In this document: in pieces, positions 1 to 42,066 of the stretch
How the letters are laid out: each line of letters begins with the position of its first letter
Numbering within the stretch: the first letter of the stretch is position 1
Origin: an uncultured Fusobacteriaceae bacterium
Lineage (GTDB): Bacteria; Fusobacteriota; Fusobacteriia; Fusobacteriales; Fusobacteriaceae
DNA: 42,066 nt
Direction: 5' to 3'
Assembly: GCA_947072665.1 (NCBI GenBank)
Contig: CAMTIW010000006.1
Span: 1-42,066, forward strand
Notes under the pieces: model-generated
Told to the model about the DNA's origin: nothing
Databases searched by the model: none
Seen by the model: only the letters and a program-made list of their open reading frames with translations
Translations under genes and position numbers: made by a program

Positions 1-54
1 CCCGCGACAACCAGTACCACAAACTGGCGCTCTACCAACTGAACTACGATCACC
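1..54 (-). tRNA. tRNA-His (GTG), partial
   Basis: Read on the minus strand this is the 5' two thirds of a tRNA. The anticodon stem CCAGT/ACTGG encloses loop TTGTGGT with anticodon GTG (His). The acceptor 5' strand is GTGATCG, preceded at base 54 by a G that fits the extra G-1 of tRNA-His. The T arm is only started and the 3' end lies outside the window. It is the last visible gene of the four-tRNA operon. Confidence 0.93.
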
Positions 55-78
55 ATATAAAAATTTTTAAAAAATTAA

Positions 79-155
<77 letters not shown>

Positions 156-161
156 AAAATT

Positions 162-237
<76 letters not shown>

Positions 238-245
238 AGGTTAAA

Positions 246-322
246 TGGTCGGAATAGCAAGATTCGAACTTGCGGCCCCTTGCTCCCAAGGCAAGTGCGC
301 TACCGGACTGCGCTATATTCCG
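246..322 (-). tRNA. tRNA-Pro (TGG)
   Basis: Complete cloverleaf on the minus strand: acceptor CGGAATA pairs with TATTCCG, anticodon stem CTTGC/GCAAG with loop CTTGGGA gives anticodon TGG, and CCA is encoded at 246-248. It is the first gene of the Pro-Gly-Arg-His operon. Confidence 0.96.
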
Positions 323-344
323 TTATCTCTTGGAGACATTTATA

Positions 345-373
345 ATAATATCACATATAACAAAATATGTCAA
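345..373 (-). promoter_or_regulatory. Promoter of the tRNA operon
   Basis: On the minus strand TTGACA (368-373) is followed after exactly 17 bases by TATTAT (345-350), with the tRNA-Pro 5' end about 23 bases further on. The near-consensus match fits strong constitutive stable-RNA expression. Confidence 0.85.
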
Positions 374-391
374 ACTTTATTTTTAGAATAT

Positions 392-420
392 TTGATTTTT
401 TTTTTTTTTTAATGTATAAT
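392..420 (+). promoter_or_regulatory. Promoter of OmpA-like gene with T15 spacer
   Basis: TTGATT (392-397) and TATAAT (415-420) are separated by 17 bases, and nearly all of this spacer is an uninterrupted run of 15 T (396-410). Slippage in the run would alter the -35/-10 distance. The ATG of the lipoprotein gene follows at 466 behind GGAGGA (454-459). Confidence 0.72.
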
Positions 421-465
421 TTAAATATAAAACCTTATATATTAAATTTTTTTGGAGGAACAATC

Positions 466-1125
466 ATGTTTTTTAAAAAATCTATTATTACCCTTTTAGC
501 AGGTTTAACTTTAGTTGGTTGTACAAATAATCCATTTTTAGATCCATATAACGGTGGAGTTAATTCTAAAACTGGTGGTTCTTTAGGAGGAGCTGCCTTA
601 GGTGCCCTTGCTGGGCAAGCCATTGGTGGAAATACCAAAGGAACATTAATAGGAGCTGGAATAGGTGCTTTAGCAGGCTTAGGATGGGGTGCTTATAGAG
701 ATAGACAAGAACAAGAATTAAGAAGAACACTTCAGAATTCAAATGTTAATGTTACTCGTGAAGGAAATTATCTTAATCTTACATTACCTGGTGGAGTTAC
801 TTTCCAAACTAATAGCTCTACTATTTCACCAAATTTTTATGAATCTTTAAATTCTATTGCTTCTGTACTAACTCAATATCCAGAATCTAGAATAAATGTT
901 GCTGGATTCACAGACAATGTAGGTGCTGCTGGATATAATGTTAATCTTTCTCAAAAAAGAGCTGCAAGTGTTGCAAATTATTTAATAAGAAGAGGTGTAG
1001 CTTCTGGTAGAATTGCCTCAACTGGTTATGGAGCTTCTAATTTTATAGCTACAAACTCAACTCCAAATGGTCGTTCCATGAATAGAAGAGTAGAAATAAA
1101 AATTTTACCTCCTACTAATTATTAA
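466..1125 (+). CDS. OmpA-family outer-membrane lipoprotein with glycine-zipper domain
   Basis: Predicted 219-residue lipoprotein anchored in the outer membrane and bound to peptidoglycan. Residues 1-18 form a lipoprotein signal ending in LVGC, so Cys19 would be lipidated. Residues about 38-80 are a glycine-zipper segment (GGALGALAGQAIGG, then GIGALAGLGWGAY). Residues about 95-215 are an OmpA C-terminal peptidoglycan-binding domain with GFTDN, LSQKRA and NRRVEI. This order resembles E. coli YiaD. The ATG at 466 is chosen over an upstream in-frame ATG at 367 because it has the GGAGGA site, makes a proper lipobox and lies downstream of the promoter. It is monocistronic between its own promoter and a terminator. 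Confidence 0.9.
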   Translation: MFFKKSIITLLAGLTLVGCTNNPFLDPYNGGVNSKTGGSLGGAALGALAGQAIGGNTKGTLIGAGIGALAGLGWGAYRDRQEQELRRTLQNSNVNVTREGNYLNLTLPGGVTFQTNSSTISPNFYESLNSIASVLTQYPESRINVAGFTDNVGAAGYNVNLSQKRAASVANYLIRRGVASGRIASTGYGASNFIATNSTPNGRSMNRRVEIKILPPTNY

Positions 1126-1133
1126 TAAATTAC

Positions 1134-1170
1134 AAAAATAGGCTAGATTTTTTTAATCTAGCCTATTTTT
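1134..1170. terminator. Bidirectional intrinsic terminator
   Basis: A perfect 16-base-pair stem (1134-1149 with 1155-1170) encloses a five-T loop. Its arms begin with A5 and end with T5, so it can stop transcription of the OmpA-like gene from the left and of manA from the right. Confidence 0.9.
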
Positions 1171-1173
1171 TAT

Positions 1174-2142
1174 TCATAAATATGATTTTAAAATTTCAAC
1201 TTCACCATTTATTTCTACGTCTAATAAAGCGGGAATGAAATAAGTATCTCCTATTTCAATTGGATAATTAACTTCTTTTACTCTTAGAAATCCTTTTCCT
1301 GAAAGAATAGAATAAATTTTAAAATTTGAGTTTATTTCATCTTTATATTCGCCATTTATAAAAAGTTTATCTATGGAAAAATATTCTGAACATATTAATT
1401 TTTGAATTATACAATCTCCAAATATTAAGTTTTCTCTTTCTTTTTCACCGGTTATTTTAGGTATTTCATTAAAACGTATTACATCTATGGCTTTTTCTAT
1501 TTGAAGGGGTCTTAATTTCCCATCTACAAGTCTGTCAAAATCATATATTCGATATGTTGTATCAGAATTTTGTTGAGTTTCACAAATCATAATAGAACCT
1601 GTTAAACTAGCATGAACCAATCCTGGATTAACATCTATAAAATCACCTTTTTTTACTTTTACTATATTAAAAATTGACTCAAATTCTTTTTTATTAAATT
1701 TTTCTAAAAATTGTTCTTTGGAAACTCCCTCTTTTATTCCTAATATTAAAGTTGCATCTTCACTTGCGTCTATAACATACCAAGTTTCCGATTTTCCAAG
1801 TTCACCTTCAACTCTCATTGCATATTCATCACTGGGATGAACCTGAACTGATAATTTATCATTTATGTCTAAATATTTTATAAGTAATGGAAATTTATTA
1901 TTAAATTTTTTATAAATTTCTTCTCCTACTAATTTTTCTTTAAATTCATCTAAAAGTTCTTGAAAACTTTTATTTTTTAATTCTCCATTTTCAACAAAAC
2001 TCATTCCATTTTTATGACAACTTACTTCCCAAGATTCACCATAATTTTCTGCTGTGGGTAAATTTATATTCAATATCTCTTGAAATTTTCTTCCCCCCCA
2101 AACTTTTGTAACTAAATGTTTTTTAAATTTTAATGGATACAT
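1174..2142 (-). CDS. manA: Mannose-6-phosphate isomerase, class I
   Basis: Interconverts mannose 6-phosphate and fructose 6-phosphate in the cytoplasm. The 322 residues match the short Bacillus-type class I enzymes. The zinc-binding cupin motifs are visible: VQVHPSDEYA near residue 100, KSETWYV shortly after, and NPGLVHAS near 175; QQNSDTTYRIYDFDR near 190 is also typical. The ATG at 2140-2142 has a GAGAGGTG site. A TATAAT-like -10 lies at about 2171-2176 but I see no good -35. It stands alone between the symporter gene and the OmpA-like gene. Confidence 0.93.
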   Translation of the reverse strand: MYPLKFKKHLVTKVWGGRKFQEILNINLPTAENYGESWEVSCHKNGMSFVENGELKNKSFQELLDEFKEKLVGEEIYKKFNNKFPLLIKYLDINDKLSVQVHPSDEYAMRVEGELGKSETWYVIDASEDATLILGIKEGVSKEQFLEKFNKKEFESIFNIVKVKKGDFIDVNPGLVHASLTGSIMICETQQNSDTTYRIYDFDRLVDGKLRPLQIEKAIDVIRFNEIPKITGEKERENLIFGDCIIQKLICSEYFSIDKLFINGEYKDEINSNFKIYSILSGKGFLRVKEVNYPIEIGDTYFIPALLDVEINGEVEILKSYL

Positions 2143-2190
2143 ATTTCACCTCTCTATTTTTATTTTTGATATTATACATTTTACAATAGA

Positions 2191-2217
2191 AAAGCTCTCT
2201 ATACAATAGAGAGCTTT
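2191..2217 (-). terminator. Terminator after the amino-acid symporter gene
   Basis: A perfect 10-base-pair stem AAAGCTCTCT/AGAGAGCTTT with a 7-base loop lies just downstream of the symporter stop codon. In the minus direction it is followed by a short T run (TTTTC); in the plus direction by a longer one. Confidence 0.75.
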
Positions 2218-2220
2218 TTT

Positions 2221-3585
2221 TTAACTTAATTCTTCATATTCTGTTGTGGATTTAGCTACTAATTTATATAAAAGAAGTAGTGCTATTAAGTTTGGAAAAG
2301 CCATTAGTCCATTAAATAAATCAGCTAAGTTCCAAATAACTTCAACTTTTGCCATGGAACCTACAAAAATAAATAATACAACTATTATTCTATAGGGTGT
2401 TAAACCTTTTGCTCCAACTAAATACTTTATATTGGTTTCTCCAAAATAATACCAACCAATTATAGTAGAAAAAGCAAAGAATAATAAACAAATGGCAATA
2501 AACATTCCTCCATGTTTTCCAAGTGCTGAAACAAAAGCAAATTGAGTAAGTTCTATTCCTGTTAATTTTATTTCTTTAGCTTTAACTAAATCTACATTCA
2601 TTATTATAACCAAAGCAGTACATGTTAATACAACAAAAGTATCTATGAAAACTGTTATTATTGCTACAGCTCCTTGTTGAGCTGGATGTTTTACTTTTGC
2701 TACTGCATGTGCATGAGGTGTAGAACCCATACCAGCTTCATTGGAGAATATTCCCCTTGCAACTCCAAATCTAACAGCTTGCTTTATTGTCACACCAAGT
2801 GCTCCCCCTAACATGGCTGTAGGATCAAATGCACCAACTACTATCATTTTTAATGCTGGAAAAATATTACCAAAATTAAATAAAACTATTAAAATAGAAG
2901 CAACTACATAAAGTCCTGCCATTACAGGTACCACTTTTTCAGCAAAAGATGCTATTCTTTTTACTCCACCAATAAATATAAATCCTGCTAAAACAGCAAC
3001 TATTCCTCCTACAAAAATAGCGCTAACAGGCAAAACATTTTTAAATGCTACTGCTATTGAATTGGATTGTACAGCATTACCCATAAAAGATAGTGCTAAA
3101 ACACACGAAATACTAAAACTTCCCGCTAATATTTTACTGAACTTAGTATTTCCAAGACCTTCACTTATATAATAAGCAGGTCCTCCTGTCATTTCTCCTC
3201 CAACTTTTCTTTTAAATAACTGTCCTAAAATAGCCTCTGAATAAACAGTAGCCATTCCAAAGAAAGCACTTAACCACATCCAAAAAATTGCTCCTGGTCC
3301 ACCTGCTGCTATTGCTGTCGCTGCACCTGCCAAGTTTCCTGTTCCTACTTGAGCTGCTATTGCTGTGGCTAGTGATTGATATGAACTCATCCCTTCTGCT
3401 CCTGCTGCCTCTCCATTAAATGTTGCACCACTTATTACCCTTTTAAATCCCTCTTTAAATTTTCTAATCTGAATAAATCTCAATTTAATCGTATAGAAAA
3501 TTCCTGTTCCAAGTAATAAAAATATTAATACTGAATTCCATATTACATCGCTAATATTTTGAACCATTAAATCAAATGAACTCAT
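2221..3585 (-). CDS. Sodium:alanine/glycine symporter (AGCS family)
   Basis: An integral inner-membrane permease of 454 residues with about ten hydrophobic segments, belonging to the alanine-or-glycine:cation symporter family (AlsT/DagA type). Family features include GTGNLAGAATAIAAGGPGA around residues 78-97, GGPAYYISEGLG around 135, and FSNEAGMGSTPHAHA around 280. Start ATG at 3583-3585 with an AAGGGGGAAATT site. It has its own promoter and terminator. Its position next to the glycine reductase operon and Nfn suggests that it supplies glycine (inference); alanine is equally possible from family membership alone. Confidence 0.93.
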   Translation of the reverse strand: MSSFDLMVQNISDVIWNSVLIFLLLGTGIFYTIKLRFIQIRKFKEGFKRVISGATFNGEAAGAEGMSSYQSLATAIAAQVGTGNLAGAATAIAAGGPGAIFWMWLSAFFGMATVYSEAILGQLFKRKVGGEMTGGPAYYISEGLGNTKFSKILAGSFSISCVLALSFMGNAVQSNSIAVAFKNVLPVSAIFVGGIVAVLAGFIFIGGVKRIASFAEKVVPVMAGLYVVASILIVLFNFGNIFPALKMIVVGAFDPTAMLGGALGVTIKQAVRFGVARGIFSNEAGMGSTPHAHAVAKVKHPAQQGAVAIITVFIDTFVVLTCTALVIIMNVDLVKAKEIKLTGIELTQFAFVSALGKHGGMFIAICLLFFAFSTIIGWYYFGETNIKYLVGAKGLTPYRIIVVLFIFVGSMAKVEVIWNLADLFNGLMAFPNLIALLLLYKLVAKSTTEYEELS

Positions 3586-3631
3586 TAATTTCCCCCTTAT
3601 TAATTAATATATATAAAAAAAAATTAATCTT

Positions 3632-3660
3632 ATTATACTATTTATTTTTTTTATTGTGAA
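3632..3660 (-). promoter_or_regulatory. Promoter of the symporter gene
   Basis: On the minus strand TTCACA (3655-3660) and TATAAT (3632-3637) are separated by 17 bases. The ATG is about 47 bases below the -10 box. The box pair starts only 38 bases after the stop of the upstream gene. Confidence 0.72.
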
Positions 3661-3697
3661 TTAATATTTTGGTTAATTATATTTTTATGAATTTATT

Positions 3698-6007
3698 TTA
3701 TTTTAAATTATTCTTAATATATTTATCTATAGCTATAGCTGTTTTCTTTCCAGCTCCCATTGCTAATATAACTGTAGCTGCACCTGAAACTACATCTCCA
3801 CATGCAAATACTCCTTGTTTATTAGTTCTTCCATCATCATCTGCTATAATATATTTCCATTTATTTACATCTAGTCCCTCTGTTGTTTCTGGAATTAATG
3901 AATTAGAACTAGTACCTATAGCCACAATTACTGAATTAACATCCATTATGAACTCTGATCCTTCTATCTCTATAAATTTTGCCCTTCCAGAACTGTCTTT
4001 TTCCCCTAGAGCAGTTTTTACACATCTCATTCCTATTACATTTCCTTTTTCATCACCTAGTATCTCTTTTGGTAAAGTTAACTCATCAAAAATTATTCCT
4101 TCTTCCTTGGCATGATGTATTTCTTCCAGTCTAGCAGGGAATTCTGAAATTCCTCTTCTATACGCTATATGAGCTTCGGAACCTAATCTTTTAGCTGTTC
4201 TAACTGCATCCATTGCAACATTTCCACCACCGATAACAACAACCTTATCACCTAACTTAACAGGTGTTTCATAGTCAGTTAAATAAGCTTTCATAAGATT
4301 TACCCTTGTTAAAAATTCATTGGCTGAAAAAACTCCATTTAAATTTTCACCAGGAATTCCCATAAATTTAGGGAGTCCTGCTCCACTGCCTATAAATACT
4401 GCATGGAAGCCTTCTTTTTCAAATAGATCATCTATAGTTTTTGTTTTCCCTATAATTATATTCGTTTTAAATTTTACCCCTAATTTTTCAATTTGTTGAA
4501 TTTCTTTCTGAACTATTTTATCTTTAGGTAGTCTAAATTCTGGGATTCCATAAGTTAATACTCCACCTAATTTATGAAGTGCTTCAAATACTTCAACTTT
4601 ATATCCTAATTTTGCTAGGTCTCCAGCAACTGTTAAGCCTGCTGGACCACTTCCAATTACAGCAACTTTATATCCATTTGCATCTGGTATTATTACTTCA
4701 GATTCTACCCCTAACATATAATCACCTACAAATTTTTCCAGTTTTCCTATGGCTACTGCTTCACCTTTTATTCCAACAATACATCGCTCTTCACATTGTG
4801 TTTCTTGAGGACAAACTCTTCCACAAACTGCTGGTAAACTTGTATACTCTTTTAAAATTTTTCCCGCTTCCAATATATTTCCTTTTTTTACCTCTTGTAT
4901 AAATTTAGGAATATTTATTGAGACAGGACAGCCGTTTACACAGAGAGGTTTCTTACAATTAAGACATCTACTCGCTTCTGCCATAGCTTCTTTTAAACTA
5001 TAGTTCAAAGTAACTTCTTGAAAATTTTTAGCTCTTTCTTTAGGGTCTTGTTCTTTTATAGGTACTTTTTTAAATCTATCAACTTTTATTTCTTTTTCTT
5101 CTTCTTCTTTTTCTTCTTTTTCTTCTTCATGACAACCACAACTTCCTGAATGATGAGTATCTCCTTCTATTTCTTTTAAATACTCTCTTCCTTCTTCTGT
5201 TTTATAAAAAGATTGTCTCTTAATAGCTTCTTCAAAATTTACTTTATGTCCATCAAACTCTGGACCATCTACACAGGCAAATTTTACTTCTCCACCAATA
5301 GAAACTCTACAAGCCCCACACATTCCAGTTCCATCTATCATAAGAGGGTTTAAACTAACAGTTGTAGGGATATTGTATTCCTTTGTTTTTAAACATACAA
5401 ATTTCATCATCATCATTGGTCCAATTGCAACAATATGATCATATTGTTTATTTTTATTTTGGATCAAATCATCTATTAAATTAGTTACTAAACCATGAAA
5501 ACCATAAGAACCATCATCTGTACAAATATATAAATTCTTAGCTACACTTTTTAATTTATCTTCAAATATTAAAATATTTTTATTTTTAGCACCAATAATA
5601 ACATCTACATCTATCCCTTTTTCTTTCATCCATTTAACTTGTGGATATATAGGTGCTGTTCCTACACCACCAGCTACAAATAAATATTTTTTCTTTTTTA
5701 ATTCCAAGATGTCTTCATGTAAAAATTCGCTTTCTTGACCCAACGGACCTATTACATCTTGAAAAAAATCTCCTACTTTTAATTCTCCCATTCTTTTAGT
5801 GCTTCCACCTATAACAAAAAAAACAATAGTAATACTTCCTCTTTTTTTATCGAAGTCACAAATTGTTAATGGAATTCTTTCTCCTCTTTCATCTAATTTT
5901 ACTATTAAAAAATTTCCTGGTTTTGCTGATTCTGCAATTTCTTTAGCTTCTACTTCCATTAAACAAATTTCTTTATTTAACCATTCTTTTTTTAGAATTT
6001 CAAACAT
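3698..6007 (-). CDS. Fused NADH-dependent ferredoxin:NADP+ oxidoreductase (NfnA-NfnB type)
   Basis: A 769-residue fusion. Residues 1-about 280 are a ferredoxin-reductase-like flavin subunit similar to PyrK/NfnA: RIPLTICDF near 44, FVAGGVGTAPIYPQ near 110 for nucleotide binding, and MCGACRVS...FACVDGPEFDGH near 230-255 for a [2Fe-2S] cluster. A lysine/glutamate linker follows. Residues about 320-769 match glutamate synthase small subunit/NfnB: CLNCKKPLCVNGCP and CGRVCPQETQCEERC for two [4Fe-4S] clusters, then the Rossmann motifs IGSGPAGLT and IGGGNVAMD. Databases often name such fusions after dihydroorotate dehydrogenase B and glutamate synthase. No large glutamate synthase subunit is present, so electron bifurcation between NADH, NADPH and ferredoxin is the better inference. 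It follows grdD after a leaky-looking terminator. Confidence 0.87.
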   Translation of the reverse strand: MFEILKKEWLNKEICLMEVEAKEIAESAKPGNFLIVKLDERGERIPLTICDFDKKRGSITIVFFVIGGSTKRMGELKVGDFFQDVIGPLGQESEFLHEDILELKKKKYLFVAGGVGTAPIYPQVKWMKEKGIDVDVIIGAKNKNILIFEDKLKSVAKNLYICTDDGSYGFHGLVTNLIDDLIQNKNKQYDHIVAIGPMMMMKFVCLKTKEYNIPTTVSLNPLMIDGTGMCGACRVSIGGEVKFACVDGPEFDGHKVNFEEAIKRQSFYKTEEGREYLKEIEGDTHHSGSCGCHEEEKEEKEEEEKEIKVDRFKKVPIKEQDPKERAKNFQEVTLNYSLKEAMAEASRCLNCKKPLCVNGCPVSINIPKFIQEVKKGNILEAGKILKEYTSLPAVCGRVCPQETQCEERCIVGIKGEAVAIGKLEKFVGDYMLGVESEVIIPDANGYKVAVIGSGPAGLTVAGDLAKLGYKVEVFEALHKLGGVLTYGIPEFRLPKDKIVQKEIQQIEKLGVKFKTNIIIGKTKTIDDLFEKEGFHAVFIGSGAGLPKFMGIPGENLNGVFSANEFLTRVNLMKAYLTDYETPVKLGDKVVVIGGGNVAMDAVRTAKRLGSEAHIAYRRGISEFPARLEEIHHAKEEGIIFDELTLPKEILGDEKGNVIGMRCVKTALGEKDSSGRAKFIEIEGSEFIMDVNSVIVAIGTSSNSLIPETTEGLDVNKWKYIIADDDGRTNKQGVFACGDVVSGAATVILAMGAGKKTAIAIDKYIKNNLK

Positions 6008-6036
6008 AAGCCCCTCTCTTTATTCTTTTTTTTAAT

Positions 6037-6081
6037 AAAAAAACTAAAGAAAGCTGGATAATAAATCATAGCCTCCTTTAG
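6037..6081 (-). terminator. Terminator after grdD
   Basis: On the minus strand a 12-base-pair stem (6070-6081 with 6044-6055, including two G-T pairs) with a 14-base loop is followed by seven T. It separates grdD from the Nfn gene. Since I find no clear promoter in the few bases left before the Nfn start, some read-through is likely. Confidence 0.75.
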
Positions 6082-6105
6082 CTTTTCCATTGTTAATTAT
6101 TTCCC

Positions 6106-7254
6106 CTATTCAATACAACCCATTTTTTTTAAAAGAGTTCTAGCTAATTCTTCTTTCTTTTCGTTTACCATAACAATAGGTCCTGTACATCCCATTCCTG
6201 CTTCTGCATAAACATCCTGTGACAATAAAAAATTTACAGCATTATCTAATTCCATTATATCTACTCCTGATATTTGAGCAGTTACAACTTCCTTAGCTAC
6301 TTCTTTAGTTATTTCATTACTACTTACTTTTTCTTGCTTTAAACTTTTTAAAATTTCATCAAAATTTAAATTCTTAAGTTTTTTCTCTTCCTCTTGCACT
6401 ACTTTGTTTAGTTTTCCTTTTACCATATCTACAGCGTACTCTATTGCACCTTTAATTACATTAGGTCCTGAAGCTCTAGAGATTATAAATATTTTTCTTT
6501 CATATCCAAATCCAACTCCTGGTCCATATCCATAGCCTAATACTTCTTCTTTTCCTCCACTATTAAAAGATGAAAAAAGTTTCATTAAAATATTTCCAGT
6601 CAAGGAATCTGTAACCACAATATCCGTACTTCCTAATATTAAATCATTTCCTCTTAAGACAACACCTTTATCACTTCTTTGAGATTCTCCAAAGGATAAA
6701 TCATAATTTTTATCTTTTAATTTTTTTAATTGTTTCTCAACTTCTCTAGCTCCATCAACATTTAAAATACCTATGGTAGGTTTAGCTATTCCCGAAACTT
6801 TTGCTACTATATTTCCATAAATGGCATTTTTTATCATCCCTTCCACTCTATTAGTAGAAGTAGTTCCTGTTGTATTTGCTATGAACATAGGTTTTCCTGT
6901 GGGAGTTATAACTTTTCCTACAGTTGATACTCCAATGGGAAAACTATAATGCATAGTTATAACAGCATCTAAAACTTTTGAATCTAAAAGCTCTTCTAAT
7001 TTATTCTGAGAATCTTGTTCGTTTTCAACCTCTATTAGAGTTAACTCTGTTTGCACCTTAGGACCTATTAAAGTAACTTCTACTCCCAATGACTTAGCTG
7101 CATATTCTGCTCCTTCTAAAACATTTTCTATTCCTAATTCACTTCCTAAAAGAGTTACCCCTATATTGATTTTTTTTCCAAAATCTTTTTTTTCTAATTC
7201 ATCAGCTAAACTTAGAAAGGTCTTACCAATAAATGTTTTTATATTATTATTCAT
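6106..7254 (-). CDS. grdD: Glycine reductase component C, subunit alpha
   Basis: Component C releases the acetyl group from the Se-carboxymethyl intermediate on protein A as acetyl phosphate. This 382-residue subunit has the PlsX-like fold of the GrdD family. The conserved cysteine in AGMGCTGPIVMVNEKK near the C terminus (about 366-381) is the family's acetyl-carrying residue. Glycine-rich segments (SGGKEEVLGYGYGPGVGFG near 230) are also typical. The ATG at 7252-7254 follows GGGAGGAC, nine bases after the grdC stop, so it is co-transcribed and probably translationally linked with grdC. It is the last grd gene before a terminator. Confidence 0.94.
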   Translation of the reverse strand: MNNNIKTFIGKTFLSLADELEKKDFGKKINIGVTLLGSELGIENVLEGAEYAAKSLGVEVTLIGPKVQTELTLIEVENEQDSQNKLEELLDSKVLDAVITMHYSFPIGVSTVGKVITPTGKPMFIANTTGTTSTNRVEGMIKNAIYGNIVAKVSGIAKPTIGILNVDGAREVEKQLKKLKDKNYDLSFGESQRSDKGVVLRGNDLILGSTDIVVTDSLTGNILMKLFSSFNSGGKEEVLGYGYGPGVGFGYERKIFIISRASGPNVIKGAIEYAVDMVKGKLNKVVQEEEKKLKNLNFDEILKSLKQEKVSSNEITKEVAKEVVTAQISGVDIMELDNAVNFLLSQDVYAEAGMGCTGPIVMVNEKKEELARTLLKKMGCIE

Positions 7255-7263
7255 AAGTCCTCC

Positions 7264-8799
7264 CTATTCTTCTATTAAAAAATTTTTTGCAAATTCTCTC
7301 ATAGCATTAGCTATCATTTTATTTATTTCTTCTTGAGATATTTCTGTTTTCTTTTCTTCTATTCCATTATTTCTTTCTATAATAACAGAAACTCCGTCGA
7401 ATAAATTTGTCATTCTTCCCAAGAATAATGAACCTTTTCCAACTACCATAACTCTATTTAATACCCCTTTTGTTAGTTCCTCTATGGCAAAACCACAATA
7501 AGGAACTCCTGAAGGAATATGTCCTTGAGTTGGAGCCCATCCTTTCATTCCATGTTGTTCTATGAAATTCTGAATTCCAGTTCTCTCTACCTCTCCTCTT
7601 TTTACTCCAATAGCTCCTATCATTTTATAGTTACCCTCTGGAACATCTCCTGCACCTGCTGGTTTAGTTATATCTGAATTTTGCATCTCTACTGAATATT
7701 TATCAATATCAGTTACTTTTAATCCAGCTTTATCCAAAGGAGCACTTATTAGAGCTGTTATTACTGCTTGTGGAGAAGAACCAGTTCCAACAGTATGTTT
7801 TCCAATAAGGTCTGTTCTTATTATAGGAGAAATACCATCATTTTTAGATATTAAAATTGCAAAAGCTCCTAAAACATCTTCTAATATTGGTAACCCTTTT
7901 TTAACGTGATCTTTCCCATTCATTCCTAACTTTGCTGTTGCTCCACCTGCTACTACTACTACATTGTCATAAGTTCCTGCTTTTACAAGGGATGCTGCTG
8001 CTATTAATGAATGAACTGGTGCTGCACAGAAACCTCTTATATCACAACCTGTTGCTCCTGTTGCTCCTACCATTTCTGCTATGGATTTGGCGAAGTTTCC
8101 ACCACCTCTTTGATTTATATCACCACATGCTTCTTCAGAACACTCTATAACATAATCTACAGAATTAGGATCAATATTATTTTTTTGTAATAGGTGTTTA
8201 AAAGCCAATACTCCTGAAGCTTTTACAACTAAATTCTCCAATATTGTATGTGAAGATAGATTGATATCTATATCATGTGCTTTTTTTATACAACCTACTA
8301 AAATATCATTATAATATAGACCTTCACTAGCGTCATTAAGTACAGAATTTTCTATAATTTCATGAGATGTCCCTTTTAAATTTTTAGTCTCTTCTAAATT
8401 TGAAATTGGATTTTTTAAATATTTTTCAAGAGATGTTTCTAAAAACTTTTCCTCTAACATAACTAAATCAAATTTATCACAAATTTTTAAAAGAACAAAA
8501 AATTCATCTTCTGGAAGTATTTCTCCATATTTTCCTTCTCTTTGTGGTTTTAATTTCACATCCACCCAACTATCACCTAATTTTTTTAACTCTTCAGGTG
8601 TTAGATTCCCTATATATGTTTGATTTGGAGGATAACTAATAACATCTTCATAACTTCTATATGAAGATCTTATATTTTTTAAATAATCAGAATCAGGATT
8701 AACTAATTTTTCAGTTGTTTGTGTCGCTCCATTATGTAAAATCATATCAGGTGTATGCACAAGAGCATATCCTACATTTTTTAAAACAGCATAACTCAT
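7264..8799 (-). CDS. grdC: Glycine reductase component C, subunit beta
   Basis: The 511-residue partner of GrdD, with a FabH/thiolase-like fold, forming the acetyl-phosphate-producing component C. Typical stretches are GYALVHTPDMILHNG near 10, the cysteine-containing YVIECSEEACGDINQRGGG near 215, GATGCDIRGFCAAPVHS near 250 and the C-terminal GHIPSGVPYCGFAIEEL near 430. Full length for the family. The ATG at 8797-8799 has a GGGGG site. A stem-loop with a T tract lies between grdB and this gene, so its level may be set separately from the upstream subunits. Confidence 0.94.
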   Translation of the reverse strand: MSYAVLKNVGYALVHTPDMILHNGATQTTEKLVNPDSDYLKNIRSSYRSYEDVISYPPNQTYIGNLTPEELKKLGDSWVDVKLKPQREGKYGEILPEDEFFVLLKICDKFDLVMLEEKFLETSLEKYLKNPISNLEETKNLKGTSHEIIENSVLNDASEGLYYNDILVGCIKKAHDIDINLSSHTILENLVVKASGVLAFKHLLQKNNIDPNSVDYVIECSEEACGDINQRGGGNFAKSIAEMVGATGATGCDIRGFCAAPVHSLIAAASLVKAGTYDNVVVVAGGATAKLGMNGKDHVKKGLPILEDVLGAFAILISKNDGISPIIRTDLIGKHTVGTGSSPQAVITALISAPLDKAGLKVTDIDKYSVEMQNSDITKPAGAGDVPEGNYKMIGAIGVKRGEVERTGIQNFIEQHGMKGWAPTQGHIPSGVPYCGFAIEELTKGVLNRVMVVGKGSLFLGRMTNLFDGVSVIIERNNGIEEKKTEISQEEINKMIANAMREFAKNFLIEE

Positions 8800-8823
8800 T
8801 TTAAACCCCCTAATTTATTTATG

Positions 8824-8861
8824 AAAAAAGCTGAAGGTAAGACACTTCTCACCTTACAGCT
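8824..8861 (-). terminator. Intercistronic stem-loop between grdB and grdC
   Basis: On the minus strand AGCTG-T-AAGGT (8851-8861) pairs with ACCTTCAGCT (8829-8838), a 10-base-pair stem with one bulged base, followed by a U5 tract. It has the form of an intrinsic terminator but lies inside an operon with only 30 bases left before grdC, so partial termination or 3'-end protection of the upstream mRNA is likely. Confidence 0.65.
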
Positions 8862-8867
8862 AATTTT

Positions 8868-10157
8868 TTATTTTTCAAAAACAGTTTGAGTTTCAACCTC
8901 AGTTGTAAGAGCTTTTAGTGCTTTTTCAACTATATGTCTTCTTAATATTTTTTCTTCATCTGCATCTATTAGAGGATTTCCTAATGGATAAGGTATTGCA
9001 AAAGCTGGCACAATTCTATTTGCTCCAACTGTTAAAGAGATTGGTACAACAGTGCAAATATGCACTACAGGAATTCCTGTTCTTTCTATTGCTTTTACCA
9101 TCGTTGCTCCGCAACGAGTACAAGTTCCTCAAGTAGAAGTTAAAATTACTCCATCTACTCCTGCTGCAACTAATTTTTTAGCAAATTCAGTTGCAAATGC
9201 ATCTGAACTTTTAACAGAAGTTCCATTTCCTACAGTTGTATAATAATAAGGGTATATTTCCCCTATTTTCCCTTCTGCTAACATATCTTTTAATACATCT
9301 ACTGGAAGTACTCTATTAGGATTTTCATTAACATATGTTGGATCGTAACCACCATGTGCTGTTTCTCCCATATTATCTATTGAGTATTCTCCATACTTTG
9401 AAGCTGAAGAAGATTCTATATGATCTGGATTTTTAAGTGGTACAATTCCTCCAGAAGTAACTAGCGCTATTTTAGCTTTAGATAAATCTTTTATTGCTTT
9501 TCCAGGTTCAACTCTATCAAATGTTGGCATAGCATATTCAGTTTCAAATACTTGATTAGAAAGTTTTTTTACTAACATATCAACAGCTCTTTCTGCTCCA
9601 ATTTTTTCAGCAAAATAATTCTCTCTTATTCCTCTTAATATGTATCCTTCTTCTTTTGGGGAACCTATTTTTTCTTTGTTTACTAATTTCTTTGCAAGTT
9701 TTGCAATAGAAGGAATAGCTTTTCTCATATCTGCTGCTGAATTTTTTGTTTCCACAATATATAAATCCTTTTTAAACATATCTGCACCTGGATTTTCTAT
9801 ATACATACCAGTTATAACAGGGATATTTAAATTTTCTTCTATGAATTTACAGATAGTAGCACAAGCAACTCCATATCTACCAGCATTAAAAGCTGGACCA
9901 GCAATTAATAAATCTGGATTTTCTTCCTTAATTAATTCTAAAATTTTAGCTTTAGCTTCTTCTAAATTTTCATTGAAATATGAGTCACCACAAATGACTG
10001 TTGCAACAATCTCACCTTCTTCTCCAAACTCTTTTTCAAGACCTAAACCAGGTCCAATTTTCCCAACTCTTTTTTCTGGTGGAATATGAGCCATTTCCTC
10101 TCCACCAATATTAGCAAAAAACTGATTTATATAGTGTACAATTCTTAATTTTGACAT
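8868..10157 (-). CDS. grdB: Glycine reductase component B, selenoprotein gamma subunit
   Basis: Substrate-binding selenoprotein of the reductase: it forms a Schiff base and passes the carboxymethyl group to protein A. The frame is interrupted by one in-frame TGA at 9129-9131 and continues to a TAA at 8868. Reading it as selenocysteine gives 429 residues with Sec343 in a U-G-T-C-T-R-C motif, the known active site of this family, and restores the usual length. A hairpin suited to SECIS function begins 12 bases after the TGA. Start ATG at 10155-10157. Sarcosine- and betaine-specific paralogues (GrdF, GrdH) share the motif; glycine is favoured because grdE, grdA and grdX are present and there is only one B paralogue. 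The piece after the TGA should not be annotated as a separate protein. Confidence 0.93.
9102..9116 (-). promoter_or_regulatory. SECIS hairpin of grdB
   Basis: On the minus strand CGTTGC-GGA-GCAACG forms a perfect six-pair stem with a GGA loop, 12 bases 3' of the Sec TGA. Distance and the G at the start of the loop fit bacterial SECIS rules (hairpin right after the UGA, guanine in the apical loop). Confidence 0.82.
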
Positions 10158-10186
10158 TGGATACTCCTTTAGATTTAAGGATTTTT

Positions 10187-10206
10187 ATATCTCATACTTG
10201 AGATAT
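10187..10206 (-). other. Stem-loop in the grdA-grdB gap
   Basis: ATATCTCA and TGAGATAT pair over 8 bases with a 4-base loop. No T run follows on the minus strand, so it is not a terminator; a role in mRNA processing or stability is possible. It lies 30 bases upstream of the grdB start. Confidence 0.5.
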
Positions 10207-10223
10207 ATTAAATTAATATAAAT

Positions 10224-10238
10224 GACCTAACCTAGGTC
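10224..10238 (-). other. Second stem-loop in the grdA-grdB gap
   Basis: GACCTA/TAGGTC form a six-pair stem with a 3-base loop. Together with the neighbouring hairpin it fills the unusually long (136-base) gap between grdA and grdB. Confidence 0.4.
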
Positions 10239-10293
10239 TATTAGAATTTCTATGGATTATTTGGAATTTTACTTAGGCAGTAACAATTTTAAA

Positions 10294-10767
10294 TTATAAA
10301 TATTTACAATTTTTTCTAACGCTTGTCATTTCTTCAACGATACTTGGTACATCAAGAACCATTTCCATCATGCCAATTTGCTCATCAAAAATTTCTGCAT
10401 TAACAGAATTTTTAAATTCTTCTTCTAATACATGGTAAACAGTTAATCCTAGTTCCACTCCTGCTAGTACTCCAGCATAAGTTGGATCTCCTATTGTTAC
10501 TGTTTCTGCTGCTAGACCAGAAGCTTCTGCTTCTGCCGCTCCTAATAAAATTACTATATTTTCAGCACCATACTCTCCTGCCAAAGAGTTGATTCTTTTT
10601 TGATTTTCCAAATCCATAGCTCCTGCAGCCGTTCACACAAAGCATTCAGTTGCAGCAAATAATACTTGAACATTTTCTACAGTTTCCACGCAAGCTTTTA
10701 TTGCTTCTCCAGGAATACCGTCTCTGTCTCCAATGATTATTACTTTTTTATTTTCAAGAATATTCAT
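10294..10767 (-). CDS. grdA: Glycine reductase protein A, selenoprotein
   Basis: The small central carrier of glycine reductase, which accepts the carboxymethyl group on selenocysteine and is re-reduced by thioredoxin. From the ATG at 10765-10767 the frame contains one TGA at 10633-10635, then runs to the stop at 10294. Reading it as selenocysteine gives 157 residues, the family's usual length, with Sec45 in the canonical CFVU redox motif. The N terminus [17 protein letters not shown] and the internal [20 protein letters not shown] are characteristic of GrdA. An ATG at 10617 is an internal Met, not a start. It lies 31 bases after grdE and upstream of grdB. Confidence 0.95.
10602..10614 (-). 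promoter_or_regulatory. Candidate SECIS hairpin of grdA
   Basis: On the minus strand GATTT-GGA-AAATC forms a five-pair stem with the same GGA loop as the grdB hairpin, 18 bases after the Sec TGA. The stem is weak, and a four-pair alternative closer to the TGA exists, so the exact element is uncertain. Confidence 0.5.
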
Positions 10768-10798
10768 TTTTACATCCTCCTAATTTTTTTATTTATTA

Positions 10799-12085
10799 TT
10801 AAAAACTTTTTGCTGTTAGTTTGTTAAATCCTAACTCATTTGTAGCACCAGTTATTACTTGTATTTCAGCTAAAATACTTCCATCTTCTCTTAAAGAACC
10901 ATCAAATCCACCTGCAATTTTATCAGTATAACTAACCATTCCTATAATTTTATCCATAGGTGGAAGTAAGATAAGTTCGTTGGCATTTCCCCCACTAACT
11001 ACTGCATCTGCTAATTTATCAGCATCTGCTAAGGATTGAGAAGAACCGTCTCTTCCTGCATATTCATCAGTTACGATAACTGTTTTTATATTTTTTAATT
11101 CAACTTTTTTACAGTTCATAATTAAATCTGTATCTGGATTTCCAAATCCTTCTTGAGATATTACTACTCCATCAAAACCAAAATATTCACAAAGTTTTGC
11201 TGTCATATCAGAAGATCTCATTTTATCTGCCAAGAATACATTTTCATTAGTTATTATTACACCCATAAAGTTTATTTCTTTTCCGTGTTTTGCATATAAT
11301 GATTTTATTATTGGATTATTCAAATGGTGATATGTTGTATTTTTATCACAAGCAGATACGCAGTTTCCACTGATAATTGCTCCATCCATTATTTCTGTAG
11401 GATACAAGAAAGTAGGAATAATTTTTTTCCCATCTACTCCATAAACATATGTATCGTGAAGTAATCCTTGAGTTTGCAGCATATAAACATAACCAACCTT
11501 TGGTAAATTAGGATACTCTTTTGCCTGTTCAAAAATAGGCTTTGTTTCATAAGTTATAATTTCATCTGGAGTTATTTCTTTTCCTAATTTACCTATGAAT
11601 TCAGCTGTTTTTAACCCTGCCATTCTAGCAGAATATTCATAATCATACTGTTTTAATCCTTCTATTGGTTCTATTACTAAACATAAATTATTAAGCTTTG
11701 AAAAAGGTGTATATTCAGCTCCTACTCCACTCATATCAATAATTCCTTCTTGGAATCCAACTATTTTTCCACAAGTAACTACACCCATATTTTTAAGTGC
11801 ATGAGTACGTCCTTCTCCTACTGTATCTACCTTAGATAAAATCCCTGGAAATATACCTCCATTTCCTGAAACTTTTACTCTAGGCTCTATAACATCTTTT
11901 ACAGGTGTTATTCTTGTAGAGTCTCCAGGTTTTGCAATTTCAAGTTTTAAAGATTTTATTTTTTCATCTTCCATAACTAAATTCTCAATATCTTTTTTAT
12001 TGATAAAAAGAACACCATTCTCTATTTTAGATATCTCACTAAATTGAATATCTTTTATTTTGATTTCTCCAAACTCTAGACGCAA
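10799..12085 (-). CDS. grdE: Glycine reductase component B, subunits alpha and beta proprotein
   Basis: A 428-residue precursor that is self-cleaved into two subunits, generating a pyruvoyl group that binds the substrate amine. The cleavage motif is intact: SGNCVSACDKNTTYHHLNN with Asn241-Cys242 at the position known for the family. Start is TTG at 12083-12085, chosen because GAGGAGGAAG stands just before it and no better ATG is near. It lies 33 bases after the thioredoxin gene and 31 bases before grdA. Confidence 0.95.
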   Translation of the reverse strand: MRLEFGEIKIKDIQFSEISKIENGVLFINKKDIENLVMEDEKIKSLKLEIAKPGDSTRITPVKDVIEPRVKVSGNGGIFPGILSKVDTVGEGRTHALKNMGVVTCGKIVGFQEGIIDMSGVGAEYTPFSKLNNLCLVIEPIEGLKQYDYEYSARMAGLKTAEFIGKLGKEITPDEIITYETKPIFEQAKEYPNLPKVGYVYMLQTQGLLHDTYVYGVDGKKIIPTFLYPTEIMDGAIISGNCVSACDKNTTYHHLNNPIIKSLYAKHGKEINFMGVIITNENVFLADKMRSSDMTAKLCEYFGFDGVVISQEGFGNPDTDLIMNCKKVELKNIKTVIVTDEYAGRDGSSQSLADADKLADAVVSGGNANELILLPPMDKIIGMVSYTDKIAGGFDGSLREDGSILAEIQVITGATNELGFNKLTAKSF

Positions 12086-12118
12086 TTTACTTCCTCCTCA
12101 ATCTTTTGGTAGTTAATT

Positions 12119-12436
12119 TTATAAAGATTTTAATATCATTTTTTCTATATTTTCTATTGTTGCCTCTTCTTTTGTTAATTCATCTTTTTTTACACCATTT
12201 TCATATATAAGAATTGTTGGTAATCCTAAAACCTTCTCTCTTATAGCTAATCTTCTTGCTTTAGTAGTATTGAATTTATAAAATTCAAGTTTTCCTTCAT
12301 AAGATTTAGATAATTCTTCCATATGAGGTAATAAAGCCTTACAAGGTTCACATCCATCACTAAAAAAATCTACCAAAACTAATTTTTTACTTTCAATTAC
12401 TAATTCATCAAAATTATCTTTTGTTAACTCAATCAT
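12119..12436 (-). CDS. trxA: Glycine-reductase-associated thioredoxin
   Basis: A 105-residue thioredoxin that probably delivers electrons to GrdA. Thioredoxin fold motifs are visible, with active site SDGCEPC near 27-33 and the cis-proline in LGLPTIL near 75. The site differs from standard WCGPC: Trp is Gly and the dipeptide is Glu-Pro. The start is placed at ATG 12434-12436, nine bases after AGGAG; an ATG at 12443 directly abuts the Shine-Dalgarno and is unlikely. No thioredoxin reductase gene is nearby. Confidence 0.9.
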
Positions 12437-12472
12437 TGAATTCATCTCCTTATAAAAAATATTTATATGTAA

Positions 12473-12892
12473 TTAAATTTTGTAACCAATACTTTCAATA
12501 CCACTATTTATTACTGAATAATCTATTAATTGAAAATCCTCTAATGTTGTTTGTGTATATTTTATAATATTATCATTTTTTTTAAAACTTTTAACCAATT
12601 CAATAGAATTTTCAATGTAATTCAATGAGTCAAAGTCTAACCTATCAGTATTTTTACTTATTAATATACTTTTATATGGTGTTTCATTTGGTTTTATGCT
12701 ACTAGTTAAAGGATGTGATAACAATTTATGCCCTTTATGTACAAAATCTCTGACACTATATAAAAATTCCAAATAAGAACTGTCTTTAAAAAACATTAAT
12801 TCCATAGTTTTTATCTTGTTTTTTACCAGTGGATTATTAGTTAATAACACTATATTTTTATTATAAAAATCTTTACACTTATCTTTTTCCAC
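12473..12892 (-). CDS. grdX: GrdX family protein
   Basis: A 139-residue soluble protein of unknown biochemical role that stands first in many glycine reductase operons. The segment SHPLTSSIKPNETPYKSILIS near 58-78 is characteristic of the family. The GTG start at 12890-12892 is supported by AGAGGTG seven bases upstream. First gene of the grdX-trxA-grdE-grdA-grdB-grdC-grdD operon. No signal peptide or membrane segment is seen. Confidence 0.86.
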   Translation of the reverse strand: MEKDKCKDFYNKNIVLLTNNPLVKNKIKTMELMFFKDSSYLEFLYSVRDFVHKGHKLLSHPLTSSIKPNETPYKSILISKNTDRLDFDSLNYIENSIELVKSFKKNDNIIKYTQTTLEDFQLIDYSVINSGIESIGYKI

Positions 12893-12984
12893 TTAAAACA
12901 CCTCTATAAAATGTATTTTTTAAGTACGTTAAGTTTGTAATTAATTCTAAAAAAACATTTACAAAGCTTATATATCTTTATAAT

Positions 12985-13013
12985 GTTATAACTCTTATTT
13001 GCTCAAATGTCAA
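12985..13013 (-). promoter_or_regulatory. Promoter of the glycine reductase operon
   Basis: On the minus strand TTGACA (13008-13013), 17 bases, then TATAAC (12985-12990). The inferred leader of about 85 bases contains an imperfect hairpin TTTGTAA/TTACAAA but no recognisable glycine riboswitch. The rest of the 208-base gap to galM is A/T runs with a weak all-AT palindrome near 13051-13070. Confidence 0.82.
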
Positions 13014-13100
13014 TACTATTTTTTTTTTTATAAAAAAACATTTATCCATAAAAAAAATAAATTTATTTTTTCCTTATAGAAAATTTTTTTTCATGATTTT

Positions 13101-14108
13101 TTAACAGTGAAATATAAATTTAGTCTTCTGAATATAAATTTTATTCTTTGTATATATCTGCATATTCTCTGGAGAAATATTATTAATATCAGGATAATTT
13201 TGGGCTTCAAAACATATTCCTGTGTGAGTTTTCTTCAAATAATTCCCTGTATAAATTACCATTGTTGGTTGATCTGTTACAAATTCTAAATATCTTCCTG
13301 AAATTTCATCAAAAAGAATACCGTCGATTTTTTTTTCTTTAGAAAGAATAAAAGCATGATCTATTCCTTTTCCAGCTGTTAAAACTTGCTCTTCTTTAGA
13401 GCTAAAAATTTTATTTAGAACCCTTCCATTTCTTAAATCAAAATCTGTTTTTATCACGGAAGATTTTTTTTTAGGTAAAAATTCTTTATCTATTTCTAAG
13501 TACTCCTTGGAATTCAATGTTAACTTTTGTTTTGAAATATCTCTTTTCATATTTCCACTTAAATTAAAATAAGAATGATTAGTTAAATTTATATAAGTTT
13601 CCCTATCTGGAATTCCACTATAATCAATAAACAATTCATTCTCTTTTAGTATATATTTTATAGTAAATTTTACTTCCCCTGGAAATTTATTTTCCAAATG
13701 AGGACTGGTATAATCTAATTTAAGTTCCAACTCTTTTTCTCTTATTTCATAAGTTACTATCCATTTTTTTTTATTTAAAGAATCTATTCCACCATGTAAA
13801 CAATTATTTTTATCGTTAATTTCTAACAAAAACTTTTTATCCTTTATAAAGAGTTCTCCTTTTTTTATTCTTCCTGCAACTCTTCCTACAGTAGCACCAA
13901 CATATTCCATGTCATCTTCATATTCTTCCAATGTATCAAAAGATAAAACAATATTCTCTAAATTTCCTTTTTTATCTGGAACTAATATTTTTTTTATTAT
14001 CCCACCATAATTTAATATTTCTACTTCCATATAATCATTTTTAAGTGTATAAACAAAAATTTCTTCATTTTTTGATGTTTTTCCAAATTCTCTTACAAAT
14101 ATATTCAT
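13101..14108 (-). CDS. galM: Aldose 1-epimerase (galactose mutarotase)
   Basis: Converts beta- to alpha-galactose before phosphorylation. The 335 residues have the galactose mutarotase motifs: YGGIIKKILVPDKKG near 34, GATVGRVAGRI near 71-81, NCLHGG near 101 with the first active histidine, and INLTNHSYFNLSG near 174-186 with the catalytic His. The C-terminal active-site glutamate is in GICFEAQNYPD near 307. It is the last gene of the operon, nine bases after galK. Confidence 0.93.
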   Translation of the reverse strand: MNIFVREFGKTSKNEEIFVYTLKNDYMEVEILNYGGIIKKILVPDKKGNLENIVLSFDTLEEYEDDMEYVGATVGRVAGRIKKGELFIKDKKFLLEINDKNNCLHGGIDSLNKKKWIVTYEIREKELELKLDYTSPHLENKFPGEVKFTIKYILKENELFIDYSGIPDRETYINLTNHSYFNLSGNMKRDISKQKLTLNSKEYLEIDKEFLPKKKSSVIKTDFDLRNGRVLNKIFSSKEEQVLTAGKGIDHAFILSKEKKIDGILFDEISGRYLEFVTDQPTMVIYTGNYLKKTHTGICFEAQNYPDINNISPENMQIYTKNKIYIQKTKFIFHC

Positions 14109-14117
14109 TTTAAACTC

Positions 14118-15284
14118 CTATAATTTTCTTGCCCCATCATCTATTTTGGCCACATAAAAATCAGCTCTTAATCCAGTTTTTTTATTATATTTTTCTCCTA
14201 CATTTTTAATAAACATATCTATTTTTTCATCTTTTACTATACTAACAGTACACCCTCCAAAACCTGCTCCTGTCATTCTAGAACCTATGACTCCATCCTC
14301 TTCCCATGATGCTTCTACCAAAGAATCTAATTCTATTCCAGTAACCTCATAATCATTTTTTAAAGACATGTGTGATTCATTCATAAGTTTTCCAAAGCCC
14401 TCTATATCCCCTTTATTAAGTTTTTCTATTGCCACTAAAACTCTTTCATTTTCTGATACTACATGTTTTGTTCTTATTATTCCTTCTTCACTTTTAATTT
14501 TATTTTTATTTTTATTAAAAGTTTCCATTGTAAGCTCACAAAGATAATCAATCTTCATTCCAGAATCTTTTAAATCTTTTAAAGCATCTTCACAACATTT
14601 TCTTCGTGAGTTATATTTAGAATCTCCTAACCCTCTTCTTTTATTGGTATTAGCTATTACAATAGAAGCTCCATCTAATTTTAATGGTGCATATTTATAT
14701 GCAAGTGTATTACAATCTAAAAGTATTGCATTATCTTTTTTACCCATTCCTATTGAAAATTGATCCATTATCCCACAATTTACTCCTATGAATTGATTCT
14801 CTGCTTTTTGACTTATTTTAACAATATCTATCATATCTAAATTCAAATTAAATATATCCTTTATAATTATTCCTGTTAAAACTTCAATGGAAGCTGAAGA
14901 AGAAAGTCCTGCACCATTAGGAATATTTCCATAAAATAAAATATCAAAACCATGATTTATTATATGACCTAAATCCTTCATTATTTTCATTACACCTTTA
15001 GGATAGTTAGCCCAATCATCATCTTCATTAAAAATAATATTATCCACAAAAAACTCAATGATTCCTTTTTCTTGAAAATTTAGAGAATAAGCCCTCACTT
15101 TTTTGTCATTTCTTTTTTTTATAACACCATAAGTTCCAAAATCCAAAGCACATGGAAAAACATAACCACCATTATAATCTATATGTTCTCCTATTAAATT
15201 AACTCTACCAGGAGCAAAGAATAATTCTAATCCTCCGTCTTCCATAAATATTTTTTTAAATTCTATAAATAATTTTTCTTTCAT
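14118..15284 (-). CDS. galK: Galactokinase
   Basis: GHMP kinase of 388 residues that makes galactose 1-phosphate from galactose and ATP. The galactokinase signature GRVNLIGEHIDYNGGYV lies near 27-43, the ATP-binding GAGLSSSASIEV near 125-136, and MTGAGFGGCTVS near 350. Full family length. It lies 22 bases after galT and nine before galM, so the three Leloir genes are tightly linked. Confidence 0.96.
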   Translation of the reverse strand: MKEKLFIEFKKIFMEDGGLELFFAPGRVNLIGEHIDYNGGYVFPCALDFGTYGVIKKRNDKKVRAYSLNFQEKGIIEFFVDNIIFNEDDDWANYPKGVMKIMKDLGHIINHGFDILFYGNIPNGAGLSSSASIEVLTGIIIKDIFNLNLDMIDIVKISQKAENQFIGVNCGIMDQFSIGMGKKDNAILLDCNTLAYKYAPLKLDGASIVIANTNKRRGLGDSKYNSRRKCCEDALKDLKDSGMKIDYLCELTMETFNKNKNKIKSEEGIIRTKHVVSENERVLVAIEKLNKGDIEGFGKLMNESHMSLKNDYEVTGIELDSLVEASWEEDGVIGSRMTGAGFGGCTVSIVKDEKIDMFIKNVGEKYNKKTGLRADFYVAKIDDGARKL

Positions 15285-15306
15285 TATTATCTCCTAATCT
15301 TAAATT

Positions 15307-16842
15307 TTATAATTCAGATATTGATTTTGTAAATCTAGCAAAACCTTCTTTTCCCTCTTGAGTCCTTTTATAAACTCCAGCATGTTCTAAAACTTTGGAA
15401 AATCTAACTCCAATTTCAACTTTTAAAATCTGCTCTATTTCCTCTAATTCAAGATTTTTAATTTCTAAATATTTCTCCTTAATCTCTTTTAGCCATTTTT
15501 CATGTTTAATTAATATTTCTTTTTTTTCCGAATCTTTAATTTCACTTTCTTTTTTTATAATTTTCGATAATTCTATTATTTCCTCTTTTAATCTACCCGG
15601 CAAAACAGCTACCCCCATAACTTCTATTAGACCTATATTTTCTTTTTTTATATGATGCACCTCTTGATGGGGATGAAATATCCCCATGGGATGTTCTTCT
15701 GAGGTTCTATTATTCCTTAGAACTAAATCTATTTCATAACTGTTAGAATCTATTTTTTTTCTGGCAATAGGTGTTATAGTATTATGACTAACTTTTTCTG
15801 AACATGCTAATATTTCACATTCTTTATCGCTATATCCCCTCCAAATTTTTAAAATATTATCACTTAGATGAATTAAGTCCTCTTTATTTTTTCCTCTTAA
15901 TCTTATAACAGACATAGGCCATTTTAATATCCCTGCTTCTATATTTGGATAATTTTTAAATTCAATTTTAGATTCTATTTTAGCTTTTTCCATGGGAAAT
16001 TTATGATTTCCCCCTTGGAAATGATCATGACTTAATATGGAACCACCAACTATTGGCAAATCAGCATTTGAACCTATAAAATAATTAGGTAAAAAATCTA
16101 TAAATTCTATAAGTCTTTTAAAAGTATTTTTTTCTATTTTCATTGGTCTATGCTCTTTACAAAAAATTATTGCATGTTCATTATAATATACATATGGTGA
16201 ATATTGTAAAAACCATTCTTCATTTGTTAATTTTATAGGAATAACTCTAAGATTTTGTCTTGCAGGATGGTTAATTCTACCAAAATAACCTACATTTTCA
16301 TAACATAGTAAACATTTTGGATATGATGAAGAAGGAGTATTTTTTTCTCTTAATATATCTTTTGGATCTTTTTCTGGTTTAGATAAATTTATAGTAATCT
16401 CCATATTTCCATATTCTGTTGGAGAGTTCCAATGTAAATTTTTATTAATTCTATCCATTTTTATATAATTTATTTTTTTAGAAAAATTATAATAATTTTT
16501 CGCTGCTTTTTCAGGTGATTCTATATATTTAGACATAAATTTTTCTATTATTATACTGGGAGCAGGAGTTAAGTGTCCCATAATTTCAGTTTCTAAAAGC
16601 TCTCTATCTATCATACTATTTTTTATTATTTTTTTCTCCACTGCCCAAAAACTTATATATTCTAAAATTTCATGTATTAAAATTTCATCATTTTTTTTTA
16701 AATCTAAGGAATCTTGAAATTCCAAGAGATTTAATGATTTTAAAATTAAATTTTGAACAACTATTTTATCGTACTTATTTATTAAATTATTGTCCTCACC
16801 ATACTTTAATAAAAGACCTATAGCTTCATATATTTTTCCCAT
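15307..16842 (-). CDS. galT: UDP-glucose:hexose-1-phosphate uridylyltransferase, class II
   Basis: Exchanges UMP between UDP-glucose and galactose 1-phosphate. Its 511 residues and N terminus match the Firmicutes/Fusobacteria class II enzyme (GalT type 2), not the shorter E. coli type. Characteristic stretches are GGSILSHDHFQGGNHKFPM near 260-280 and HPMGIFHPHQEVHHIKKENIG near 380-400. Start ATG at 16840-16842 with an AAGGAG site. It follows the ROK regulator by 37 bases. No galE is present in this window, so UDP-galactose 4-epimerase must be encoded elsewhere. Confidence 0.95.
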   Translation of the reverse strand: MGKIYEAIGLLLKYGEDNNLINKYDKIVVQNLILKSLNLLEFQDSLDLKKNDEILIHEILEYISFWAVEKKIIKNSMIDRELLETEIMGHLTPAPSIIIEKFMSKYIESPEKAAKNYYNFSKKINYIKMDRINKNLHWNSPTEYGNMEITINLSKPEKDPKDILREKNTPSSSYPKCLLCYENVGYFGRINHPARQNLRVIPIKLTNEEWFLQYSPYVYYNEHAIIFCKEHRPMKIEKNTFKRLIEFIDFLPNYFIGSNADLPIVGGSILSHDHFQGGNHKFPMEKAKIESKIEFKNYPNIEAGILKWPMSVIRLRGKNKEDLIHLSDNILKIWRGYSDKECEILACSEKVSHNTITPIARKKIDSNSYEIDLVLRNNRTSEEHPMGIFHPHQEVHHIKKENIGLIEVMGVAVLPGRLKEEIIELSKIIKKESEIKDSEKKEILIKHEKWLKEIKEKYLEIKNLELEEIEQILKVEIGVRFSKVLEHAGVYKRTQEGKEGFARFTKSISEL

Positions 16843-16879
16843 AATTCTACTCCTTTTAATTCTTATATAGCTTTATATT

Positions 16880-18025
16880 TTAAAATTTTAATATTTTTTT
16901 CAATAATTTTTCATCTGTAAATATATTATAATTTACCAAGGCCACGGCTGAATAAATACCTATATTTTCTTGGAACTTTGATTTTATTATTTCACATTTT
17001 TGCTCTTCTAAAACTACTTCTCCAACATTTTTTATTAATTTTTTTAACATAATTTTTTCTTTGAAAAGTTCTCCCACTATCATTATTTTTTCTGGATTAA
17101 TAATAGAAATTATCATATCAATTCCAATTGTCATTTTTTTTATAACTTCATCTATAACTTTTAAAACTTCTAGATTTTTACTCTTTATATTTTCAATTAT
17201 CCAAGCCATATTTATATGCCCTTCATTTGGAAAAATAATTTTTAATTTATTAATTAAAGATAGAGTTGATATCTCAGATTCAAAACAACCATACCTTCCA
17301 CATGAACATCTTTGATTACTATTTTTATCTATAACAATATGACCAATTTCTCCAGAAATAAATCCACTACCGTAATATAAAATATCATTAATATATAAAC
17401 TACAGCCTATTCCTTCACTAATATTTAAAACAACAAAATCTTTATTCTTTTTACAGTTTCCAAATATTTTTTCAGCCAATGCCATGGCTCTTACATCATT
17501 TTCAACAACTACTGGAATATTAAATTTTTCTTCATAATATTTTTTTAAATTTAAATTTTTCCAATTATAGTGTGGTGAAAATATTGAAATTCCATTTTGT
17601 GAATCCACTAATCCATTTAAAACAAAAGATATAATTTTAATTTTGGGATTTTCTTTTAATAATTTTTCTATATTTTTTTCCAATATAACAAAAATATTCA
17701 TTTTTTCATCAATATTTATTATATTGGATCTAAAATTTTTTCCGTTTATATCAGAAATAGATAATTCAATTGATTTGGGTGCTAAATTTACACCTAAAAT
17801 TTCTCCTATTTTTTTTTCATTAAGACCCAATATAATTGGTTTTCTTCCCCCGGTTGATTCTGCATAAGTTTTTTCTTTAATAAGCTTTAATTCTATTAAT
17901 TCATTTACAATTTTAGTTATTCCTGCAGTTGTAAAATCTAACTCTTTTGCTAAATCTTTTTTTGTAATCCCGTCACAGTTAATAATTACTTTCATTATTT
18001 TTTGGAAAAAATTTATTTTTCTCAC
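16880..18025 (-). CDS. ROK-family transcriptional regulator of the galactose genes
   Basis: 381-residue NagC/XylR-type repressor. Residues about 1-60 form a winged helix-turn-helix (GITKKDLAKELDFTTAGITK). The ROK domain follows, with the zinc-binding CSCGRYGCFESE near 240-251 and the preceding GEIGHIVID. The GTG start at 18023-18025 has an AGGAGAG site. It is the first gene of the rok-galT-galK-galM operon and divergent from mglBAC, and a large palindrome sits just above its -35 box. It therefore probably controls both units and itself, with galactose or a derivative as inducer (inference). Confidence 0.9.
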   Translation of the reverse strand: MRKINFFQKIMKVIINCDGITKKDLAKELDFTTAGITKIVNELIELKLIKEKTYAESTGGRKPIILGLNEKKIGEILGVNLAPKSIELSISDINGKNFRSNIINIDEKMNIFVILEKNIEKLLKENPKIKIISFVLNGLVDSQNGISIFSPHYNWKNLNLKKYYEEKFNIPVVVENDVRAMALAEKIFGNCKKNKDFVVLNISEGIGCSLYINDILYYGSGFISGEIGHIVIDKNSNQRCSCGRYGCFESEISTLSLINKLKIIFPNEGHINMAWIIENIKSKNLEVLKVIDEVIKKMTIGIDMIISIINPEKIMIVGELFKEKIMLKKLIKNVGEVVLEEQKCEIIKSKFQENIGIYSAVALVNYNIFTDEKLLKKILKF

Positions 18026-18062
18026 GCTATTCTCTCCTAAAAATTTGATTTCCGTTTATACT

Positions 18063-18091
18063 AAAATACTTTTATTTCCCCTTAAAGTCAA
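18063..18091 (-). promoter_or_regulatory. Promoter of the rok-gal operon
   Basis: On the minus strand TTGACT (18086-18091) and TATTTT (18063-18068) are separated by 17 bases, 38 bases above the GTG start. The palindromic operator begins seven bases upstream of the -35 box. Confidence 0.7.
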
Positions 18092-18098
18092 TTTTTAT

Positions 18099-18131
18099 TT
18101 ATACTTATTAAACAAAGTTTAATAAGTATAA
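18099..18131. promoter_or_regulatory. Palindromic operator between rok-gal and mgl
   Basis: A perfect inverted repeat: two 15-base arms (outer end TTATACTTA, inner end TTAAAC) around the centre AAA. The core TTAAAC-AAA-GTTTAA has the size and symmetry of ROK-family operators. It is the most obvious binding site for the adjacent ROK regulator; binding itself is inferred. Confidence 0.75.
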
Positions 18132-18233
18132 CAAGGATTTTTATTAATTTTTTAATATAAATCAATAGATATATTCATTATAGCAATAATAATAAAAAAA
18201 ATCATTCTTTATTATAAATTTCAATAAATTTTA

Positions 18234-18258
18234 TAACTAAAAAGTGTCTTTTTAGTTA
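18234..18258. repeat. Second inverted repeat upstream of mglB
   Basis: Perfect 11-base arms (TAACTAAAAAG/CTTTTTAGTTA) around TGT, 28 bases above the mglB -35 box. It shares the small 3-base centre of the larger palindrome but not its sequence. It could be a second regulator site or a weak terminator; undecided. The remaining part of the 361-base gap holds only AT-rich sequence. Confidence 0.5.
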
Positions 18259-18286
18259 ATTATATTCTTTTTTTGGCTTTAAACAG

Positions 18287-18316
18287 TTGACATAGTACAT
18301 ACTTTTAAATTATAAT
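18287..18316 (+). promoter_or_regulatory. Promoter of the mgl operon
   Basis: TTGACA (18287-18292) and TATAAT (18311-18316) with an 18-base spacer. A 10-base palindrome ATGATATCAT (18315-18324) overlaps the end of the -10 box and the expected start point. Confidence 0.82.
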
Positions 18317-18386
18317 GATATCATAATTATTATTTAATATCATTAGCTATTTGAAGTTATATCAAATTTATTTAGGGGGAATTTTT

Positions 18387-19418
18387 ATGAAAAAATTAAC
18401 ACTTTTTGCTCTTTTTACTACACTTTTACTCTCTGGTTGTGGAGAAAAGAAAACTGAAGAAAAAGTAAATGAAGCAGCTTCTCAAACTCCAAATATTACT
18501 AAATTAGGATTCACTATCTACAAATATGATGATAATTTTATGGCAACAGTTAGACAAGCTATTGAAAAAAATGCAGTAACTCATGATAATATTGAACTTT
18601 TAATGAATGACTCACAAAATGACCAATCTAAACAAAATGACCAAGTTGATGTTATGCTTTCTAAGGGTGTACAAGGACTAGCGATTAATTTAGTAGATCC
18701 AGCATCTGCTTCTACTATTATATCCAAAGCTAAATCAGAAAATATTCCAATTGTTTTCTTTAATAAAGAACCATCTAAAGCAGATTTAAACTCTTACGAG
18801 AAAGCTTATTACGTAGGAACAGATTCCAAAGAATCTGGAATTATTCAAGGAGAATTAATTCAAAAGCACTGGAATTTAAATCCTGAATGGGACTTGAATA
18901 AAGATGGTATTGTACAATATGTTTTACTTAAAGGGGAACCTGGACATCCAGATGCAGAAGACAGAACAGTCTACGTAATAAAAACTTTAAATGAAAAAGG
19001 GATTCCAACAGAAGAATTGCATTTGGATACAGCTATGTGGGATACAGCGCAAGCTAAAGATAAAACTGAAGCTTGGGTATCAGGACCAAATGGAAATAAA
19101 ATTGAGATGGTTATTAGTAATAATGATTCCATGGCAATGGGTGCTTATGAAGCTCTTAAAGCCAATGGAAAACCTAATATTCCTATATTTGGAATAGATG
19201 CTCTTGCAGAAGCTCTTAGTATGGTTGAAAAAAATGAAATGGCAGGAACAGTTCTTAATGATGGAGATAATCAAGCTAAAGCTACTCTTGATTTAATTGT
19301 AAATCTTACCAATAATAAACCAGCTACAGAGGGAACTCAATGGAAAATGGTAGAAAAAGTGGTAAGAGTTCCATATGTTGCAATTGACAAAGATAACTTA
19401 AAAGATTTTAAAAAATAA
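18387..19418 (+). CDS. mglB: Galactose/glucose ABC transporter substrate-binding lipoprotein
   Basis: Periplasmic-binding-protein type 1 family, 343 residues. The start is ATG 18387 after AGGGGGA: it gives a lipoprotein signal [18 protein letters not shown] with Cys18 as lipid anchor. An in-frame ATG at 18351 lacks both. Characteristic MglB stretches are [44 protein letters not shown] and [16 protein letters not shown], with GIDALAEAL near the C terminus. Presumed to bind galactose because the divergent operon is for galactose. A strong stem-loop follows the stop, typical for keeping the binding protein in excess over the permease. Confidence 0.94.
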
Positions 19419-19429
19419 AATCATTATAC

Positions 19430-19461
19430 AAAAGGGGATGATAATCATGAAATCCCCTTTT
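19430..19461 (+). terminator. Stem-loop between mglB and mglA
   Basis: AAAAGGGGAT pairs with ATCCCCTTTT over 10 bases around a 12-base loop and ends in T4. It lies 12 bases after the mglB stop. Partial terminator or mRNA-stabilising element within the operon. Confidence 0.7.
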
Positions 19462-19508
19462 CTAATATTAGATAAATCTTTTTATCTTAAATTAAAAGGA
19501 GTTTTATT

Positions 19509-21014
19509 ATGAATATTAAAAATGAATTTCTTCTAGAAATGAACTCTATCTCTAAAGAGTTTCCTGGAGTAAAGGCTTTAGATAAAGTAAATTTAAAAAT
19601 AAGGCCTCATTCTATACATGCTCTTATGGGGGAGAATGGAGCTGGAAAATCTACTCTTATGAAATGTCTTTTTGGAATTTATGAGAAAGATGAGGGAGAT
19701 ATTATTTTTTTAGGAAATCATGTTAATTTTAAATCTTCAAAAGATGCTTTGGATAATGGTGTTTCCATGGTCCATCAGGAATTAAATTTAGTTACTCAAA
19801 GAAGTGTTATGGACAATATGTGGCTAGGTAGATATCCTAAGAAAAATTTTTTTATTGATCAAAATAAAATGTATGAAGATTGTAAAAAAATTTTTGAAGA
19901 ATTAGAAATAGATATAAATCCTAAAGAAAAAGTTGCTTCCCTTTCAATCTCTCAAATGCAAATGATTGAAATTGCAAAAGCTTTCTCGTATAATGCTAAA
20001 ATAATAGTTATGGACGAACCTACTTCTTCTCTTACCGAAAAAGAAGTAGGGCATCTTTTTAAAATTATAAACAAATTAAAAGATAAAGGCTGTGGAATAG
20101 TTTATATATCTCATAAAATGGAAGAGATTACTGCCTTATGTGATGAAATTACAATTTTGAGAGATGGTCAATGGGTTACCACTAAATCTTTGGAAGGAAT
20201 CACAACAGATCAAATTATATCTCTCATGGTAGGTAGAGAATTAACACAAAGATTTCCTATTAAAACTAATAAACCTGGGGAAATTATTTTAGAAATAAAT
20301 AATCTAACATCTAAAGCTCAACCATCTATACAGAATATAAATTTTCAATTAAAAAAAGGAGAAATACTTGGTGTTGCTGGTTTAGTCGGTTCTAAAAGAA
20401 CAGATGTGGTTGAAACTATTTTTGGTATCAGGGAAAAAAGTGAAGGAGCTATTTTTTTACATGAAAAGAAAATAAATATTAAAAATAGCTATGATGCAAT
20501 TCAACATGGATTTGCTTTGGTTACAGAAGAAAGAAGAGTTACAGGAATCTACTCTAATTTAGATATAACGTTTAATTCTCTTATAACTAATATGAATTCA
20601 TATATAAATAAATTTCATCTTCTAAATTCTAAATTCATGAATAAAGATACCAATTGGGTTATTGAATCTATGAATGTTAAAACTCCTAGTCACAAAACAT
20701 CTATTGGTAGTTTATCTGGTGGGAACCAACAAAAAGTTATTATTGGACGATGGTTATTAACCAAACCTGAAATTTTAATGCTAGATGAACCTACACGGGG
20801 AATTGATGTTGGAGCTAAATTTGAAATATATCAACTTATGTTAAATTTAGCCAATGAAAATAAAGGAATAATAATGATTTCTTCTGAAATGCCTGAACTT
20901 TTAGGGATAACAGACAGAATTCTTGTTATGAGTAATGGTAAAGTTGCAGGTATTGTTAATACAAGTGCTACAACTCAAGAGGAAATATTAAGACTTTCAG
21001 CTTTATATTTATAA
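19509..21014 (+). CDS. mglA: Galactose ABC transporter ATP-binding protein
   Basis: A 501-residue double ATPase of the carbohydrate uptake type 2 family. The N-terminal half has Walker [10 protein letters not shown] near 41-49, signature LSISQMQ and Walker [11 protein letters not shown]. The C-terminal half has a degenerate Walker A (GLVGSKRTD) but a normal LSGGNQQK signature and [13 protein letters not shown], as is usual in this family. Start ATG with AAAAGGAG. It lies 90 bases after mglB and 20 before mglC. Confidence 0.96.
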
Positions 21015-21034
21015 AATTTTTAGGAGGAAATTCC

Positions 21035-22042
21035 ATGGAACAAACTGGAAAAAAGATAAAAACATGGCTTAAAGAAGGAGGAATTTATTTAGTTTTAGCA
21101 CTTCTTTTATTTGTTATAATTATAAAAGAGCCTTCTTTTCTAAGTATTAGAAATTTTAGAAATATTCTCACACAATCTTCTGTAAGATTAATTATTGCTC
21201 TTGGTGTAGCAGGACTTATAGTTACACAGGGAACAGACCTTTCTGCCGGAAGACAAGTTGGTTTATCTGCAGTAATATCTGCTACTTTATTACAAAATAT
21301 CACTAATACAAATAAAGTTTTCAAAAGTTTAGGGAATATTCCTATTCCTCTAGTTATCTTATTTATTTGTCTCATAGGTGCTATTATTGGACTTATGAAT
21401 GGTTTTATTGTAGCACAACTCAATGTTACTCCCTTTATAGCAACACTTGGAACTATGATAGTAATTTATGGAATAAACTCTCTTTATTTTGATTATGTAG
21501 GAGCACAACCTATAGCTGGGTTCGATCCTAGATATTCTAATTTTGCTCAAGGTTCTTTTAATATTCTGGGATTTCAACTCCCATATCTAATTTTATATGC
21601 TCTTATTGCTGTTATTATTGTTTGGATTATTTGGAATAAAACAACATTTGGTAAAAATATCTTTGCTATTGGTGGAAATCCTGAAGCTGCAAAAGTTTCT
21701 GGAGTAAATGTCAAAAAAAATCTAATTGCAATTTATGCTATGTCTGGTATTTTTTATGCCTTTGCAGGACTTTTAGAAGCAGGTAGAGTTGGAAGTGCTA
21801 CAAATAACCTTGGAAATATGTATGAACTAGATGCAATTGCTGCTTGTGTTGTGGGAGGTGTCTCTTTTAGTGGTGGGGTAGGAAGTGTTCCTGGTGTAGT
21901 TACTGGTGTTATTATTTTTACAGTAATTAACTATGGTCTAACTTATATAGGAGTCAATCCTTATTGGCAATATATTATTAAAGGTATTATTATTATAATG
22001 GCAGTAGCTTTAGATACTATGAAATATACTAAAAAGAAATAA
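21035..22042 (+). CDS. mglC: Galactose ABC transporter permease
   Basis: Inner-membrane permease of 335 residues with eight or more hydrophobic segments, matching MglC/RbsC. Typical stretches are LIVTQGTDLSAGRQVGLSAV near 63-82, LNVTPFIATLGTM near 128-140 and the cytoplasmic coupling segment FGKNIFAIGGNPEAAKVSGV near 205-224. It forms the importer with MglA and MglB. Start ATG follows AGGAGG. Last gene of the operon, followed by a terminator. Confidence 0.96.
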   Translation: MEQTGKKIKTWLKEGGIYLVLALLLFVIIIKEPSFLSIRNFRNILTQSSVRLIIALGVAGLIVTQGTDLSAGRQVGLSAVISATLLQNITNTNKVFKSLGNIPIPLVILFICLIGAIIGLMNGFIVAQLNVTPFIATLGTMIVIYGINSLYFDYVGAQPIAGFDPRYSNFAQGSFNILGFQLPYLILYALIAVIIVWIIWNKTTFGKNIFAIGGNPEAAKVSGVNVKKNLIAIYAMSGIFYAFAGLLEAGRVGSATNNLGNMYELDAIAACVVGGVSFSGGVGSVPGVVTGVIIFTVINYGLTYIGVNPYWQYIIKGIIIIMAVALDTMKYTKKK

Positions 22043-22044
22043 AT

Positions 22045-22085
22045 AAAAATGAAAGAGAAATCAAATGATTTTTCTTTCATTTTTT
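22045..22085 (+). terminator. Terminator of the mgl operon
   Basis: An 18-base-pair AT-rich stem (22045-22062 with 22067-22085, one G-T pair) starts two bases after the mglC stop and ends in a T6 run. In the other direction it can serve the converging DUF2023 gene. Confidence 0.82.
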
Positions 22086-22092
22086 ATTTATT

Positions 22093-22434
22093 TTATTCAT
22101 TTTTCATTTTTAAATATCTTTTACATTGTTGTTCTGTATTATACCCCAAAAGTACACCTAATATAAAGTCTTCCTCTGGTGTATATTTTTTTAATGAACC
22201 TTTACTAAATTTTTTTAAAACCTCTATTGGCTCTTTGGTTCCAAAAAAAATATTCACATATTTTTCTTTTAATTCTTCCACTAAAAATTCATAATTACAT
22301 TTCTCTAATCTATCTTTAACAATTTCTATATTATCCGAGGTAGTTGTAAGGAGAGCAAGATTTCTAAGACCTTTATTCAATTCATAAATCATATGAAAAA
22401 ATACAGCTAATTCCTTCCCTTTTTGATTACTCAT
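22093..22434 (-). CDS. DUF2023 family protein
   Basis: A 113-residue soluble protein of unknown function, recognisable by FFHMIYELNKGLRNLALLTT near 12-31, KYVNIFFGTKEPIEVLKKF near 60-78 and YTPEEDFILGVLLGYNTEQQCKRYL near the end. It starts three bases after the flavodoxin stop codon, so both form one unit. In other bacteria the family is also seen next to flavodoxin, which suggests a shared role. No signal peptide or membrane span. Confidence 0.82.
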   Translation of the reverse strand: MSNQKGKELAVFFHMIYELNKGLRNLALLTTTSDNIEIVKDRLEKCNYEFLVEELKEKYVNIFFGTKEPIEVLKKFSKGSLKKYTPEEDFILGVLLGYNTEQQCKRYLKMKNE

Positions 22435-22437
22435 AAC

Positions 22438-22914
22438 TTATCTTATACTCTCAATCCATAATTTTATTCTACCATCAGTTAAATCACTTTGATTATTTTC
22501 ATCGATTACAAGACCTAAAAAATCTCCATCTAAAATTCCTCTTGAGTTTGAATAAGAATAACCATCTGTAGATGTTTGACCTATTAATGTTATCCCCTTA
22601 TCTTTTATTTCCTCATAAATAGTTCCAATTCCATCTACAAAACTATCTCCAAAAGATTCTTGATCTCCAACTCCTATAAGAGCAACTTTTTTTCCAGTTA
22701 AATTCTTTGTTTTTAATATATCTAAAGCTTCTTGCCAATTATCTTGTAAATCTCCCATTCCCCATGTAGATGTTGCAAATATAGCAATATCATATTCTTC
22801 AACTTTAGAGATATCTGCTACTTCCATAACATCAGCTTTTAAAAGAGTTCCTACTCTGTTTGCTATATCTTCTGTAACTCCTGTTGTACTTCCATAAAAA
22901 ATTCCTATTTTCAT
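22438..22914 (-). CDS. fldA: Flavodoxin
   Basis: A 158-residue FMN electron carrier that can replace ferredoxin. The phosphate-binding loop GSTTGVTEDIA is at residues 8-18, the first flavin-stacking loop is TSTWGMGDLQDNW near 48-60, and the second is GVGDQESFGDSF near 87-98. The extra loop (TSTDGYSYSNSRGILDG) identifies the long-chain type. Start ATG has an AAGGAG site and a consensus promoter. Possible partners among the neighbours include the ferredoxin-linked Nfn. Confidence 0.95.
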   Translation of the reverse strand: MKIGIFYGSTTGVTEDIANRVGTLLKADVMEVADISKVEEYDIAIFATSTWGMGDLQDNWQEALDILKTKNLTGKKVALIGVGDQESFGDSFVDGIGTIYEEIKDKGITLIGQTSTDGYSYSNSRGILDGDFLGLVIDENNQSDLTDGRIKLWIESIR

Positions 22915-22955
22915 AACTAGCTCCTTTTTAATTTTTTATTTGATTCATATAAAAA

Positions 22956-22984
22956 ATTATATTCTTTTTTTGTTTGTTTGTCAA
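22956..22984 (-). promoter_or_regulatory. Promoter of the flavodoxin operon
   Basis: On the minus strand a consensus TTGACA (22979-22984), 17 bases and a consensus TATAAT (22956-22961). The ATG lies about 40 bases below. Confidence 0.87.
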
Positions 22985-23034
22985 ATTATTTTATTGAGGT
23001 ATTTTTTTATTTGTTAATATTTTGAATTTTATAT

Positions 23035-23084
23035 AAAAAAGAATAGATTTTTAAGTAGAAGATATCTACTAAAACCTATTCTTT
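23035..23084 (-). terminator. Terminator after mnmG
   Basis: Imperfect hairpin on the minus strand: AAAGAATAG/CTATTCTTT outer stem, an internal loop, and inner AGTAGA/TCTACT stem, followed by T6. It starts ten bases after the mnmG stop. Confidence 0.75.
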
Positions 23085-23093
23085 ATATTTTTT

Positions 23094-24947
23094 TTATTTA
23101 TTTTTAAGTTGTCCTATAATCAAAGCAATATCATTACCAGTAACTCCACTTATTCTAGAAGCTTCACCAATAGAAAAAGGTTTTACTTCCAGTAAACCAC
23201 AACGAGCAATATTAGAAATTCCTCTAAGTTCAGAATAATTGATATCATTTGGTATTTTCATATCTTCTAATTTTTTAAATTTTTCTATCTGTTCTTTTTC
23301 TCTAGCAATAAAAACTTCATATTTTATAAGTGTTTCTATTTGATTTAAAACAAACTCTGGATATTCTTTTATCTCCATAACAATAGCTAAGTCACTATAG
23401 CATACATCTTTAAATTTTAATATTTCAGAAGCTTTAACTCCTTTGGTCAATCTTTGAACTTCACCAACTTTTTCTAAAATTAAATTGGCTTCATTCATAG
23501 GAATACTTGTTTCTTTTATTCTTTTTACCTCTAATTCTATGTTTTTAATTGCATCTTCCATTATAATTAATCTTTCCTTTGAAACTAATCCTATTTCTTT
23601 AGCTTTATCATAAAGTCTCATAAAAGCATTATCAAATCTTAAGGTTAATCTATATTCTGCTCTTGATGGTAGAACTCTATATGGTTCAGGTGTTCTTTTA
23701 TGTATTAAATCGTCTACCATTACTCCCATATATCCTTCACTTCTATCCACTACAATTGGTTCTTTCCCTTCTGTCTTTCTAGCTGCATTAACACCTGCTA
23801 AAAATCCTTGGGCTGCTGCTTCTTCATAGCCTGAAGTTCCATTTAATTGTCCTGCCATAAAAAGATTTTCTATTTTTTTAGATTCTAAACTTGGATAAAG
23901 TTGATATGCTGGAGCATAGTCATATTCTACTGCATAACCATATCTCATTATTTTAGCATTTTCAAGTCCACCTATAGTTTTTAACATAGCATCTTGAACA
24001 AAAGGAGGCATAGCTGTTGTAAGTCCATTTACATAAAGTTCATTTGACTCTTCCGATTCTAGTTCTAAAAATATTTGATGTCTAATTTTCTCTGGGAAAT
24101 TCAAAACTTTTCTATCTATTGATGGACAATGTCTAGGTCCATGAGTTTCTATTATTCCACTTACAATTGGAGAGAATTTTAATAGTTCTTGAGTTACATC
24201 TATTGTTTTTTGTGTTGTATGTGTAAGCCATGTAGGTACTATATTATTTTTTTTCTTTTCTGTAAAAATTGAGAAATAAGTAGGGTTTTCTTCTCCATAT
24301 AATTCCTCCATTACTGAGAAATCAACTGTTCTTCTATCTATTCTAGGAGGAGTTGCCGTTTGATATCTCTGTATATCTATTCCGTTTTCTCTTAAACTAT
24401 CAGAAAGTTTTTCAGCTGAATTTTCTCCCTGTCTTCCTGCAGAATATTCCACATCTCCTATAACAACTCTTCCCTTTAAAAATGTTCCTGTACAAAGTAC
24501 TACTGTCTCTCCTAAATATTCTATTCCTAAAGAAGATACTACTCCCATGCATTTTTTATCTTGAACTATCAAAGAATCTATACATTCTTGAATAATTTCT
24601 AAATTTTCTGTTTTTTCCACAACTTCTTTCATTTTTATTCTATATTTATATTTATCTGCCTGACCTCTTGTTATTCTAGCAGCTGGTCCTTTACTGGTAT
24701 TCAAATGTTTTAATTGAAGGTTATAGAGATCTGTATGATGACCCATTTGACCACCTAAAATATCTATCTCCACTACTAAATTACTTTTACCAGGACCACC
24801 TATTGAAGGATTACAAGACATCATTCCAATATTATCTAAGTACATTGTAAAAAGAACTGTTTTTTTTCCAAGTCTTGCAGCAGCAAGGGCAGCTTCAACG
24901 CCTGCGTGTCCACCTCCAACTACTATCACTTCATATTTATTATTCAT
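23094..24947 (-). CDS. mnmG: tRNA uridine-5-carboxymethylaminomethyl modification enzyme MnmG
   Basis: FAD protein that, with MnmE, modifies the wobble uridine of several tRNAs. 617 residues, normal length. The FAD-binding motif GGGHAGVEAALAAARLGK is at residues 11-28, then CNPSIGGPGKSNLV near 45-58, GRQGENSAEKLS near 170, and the C-terminal MnmE-interacting region. The ATG at 24945-24947 has a TAGGAG site. The usual neighbour mnmE lies about 12.7 kb away beyond the pyrimidine genes. Confidence 0.97.
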   Translation of the reverse strand: MNNKYEVIVVGGGHAGVEAALAAARLGKKTVLFTMYLDNIGMMSCNPSIGGPGKSNLVVEIDILGGQMGHHTDLYNLQLKHLNTSKGPAARITRGQADKYKYRIKMKEVVEKTENLEIIQECIDSLIVQDKKCMGVVSSLGIEYLGETVVLCTGTFLKGRVVIGDVEYSAGRQGENSAEKLSDSLRENGIDIQRYQTATPPRIDRRTVDFSVMEELYGEENPTYFSIFTEKKKNNIVPTWLTHTTQKTIDVTQELLKFSPIVSGIIETHGPRHCPSIDRKVLNFPEKIRHQIFLELESEESNELYVNGLTTAMPPFVQDAMLKTIGGLENAKIMRYGYAVEYDYAPAYQLYPSLESKKIENLFMAGQLNGTSGYEEAAAQGFLAGVNAARKTEGKEPIVVDRSEGYMGVMVDDLIHKRTPEPYRVLPSRAEYRLTLRFDNAFMRLYDKAKEIGLVSKERLIIMEDAIKNIELEVKRIKETSIPMNEANLILEKVGEVQRLTKGVKASEILKFKDVCYSDLAIVMEIKEYPEFVLNQIETLIKYEVFIAREKEQIEKFKKLEDMKIPNDINYSELRGISNIARCGLLEVKPFSIGEASRISGVTGNDIALIIGQLKNK

Positions 24948-25062
24948 TTTTTTATTTCTCCTATATGATTTAAATTATTTTTTTTCTATTCTTATATTTT
25001 AACATATTTTTAAGAAAAATTTAATATTAATATATAGACTTACTTCTTATCCCAATTAATAA

Positions 25063-25108
25063 AAAAACTAATTTATAAAGTAATATTCTACTCCATAAAT
25101 TAGTTTTT
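25063..25108. terminator. Intrinsic terminator downstream of the mntA/hepT stub
   Basis: A perfect 14-base-pair stem (AAAAACTAATTTAT with its complement, 25063-25076 and 25095-25108) and an 18-base loop. Flanking A and T runs allow function in both directions; it ends the minus-strand mntA transcript just beyond the HepT stub. Confidence 0.78.
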
Positions 25109-25138
25109 AATTTCTTAATTTTTTTAGTTAATATTATT

Positions 25139-25219
25139 CTATTCAGATTCAATTCTTTCTATTTTCTCATAAATATCCAAAATATAATCAATCTCTCTTC
25201 TTTCAACTTTATTAAGCAT
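25139..25219 (-). pseudogene. Truncated HepT-like (HEPN) toxin remnant
   Basis: A 26-codon frame starts at ATG 25217-25219, overlapping the end of the nucleotidyltransferase gene as hepT does in many MntA/HepT pairs. The peptide MLNKVERREIDYILDIYEK resembles the first helix of HepT-type HEPN proteins, which are normally over 100 residues. A TAG at 25139 and a terminator follow at once, and no continuation is visible in any frame. The HepT assignment rests on position and this short match. Confidence 0.5.
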
Positions 25220-25535
25220 AGATAACACTTCCTAATATCTCATTCTTTACTTTCTCTTTATATCTAGCAACTAAGGGATTTTTATATTTATAATCAAACT
25301 GTCCTGAAGTTACTAAATCTATTTTTTTTTCAAAAGTAGATTCTAAATGAGATTTCACGTTATAGAAATTAGTTAATATCTCATCATTATCAATTAATTC
25401 TACAAATATATCTATATCACTTTTCTCTGTTTGCTCCCCTTTAGAATAAGAACCAAACAATCCTATTTTACTTATACCAAAATGCTTCTTATCAATAGCA
25501 GATAATTTATTTAATATTAAATTTTTATCAATCAT
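25212..25535 (-). CDS. MntA-type minimal nucleotidyltransferase
   Basis: A 107-residue nucleotidyltransferase-fold protein. The catalytic motif GLFGSYSKGEQTEKSDIDIF near 26-45 has the G-S-x(9)-D-x-D pattern of the polymerase-beta superfamily. Such proteins form type VII toxin-antitoxin pairs, where MntA AMPylates and silences the HEPN RNase HepT. Here the partner survives only as a stub, so the gene may be a leftover antitoxin. ATG at 25533-25535 has a TAGGAG site. The 175 bases upstream show TATAAT-like words near 25670 but no gene I can support. Confidence 0.85.
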   Translation of the reverse strand: MIDKNLILNKLSAIDKKHFGISKIGLFGSYSKGEQTEKSDIDIFVELIDNDEILTNFYNVKSHLESTFEKKIDLVTSGQFDYKYKNPLVARYKEKVKNEILGSVIYA

Positions 25536-25710
25536 AATATTTTTCTCCTATGATTTTTTCATATTCTTTCTATTTAAATTCAACTTTCTAAAATACACTT
25601 GCTTAAATCCAACAAATAATTTACAATAGTCATATGAATATCTCTTACGTACTGTTAGTTTATTTACCTTATTATAACATTATAGAAGCAAGATATCCAT
25701 TTCTTATTCT

Positions 25711-28700
25711 TTATATTTTACTTATATCAAAAACTTCTATATCTTTTGTACTTGTTTTACTTCTTTGAATTTTTATTATTGCATTTAAAGTATCCAGTGA
25801 AGTTAAAACATTTACTCCGAACTCTATTGCTATTCTTCTAATTTTAAATCCATCTCTTTGAGAATCATTAGCTTTTGTAGGAGTATTTATTAATATATCA
25901 ATTTTTTTATTTTTTAATAAATCTGATATATTAGGAGAAACATCTCCTATCTTCCCAACCTCTACACACTCTATCTTATTTTCTTTTAAATATTTAGCTG
26001 TTCCTTTTGTTCCATAAAGTTTTGTACCCATATGTGATAATTCCTTTGCCATTTCTAAAAATTCATCTTTATCTTTATCTCTTATTGTTAAAAGTATAGA
26101 TTTATTATTTAAATCAATATTTCTACCTGCAGCAACGAGTCCTTTGTAAATAGCTTCATCAACAGTTCTTCCCACACCTAAAACTTCACCAGTTGACCTC
26201 ATTTCAGGTCCTAATGAAACTTCTACTTTTCCAAGTTTTTCTGTTGAAAAAACAGGAACTTTAACTGCTATTATATTTGGTTTTTTATATATTCCAACTC
26301 CATATCCTAAATCTTTTAATTTTTCACCTAATATAACTCTAGTGGCTAAATTTATTACTGGCACTTGAGATATTTTAGATATGTATGGAACTGTTCTAGA
26401 TGATCTTGGGTTTACTTCTATTACATATATTTCATTTTCATAGGCTATAAACTGAATATTCATCATTCCAATTACTTTTAGCTCTAAAGATAATTTTTTA
26501 GCTATTTCAAGTATTTTTTCTTCTGTACCTGGATATAAATTTTGACTTGGATATATAGTTATAGAGTCTCCTGAATGAACTCCTGCTCTTTCTAAATGCT
26601 CCATAACTCCTGGAATTAAAACATCTGTTCCATCACATATTGCATCTATTTCTATCTCTATTCCATTTAAATATTTATCTATTAATACAGGAGTTTCTGA
26701 ATCTCTAATAAAAGAAGCTTCTAAATATTTTACTAAACTTTTTTCTTCGTGACAAATCTCCATTCCCTGTCCACCTAACACATACGAAGGTCTTACTAGT
26801 ACTGGATATCCTAAGTTTTCTGCTGTTTTTATTCCATCTTCTCTCTCTCTAATAGCCTTACCCTTAGGTCTTTTTATATCCAATTTTTCCATCATGGCTT
26901 CAAATCTTTCTCTATCTTCTGCCTCATCTATTTTATCTGCACTTGTTCCCAATATTTTAATTCCTCTTTTATGCAAATCTTTAGCTAGTTTTATTGCTGT
27001 TTGCCCACCAAATTGTAATATAACTCCCTCTGGTTTTTCTTTATTTAAAATATTCATTACATCTTCTGTAACAAGTGGCTCAAAATAAAGTCTATCTCCT
27101 GTTGTGTAATCTGTGGATACTGTTTCTGGATTATTGTTAATAATAATACTTTCTATACCCATTTCTTTTAAACATTTTATAGAATGAACTGTACAGTAAT
27201 CAAATTCTATTCCTTGACCTATTCTAATTGGACCAGAACCTATTACTACAACTTTTCTTTTAGTATTAACTTCAACTTCATCAAACTCATCATAAGTAGA
27301 ATAAAAATATGACGTTTCTGCTGCAAATTCTCCAGCACAAGTATCTACAATCTTATAAACTGGTTTTATACCATATGAGATTCTTTTAGCTTCTATATCC
27401 TCTTCTGATATCTTCATAAGTTGAGCTATTCCTTTGTCTGAAAAACCTTTTTTCTTTAAATTTCTTAAAGTTTTTTCTGAAAGTTCTGAGAATTTAGTAT
27501 GTTTCAATTTTTCCTCTTGTTTCACTATCCATTCTATTTTTTCCATGAAATATTTATCCATACCTGTTATTTTTTGAAGTTTTTCTTTTATATAACCTCT
27601 TCTTAACATTTCAGCAGCAATAAATATTCTCTCATCATCTGGTTTCATAACTAGAGTTTTCAATTCTTCAATAGTTAAATTTTTAACAGCTGGATGGTCT
27701 AAATTATAGCTTCCTATTTCAAGTGATCTAATCCCTTTTAAAAAAGCTGATTCGAAACTATTTCCAATAGCCATGATTTCACCAGTAGCCATCATCTTCG
27801 TTCCAAGTTTTCTATCTGCTTTTTTAAATTTATCAAATGGCCATTTAGGAATTTTAACTACAACATAATCTAAAGCTGGTTCAAAACAAGCAAAAGTTTT
27901 CCCTGTTACCTCATTTATTATTTCGTCCAATTGATATCCCAATGCTATCTTAGATGCAACTCTAGCAATTGGATAACCAGTTGCTTTAGAAGCCAGTGCA
28001 GAAGACCTTGACACTCTTGGATTTATTTCAATAATCGCATATTCAAATGATTTTGGATTCAGTGCAAATTGAACATTACAACCTCCAATAACTCCAATTT
28101 CATTTATAATTTTAATAGCAGATGTTCTAAGCATTTGATATTCTTTATCTGAAAGAGTTTGAGAAGGAGCTACCACTATTGAGTCACCAGTATGAACTCC
28201 CACTGGGTCAATATTTTCCATGTTACAAACTGTTATGCAATTTCCATTGGAATCTCTAACTACTTCATACTCTATTTCTTTCCAACCATAGATAGATTTT
28301 TCCAAAAGAACTTGTCCTACCCTAGAAAGTTGAAGACCTTTTAATAAAATTTCCTCTAACTCTTTGGGATTAGCAGCTATTCCACCACCAGTTCCTCCAA
28401 GTGTGTAAGCAGGTCTTACCACAACTGGATATCCCATTTCTTTGGCTTTTGCAAAACCAGCTTCCATACTTTCTACAATATGACTTTCTATTGTAGGTTC
28501 ATCTATTTTTTTCATTATATCTCTAAAAAGTTCTCTATCTTCTCCATTTTTTATAGCTTCTATTGGAGTTCCAATAACTTTAACTCCAAATTTATCTAAA
28601 ACTCCTTTATCAAAAAGTTCCACAGCAAGATTTAAAGCAGTTTGTCCACCCATACCAGCTAATATTGAATCTGGTCTTTCTATTTCAATTATTTTCTCTA

Positions 28701-28917
28701 GATATTCTAAAGTTATTGGCTCTAAATATATTCTATCTGCAACTGTTGTATCAGTCATTATAGAAGCTGGATTTGAATTTACTAGAACAACTTCAATACC
28801 CTCTTTTTTTAAAGTTTCACAAGCTTGAGTTCCTGAATAATCAAACTCTGCTGCTTGTCCTATTATTATTGGACCTGAACCTATTATTAAACATTTTTTT
28901 ATATTTTTATTTAACAT
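25711..28917 (-). CDS. carB: Carbamoyl-phosphate synthase, large subunit
   Basis: Makes carbamoyl phosphate from bicarbonate, ammonia from CarA and two ATP. At 1068 residues it is full length: the two homologous ATP-grasp halves begin with [20 protein letters not shown] near 11-30 and [17 protein letters not shown] near 560-576, and the C-terminal allosteric MGS-like domain ends the protein ([15 protein letters not shown] near 1010). The ATG lies two bases after the carA stop, so translation is coupled. It supplies both arginine and pyrimidine synthesis; its promoter arrangement here ties it to the latter. Confidence 0.97.
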
Positions 28918-28919
28918 TT

Positions 28920-29984
28920 TTATTTAGCCTCCTTAATAACTTTTAAAAAATCATCGAATAAATAATTTGAATCTTCTGGACCAGGCCAAGCTTCTGGATG
29001 ATATTGTACAGATGCAATATTTAATTCTTTACATCTCATTCCTTCATTTGAACCATCATTTACATTAATATGCGTCTCCTTCATTTTTTCAGGCATTTTA
29101 TCAATTACATAACCATGATTTTGTGAAGTTATAAATATTTTGTTTTTCTCTAAATCTTTAACTGGATGGTTACAACCTCTATGTCCATATTTTAATTTTT
29201 TAGTAGTTCCTCCAAGAGCCCAAGCTAAAAGTTGATGTCCTAAGCATATTCCCACTATTGGTTTTTTTCCTATTATTTTTTTTATTTCCTCTATAACATC
29301 ACTGAGTTCAGCAGGGTCTCCTGGTCCATTAGAAAGGAAAACACCGTCTAAGTCATGTGAAAGTATCTCTTTGGCTTTTATATTCCACGGGAAAACTGTT
29401 AAAGAACAATTTCTTGCAGTAAAATTTCTTAAAATATTATTTTTTACTCCAAAATCAATTACTCCTATTTTTAAATCTGGATTTTCTACCTCTATCTTAT
29501 ATATTTCTTTGGTACTTACATTTGGAACTGCTGATATATTTGAAAATTTTGAAAACTTTTCTATTATTTCACTTTGTTTCAAATCTTCTGTTGTTATTAT
29601 AGCCTTCATAGTTCCATTTTCTCTTATAATTTTTGTTAGATGTCTAGTATCTAAGCCTTTTATTCCAATAACATTATGCTGTTTTAAAAAACCATCTAAA
29701 GTCATTTCACATCTAAAATTATTTGGTAATTTAGCTTCTTCTTTTATAATTAAAGCTCTAACTTTTACCCCAGAAGATTCCATATCTTCTAAGTTAATAC
29801 CATAATTTCCAACTTGTGGATAAGTTAGTACCACCATTTGTCCAAAATATGAAGGATCAGTTAATAACTCTTGATATCCTGTCATTCCAGTATTAAAAAC
29901 TAATTCCCCTACACTTTCATTTAAGCTCCCAAAAATTTTTCCATGAAATATCATTCCATTTTCTAAAATTAACTTCCCTTTCAA
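28920..29984 (-). CDS. carA: Carbamoyl-phosphate synthase, small (glutaminase) subunit
   Basis: 354-residue glutamine amidotransferase subunit. The N-terminal domain has [20 protein letters not shown] near 29-48. The class I glutaminase domain has the nucleophile in [15 protein letters not shown] near 241-255 and the His-Glu pair in [10 protein letters not shown] near 326. Start is TTG at 29982-29984 after AGGGGGC; no ATG fits better. First structural gene after the attenuated leader. Confidence 0.97.
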
Positions 29985-30005
29985 TTTTGCCCCCTATTTT
30001 TCTTT

Positions 30006-30037
30006 AAAAAAAAAGATATAGCTAAATAGCTATATCT
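30006..30037 (-). terminator. carAB leader attenuator (intrinsic terminator)
   Basis: On the minus strand AGATATAGCT pairs perfectly with AGCTATATCT around ATTT, followed by nine T, ideal for intrinsic termination. It lies before carA, just upstream of its ribosome-binding site, and overlaps the last codons and stop of the leader peptide gene. A ribosome finishing the leader would cover the first arm and allow read-through. Confidence 0.88.
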
Positions 30038-30162
30038 AAAATATATAAATTATTAATATTTTTTAAAATAAAAAATTTATTTTTAAATGAATTAGAAAAT
30101 ATATTTTTAAAAATTAATATAAGATTGTTAGTTACTAATTTATCATCTATAAATTTTTTCAT
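30022..30162 (-). CDS. carAB leader peptide (46 codons)
   Basis: A short frame starts at ATG 30160-30162 six bases after a perfect GGAGGAG site and about 30 bases below the promoter. It encodes 46 residues rich in Phe, Ile, Leu, Asn and Lys (start MKKFIDDKLVTNN), with no known homology. Its mRNA is extremely U-rich, and its TAG stop lies inside the attenuator hairpin. I read it as a regulatory leader in the manner of E. coli pyrL: when UTP is low, RNA polymerase pauses on the U tracts, the ribosome catches up and blocks the terminator. Confidence 0.75.
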   Translation of the reverse strand: MKKFIDDKLVTNNLILIFKNIFSNSFKNKFFILKNINNLYILDIAI

Positions 30163-30197
30163 AATTTTCTCCTCCATTTTATTTTGCACTAGGATAG

Positions 30198-30225
30198 ATT
30201 ATACTTGATTTTTAATTTTTGTCAA
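30198..30225 (-). promoter_or_regulatory. Promoter of carAB
   Basis: On the minus strand consensus TTGACA (30220-30225) and TATAAT (30198-30203) with a 16-base spacer. It lies 29 bases after the fic stop codon and about 215 bases upstream of carA, leaving room for the attenuated leader. Confidence 0.88.
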
Positions 30226-30253
30226 TTTATTTTTTTAATTTAATTTGAAAATA

Positions 30254-31468
30254 TTACAATTTTTCTTTTACCCAACTAGTTAATATATGTTTTGAAGGTG
30301 TATGACTTATTTTTTCTATATATCCTTTAATTTTTAGTGAATTTAGGTATTTATTAAGTGTCACTCTAGAAGCTATTTCTAAATATTTCAAAATATTACT
30401 ATCTAATAATGTAAAATCATCAGAAAAAACATAGTTTTGAATGTAAAAAAATAGGATATCTTTTTCAACTTCTTTTAATTTTATATTTTCTAAGTAAGAT
30501 TTAGCGTGTTCTAACTTTAAAATCTTATCCTTCAACATAATCAAGATACTATCTTGACCTTTCAAAATAAATTCTAACATACCTTTAATAAAAAAAGTTA
30601 CTTCTCCACAGTTTCTACTATTGGAAGTTTCAGAGAACAGTTTTGAATAGCCTTCTTTATCTGCAAATATTGTATAGGATAATGATAACCCTGTATATAT
30701 ATCAATTTTTTTTGCTAAATAATTTGAAAATAATACTCTTCCAAATCTTCCATTACCATCGTAGAAGGGGTGAATGTATTCAAAATAATAATGAACAATG
30801 GAAACTTTTATTAAAGCAGGAATATCTTTTTTATTCATGAATTCTATTAAACTTTCCATATGAGATAAAATAAGCTCTTCAGATGGGTCTCCAGTATGAA
30901 TATTTTTAAATCCATCAGTTATATGAATTCCCTCTTTTCTAAAAAATTTTCCATCTAATTGATTTTCAGGATTTTCTAAAATATCTTCTTTAAATATTTC
31001 ATCATATATCTTACGAATATCTTCTGAAGAATTTATTTTATCTATTTTCCCCTCAATTATTTTTAAATATTTATTTATGATTCCAGATAATCTAGTATTT
31101 TTTTTACTGTTTAAACTATTATAAATATCTTTCTTTGTGGTTCTTACCCCTTCTATACCATTAGTTTTTATTATTTCATTAACCATTATTTCATTAATAC
31201 AGGAATATTTTCCAATGTTCGGTATTTTTTCTGATAATATAGTTATTTCTTTACTTTTCATAAAAATTTTTTCTTGTAAAATTTGAAATTCTGGAAATGA
31301 AAGATAAAAAAGTCTAAAAACTTCTGAAGAATTTCTCTTCCCTTTAGTTATAGGGTTTATTTCTAAATCAGTTACATAAGCACATGGATTTTCCAATCTT
31401 TTTTTTAATTCTTCATTTATATCATATTTTTTATAAAATAGTTTCTCCAAAGTTTGATAATCTTTCAT
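30254..31468 (-). CDS. Fic family protein (class II AMP transferase)
   Basis: A 404-residue protein with an N-terminal Fic_N-like region, a Fic domain and a C-terminal winged helix. The catalytic loop HPFYDGNGRFGR (about residues 233-244) matches the HPFx(D/E)GNGRxxR consensus, so AMP transfer to a target hydroxyl is expected. The inhibitory helix motif TNGIEG near 102-107 fits (S/T)xxxE(G/N) and lies N-terminal to the catalytic loop, defining class II. The winged helix (TLNKYLNSLKIKGYIEK near 370-386) suggests DNA or regulator contact. ATG at 31466 with AAGGAGG. Its target is unknown. It sits between the two divergent pyrimidine operons but has no evident mechanistic link to them. Confidence 0.9.
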   Translation of the reverse strand: MKDYQTLEKLFYKKYDINEELKKRLENPCAYVTDLEINPITKGKRNSSEVFRLFYLSFPEFQILQEKIFMKSKEITILSEKIPNIGKYSCINEIMVNEIIKTNGIEGVRTTKKDIYNSLNSKKNTRLSGIINKYLKIIEGKIDKINSSEDIRKIYDEIFKEDILENPENQLDGKFFRKEGIHITDGFKNIHTGDPSEELILSHMESLIEFMNKKDIPALIKVSIVHYYFEYIHPFYDGNGRFGRVLFSNYLAKKIDIYTGLSLSYTIFADKEGYSKLFSETSNSRNCGEVTFFIKGMLEFILKGQDSILIMLKDKILKLEHAKSYLENIKLKEVEKDILFFYIQNYVFSDDFTLLDSNILKYLEIASRVTLNKYLNSLKIKGYIEKISHTPSKHILTSWVKEKL

Positions 31469-31738
31469 AATTCCTCCTTTTTATCATTTTATAATATATT
31501 ATATCATATTATAATAACAAAAAGTATAGTTTTTATGTTTTTAATAAAAATAGAGTGAATAAAAAATTTACTCTGTTCTTTATGTTCTCTGGAGGCATAT
31601 CCATTCCTTTTGTCAATATATTACAACAAAGAACTTTATGGTTTTTTTAAATTTTTATTGAAGTTCATTTGCAAGTTCTAAAATGAAATATATAATACAT
31701 TTTAATTTATATCAAATTATATTTATAAAAAAAAATGC
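31469..31738. other. Intergenic stretch between fic and the pyr promoter
   Basis: No gene is supported here. It contains the ribosome-binding site and TATAAT-like words upstream of fic, an imperfect hairpin AGAGTGAAT/ATTTACTCT (about 31552-31574), and a patch near 31575-31640 that is less AT-rich than its surroundings and could be a relic of coding sequence in either direction. Confidence 0.35.
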
Positions 31739-31767
31739 TTGTTAATTTTACTTTTTCATGATAGAAT
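31739..31767 (+). promoter_or_regulatory. Promoter of the pyrBKDFEC operon
   Basis: TTGTTA (31739-31744), 17 bases, TAGAAT (31762-31767). It lies 34 bases before the leader peptide ATG and its GAGGGGG site (31787-31793). Boxes are less perfect than those of carAB. Confidence 0.65.
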
Positions 31768-31801
31768 TTTCCAAATATAAAAAATTGAGGGGGAATTATA
31801 A

Positions 31802-31987
31802 ATGAATTTATTTTTTAAATCAAAATTTATTAAATTTAAATCTGTAGTCTCATTTATCTTTTCTATTTTCCAATTTTATTTAGATAATTATATTTTCAAA
31901 AACATTAATTATATATTTTATTATAAAGAAAGAAGTGTCTTCTATGATTTTCATAGTCGTCACTTCTTTTTTTATATAATAAATTAG
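31802..31987 (+). CDS. pyrB operon leader peptide (61 codons)
   Basis: Small frame directly behind promoter and a strong Shine-Dalgarno. The 61-residue product (start MNLFFKSKFIKFK) has 15 Phe, all encoded by U-rich codons, and no recognisable domain. Codons about 43-57 form the two arms of the intrinsic terminator, and the TAG stop (31985-31987) overlaps the Shine-Dalgarno of pyrB. A ribosome close behind RNA polymerase would therefore prevent the hairpin and then be delivered to pyrB. Architecture matches a pyrL-type UTP-sensing leader; a true functional protein is unlikely. Confidence 0.75.
   Translation: MNLFFKSKFIKFKSVVSFIFSIFQFYLDNYIFKNINYIFYYKERSVFYDFHSRHFFFYIIN
31929..31973 (+). terminator. 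pyrB leader attenuator (intrinsic terminator)
   Basis: AAAGAAGTG (31929-31937) pairs with CACTTCTTT (31961-31969); an inner CTATGA/TCATAG stem with a TTT loop extends the hairpin past a small internal loop, and T7 follows. It ends 26 bases before the pyrB ATG and is fully contained in the leader frame. Confidence 0.86.
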
Positions 31988-31999
31988 GAGGTATTATTT

Positions 32000-33061
32000 A
32001 TGATTAATTTTATATCTATGGAAGATTTTTCAAAAAAACAACTTTTAAATGTTTTAGAATTAGCAAAAGAATTAAAGCATAATCCACAAACTAACCTAAT
32101 TGATAATAAAATAATAGCTACTTTATTTTTCGAACCTTCTACTAGAACTAGATTATCATTTACCTCAGCAGTGTATAAAATAGGTGGAAAAGTTTTAGGT
32201 TTTGATTCCCCAGATGGAACTTCTGTTCAAAAAGGCGAATCTTTAAGAGATACAATAAAAGTTATTGAAAATTATTCTGATCTTATTGTTATGAGAAACC
32301 CACTGGAAGGCTCTGCTAAATTTATCTCTGATTTCTCTACTGTTCCAATTATTAATGCTGGAGATGGTTCCAATGAACATCCTTCACAAACATTTTTAGA
32401 TTTGTTCACGATTTACGAAGAACAGGGGAGAATAGAAGGTTTAAAAATTGCATTTATTGGAGATTTAAAATATGGAAGAACAGTTCATTCTTTAACTAAA
32501 GCACTATCACTTTTTAACTGTGAATTTTATTTTATAGCACCAGATATAATTCAAATTCCTGATTATATCACTACAGATTTAGATAAAAAAAATATAAAAT
32601 ATAAGTTACTTAATGATTTTAATGAAGTAATAAACAATATAGATATTATGTATGTAACAAGAATTCAAAAAGAAAGATTTGATAATATTGATAACTATGA
32701 AGAAGTTAAAGATAGTTTTGTTATAAAAAAGTCAAATTTAGAAAAAGTTAAAGAAAATTTAATAATTCTTCATCCCTTACCTAGAGTTAATGAAATTTCA
32801 ATAGATGTGGATAATACAAAATTTGCCAAATATTTTAAACAGGCTGCAAATGGTGTCCCTGTAAGACAAGCTTTAATTGGAATAGCTTTAAATAAACTTA
32901 ATTTTGAAAAATTAACTTCTATTAATAAAACTATTTTATCCACTAATACTGTTATTTGTAAAAACTCAAAATGTATTGCTAAAAATGAAGAAACTGAAAA
33001 TAAATACATTCTAGAAGATGGTATTAAAAGTTGCTACTATTGTGGAAAAAAAATAAACTAA
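32000..33061 (+). CDS. pyrB: Aspartate carbamoyltransferase fused to a PyrI-type zinc domain
   Basis: Commits carbamoyl phosphate and aspartate to pyrimidine synthesis. Residues 1-about 305 are a complete catalytic chain: carbamoyl-phosphate site FEPSTRTRLSF near 44-54, HPSQTFLD near 131, HPLPRVNEI near 258, and the chain end QAANGVPVRQALIGIALNK. Residues about 308-353 match only the zinc-binding domain of regulatory chain PyrI, with Cys320, Cys325, Cys345 and Cys348 (CKNSKC...CYYC). The nucleotide-binding domain of PyrI is absent and no separate pyrI is seen. The ATG follows TAGGAGG, shared with the leader stop. First gene of the six-gene pyr operon. Confidence 0.95.
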   Translation: MINFISMEDFSKKQLLNVLELAKELKHNPQTNLIDNKIIATLFFEPSTRTRLSFTSAVYKIGGKVLGFDSPDGTSVQKGESLRDTIKVIENYSDLIVMRNPLEGSAKFISDFSTVPIINAGDGSNEHPSQTFLDLFTIYEEQGRIEGLKIAFIGDLKYGRTVHSLTKALSLFNCEFYFIAPDIIQIPDYITTDLDKKNIKYKLLNDFNEVINNIDIMYVTRIQKERFDNIDNYEEVKDSFVIKKSNLEKVKENLIILHPLPRVNEISIDVDNTKFAKYFKQAANGVPVRQALIGIALNKLNFEKLTSINKTILSTNTVICKNSKCIAKNEETENKYILEDGIKSCYYCGKKIN

Positions 33062-33110
33062 TTTAACTTATGTATACAAACAATAATAATTAAAGTTATA
33101 TGGAGGACTT

Positions 33111-33920
33111 ATGTTTTTAGAAAACTGTCTTATTCTCGATAATTGTTCACTGGGATCTGAAAATTATCTATTAAAAATTAAAAGTAACAAATGTATAGAA
33201 AATTCTAAGCCAGGACAATTTTTTATGCTCAAATGTAAAAATGAAATAACAATTTTAAGAAGACCTATTAGCTTACACTATGTAGATAGAAAAAATCAAA
33301 CACTTGAATTTTATTTTGAAACTAAAGGAAAAGGAACTAAAGAATTCTCAAAATTAAAAAAAGATGATTTTATTGAAATACAAGGTCCTCTAGGAAATGG
33401 TTTCTCCACTGATACTAAAAATGAAAATATACTTATAATAGGTGGTGGTATGGGGATTGCTCCTATGAAACTCACAATTGAAGCTCTAGCTCAAAATAAT
33501 TATATCACTTTTATTGCTGGTGCTAGATCTCAATCACATATAAAAATTTTAGATAATTTTAATCTTGCTAATATACCAACACATGTAGCCACAGATGATG
33601 GTTCTTATGGTTTTCATGGAAATGTTATTCAAGTTTTAGAAAATCTTTTAACCCAGAATAAATATGATAAAATTTTAACATGTGGACCTCATAAAATGAT
33701 GGAAGCTCTTTATAATGTTGCTCGACGTGAAAATATAAAAATTGAAGTTTCACTGGAAGAAAGAATGGCGTGTGGTGTTAAAGCTTGTGTGGGCTGTTCT
33801 ATTAAAACAAAGAATGGAATGAAAAAAGTTTGTGCTGATGGTCCTGTCTTTAATGGTTATGATGTTATGGAAAAAGATTATCTTGTTGATTTTAGTGAAG
33901 CTACTATCTGTTGTAATTAA
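33111..33920 (+). CDS. pyrK: Dihydroorotate dehydrogenase B, electron transfer subunit
   Basis: 269-residue FAD/[2Fe-2S] subunit that passes electrons from dihydroorotate oxidation to NAD. FAD motif RRPISLHY near 51-58, nucleotide-binding IGGGMGIAPM near 109-118, and the cluster cysteines in ACGVKACVGCSIKT and KVCADGPVF near 223-250. It precedes pyrD by 20 bases, as in other type 1B systems. It is homologous to the N-terminal half of the Nfn fusion at 3698-6007 but the cysteine pattern here is the four-cysteine PyrK type. Confidence 0.95.
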   Translation: MFLENCLILDNCSLGSENYLLKIKSNKCIENSKPGQFFMLKCKNEITILRRPISLHYVDRKNQTLEFYFETKGKGTKEFSKLKKDDFIEIQGPLGNGFSTDTKNENILIIGGGMGIAPMKLTIEALAQNNYITFIAGARSQSHIKILDNFNLANIPTHVATDDGSYGFHGNVIQVLENLLTQNKYDKILTCGPHKMMEALYNVARRENIKIEVSLEERMACGVKACVGCSIKTKNGMKKVCADGPVFNGYDVMEKDYLVDFSEATICCN

Positions 33921-33940
33921 AAATTTTAGTGGAGGTTATT

Positions 33941-34855
33941 TTGAATAGATTAGAAACAACTTTTTTAGGATTTAAATTCAAAAATCCTATTGTAACATCT
34001 TCAGGTTGCTTTGGATTTGGACTTGAATATAAAAATTATTTTGATCCCAATGAACTTGGTGGAATAGTTGTAAAAGGATTAACTCTTGAGCCTAGAGACG
34101 GTAATTTAGGTACTAGAATAGCAGAAACTCCAGCTGGAATGTTAAATTGTGTTGGGCTTGAAAATCCTGGAATAGATGTCTTTGAAAATATAATATTAAA
34201 AGAAATAAAAAATAGTGGAATTACTTCTCCAATCATTGTTAATATCAATGGGAAAACACTTGAAGAATATATTGATATTGCTAAAAGAGTGGAAAAAATA
34301 AAAGGAATTGATATTGTTGAATTAAATATCTCTTGTCCCAATGTTAAAGATGGTGGTATGGCTTTTGGAGCTAATCCAGAAGTGGCTGGTCTTGTTACTA
34401 GAGAAGTTAGAAAAGTATTATCTAAACCACTTATTGTAAAATTATCACCTAACGTAACAGATATTGCATATATAGCTAAAGTTGTAGAAGAGAATGGTGC
34501 TGATGCAGTTTCTCTTATAAATACTTTATTAGGGATGGCAATTGATATAAAAACTAAAAAACCTATACTTGGAAATATTATGGGGGGACTCTCTGGACCA
34601 GCTGTTAAACCTGTTGCTTTAAGAATGGTCTATCAAGTTGCAAAAACTATAAAAATTCCTATTGTAGGTATGGGTGGAATTAATTCTGCTGAGGATGCTT
34701 TGGAATTTATCATGGCTGGAGCTACACTTGTTTCCCTTGGAACTGGAATTTTTATTAATCCTATTCTTCCATTGGAAGTAAAAGATGGACTGCTTTCATA
34801 CTGTAATGAAAACTCATTAAATAATATTCAAGATATCAGAGGCTGTATCTTATAA
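33941..34855 (+). CDS. pyrD: Dihydroorotate dehydrogenase B, catalytic subunit
   Basis: FMN enzyme, class 1B, oxidising dihydroorotate to orotate; works with PyrK. I place the start at TTG 33941, five bases after GGAGG (33931-33935), giving MNRLETTFLGFKFKNP and 304 residues; a GTG at 33929 would put the Shine-Dalgarno inside the gene. Motifs: SSGCFGFG near 20-27, the catalytic cysteine in NISCPNVKDGGMAFG near 130, IVGMGGINSAEDALEF near 240 and VSLGTGIF near 266 for phosphate binding. Confidence 0.95.
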   Translation: MNRLETTFLGFKFKNPIVTSSGCFGFGLEYKNYFDPNELGGIVVKGLTLEPRDGNLGTRIAETPAGMLNCVGLENPGIDVFENIILKEIKNSGITSPIIVNINGKTLEEYIDIAKRVEKIKGIDIVELNISCPNVKDGGMAFGANPEVAGLVTREVRKVLSKPLIVKLSPNVTDIAYIAKVVEENGADAVSLINTLLGMAIDIKTKKPILGNIMGGLSGPAVKPVALRMVYQVAKTIKIPIVGMGGINSAEDALEFIMAGATLVSLGTGIFINPILPLEVKDGLLSYCNENSLNNIQDIRGCIL

Positions 34856-34880
34856 AAATTTTAAAATATAGGAGAAAAAA

Positions 34881-35600
34881 ATGAATATATCAGATAAAAT
34901 AATTATAGCACTGGATTTTCCAACTACTGAAGAAGCAAAAAAAATAGTTGAAGAATTAGGAGATGAAGCTACTACTTATAAAGTTGGACTTGAACTTTTT
35001 TTAAATTCTAAAGGTAGTATGGTGGATTATTTAGTAAAAAAAAATAAGAAAGTTTTTTTAGACTTAAAATTTCATGATATACCAAATACAACTGCCATGG
35101 CATCTATCTTTGCAGCTCATGAAAAATGTTTTATGTTTAATGTTCATGCTAGTGGTGGAAAAAAAATGATGACAGAAGTTGCTAAAAAAGTTAAAGAATT
35201 TAACAAAGAAGTTCTTGTTATTGCAGTTACTATTTTAACTAGTATAAGCGAGACAGAACTTAAAGAAACTTTTAGTTCTACATTTTCTTTAAAAGAATTA
35301 GCTTTAAACTTAGCCAAAATAACAAAACAAAGTGGCTTAGATGGAATTGTTTGCTCTCCTTGGGAAGCAAATGACATAAAAAAAGAATGCGGACATAACT
35401 TTAAAACTATATGCCCAGGTGTAAGACCTCTTTGGTCTTTAACAAATGACCAAGAAAGAATTATGACTCCATACAATGCAATTTTAAACGGTTGTGATTT
35501 TTTAGTTATAGGAAGACCTATAACTAAACATGAAAATCCAAAACTTGGATTCAATCTTATTTTAGATGAAATTAAACTAGCATTACAAGTTCAAAAATAA
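34881..35600 (+). CDS. pyrF: Orotidine 5'-phosphate decarboxylase
   Basis: Last step to UMP. The 239 residues show the signature LDLKFHDIPNT near 60-70 with the catalytic Asp-x-Lys-x-x-Asp array, IALDFPTTEEA near the N terminus, and the phosphate-binding region ICPGVRPLW and FLVIGRPIT near the C terminus. It matches the short bacterial PyrF group. ATG with ATAGGAG. Followed by the longest gap of the operon (113 bases), which contains a hairpin. Confidence 0.96.
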   Translation: MNISDKIIIALDFPTTEEAKKIVEELGDEATTYKVGLELFLNSKGSMVDYLVKKNKKVFLDLKFHDIPNTTAMASIFAAHEKCFMFNVHASGGKKMMTEVAKKVKEFNKEVLVIAVTILTSISETELKETFSSTFSLKELALNLAKITKQSGLDGIVCSPWEANDIKKECGHNFKTICPGVRPLWSLTNDQERIMTPYNAILNGCDFLVIGRPITKHENPKLGFNLILDEIKLALQVQK

Positions 35601-35604
35601 TAAA

Positions 35605-35626
35605 GAAGAATATTTTATTATTCTTC
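35605..35626 (+). other. Stem-loop in the pyrF-pyrE gap
   Basis: GAAGAATA and TATTCTTC pair over eight bases around TTTTAT. No T run follows, so it is not an intrinsic terminator; a processing or stability element is possible. The word TTCGTATACA follows directly (35624-35633). Confidence 0.45.
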
Positions 35627-35713
35627 GTATACATTAAATTGTTCTATATTTAGCTAAAAACATTTGTTTCTTTATGTATATGTTCAAAAATAAAAATAAA
35701 AAGGAGTAATTAT

Positions 35714-36358
35714 ATGATAGATAATATTCAAGTTGCACAAGCTTTATTAAAAACAGAGGCTGTAAAATTAAATGTACAAGTTCCATTTACATTTGTTTCT
35801 GGAATAAAAAGTCCTATTTACTGTGATAATAGGAAAATGATAGGATTTCCTGAAGAAAGAAATATCGTTGTAAAAGCATTTATAAATAAAATTAAAGAGC
35901 TAGAAAAAAATGGTACTGATTTTGATATTATAGCAGGAACATCAACAGCTGGAATTCCTTGGGCTGCTTTTATCGCCATGGAATTAAATAAGCCAATGGC
36001 CTATATTAGAGGAGAAAAAAAAGCTCATGGTGCTGGAAAACAAATAGAGGGAGCAGACTTTAAGGGAAAAAAAGTTCTCATTATTGAAGATCTTGTTTCT
36101 ACTGGTGGAAGTTCTATTAAAGCTATAAAAGCAACAATAGAAGCTGGAGCTATATATACTGAAGTTCTTTCTATTTTCTCTTATGAATTTAAAAAGGCAT
36201 ATGATATGTTTTCTTTAGAAAATATAAAATGGTCCTCTTTATCTAATTTTGAAATTTTACTAAATGTAGCACAAACAGATAACTATATTACTGAAGATGA
36301 ACTATTAATAGCTGGGAAATGGAATAAAAATCCACAAACTTATGGAGTTGAGCTATAA
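35714..36358 (+). CDS. pyrE: Orotate phosphoribosyltransferase
   Basis: Transfers phosphoribose from PRPP to orotate. The 214 residues contain the PRPP-binding motif VLIIEDLVSTGGSS near 118-131, SGIKSPIYCDNR near 29-40 and the flexible catalytic loop RGEKKAHGAGKQIEG near 95-109. ATG after AAGGAG. It ends one base before pyrC. Confidence 0.96.
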   Translation: MIDNIQVAQALLKTEAVKLNVQVPFTFVSGIKSPIYCDNRKMIGFPEERNIVVKAFINKIKELEKNGTDFDIIAGTSTAGIPWAAFIAMELNKPMAYIRGEKKAHGAGKQIEGADFKGKKVLIIEDLVSTGGSSIKAIKATIEAGAIYTEVLSIFSYEFKKAYDMFSLENIKWSSLSNFEILLNVAQTDNYITEDELLIAGKWNKNPQTYGVEL

Positions 36359-36359
36359 T

Positions 36360-37622
36360 ATGCTACTAATAAAAAATGCTAAAGTTGTTGTTGGAGAATA
36401 TCTTGAAGCACTTTCTTTATTAGAAAAAGATTTAACTATTATAACTGATATATTAATTAATGATGAAGGTTTTATAGAGAAAATAGAAAAAAATATTAAT
36501 AGTCATACGAACAATAATACTATTCAAATAATAGATGCAAATTTTAATTATGTTATTCCTGGAATTATTGACCCCCATACACATATGAGAGACCCAGGTC
36601 TCTCTTATAAAGAAGATTTTCTTTCAGGAAGTAAAGCCTGTGCTAAAGGTGGAATTACAACATTTTTAGATATGCCCAATACAATTCCAAATACAGTCAC
36701 AGAAAATATTTTAAATGAAAAAAGAGAAAATTCTAAAAATCGTTCTTATGTTGATTATGGTTTCCATTTCGGGGGAAGTAGAAAAGACAACAGTATAGAA
36801 ATTTCAAAAGTAAAAAATTCTGTTGCATCAACAAAATTATTTTTAAATATGTCAACAGGTGATATGCTAGTTGAGAATATTGAAACAATTGAGAATATTT
36901 TTAAAAATTCAAAATTAATATCTGTTCATGCAGAAGATGAAAAAGTAGATAATGCCATTGAGTTTGCTGATAAATTTAAAACACCTTTATATCTTTGTCA
37001 TCTCTCTAAAAGAACAGAGGTTGAATCTTTAAGAAAAGCAAAACAAAATGGAATAAAGATTTATGGAGAAGTTACACCACATCATTTATTTTTATCTCAA
37101 GAGGATAGGAATGATTCTACTACAAAGGAACTTCTTTTAAGAATGAAACCTGAGCTTAAAAGTAAAGATGATAACCTTGCCCTTTGGGAAGCTTTAAAAG
37201 ATGGTACCATTGATACTATTGGAACTGATCATGCCCCACATAATTTAGAAGAGAAAATGAAATCTCCTACTTTTGGTATACCTGGTGTTGAGAACTCTTT
37301 AGAACTTATGCTTTTAGGAGTAAAAGAAAATAGAATCACACTGTATAAACTTATTGAACTTATGTGTAAAAATCCAGCTAAAATTTTTAATATATCTAAG
37401 AAAGGTGAAATAAAAATAGGTAATTATGGTGATTTAGTTATAATTGATACAGATAATGTGTATACTATCAATAATAAAGATGTTATTTCTAAGTGTGGTT
37501 GGACCCCATATCATTCAATGAAAACAGGTGGAACTGTTATTTCAACTATTTTAAGAGGAAATATTGTTTATAATAATAACTCTTTTTATGATATAAAAGG
37601 AAAAGAAATTAAATATTTATAA
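36360..37622 (+). CDS. pyrC: Dihydroorotase
   Basis: Cyclises carbamoyl aspartate to dihydroorotate. Amidohydrolase fold with metal-binding DPHTHMRDPG near 65-74, HAED near 183, CHLSKR near 208 and TIGTDHAPH near 287. I prefer ATG 36360, one base after the pyrE stop (420 residues, start MLLIKNAKVV); an ATG at 36342 inside pyrE has no Shine-Dalgarno. Long DHOase of the class I type. Last gene of the operon, closing the set pyrBKDFEC that with carAB covers all of UMP synthesis. Confidence 0.95.
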   Translation: MLLIKNAKVVVGEYLEALSLLEKDLTIITDILINDEGFIEKIEKNINSHTNNNTIQIIDANFNYVIPGIIDPHTHMRDPGLSYKEDFLSGSKACAKGGITTFLDMPNTIPNTVTENILNEKRENSKNRSYVDYGFHFGGSRKDNSIEISKVKNSVASTKLFLNMSTGDMLVENIETIENIFKNSKLISVHAEDEKVDNAIEFADKFKTPLYLCHLSKRTEVESLRKAKQNGIKIYGEVTPHHLFLSQEDRNDSTTKELLLRMKPELKSKDDNLALWEALKDGTIDTIGTDHAPHNLEEKMKSPTFGIPGVENSLELMLLGVKENRITLYKLIELMCKNPAKIFNISKKGEIKIGNYGDLVIIDTDNVYTINNKDVISKCGWTPYHSMKTGGTVISTILRGNIVYNNNSFYDIKGKEIKYL

Positions 37623-37623
37623 T

Positions 37624-37667
37624 AAAAAAAGGTTGTTAGCTATATTTAAATAGAACAACCTTTTTTT
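37624..37667. terminator. Bidirectional terminator between pyrC and mnmE
   Basis: A 14-base-pair outer stem (A7 then GGTTGTT, paired with AACAACC then T7) and an inner CTAT/ATAG stem. A and T runs on both sides make it usable for the converging pyr and mnmE transcripts. Confidence 0.88.
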
Positions 37668-37681
37668 ATTATTTTAATTTT

Positions 37682-39049
37682 TTATTTACCTACACAGAAG
37701 TTTTTAAAGATATGATCTAACAAATCTTCACTACTTATTTCTCCAGTTACTTCAGATAGAGAATCCAATGCTTCTTTCAAATCCACAGCTATTAAATCCA
37801 TAGGAAGACCTGTATTTATAGTTTCAAATATACTTATAATTGCATCCTTGGTTTTTTCTAGTGCTGATTTATGTCTAACATTTGTTATTATTATCTTTTG
37901 AGATTTATCTTCTATATCCCCTTTAATAACATAAGAATATATCTTATTTTCCATCTCTTCTATTCCTAGATTTTCTTTGGCTGATATTTCTATCCAATTA
38001 TTAACTTTAGTTAATATAGTTAAATCTGCTACTTTAGATAAATCTATTTTATTAACAATACCAATTACATTACTTGCTTTTATTTGGTCATGAATTCTAA
38101 AATCTTCTTCTGTTAATTCTGAAGAACCATCTATAACAAATAAAATTAAGTCTGCATCATCTATTAATTTTTTAGATTTTTCAACTCCAATATGCTCAAC
38201 TATATCTGTAGTTTTTCTTATCCCAGCTGTATCAACTAAAATAAGAGGAACTCCTTTAAGATTAATAACTTCTTCTATAACATCTCTAGTTGTTCCAGGA
38301 ACATGGGTAACTATGGCTCTTTCTTCTCTTAATACTGAGTTTAAAAGACTTGATTTACCTACATTTGGCTTTCCAACAATAGCAGTTTTTATTCCTTCTT
38401 TTATCATTTTTCCTTTATCATAGGATAAAATTAGTTTATTTGCTGTTTCCATTACCACTTTTAAATTATCTACTAAATTAACTGGTAAAGGGTCATCTAT
38501 TCCTTCTTCTGGATAGTCAAGTACCACATTTATATGAGCTGCAACATCTAAAAGTAATAATTTTAAATGATCTATTTGCTCTTTTAAATCACCTCTCAGT
38601 TGATTTAAAGATAAAGATACACTTCTTTCTGTTTTTCCATGAATTAAATCTATAACTGCTTCTGCTTGAGTCAAATCAATTCTTCCATTTAAAAAAGCTC
38701 TTCTTGTAAATTCACCAAGTTCAGCATGTCTAGCTCCATGTCTTAAAACAGTTTCTAATAATTTTTCTGTTATAACAAACCCACCATGACAATTAATCTC
38801 AACTATATCTTCTCTTGTATATGTTTTTGGTCCTTTTAAAATTGAAACCATAACTTCATCTACAAGTTCATTATTATTGTATATATGACCGTAATTAATT
38901 GTAAATCCTTTTATATCTTTTACATTTTTTTCTGATTTAGGTTTAAATATTTTACTTAGAATTTCAATTGCATTTTTTCCTGAAATTCTAACAATACCTA
39001 TTCCTCCCTCTCCTCTAGGAGTAGAGATAGCCGCTATTGTATCAAACAT
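37682..39049 (-). CDS. mnmE: tRNA modification GTPase MnmE
   Basis: Partner of MnmG in wobble-uridine modification. 455 residues: N-terminal folate-binding domain ([15 protein letters not shown] near 9-23), helical domain, and an inserted Ras-like G domain with [12 protein letters not shown] (G1) near 224-235, DTAGIR (G3) and NKID (G4). The C terminus ends in the required catalytic cysteine motif CVGK. It lies ten bases after jag and is the last gene of the rpmH-distal cluster. Confidence 0.97.
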
Positions 39050-39059
39050 ATTTATTCTC

Positions 39060-39929
39060 CTACTTTTTTCTTTTTATAACTATATATCTTTTAGGATCTT
39101 TCCCTTCACTAAAAGTATCTAATTCTGAATATTGATTAATTATTTCATGAATTATTTTTCTCTCTTTTGGTGGCATAGGATTAAGTCTTATAATTTTATT
39201 TGTATTGAGAGTTTTTTCTGCCATTTTTTTAGCAAGGTCTCTAAGAGTATCATTTCTTTTCTCTTTAAAACCTTCAACATCAACTTCAATTCTACAATCT
39301 TTTATCATGGAATTAAGAAGATATTCAAAACTATTTAATGTCTTTCCTTTTTTTCCAATGATGATTCCATTATCATTTCCAAAAAGATTAACCACATAAT
39401 ATTTCCCATCTTTAGTTGTCACTTCAGCTTTTAAATCTAAATTCATATTAGAAAGTAATGTTTTAGTTTTTTCTAAAATTAATTCATTCTTATATTCTTT
39501 TATTATTTTAATATCTTTTTTAATATCTTTTTTAATATCTTTTTTAATATCTTTTTTAATATCTTTTTTGATTTCTTTTTTTAAATTTTCTTCTTTAATC
39601 TCTTTTTTTTCTACTAATTTTTCTTTAAATTCTTTTTTGATTTCTTTATTAGGATTTTCTTCCTTAGTTTTTATTTTTTCTTCTTTTTTTATTATATCTT
39701 TTTTTGGTTCTTCTTTTATTTCTTTTTGTTCTTTCATTACTTCTATTTTATGATTTTTATCTATTGTTATTTCATAGATACCTTCTCTACTAAATAAACC
39801 TAAAAACGATCTACTTTTTTGCTTTTCTACAACTTTAACAACGTGTTCAGAGCTAGCATCTAATATTTTTATAGCTCTTAAAACAGCTGCATCTTTAGTC
39901 ATTGCTTTTATTTCAATTGTATTTTGCAT
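39060..39929 (-). CDS. jag: Jag/KhpB RNA-binding protein
   Basis: 289-residue RNA-binding protein linked to YidC. Order: Jag_N domain (1-about 50), a lysine/glutamate-rich linker (about 55-165), a KH domain with [19 protein letters not shown] near 190-208, and an R3H domain ending the protein. The linker contains five exact tandem KKDI units encoded by a 12-base repeat. It starts one base after the yidC stop, so the two are translationally coupled. Confidence 0.93.
39510..39569 (-). repeat. 12-base tandem repeat inside jag, five copies
   Basis: Plus-strand unit AATATCTTTTTT occurs five times without change, followed by a degenerate sixth copy (GATTTCTTTTTT). Each unit adds four residues (KKDI on the minus strand), so copy-number change keeps the frame. 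Confidence 0.9.
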
Positions 39930-39930
39930 A

Positions 39931-40602
39931 TTAAATCATTCTCTCCCCTCTTTTTATAATCCAGTATTGTTGAATTATACCGGCTAAACTTGAAACAACC
40001 CAATAAAGTTGTAATCCACCTGGCATTTTATAAGATATAAATATCATCATAACAGGGAACATATACATCATATTCTTCATTTGCGGATTTGAATCTCCAG
40101 AACCTGTAAGTTTTTGTTGTAAAAATGATAAAACACCATTTAATAATGGAAATATATAATAAGGATCTGGTGATCCTAGTGATAACCATAAAAATGATGA
40201 AGTTGATGGTATCGTAGGTAAATGGATAAATGGATATACAACTTCTCCAGCTTTAGATATTATATCAGGATTAGTTCTTAAAACTCCAAATAGAGCAAAT
40301 AAAATTGGCATTTGAATTAATAATGGTAAACATCCACCTGCTGGATTTATTTTTTTCTCTTTATATAATTCCATTGTCTTTTGATTTAAGACTTTAGGTT
40401 CATCTTTATATTTTGCTTTTAACTTTTCTATTTCAGGTTGAATCTCTTTCATTGCTCTCATGGATTTATCTTGTTTTAAAGTTAAAGGTAATGTTACTAT
40501 TTTTGTTAAAATAGTTATTCCTATAATAGCTAAACCAAAATTTCCAGTTAAATCATATAATCCAGTTAATATTCTTGCCAAAAAATTATACAAAAACTCC
40601 AT
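39931..40602 (-). CDS. yidC: Membrane protein insertase YidC/Oxa1
   Basis: 223-residue polytopic inner-membrane insertase with five predicted membrane segments. Conserved features: FGLAIIGITILTKIVTLPLT near 24-43 with the groove arginine-equivalent region after it, and NPAGGCLPLLIQMPILFALF near 90-110. It lacks both the large periplasmic domain of E. coli YidC and a lipoprotein signal. ATG after GGAGGA. The 99-base gap upstream holds a stem-loop (TTTTTGATAA/TTATCAAAAA, 40658-40692). Confidence 0.94.
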   Translation of the reverse strand: MEFLYNFLARILTGLYDLTGNFGLAIIGITILTKIVTLPLTLKQDKSMRAMKEIQPEIEKLKAKYKDEPKVLNQKTMELYKEKKINPAGGCLPLLIQMPILFALFGVLRTNPDIISKAGEVVYPFIHLPTIPSTSSFLWLSLGSPDPYYIFPLLNGVLSFLQQKLTGSGDSNPQMKNMMYMFPVMMIFISYKMPGGLQLYWVVSSLAGIIQQYWIIKRGERMI

Positions 40603-40701
40603 TTTTTATTCCTCCATGTTTTATCTAAATTTATAAATTTTTTTTGTTACTTTTTTATTTTTGATAAAATTCCCTAATATAATTATCAAAAAATTAAAAA
40701 A

Positions 40702-40911
40702 CTATTTCAGTGGATCAAATCCTCCAGGATGAAATGGATGACACTTTATTATTCTTTTTAATCCTAAATAGCTCCCTTTTATTATACCATATTTATCTAT
40801 TGCTTCATAAGTATATTGAGAGCAACTTGGATAAAATCTACATTTTTTACCAAAAATTCTAGAAATAAATTTTTGATAAAACTTTATCATTAACATTATA
40901 CTTTTTTTCAT
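40702..40911 (-). CDS. yidD: Membrane protein insertion efficiency factor YidD
   Basis: 69-residue protein with the family pattern [15 protein letters not shown] near 23-37 and the C-terminal [13 protein letters not shown]. An N-terminal amphipathic segment supports peripheral membrane binding. It assists YidC; placed between rnpA and yidC as in most bacteria. Confidence 0.95.
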
Positions 40912-40984
40912 AATTATGTTTCTCCAATTTTACAAATAACTGGATAATTTTTATCATTTTAAAGTCTAGACTATTTAGATTATT

Positions 40985-41332
40985 TTATTTTTTCAATAAA
41001 TTTGCTCTTAATAAAATTTTATTAAGGTCTTTTTCTATATCTTTATATAAAATAGTTTTTATATTTTCACCAGCTTTTTTTTTGGCAACACAAACAATAT
41101 TATAGCCTTTCTCAATTTTATCATGATTAAGTCTAAAATATTCTCTAAATAATCGTCTTAAACGATTTCTACAAATAGCATTACCAGTTTTTTTACTGGC
41201 TACAAATCCTAATTTTAATATATTTTCATCATTTTTTTTAAAAAAAATTAGAGAGTAATATCCAAATTCTTTTTTTCCTAAATTATAAACGATTTGAAAC
41301 TCTCTATCTTTTTTTAAGTTTATTATTTTCAT
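40985..41332 (-). CDS. rnpA: Ribonuclease P protein component
   Basis: Protein subunit of RNase P, 115 residues from ATG 41330-41332. This start is chosen because GGGAG stands just before it and the sequence begins MKIINLKKDREFQIVY like other RnpA; an upstream in-frame ATG at 41410 lies in the rpmH terminator. The RNR signature AICRNRLRRLFREYFR is at about 61-76. Strongly basic. Confidence 0.95.
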   Translation of the reverse strand: MKIINLKKDREFQIVYNLGKKEFGYYSLIFFKKNDENILKLGFVASKKTGNAICRNRLRRLFREYFRLNHDKIEKGYNIVCVAKKKAGENIKTILYKDIEKDLNKILLRANLLKK

Positions 41333-41389
41333 AAAACTCCCTTTATTTACATAGTAACATGTATTTTTTTTGAGAATCATAACTTTTGA

Positions 41390-41418
41390 AAAACCCGGTG
41401 AATTATACACCGGGTTTT
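41390..41418 (-). terminator. Terminator after rpmH, overlapping its stop codon
   Basis: A perfect 11-base-pair GC-containing stem (AAAACCCGGTG/CACCGGGTTTT) with a seven-base loop, followed by T run on the minus strand. Its first bases overlap the rpmH TAA (41417-41419). As rnpA follows, it should act as an attenuator that keeps RNase P protein far below ribosomal protein L34. Confidence 0.85.
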
Positions 41419-41551
41419 ATGCTGATAAAACTGCTCTTCCTTTGTCTCTTCTTCTTTTTAAAACTTTTCTACCATTTTTAGTTTTCATTCTTAATCTAAA
41501 CCCATGGTCTTTTTTTCTCTTTCTGTTGTTAGGTTGGAACGTTCTTTTCAT
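41417..41551 (-). CDS. rpmH: Ribosomal protein L34
   Basis: 44-residue basic ribosomal protein: [19 protein letters not shown], followed by [18 protein letters not shown], ending in VLSA, a complete match to the L34 pattern. ATG at 41549-41551 follows GGAGGTG. First gene of the rpmH-rnpA-yidD-yidC-jag-mnmE cluster. Confidence 0.98.
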
Positions 41552-41593
41552 ATATATTTCACCTCCTAAAATATTCATGTATTTCAGATTATT

Positions 41594-41622
41594 ATTTTAT
41601 AGGAAAACAATGAATTTGTCAA
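41594..41622 (-). promoter_or_regulatory. Promoter of rpmH
   Basis: On the minus strand TTGACA (41617-41622), 17 bases, TAAAAT (41594-41599), about 43 bases above the ATG. Drives the rpmH-rnpA cluster leftward. Confidence 0.8.
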
Positions 41623-41639
41623 GTAATTTTTATTTTATA

Positions 41640-42066
41640 GATTGTTCTTTAAATGTTTAAAAAAAAAATAAAAACAACAACTTTTTTGATTTTTTGAGGT
41701 TATGTAATGTATAGATGTATAATGTAGTGACGAAACCTAGTTTTTTTTTTTGTAGAAAGCTAATAAGGAGTTGCTAAAAATAAGTTTTAAAAGATAGTTT
41801 TTATTTTTGTTCGTATACAAATATCAAAAATGTCTTTTATTTACTGGAATTTAAGATGTTTTATATTTTAATTAATTATTTTTTTTCTAATAAAATCAAG
41901 GAATAGGACTGAATTTTATATTACTGTTCGTATACAAAAGAAAAAACTTAATAGTTTATTGAATTATATATATATATTTTTTTTTTTTTTATATTATTAT
42001 TATTTTTTTAATAAAAAAAAAATAAAATATAATAATATTATTTTTGGTATACAAAAGAAAAAATCA
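41640..42066. other. Gene-free AT-rich region beyond rpmH, putative origin region
   Basis: No reading frame is supported. The stretch is almost pure A/T with runs of T11 (41741-41751) and T14 (41977-41990) and an alternating TA tract near 41966-41976. Position beyond rpmH is where oriC and dnaA lie in many bacteria. I looked for DnaA boxes (TTATCCACA and one-base variants, both strands) and found none, so origin function rests on position and composition. A rightward promoter TTGAGG (41694-41699), 18 bases, TATAAT (41718-41723) is possible. Confidence 0.45.
41808..42055 (+). repeat. Three GTATAC-centred repeats spaced exactly 117 bases
   Basis: TGTTCGTATACAAA occurs identically at 41808-41821 and 41925-41938, and a 12-of-14 match occurs at 42042-42055. 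The GTATAC centres are at 41813, 41930 and 42047, both intervals 117. Copies two and three also share the 17-base word GTATACAAAAGAAAAAA. The sequences between the copies are not alike, so this is not a simple tandem duplication. Confidence 0.85.

What the first reader, a model, noticed from the sequence alone, without database searches (positions are those of the whole stretch)
30006..30225. carAB is preceded by a pyrL-like leader peptide and attenuator
Seen: consensus promoter, GGAGGAG site, 46-codon U-rich frame, and a perfect 10-pair hairpin with T9 whose arms contain the last leader codons and stop. Known: E. coli pyrBI is controlled by UTP-sensitive coupling of RNA polymerase pausing and leader translation. 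Inferred: low UTP slows polymerase, the ribosome closes up, the hairpin fails and carAB is expressed. E. coli carAB is not regulated by such a leader, so this is a different assignment of the mechanism.
Basis: partly seen in the sequence, partly recalled or inferred. Interest (0 to 1): 0.75.

Follow-up and report, generated by a model that had tools for sequence, protein, structure and literature searches.

The report
UTP-sensing leader controls pyrimidine genes
In fusobacteria the genes that start pyrimidine synthesis are each preceded by a short U-rich reading frame that runs into a transcription terminator, the layout with which E. coli pyrBI senses UTP, and this arrangement seems to replace the usual regulator PyrR across the family.

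Summary
The minus strand at 30225-29985 holds a 12/12 promoter, a Shine-Dalgarno site, a 46-codon U-rich frame and a 10-bp hairpin with a T tract; the frame's stop lies in the hairpin, and carAB follows. The arrangement was found in 53 of 61 Fusobacteriaceae genomes and three genomes of another family in the order (98 leaders). Peptide sequences differ; the open frame, the stop position at the hairpin and the rising U content are kept. U is preferred even at synonymous third positions, Phe codons show no frame preference, and no antiterminator pairing exists, which argues against amino-acid attenuation and fits UTP-sensitive RNA polymerase pausing coupled to leader translation. PyrR above its curated cut-off occurs only in the one genus whose examined loci lack leaders and carry canonical PyrR loops. 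Among 317 genes of the window and a Cetobacterium stretch, only carA and pyrB gave U-rich leaders. I judge it a pyrBI-type attenuator, probably convergent. UTP response itself is inferred, not measured.

The parts
30198..30225 (-). Promoter TTGACA-16-TATAAT of the carAB leader transcript
   Evidence: 12/12; equivalent promoters in relatives
30169..30175 (-). Shine-Dalgarno GGAGGAG of the leader ORF
30022..30162 (-). carA leader ORF, 46 codons, stop inside the attenuator hairpin
30038..30110 (-). U-rich part of the leader (proposed UTP-sensitive pausing zone)
   Evidence: composition; family profile and synonymous-site test; pausing inferred
30014..30037 (-). Attenuator hairpin (10 bp, 4-nt loop)
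30006..30013 (-). T tract of the attenuator
28920..29984 (-). carA, carbamoyl-phosphate synthase small subunit (TTG start)
25711..28917 (-). carB, carbamoyl-phosphate synthase large subunit
31739..31767 (+). Candidate promoter of the pyrB leader (TTGTTA-17-TAGAAT, TG before the -10)
31787..31793 (+). Shine-Dalgarno GAGGGGG of the pyrB leader ORF
31802..31987 (+). pyrB leader ORF, 61 codons, U-rich, reads through the whole attenuator; its stop overlaps the pyrB Shine-Dalgarno
31929..31973 (+). pyrB attenuator hairpin (AAAGAAGTG...CACTTCTTT) and T tract
32000..33061 (+). pyrB, aspartate carbamoyltransferase with a C-terminal PyrI_C-like zinc domain
33111..37622 (+). pyrK, pyrD, pyrF, pyrE, pyrC, rest of the operon

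Best explanation
It is a pyrBI-type, UTP-sensitive transcription attenuator, one of a pair (carAB and pyrB-K-D-F-E-C). Shown from sequence: promoter, leader ORF with Shine-Dalgarno, U-rich second half, intrinsic terminator before the structural gene, and a leader stop in or beyond the hairpin. Inferred: with ample UTP the polymerase crosses the U-rich stretch quickly, leaves the ribosome behind, the hairpin forms and transcription stops. With scarce UTP the polymerase pauses in the U-rich stretch, the leader ribosome closes up and covers the 5' arm, the hairpin cannot form, and carAB and the pyr operon are transcribed. The leader peptide is a by-product.
For: The design was found in 53 of 61 Fusobacteriaceae genomes on carA, pyrB or both, and in three genomes of another family in the order. 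In 56 non-redundant leaders all stops lie no further than 10 nt upstream of the hairpin or beyond; in-frame stops before the hairpin are 0/169/277 in frames 0/+1/+2. Indels between relatives are multiples of 3 in 23 of 42 leader events against 4 of 40 in flanking non-coding DNA (p 1.6e-5). T rises from about 0.3 to 0.6 before the hairpin; at synonymous third positions T:A is 193:92 in the late half against 3237:4832 in carA/pyrB genes. Antiterminator pairing is absent (mean z 0.06). PyrR above cut-off only in the genus whose examined loci lack leaders. Control: among 317 genes the only leader candidates with late T of 0.5 or more are carA and pyrB of the window. E. coli pyrL measured the same way: 44 codons, stop 44 nt after the hairpin start, hairpin 30 nt before pyrB; window carA 46 codons, 29 nt.
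Against: No experiment: leader RNA, leader translation, pausing and UTP response are untested. The hairpin stem is AU-rich (3 G-C pairs) and its termination efficiency is unknown. Leaders in related species are not independent. Genus g12 (3 genomes) has neither leader nor PyrR. dN/dS of about 0.5 among close leaders leaves room for some peptide constraint, though U preference also lowers it.
Confidence: 0.86

Rival explanations
1. Leader ORF and terminator are real and coupled, but the signal is not UTP: general ribosome-polymerase coupling (growth rate, translation stress) or an unknown factor acting on the leader.
For: Any change in coupling would shift readthrough; the leader ends at or in the hairpin in all 56 cases.
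Against: It does not explain U preference at synonymous sites, restriction to carA and pyrB among 317 genes, absence on the second carA paralogs in several genera, or complementarity with PyrR.
Confidence: 0.08
2. Amino-acid (phenylalanine) attenuation: scarce Phe-tRNA stalls the leader ribosome and permits an antiterminator.
For: Leaders are 17.5% Phe; every one of 56 contains Phe.
Against: TTT/TTC codons are no more common in the reading frame than in other frames (276/1138, 217/1106, 290/1100); no antiterminator pairing; carAB and pyrB do not make Phe.
Confidence: 0.02
3. The ORF is a small membrane-protein gene with its own terminator that happens to precede carA.
For: The peptide is hydrophobic and some groups are conserved (Psychrilyobacter).
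Against: Peptides of different genera and of carA versus pyrB are unrelated; the stop falls at or in the terminator each time; carA would otherwise need a promoter in the ~30 nt behind the hairpin.
Confidence: 0.03

Closest known systems
E. coli/Salmonella pyrBI attenuator with pyrL leader (Roland, Liu and Turnbough 1988; cited in PMC5021804)
   Same: Leader ORF of about 44 codons, intrinsic terminator about 30 nt before the gene, ORF running into or through the hairpin, pyrimidine-rich stretch ahead of it (pyrL measured); absence of an antiterminator in pyrBI is from my own knowledge.
   Different: Other phylum, no evident sequence relation, AU-rich hairpins, stop usually inside the hairpin rather than beyond it, and control of carAB as well as the pyrB operon.
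PyrR-dependent pyr attenuators (Bacillus type)
   Same: Same genes, transcription attenuation before pyr genes.
   Different: No PyrR above cut-off and no PyrR loop in the leader-bearing genomes; sensing here would need no protein.
E. coli carAB control (PMC6245113)
   Same: Same genes; pyrimidine end product controls carAB.
   Different: E. coli uses tandem promoters, DNA-binding regulators and reiterative initiation; no leader ORF attenuation.
trp/phe/his-type amino-acid attenuators
   Same: Leader peptide and terminator.
   Different: No in-frame enrichment of a control codon, no antiterminator.

Membership tests
pyrBI-type UTP-sensitive attenuator | Leader ORF with Shine-Dalgarno between promoter and attenuator | tested here: met
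pyrBI-type UTP-sensitive attenuator | Leader ORF extends to the attenuator so that a ribosome can block it | tested here: met
   56 of 56 non-redundant leaders
pyrBI-type UTP-sensitive attenuator | Intrinsic terminator directly before the structural gene | tested here: met
pyrBI-type UTP-sensitive attenuator | U-rich transcript ahead of the hairpin, selected at nucleotide level | tested here: met
pyrBI-type UTP-sensitive attenuator | No competing antiterminator structure | tested here: met
pyrBI-type UTP-sensitive attenuator | Readthrough rises when UTP falls and needs leader translation | not testable with these tools
   needs reporters or RNA-seq
pyrBI-type UTP-sensitive attenuator | Common descent with E. 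coli pyrL | not tested
   Not claimed; leaders differ even between genera, so descent is not traceable by peptide sequence
PyrR-dependent attenuator | pyrR gene in the genome | tested here: not met
   NF003549 over cut-off only in G017-G019; own genome best hit 39 bits against a cut-off of 138 (own genome is 85% complete)
PyrR-dependent attenuator | PyrR-binding loop (TCCNGNGAGG) in the leader | tested here: not met
   none in the last 600 nt before carA (79 regions) or pyrB (55 regions); found farther upstream, before pyrR, in G017-G019
Amino-acid attenuator | In-frame enrichment of a control codon | tested here: not met
   Phe codons by frame
Amino-acid attenuator | Antiterminator pairing with the terminator 5' arm | tested here: not met
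Known Rfam cis-regulatory RNA | Match to an Rfam model | tested here: not met

The most novel reading that the evidence does not exclude
A protein-free UTP sensor built from leader translation arose independently in Fusobacteriota, governs the whole de novo pyrimidine pathway through carAB and the pyrB operon, and replaces PyrR. Clostridial carA leaders, in which a PyrR loop adjoins the Shine-Dalgarno of a terminator-spanning leader ORF, would show a hybrid of the two systems.
Probability: 0.35. Interest if true: 0.75.

Novelty: new member of a known kind. Interest (0 to 1): 0.6.

Why it matters
It would give a whole bacterial family, with gut and oral fusobacteria in it, a testable account of how pyrimidine synthesis is controlled without PyrR, and place UTP-sensing by transcription-translation coupling outside the enteric bacteria in which it was worked out. 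Coupling matters in such a mechanism, so functional attenuators would be natural evidence that ribosomes follow RNA polymerase closely in Fusobacteriota. I found no report of it in the searched open-access papers, which does not cover most subscription journals.

Tried and rejected
Phe attenuation: rejected by the codon-frame test and the lack of an antiterminator. PyrR: rejected. Riboswitch or known RNA family: no Rfam match even at E up to 1. Chance ORF: rejected by shuffles, frame stops, indels and gene controls. First indel counts with loose gap costs were noisy because AT-rich leaders align badly; the stricter count was used. Uracil permease of the same genome: no such leader seen. Leader of G067: not U-rich, left out. 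The first automatic hairpin choice misplaced some terminators and was redone. F. nucleatum transcript-map paper PMC11005410: main text does not mention carA, pyrB or leaders; its tables could not be read.

Full report
What is there. On the minus strand a perfect promoter (30225-30198) is followed by GGAGGAG, a 46-codon frame (30162-30022), a 10-bp hairpin (30037-30014) with a T tract, and carA at TTG 29984, then carB. The hairpin is far more stable than shuffles (z -4.7). The stop codon lies at the loop/3' arm boundary. No Rfam family matches. The stated coordinates and elements are correct.

A second copy. About 1.6 kb away, on the other strand, the operon pyrB-pyrK-pyrD-pyrF-pyrE-pyrC starts at 32000. 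Before it lies a 61-codon U-rich frame (31802-31987) with its own Shine-Dalgarno that reads through a strong hairpin (fold -22.7 kcal/mol, z -7.9) and ends on the pyrB Shine-Dalgarno. The two peptides do not resemble each other. Two unrelated leaders of one design on the two pyrimidine operons of one window is strong internal support.

Conservation. The window lies in a Fusobacteriaceae genome (nearest named relatives: Fusobacteriaceae MAGs, Cetobacterium, Fusobacterium mortiferum, Psychrilyobacter). I collected carA and pyrB upstream regions from the family and order. An automatic search found leader plus terminator on carA in 51 and on pyrB in 40 of 61 family genomes, on one or both in 53, and in three genomes of another family of the order. 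Where pyrB appears to stand behind carAB in one operon (Psychrilyobacter group, G042, G046), only carA has the leader. Of the eight genomes without, three have PyrR, two yielded no pyrimidine-type carA or pyrB, and three (genus g12) have neither leader nor PyrR. Second carA paralogs of the lower-identity type (47-49%) have no leader; that they serve arginine synthesis is inferred from the upstream sequence, which looks like the end of argJ. In one genus (G027, G028, G030) both copies carry leaders.

Is the frame real? In 56 non-redundant leaders (median 44 codons, start to hairpin 118 nt) the expected number open by chance is 2.3; stops in the other two frames number 169 and 277; every leader stop lies no further than 10 nt upstream of the hairpin or beyond, so a ribosome at the stop would cover the 5' arm. 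Indels between relatives keep the frame in leaders more often (23 of 42) than in flanking DNA (4 of 40). These counts are not phylogenetically independent.

What is sensed? T rises from about 0.3 to 0.6 towards the hairpin. The preference holds at synonymous third positions (T:A 193:92 late, 129:131 early, 3237:4832 in carA/pyrB genes), so it acts on the nucleotide, not only on the amino acid; Phe codons are no more frequent in frame than out of frame. No upstream segment pairs with the terminator arm better than chance. These are the traits expected of UTP-sensitive pausing with ribosome coupling, as known for E. coli pyrBI/pyrL (PMC5021804), whose leader measured with the same code gives 44 codons and a hairpin 30 nt before pyrB. 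The UTP step and the pausing are inferred.

PyrR. The PyrR model passes its curated cut-off only in G017-G019. In that genus the carA and pyrB regions examined lack leaders (carA seen in two, pyrB in three), and a canonical PyrR loop TCCAGAGAGGCTAACAAGGG lies before pyrR. No PyrR loop was found within 600 nt of carA or pyrB in the other genomes. So PyrR and the leader design exclude each other within the family. The own genome is 85% complete, so absence rests on the many complete relatives.

Specificity. Run over 317 genes of the window and 400 kb of a Cetobacterium genome, the same search gave 21 candidates; only carA and pyrB of the window are U-rich (late T 0.54 and 0.50, all others 0.40 or less), and most of the rest look like ends of ordinary upstream genes. 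The uraA-like permease of the own genome has none.

Verdict. A pyrBI-type attenuator pair, family-wide in Fusobacteriaceae, most likely evolved independently of the enteric one. Mechanism by analogy plus comparative evidence; experiments remain.

Noticed in passing
L122, L124, L129, L131, L134, L135, L138, L141, L142, L145, L147, L150, L152, L155, L158, L163, L179 (about 100-300 nt upstream of carA): Clostridial carA genes have a PyrR-loop-like motif (GGTCCTGTGAGGCCAGAAAGGAG) that adjoins the Shine-Dalgarno of a 20-53 codon ORF, which in nearly all of them spans a strong terminator before carA. This suggests PyrR controlling translation of a leader ORF, a possible hybrid mechanism.
   Followed up: partly
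window 32000-33061: PyrB carries a C-terminal PyrI_C-like zinc domain (20.7 bits, just under the 23.4 cut-off) with no hit to the PyrI nucleotide-binding domain.
   Followed up: no
window 30198-30225 and equivalents in relatives: Between the -10 box and the Shine-Dalgarno many carA and pyrB leaders share a pyrimidine-rich start region followed by AG and an A-run (for example CTTYTYAG..AAAAAA); a further initiation-level control is possible.
   Followed up: no
genomes G049, G050, G051 (genus g12): Neither U-rich leader nor PyrR; carA (seen in G049 and G051) has a strong promoter and a short untranslated region, so pyrimidine control there is unexplained.
   Followed up: no
L208 (G067) 720-840: A leader ORF and terminator before carA, but the ORF is A-rich, not U-rich.
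   Followed up: no
window 30254-31468: A Fic-family gene sits between the two pyr control regions.
   Followed up: no
window 9091-9128: SECIS_4 element (60.8 bits) near what look like glycine reductase genes; selenoproteins likely.
   Followed up: no
L119 upstream of 3001: A MAG labelled uncultured Clostridia has a 68% identical carA with a U-rich leader; mislabelled fusobacterium or transfer.
   Followed up: no

Follow-up and report, generated by a model that had tools for sequence, protein, structure and literature searches.

Paired U-rich leaders before the pyrimidine operons of Fusobacteriaceae as probable UTP-sensitive attenuators

In an uncultured member of the Fusobacteriaceae, the two divergent operons for UMP synthesis each begin with a short U-rich open reading frame (ORF) that overlaps an intrinsic terminator. 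Judged by its anatomy, each of these leaders is very probably a transcription attenuator of the pyrBI type that would sense UTP through the speed of RNA polymerase relative to that of the ribosome. UTP-sensitive attenuation is familiar from textbooks, chiefly through pyrBI and pyrE of enterobacteria. The principle is known in E. coli and other enterobacteria; the new elements here are its occurrence in another phylum, the use of paired leaders for the two operons, and a U ramp that extends diffusely over 80 nt. No description of a Fusobacterial pyr attenuator was found in open-licence PMC full texts, and priority is not certain.

Leaders of the two pyrimidine units

The window is the whole stretch of 42,066 nt that was analysed, and it belongs to a draft Fusobacteriaceae genome (G000) of 2.38 Mb in 228 contigs that is 85% complete. 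The features of its two pyrimidine units are as follows.

30225-30198, minus strand: carAB promoter, TTGACA and TATAAT 16 nt apart, a perfect 12/12 match to consensus
30175-30170, minus strand: Shine-Dalgarno (SD) sequence of the carA leader, GGAGGA, 7 nt before the ATG
30162-30022, minus strand: carA leader ORF, U-rich, 46 aa, ATG start; MKKFIDDKLVTNNLILIFKNIFSNSFKNKFFILKNINNLYILDIAI
30006..30037, minus strand: intrinsic terminator of the carA leader, hairpin 30037-30014 (dG -11.1) with a U tract behind it
28920..29984, minus strand: carA, TTG start; Pfam CPSase_sm_chain and GATase
25711..28917, minus strand: carB; Pfam CPSase_L domains
31739..31767, plus strand: putative promoter of the pyrB unit, TTGTTA and TAGAAT 17 nt apart, a weak 9/12 match
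31787..31793, plus strand: SD sequence of the pyrB leader, GAGGGGG
31802..31987, plus strand: pyrB leader ORF, U-rich, 61 aa, ATG start
31928..31973, plus strand: intrinsic terminator of the pyrB leader, inside the leader ORF, hairpin 31928-31970 and a U tract
32000..33061, plus strand: pyrB; Pfam OTCace_N, OTCace and PyrI_C; TIGR00670
33111..33920, plus strand: pyrK, electron-transfer subunit of dihydroorotate dehydrogenase; Pfam DHODB_Fe-S_bind
33929..34855, plus strand: pyrD; Pfam DHO_dh
34881..35600, plus strand: pyrF; Pfam OMPdecase
35714..36358, plus strand: pyrE, phosphoribosyltransferase; Pfam Pribosyltran, assigned by operon position
36342..37622, plus strand: pyrC, amidohydrolase; Pfam Amidohydro_1, assigned by operon position

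An earlier sequence-only reading of this DNA had proposed twin leaders of one architecture on two divergent pyrimidine operons, lying on opposite strands about 1.5 kb apart. Both units do present an SD sequence, a T-rich frame, an overlapping terminator and a structural gene, and 1,640 nt separate the start of one leader from that of the other. At carA, the terminator overlaps the leader ORF over its final 16 nt. At pyrB, the terminator hairpin has a stem interrupted by an internal loop (dG -17.7 by RNA folding), and the stop codon TAG of the leader overlaps the SD sequence of pyrB itself (TAGGAGG). The putative pyrB promoter resembles an extended -10 element, with TG before the second hexamer. 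Up to the hairpin, the T fraction is 0.47 in the carA leader and 0.52 in the pyrB leader; for the window as a whole, the plus strand has a mean T of 0.396 and the minus strand one of 0.326. A GTG at 30189 was offered as the start of the carA leader by a mechanical ORF list; it is an unlikely choice, since the SD sequence precedes the ATG at 30162, which is the most likely start.

Together, carAB and pyrB-K-D-F-E-C supply all enzymes for the six steps from bicarbonate and glutamine to UMP, as assigned by Pfam and, for pyrE and pyrC, by position. The idea that the two units between them cover UMP synthesis is borne out by this gene content.

Conservation among relatives

For the survey of relatives, the 46 nt preceding each T run were folded. 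This took the place of a strict search for one-stem terminators, which had passed over stems with interruptions, the one before pyrB in the window among them. The resulting finder, which couples this fold to an SD-scored ORF caller, recovers E. coli pyrL as a positive control (a leader of 44 codons whose stop lies 47 nt beyond the start of the hairpin). The sample comprised 99 regions upstream of pyrB or carA from 61 Fusobacteriaceae genomes. The full architecture of SD sequence, ORF and terminator before the first gene was present in 86 of these regions (39 at pyrB and 47 at carA), spread over 12 of the 14 genera of the family. The sequence-only reading would have been contradicted by relatives with one such leader only; 32 genomes carry one at pyrB and one at carA. 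In three genera (g8, g10 and g14), pyrB is oriented like carA and follows it by a few kilobases, after carB, and a single leader stands at carA. Named carriers include Cetobacterium, Fusobacterium mortiferum, Psychrilyobacter and Ilyobacter polytropus.

Within the 86 regions, most leaders have an AGGAGG-like SD sequence, and 46 mutually dissimilar leaders serve as representatives. In all 46, the stop codon falls between -6 and +67 nt from the 5' end of the hairpin, so that a translating ribosome that had caught up would reach the hairpin and cover its 5' arm. The leader frame is open, and the other two frames contain 134 and 219 stops. The hairpin z-score is below -2 in 46/46, a figure to be read in the knowledge that the finder itself selects for hairpins. 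The leader peptides show no likeness across genera, nor do those of carA resemble those of pyrB, in agreement with the dissimilarity already remarked upon for the pair in the window.

The distribution has gaps and extensions. In genus g12, neither a leader upstream of pyrB or carA nor a PyrR was found. In the family Leptotrichiaceae, several genera have a leader (G064, G084, G085 and G088 by the finder and others by eye), and in the Leptotrichia-like genus g21 neither leader nor PyrR was found. As g12 and g21 illustrate, the pathway can run without a leader or PyrR.

The pyrB leader of Ilyobacter polytropus is present in RefSeq as a hypothetical protein, WP_013388910.1 (NC_014633.1, 598660-598830); the carA leader of this organism is without annotation there.

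Enrichment of U and selection on the peptide

T makes up 38% of the first half of the leaders and 59% of the second. Measured back from the hairpin, the T fraction stays at 0.48-0.63 for 80 nt and drops to 0.25-0.31 at a distance of 91-150 nt, below the genome mean. The enrichment is diffuse: E. coli pyrL has a discrete U tract, these leaders do not, and no definite pause site can be seen in them. The first halves contain 20% Lys and 5.8% Arg, and many leaders present a U-poor head rich in Lys and Arg before the ramp (for example, L047 and L013), which may be of use for initiation, for speed or for the peptide.

Codon choice indicates at which level this composition is maintained. In the second halves, Ile is encoded by ATT and ATA at 101:37 compared with 2736:3831 in genes (p = 1.6e-13), fourfold-degenerate NNT:NNA stands at 66:40 (p = 4.5e-5) and Leu TTR is preferred over CTN at 97:17 (p = 1.1e-8); these p-values are optimistic owing to shared ancestry, and the two genes and the unrelated paralogues count as separate replicates. 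Third-position T amounts to 67% in the second halves and 36% in genes, and in 46/46 representatives it is higher in the leader than in the leader's own structural gene. A synonymous bias is also seen at Ile, Ser, Val, Tyr and Asn codons. Selection for Phe codons or hydrophobic residues alone would leave synonymous sites resembling those of genes. Since the observed sites differ, the signal is at the nucleotide level: selection for U acts on the nucleotides. C is avoided as well, with NNT:NNC at 223:7, which points to UTP rather than CTP.

Phe accounts for 24% of codons in the second halves and 4.7% in genes, as might be expected if these were amino-acid attenuators in which Phe/Leu/Ile-rich leaders sense charged tRNA in the manner of pheL. 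A short ORF before a terminator is indeed a feature shared with pheL, trpL and hisL. This explanation is nevertheless very unlikely. Sensing of tRNA does not need a synonymous bias at Ile, Ser, Val, Tyr and Asn codons, and the Fusobacterial bias is one of U at synonymous sites and not of one codon; Phe, moreover, has no link to UMP synthesis and is not a product of it. The leader ORF enters the terminator, whereas the ORFs of amino-acid attenuators stop clear of it (PMC4824070). Judged by overall folding against shuffled sequence, no general antiterminator is evident: the RNA between the SD sequence and the terminator is only slightly more structured than the shuffles, with a mean z of -0.93 and 10/46 below -2.

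A second explanation takes the leaders as small functional membrane peptides, or as nascent chains that stall the ribosome as SecM and TnaC do, in which case their U-richness would follow from hydrophobic codons. Many leaders do join a basic head to a hydrophobic tail, and the Ilyobacter pyrB leader is annotated as a protein. Their dN/dS of 0.45-0.50, compared with 0.12-0.20 for the structural genes, also lies below the 0.65-1.05 simulated without peptide selection, a comparison that is confounded by U-driven effects of codon position and in which pairs share branches. The explanation is still improbable. The peptides are unlike one another between genera and between carA and pyrB, and a peptide has no need of an overlapping terminator. 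Hydrophobic stretches of genes are likewise without a comparable synonymous U bias: in a nearly closed Fusobacteriaceae chromosome (G019; 1.93 Mb, 1,628 called genes) that was used as a genome-wide control, the ATT share is 0.43 in such stretches and 0.81 and 0.68 in the leaders. The Ile bias relative to hydrophobic gene stretches is significant for pyrB and carA leaders separately. Some feature of the peptide, perhaps the basic head, may be constrained as well. Of the earlier suggestion that the leaders are selected for U rather than for peptide, the first half is upheld by the synonymous sites, and the exclusion of the peptide is less secure in view of the dN/dS values.

Specificity for pyrimidine units

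In the G019 control, the layout of SD sequence, ORF and overlapping terminator occurs at 12 places among the 1,628 genes. When these places are ranked by T in the last 60 nt before the hairpin (tail T), pyrB and carA take the top two positions, at 0.58 each. The others include rpmH, a ferredoxin gene and secG with their own terminators, the names being recognised from translations. Intergenic 60-nt windows of this chromosome have a mean T of 0.36, and 1.45% of them reach 0.58. U-richness above the local background, which the sequence-only reading had made a point of, is therefore evident both in this measure and in the synonymous bias. Run over the 36 large ORFs of the window, the finder returned U-rich leaders only at carA and pyrB.

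Paralogues extend the pattern. Further carA copies of the pyrimidine type are preceded by a leader in 7/7 genomes, with leader sequences that are unrelated. By comparison, a second type of carA, which starts with MYGALYLEDG or KGYLYLSDG and lies inside other operons, has a leader in 0/6 cases; it is taken to be arginine-linked because several copies are near carbamoyltransferase and arginine genes. Clostridia carA homologues are without a U-rich leader, one metagenome-assembled genome (MAG) excepted. Clostridia leaders that were flagged by the finder have a tail T of 0.33-0.42 and were judged unrelated. The exceptional MAG (L241, labelled Clostridia, SnakePit) has a carA 68% identical to that of the window and a U-rich leader of the same kind; it may be misassigned, or the genes may have been transferred.

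Could ordinary AT-rich intergenic sequence have produced short frames and terminators by chance? The genome is AT-rich, and at the window locus a consensus terminator scan, which misses the pyrB hairpin, found 1 terminator where 1.5 were expected from shuffles. It is conservation and the genome-wide scan that make the locus significant, not the counting of terminators. Given that the architecture is present in relatives and recurs in 12 genera, and given the stop spacing, the synonymous bias and the highest genome-wide ranks, the probability left to chance is negligible.

PyrR and other regulators

Terminator hairpins just upstream of pyr genes are typical of PyrR leaders. This speaks for a reading of the Fusobacterial leaders as PyrR-type or riboswitch leaders, in which the short frame is incidental. 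Such a reading is, however, extremely unlikely. In 93 of the 96 genomes of the order, no PyrR scored above the cut-off, and the same holds for the draft genome of the window (85% complete). An Rfam scan of the window leaders returned no family, and among ten loci scanned the PyrR site (RF00515) was found only at the pyrR gene of genome G015, where the PyrR-binding RNA match lies upstream of the gene (L317, 1114-1236). Outside the terminator, the leaders have no marked structure, and an open frame with an SD sequence is present throughout.

The three genomes with PyrR all belong to genus g4. There, a distant pyrB adjoins pyrR and has no U-rich leader of the kind described here, and two carA copies from the genus are without a leader. 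By appearance, the whole control system has been exchanged in this genus.

UTP-dependent slippage at the start site, which occurs at E. coli pyrBI and carAB (PMC6245113), was considered as a further means of control and set aside; no clear U run is present at the predicted start regions of the window.

Proposed mechanism

We infer leader translation, termination at the hairpin and the response to UTP, and the assignment to the pyrBI kind is made by anatomy. RNA polymerase would start upstream of the leader, cross the U-poor head and then enter the U-rich stretch of about 80 nt before the terminator. When UTP is plentiful, polymerase would move fast and the ribosome would lag behind, allowing the hairpin to form and transcription to end short of carA or pyrB. 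With UTP scarce, polymerase would slow or pause within the U-rich stretch and the ribosome would close up. In that position the ribosome would occupy the 5' arm of the hairpin, permitting read-through into the operon. With one leader on carAB and the other on pyrB-K-D-F-E-C, all six steps to UMP would be tied to one signal without a dedicated regulator. Control of the pathway by one metabolite without a protein regulator had been put forward before; its second part agrees with the lack of PyrR outside one genus, and its first, with UTP as the signal, is presented here as a model.

A broader and more tentative proposal, about which there is rather more doubt than confidence, is that Fusobacteriota possess an independently evolved UTP sensor. 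It would consist of the overall U density of a translated 80-nt ramp, with no fixed pause site, conserved peptide or regulator protein, and it would be placed on every pyrimidine unit and move with the units through operon rearrangement and into paralogues.

If the leaders are of the pyrBI type, then about 90 natural examples varying in U density, hairpin and stop position are at hand. This variation could make the rules of ribosome-polymerase coupling readable from comparative data. Under the model, nucleotide supply by itself would govern the whole of UMP synthesis in Fusobacteria. A further prediction is that entries annotated as hypothetical proteins, such as WP_013388910.1 upstream of Ilyobacter pyrB, represent leaders and not working proteins.

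Relation to known systems

The pyrBI operons of E. coli and Salmonella are described as subject to UTP-sensitive attenuation with pyrL as the leader gene (Roland, Liu and Turnbough 1988, as cited in PMC4824070 and PMC5021804). A ribosome that is tightly coupled across the leader prevents the terminator there, and pausing couples translation to transcription (PMC5021804, PMC4824070). The Fusobacterial leaders resemble this arrangement in the SD sequence and leader ORF before pyrB, the terminator within the ORF or at its end, and the U enrichment upstream of the hairpin. They differ in their peptides, which are without likeness to that of pyrL, and in the form of the enrichment: pyrL has a short U/C tract and a tail T of 0.28 by the same measure, whereas the Fusobacteria have a ramp of about 80 nt and a tail T of 0.5-0.6. 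The Fusobacteria also have a leader on carAB, an operon that is controlled at two promoters in E. coli (PMC6245113).

For carAB of Pseudomonas aeruginosa, the description in PMC4997734 reports a leader peptide and suggests pyrimidine attenuation. Compared by description only, it matches the Fusobacterial case in having a leader peptide before carA and differs in that arginine control is also present (PMC4997734). The PyrR attenuators of Bacillota (RF00515) are similar in that uridine nucleotides control pyr operons through a terminator; they need both PyrR and a PyrR-binding RNA, which within the Fusobacteriaceae are found together only in genus g4. A survey of premature terminators makes no mention of Fusobacteria or UTP (PMC2965389). 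According to the same survey, Proteobacteria and Actinobacteria were the only groups in which leader peptide systems had been demonstrated until it added a case from Firmicutes.

Other features of the window

The C-terminal extension of the window PyrB resembles the metal-binding domain of PyrI, and in Ilyobacter pyrI is a separate gene. Between the two divergent pyrimidine promoters sits a gene of the Fic/DOC family (30254-31468, minus strand) with 43% identity to a stretch of Fusobacterium vincentii CP084075.

A third match of the leader finder in the window is not U-rich and corresponds to the 3' part of a selenoprotein gene. This gene (8868-10157, minus strand) encodes a GrdF-like component B selenoprotein of sarcosine/glycine reductase and is split by an in-frame TGA at residue 343, with the result that ORF callers report two genes; a SECIS_4 element lies at 9091-9128. 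At 10294-10617 (minus strand) lies a fragment resembling the reductase selenoprotein A, GrdA, that begins at profile position 47, and its true start is probably upstream of another selenocysteine TGA.

What the first reader, a model, noticed from the sequence alone, without database searches (positions are those of the whole stretch)
31739..31999. pyrB operon leader peptide runs through its own terminator into the pyrB ribosome-binding site
The 61-codon U-rich leader contains the whole terminator (codons about 43-57), and its TAG overlaps the pyrB Shine-Dalgarno. So the translating ribosome would both prevent termination and be released exactly where pyrB starts. This combines attenuation with translational coupling in one compact element. 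No PyrR-binding stem-loop is recognisable.
Basis: partly seen in the sequence, partly recalled or inferred. Interest (0 to 1): 0.75.

Follow-up and report, generated by a model that had tools for sequence, protein, structure and literature searches.

The report
PyrL-type pyrimidine attenuator in Fusobacteriales
The short reading frame in front of this bacterium's pyrimidine-synthesis genes runs into a transcription stop signal, exactly as in the textbook E. coli pyrBI switch. The same device sits in front of pyrB and carAB across most of the Fusobacteriaceae and some of their sister family, so a switch best known from E. coli is widespread in a distant phylum, although its response to UTP has not been tested.

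Summary
A 61-codon frame (31802-31987) with a good Shine-Dalgarno site runs through an intrinsic terminator (31925-31973, z -9), and its TAG overlaps the pyrB Shine-Dalgarno. This is not chance. Of 95 terminators in front of pyrB or carA in Fusobacteriales genomes, 77 are entered by an SD-led frame, against 0.4 expected from shuffles. The same window holds a second device of the kind before carAB on the other strand. The architecture equals E. coli pyrL, which I fetched: terminator inside the leader frame, stop 3 nt before pyrB. The best reading is therefore pyrL-type attenuation: RNA polymerase slows on the U-rich leader when UTP is low, the ribosome keeps up and prevents the terminator from folding. 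PyrR is absent here and found in only one genus of the order, where an Rfam PyrR element replaces the leader. There is no conserved antiterminator. New member of a known kind. The extension to carAB (apparently also uraA) and to a whole phylum is, as far as I could search, undescribed. UTP response and leader translation are untested.

The parts
31739..31767 (+). pyr operon promoter: -35 TTGTTA, 17-nt spacer, extended -10 TGA-TAGAAT
   Evidence: a -10 box about 34 nt (median) before the leader start recurs in relatives
31787..31793 (+). leader Shine-Dalgarno GAGGGGG
   Evidence: sequence
31802..31987 (+). PyrL-like leader ORF, 61 codons, U-rich; runs through the terminator
31925..31973 (+). 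intrinsic terminator (attenuator) inside the leader ORF, ending in 7 T
31985..31987 (+). leader stop TAG, overlapping the pyrB Shine-Dalgarno
31986..31991 (+). pyrB Shine-Dalgarno AGGAGG
32000..33061 (+). pyrB, aspartate carbamoyltransferase with a C-terminal four-cysteine extension resembling the PyrI zinc domain; first gene of pyrB-K-D-F-E-C
30198..30225 (-). carAB promoter TTGACA-16-TATAAT
30022..30162 (-). second leader of the same kind, before carA, 46 codons; TAG lies in the terminator loop
30006..30037 (-). carAB attenuator hairpin AGATATAGCTATTTAGCTATATCT followed by T8
28920..29984 (-). carA, carbamoyl-phosphate synthase small subunit

Best explanation
This is a pyrL-type transcription attenuator of the pyr operon. 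Transcription starts about 28 nt before a U-rich leader ORF that overlaps an intrinsic terminator just upstream of pyrB. When UTP is plentiful, RNA polymerase outruns the first ribosome, the terminator folds and transcription stops. When UTP is low, polymerase pauses along the U-rich leader, the ribosome translates up to or into the hairpin sequence, the terminator cannot fold and pyrBKDFEC is transcribed. The same device controls carAB next door. Shown: ORF, terminator, their overlap, its conservation, absence of PyrR, absence of a conserved antiterminator. Inferred: translation of the ORF, pausing, UTP as the signal. Re-initiation at pyrB after the leader stop is an optional, lineage-specific extra.
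For: SD-led ORFs enter the terminator in 77 of 95 pyrB/carA leaders, 0.42 expected. In the leaders found, in-frame stops before the hairpin number 3 against 302 and 443 in the other two frames (partly by selection). The hairpins are strong (mean z -6.1) while the upstream leader is no more folded than shuffles (mean z -0.26), so no antiterminator. T exceeds A in the last 60 nt in 91% of leaders, mean T-A +0.20, against -0.09 in coding windows of this window. The promoter-to-start distance is consistent, median 34 nt from -10 to start. PyrR occurs only in genus g8, exactly where the pyr leader is an Rfam PyrR element. E. coli pyrL has the same layout, and its mechanism is established experimentally (PMC10135430, PMC4824070, PMC5021804).
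Against: No expression, ribosome or UTP data exist for these loci. Peptide-level selection on the leader is weak (pN/pS 0.39 in frame against 0.55 and 0.85 out of frame), though peptide sequence is not expected to matter. The U bias of the carA leader here is modest (91 of 1063 coding windows reach it). Leptotrichia-like genus g17 and genus g11 lack the leader at pyrB.
Confidence: 0.85

Rival explanations
1. Classical amino-acid attenuation: a ribosome stalls at starved codons and frees an antiterminator.
For: A leader reading frame and a terminator are present.
Against: No antiterminator: upstream folding equals shuffles. No runs of one regulatory codon in the leaders. Stop codons lie inside the hairpin, whereas amino-acid attenuators keep the terminator more than 20 bp from the leader gene (PMC4824070).
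Confidence: 0.04
2. A trans-acting RNA-binding protein or a riboswitch other than PyrR controls the terminator, and the ORF is incidental.
For: PyrR does so in one genus of the order.
Against: No Rfam element, no structured upstream RNA, and the frame stays open into the hairpin in 77 of 95 cases against 0.42 expected.
Confidence: 0.05
3. The leader acts mainly by translational coupling to pyrB, the terminator being constitutive.
For: The leader TAG overlaps the pyrB SD here; similar stops occur in G068 pyrB and in seven g3 carA leaders.
Against: In most relatives the stop is 35-65 nt upstream inside the hairpin, and pyrB has its own strong SD.
Confidence: 0.04
4. Chance ORF over an ordinary terminator.
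For: The genome is AT-rich and the leader U-rich; a single leader of this length stays open in 3.5% of shuffles.
Against: Recurrence across 12 genera at pyrB and 13 at carA; coding-like frame statistics.
Confidence: 0.02

Closest known systems
E. coli pyrBI attenuator with leader peptide PyrL
   Same: SD-led U-rich leader ORF, intrinsic terminator wholly inside it, stop overlapping the pyrB start region (TAA 3 nt before ATG in E. coli, TAG 12 nt before ATG here).
   Different: No evident peptide similarity; longer leader (61 against 44 codons); in most Fusobacteriales the stop is inside the hairpin; the same device also heads carAB, which in E. coli is controlled by ArgR, other DNA-binding factors and reiterative initiation (PMC6245113).
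E. coli rph-pyrE attenuator
   Same: Translation close to a terminator relieves termination (PMC2784333). The uraA genes of many Fusobacteriaceae look like this: an upstream ORF stops in the hairpin 5' arm.
   Different: At pyrB and carA the reading frame is a dedicated leader, not a full gene.
PyrR attenuators (Bacillus type, Rfam RF00515)
   Same: Attenuation of pyr operons by an intrinsic terminator; used by genus g8 of the same order.
   Different: No PyrR gene and no PyrR element in this genome.
Amino-acid operon attenuators (trp, his)
   Same: Leader peptide plus terminator.
   Different: No antiterminator, no regulatory codon runs, and the stop codon is inside or beyond the terminator hairpin.

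Membership tests
pyrL-type (UTP-sensitive, translation-dependent) pyr attenuator | Intrinsic terminator directly upstream of the pyr structural gene | tested here: met
   Hairpin 31925-31973 with 7 T, z about -9
pyrL-type (UTP-sensitive, translation-dependent) pyr attenuator | Leader ORF with SD whose frame enters the terminator | tested here: met
   conserved; same layout in E. coli
pyrL-type (UTP-sensitive, translation-dependent) pyr attenuator | U-rich leader upstream of the hairpin | tested here: met
   53% T here; E. coli pyrL needs U for 49% of the sequence (PMC10135430)
pyrL-type (UTP-sensitive, translation-dependent) pyr attenuator | No antiterminator | tested here: met
   Upstream fold z +0.83 here, mean -0.26 over 25 representatives
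pyrL-type (UTP-sensitive, translation-dependent) pyr attenuator | UTP-dependent pausing and translation-dependent read-through | not testable with these tools
   Needs transcription or reporter assays
PyrR attenuator | PyrR gene in the genome | tested here: not met
   NF003549 absent here, present in 3 of 96 genomes, all genus g8
PyrR attenuator | PyrR-binding element (RF00515) | tested here: not met
   None in 31400-32100; found in g8
Amino-acid attenuator | Mutually exclusive antiterminator | tested here: not met
Amino-acid attenuator | Run of regulatory codons and a stop well before the terminator | tested here: not met

The most novel reading that the evidence does not exclude
Fusobacteriales run a pyrimidine regulon (pyrB, carAB, uraA, perhaps upp) controlled only by ribosome-shielded terminators, using either dedicated leader peptides or the 3' end of an unrelated upstream gene. 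It evolved separately from the enterobacterial pyrL and rph-pyrE switches and was swapped for PyrR in one genus.
Probability: 0.5. Interest if true: 0.62.

Novelty: new member of a known kind. Interest (0 to 1): 0.48.

Why it matters
The pyrL switch is best known from E. coli and was not described in Fusobacteriota in any paper I could search. There it appears to be the main pyrimidine control, extends to carAB, and is replaced by PyrR in one genus. That gives a natural test of how one regulatory logic is swapped for another. It also predicts close transcription-translation coupling in a phylum far from the model organisms. In Ilyobacter the leader is annotated only as a hypothetical protein, so the function is unrecognised there.

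Tried and rejected
The first version of my terminator finder missed the window's own hairpin; it was replaced. Rfam gave only chance microRNA-like and sRNA hits at this locus. The genome-contig scan returned four distant pyrB loci (L003-L006); by eye none has such a leader. No paper was found that links Fusobacteria with pyr leader-peptide attenuation; a PyrR-plus-Fusobacteria search listed only papers whose titles and abstracts were off topic, and an F. nucleatum transcriptome paper has no mention of pyr attenuation in its main text. Many subscription papers are not held, including the main review. CTP synthase was not found in this incomplete genome. A PDB search to name the organism was uninformative; the family was instead named through Ilyobacter polytropus.

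Full report
What is there. A promoter (31739-31767), a strong Shine-Dalgarno site, a 61-codon U-rich ORF (31802-31987), an intrinsic terminator inside it (31925-31973), and a TAG that overlaps the SD of pyrB (ATG 32000) follow each other in 260 bases. The operon behind is pyrB-K-D-F-E-C. On the other strand carA (29984) has its own leader: TTGACA-16-TATAAT, SD, 46-codon ORF 30162-30022, with the TAG in the loop of a terminator.

Whose genome. In Ilyobacter the pyrB leader ORF is annotated only as a hypothetical protein of 56 residues.

Is it more than chance. In 96 genomes of the order, 78 pyrB and 49 carA upstream regions were read. Of these, 49 and 46 have an intrinsic terminator just before the gene. 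In 37 and 40 of those, an SD-led ORF of at least 25 codons enters the hairpin; shuffles of the same sequence give 0.25 and 0.17. With a looser SD criterion, 44 pyrB and 45 carA leaders were tabulated. Between related genomes the leader frame shows a weak coding signal: pN/pS 0.39 in frame, 0.55 and 0.85 in the other frames.

Where the leader stops. Of 44 pyrB leaders, 5 stop beyond the hairpin (G000, G022, G032, G068, G085), 38 inside it and 1 before it. Of 45 carA leaders, 8 stop beyond (seven g3 genomes at -9 or -10 from carA, and G006), 36 inside and 1 before. So the conserved feature is that translation reaches the hairpin; running on to the next gene is a variation.

How it would work. 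The leader before the hairpin is no more structured than shuffled sequence while the hairpins are strong, so there is no antiterminator to switch. What remains is direct shielding of the hairpin by the ribosome. The leader is U-biased. In E. coli pyrL, exactly this arrangement makes read-through depend on UTP: polymerase pauses on the U-rich leader when UTP is low and the coupled ribosome prevents the terminator from folding (PMC10135430; PMC4824070; PMC5021804). I fetched E. coli pyrL: 44 codons, terminator inside the frame, TAA 3 nt before pyrB. I therefore assign the same mechanism, with UTP sensing inferred.

PyrR. PyrR is present in only 3 of 96 genomes, all in genus g8, and there the region before pyrR-pyrB carries an Rfam PyrR element (two above the gathering score, one just below). 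In most other Fusobacteriaceae the translated leader stands in its place. Genera g17 and g11 have neither at pyrB in my reading, which remains unexplained.

Wider regulon. uraA is preceded in 16 examined genomes by an ORF of at least 126 codons, in this genome a thioesterase-like protein (named by eye), whose stop lies in or at the 5' arm of a terminator about 40-110 nt before uraA. This resembles E. coli rph-pyrE, where the distance of the rph stop from the attenuator matters (PMC2784333). In genus g2 uraA has a short dedicated leader with the stop in the loop. Gene ends often touch terminators, so this part is suggestive only; other genomes show neither.

Verdict. Real, conserved and functionally interpretable; the kind of mechanism is known. 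New are the phylum, the reach to carAB, and the exchange with PyrR, as far as the searchable literature shows.

Noticed in passing
L151 (uraA of this genome, G000:C74:3615): A thioesterase-like gene ends (TAA) inside the 5' arm of a terminator 54 nt before the uraA match, an arrangement like E. coli rph-pyrE; a similar arrangement occurs in 15 other genomes.
   Followed up: partly
L167, L173 (genus g2, uraA): uraA has a short PyrL-like leader ORF whose TAG lies in the terminator loop.
   Followed up: partly
L148 (upp of this genome): upp follows a small gene that looks like rpmE (ribosomal protein L31); its stop directly abuts a terminator hairpin about 30 nt before upp, possibly another read-through switch.
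   Followed up: no
32000-33061: PyrB carries a C-terminal four-cysteine extension (CxxxxC...CxxC) like the PyrI zinc domain; some relatives such as Ilyobacter have a separate pyrI instead.
   Followed up: no
30254-31468 (-): A Fic-domain protein gene (weak match to the protein adenylyltransferase family, below its cut-off) sits between the divergent carAB and pyr operons.
   Followed up: no
L144 and L145, upstream of purine permease-like genes: Sequences that look like purine riboswitches by eye; not run against Rfam.
   Followed up: no
L118-L120 (genus g8): The only genus of the order with PyrR, and with a PyrR-binding element before pyrR-pyrB.
   Followed up: yes
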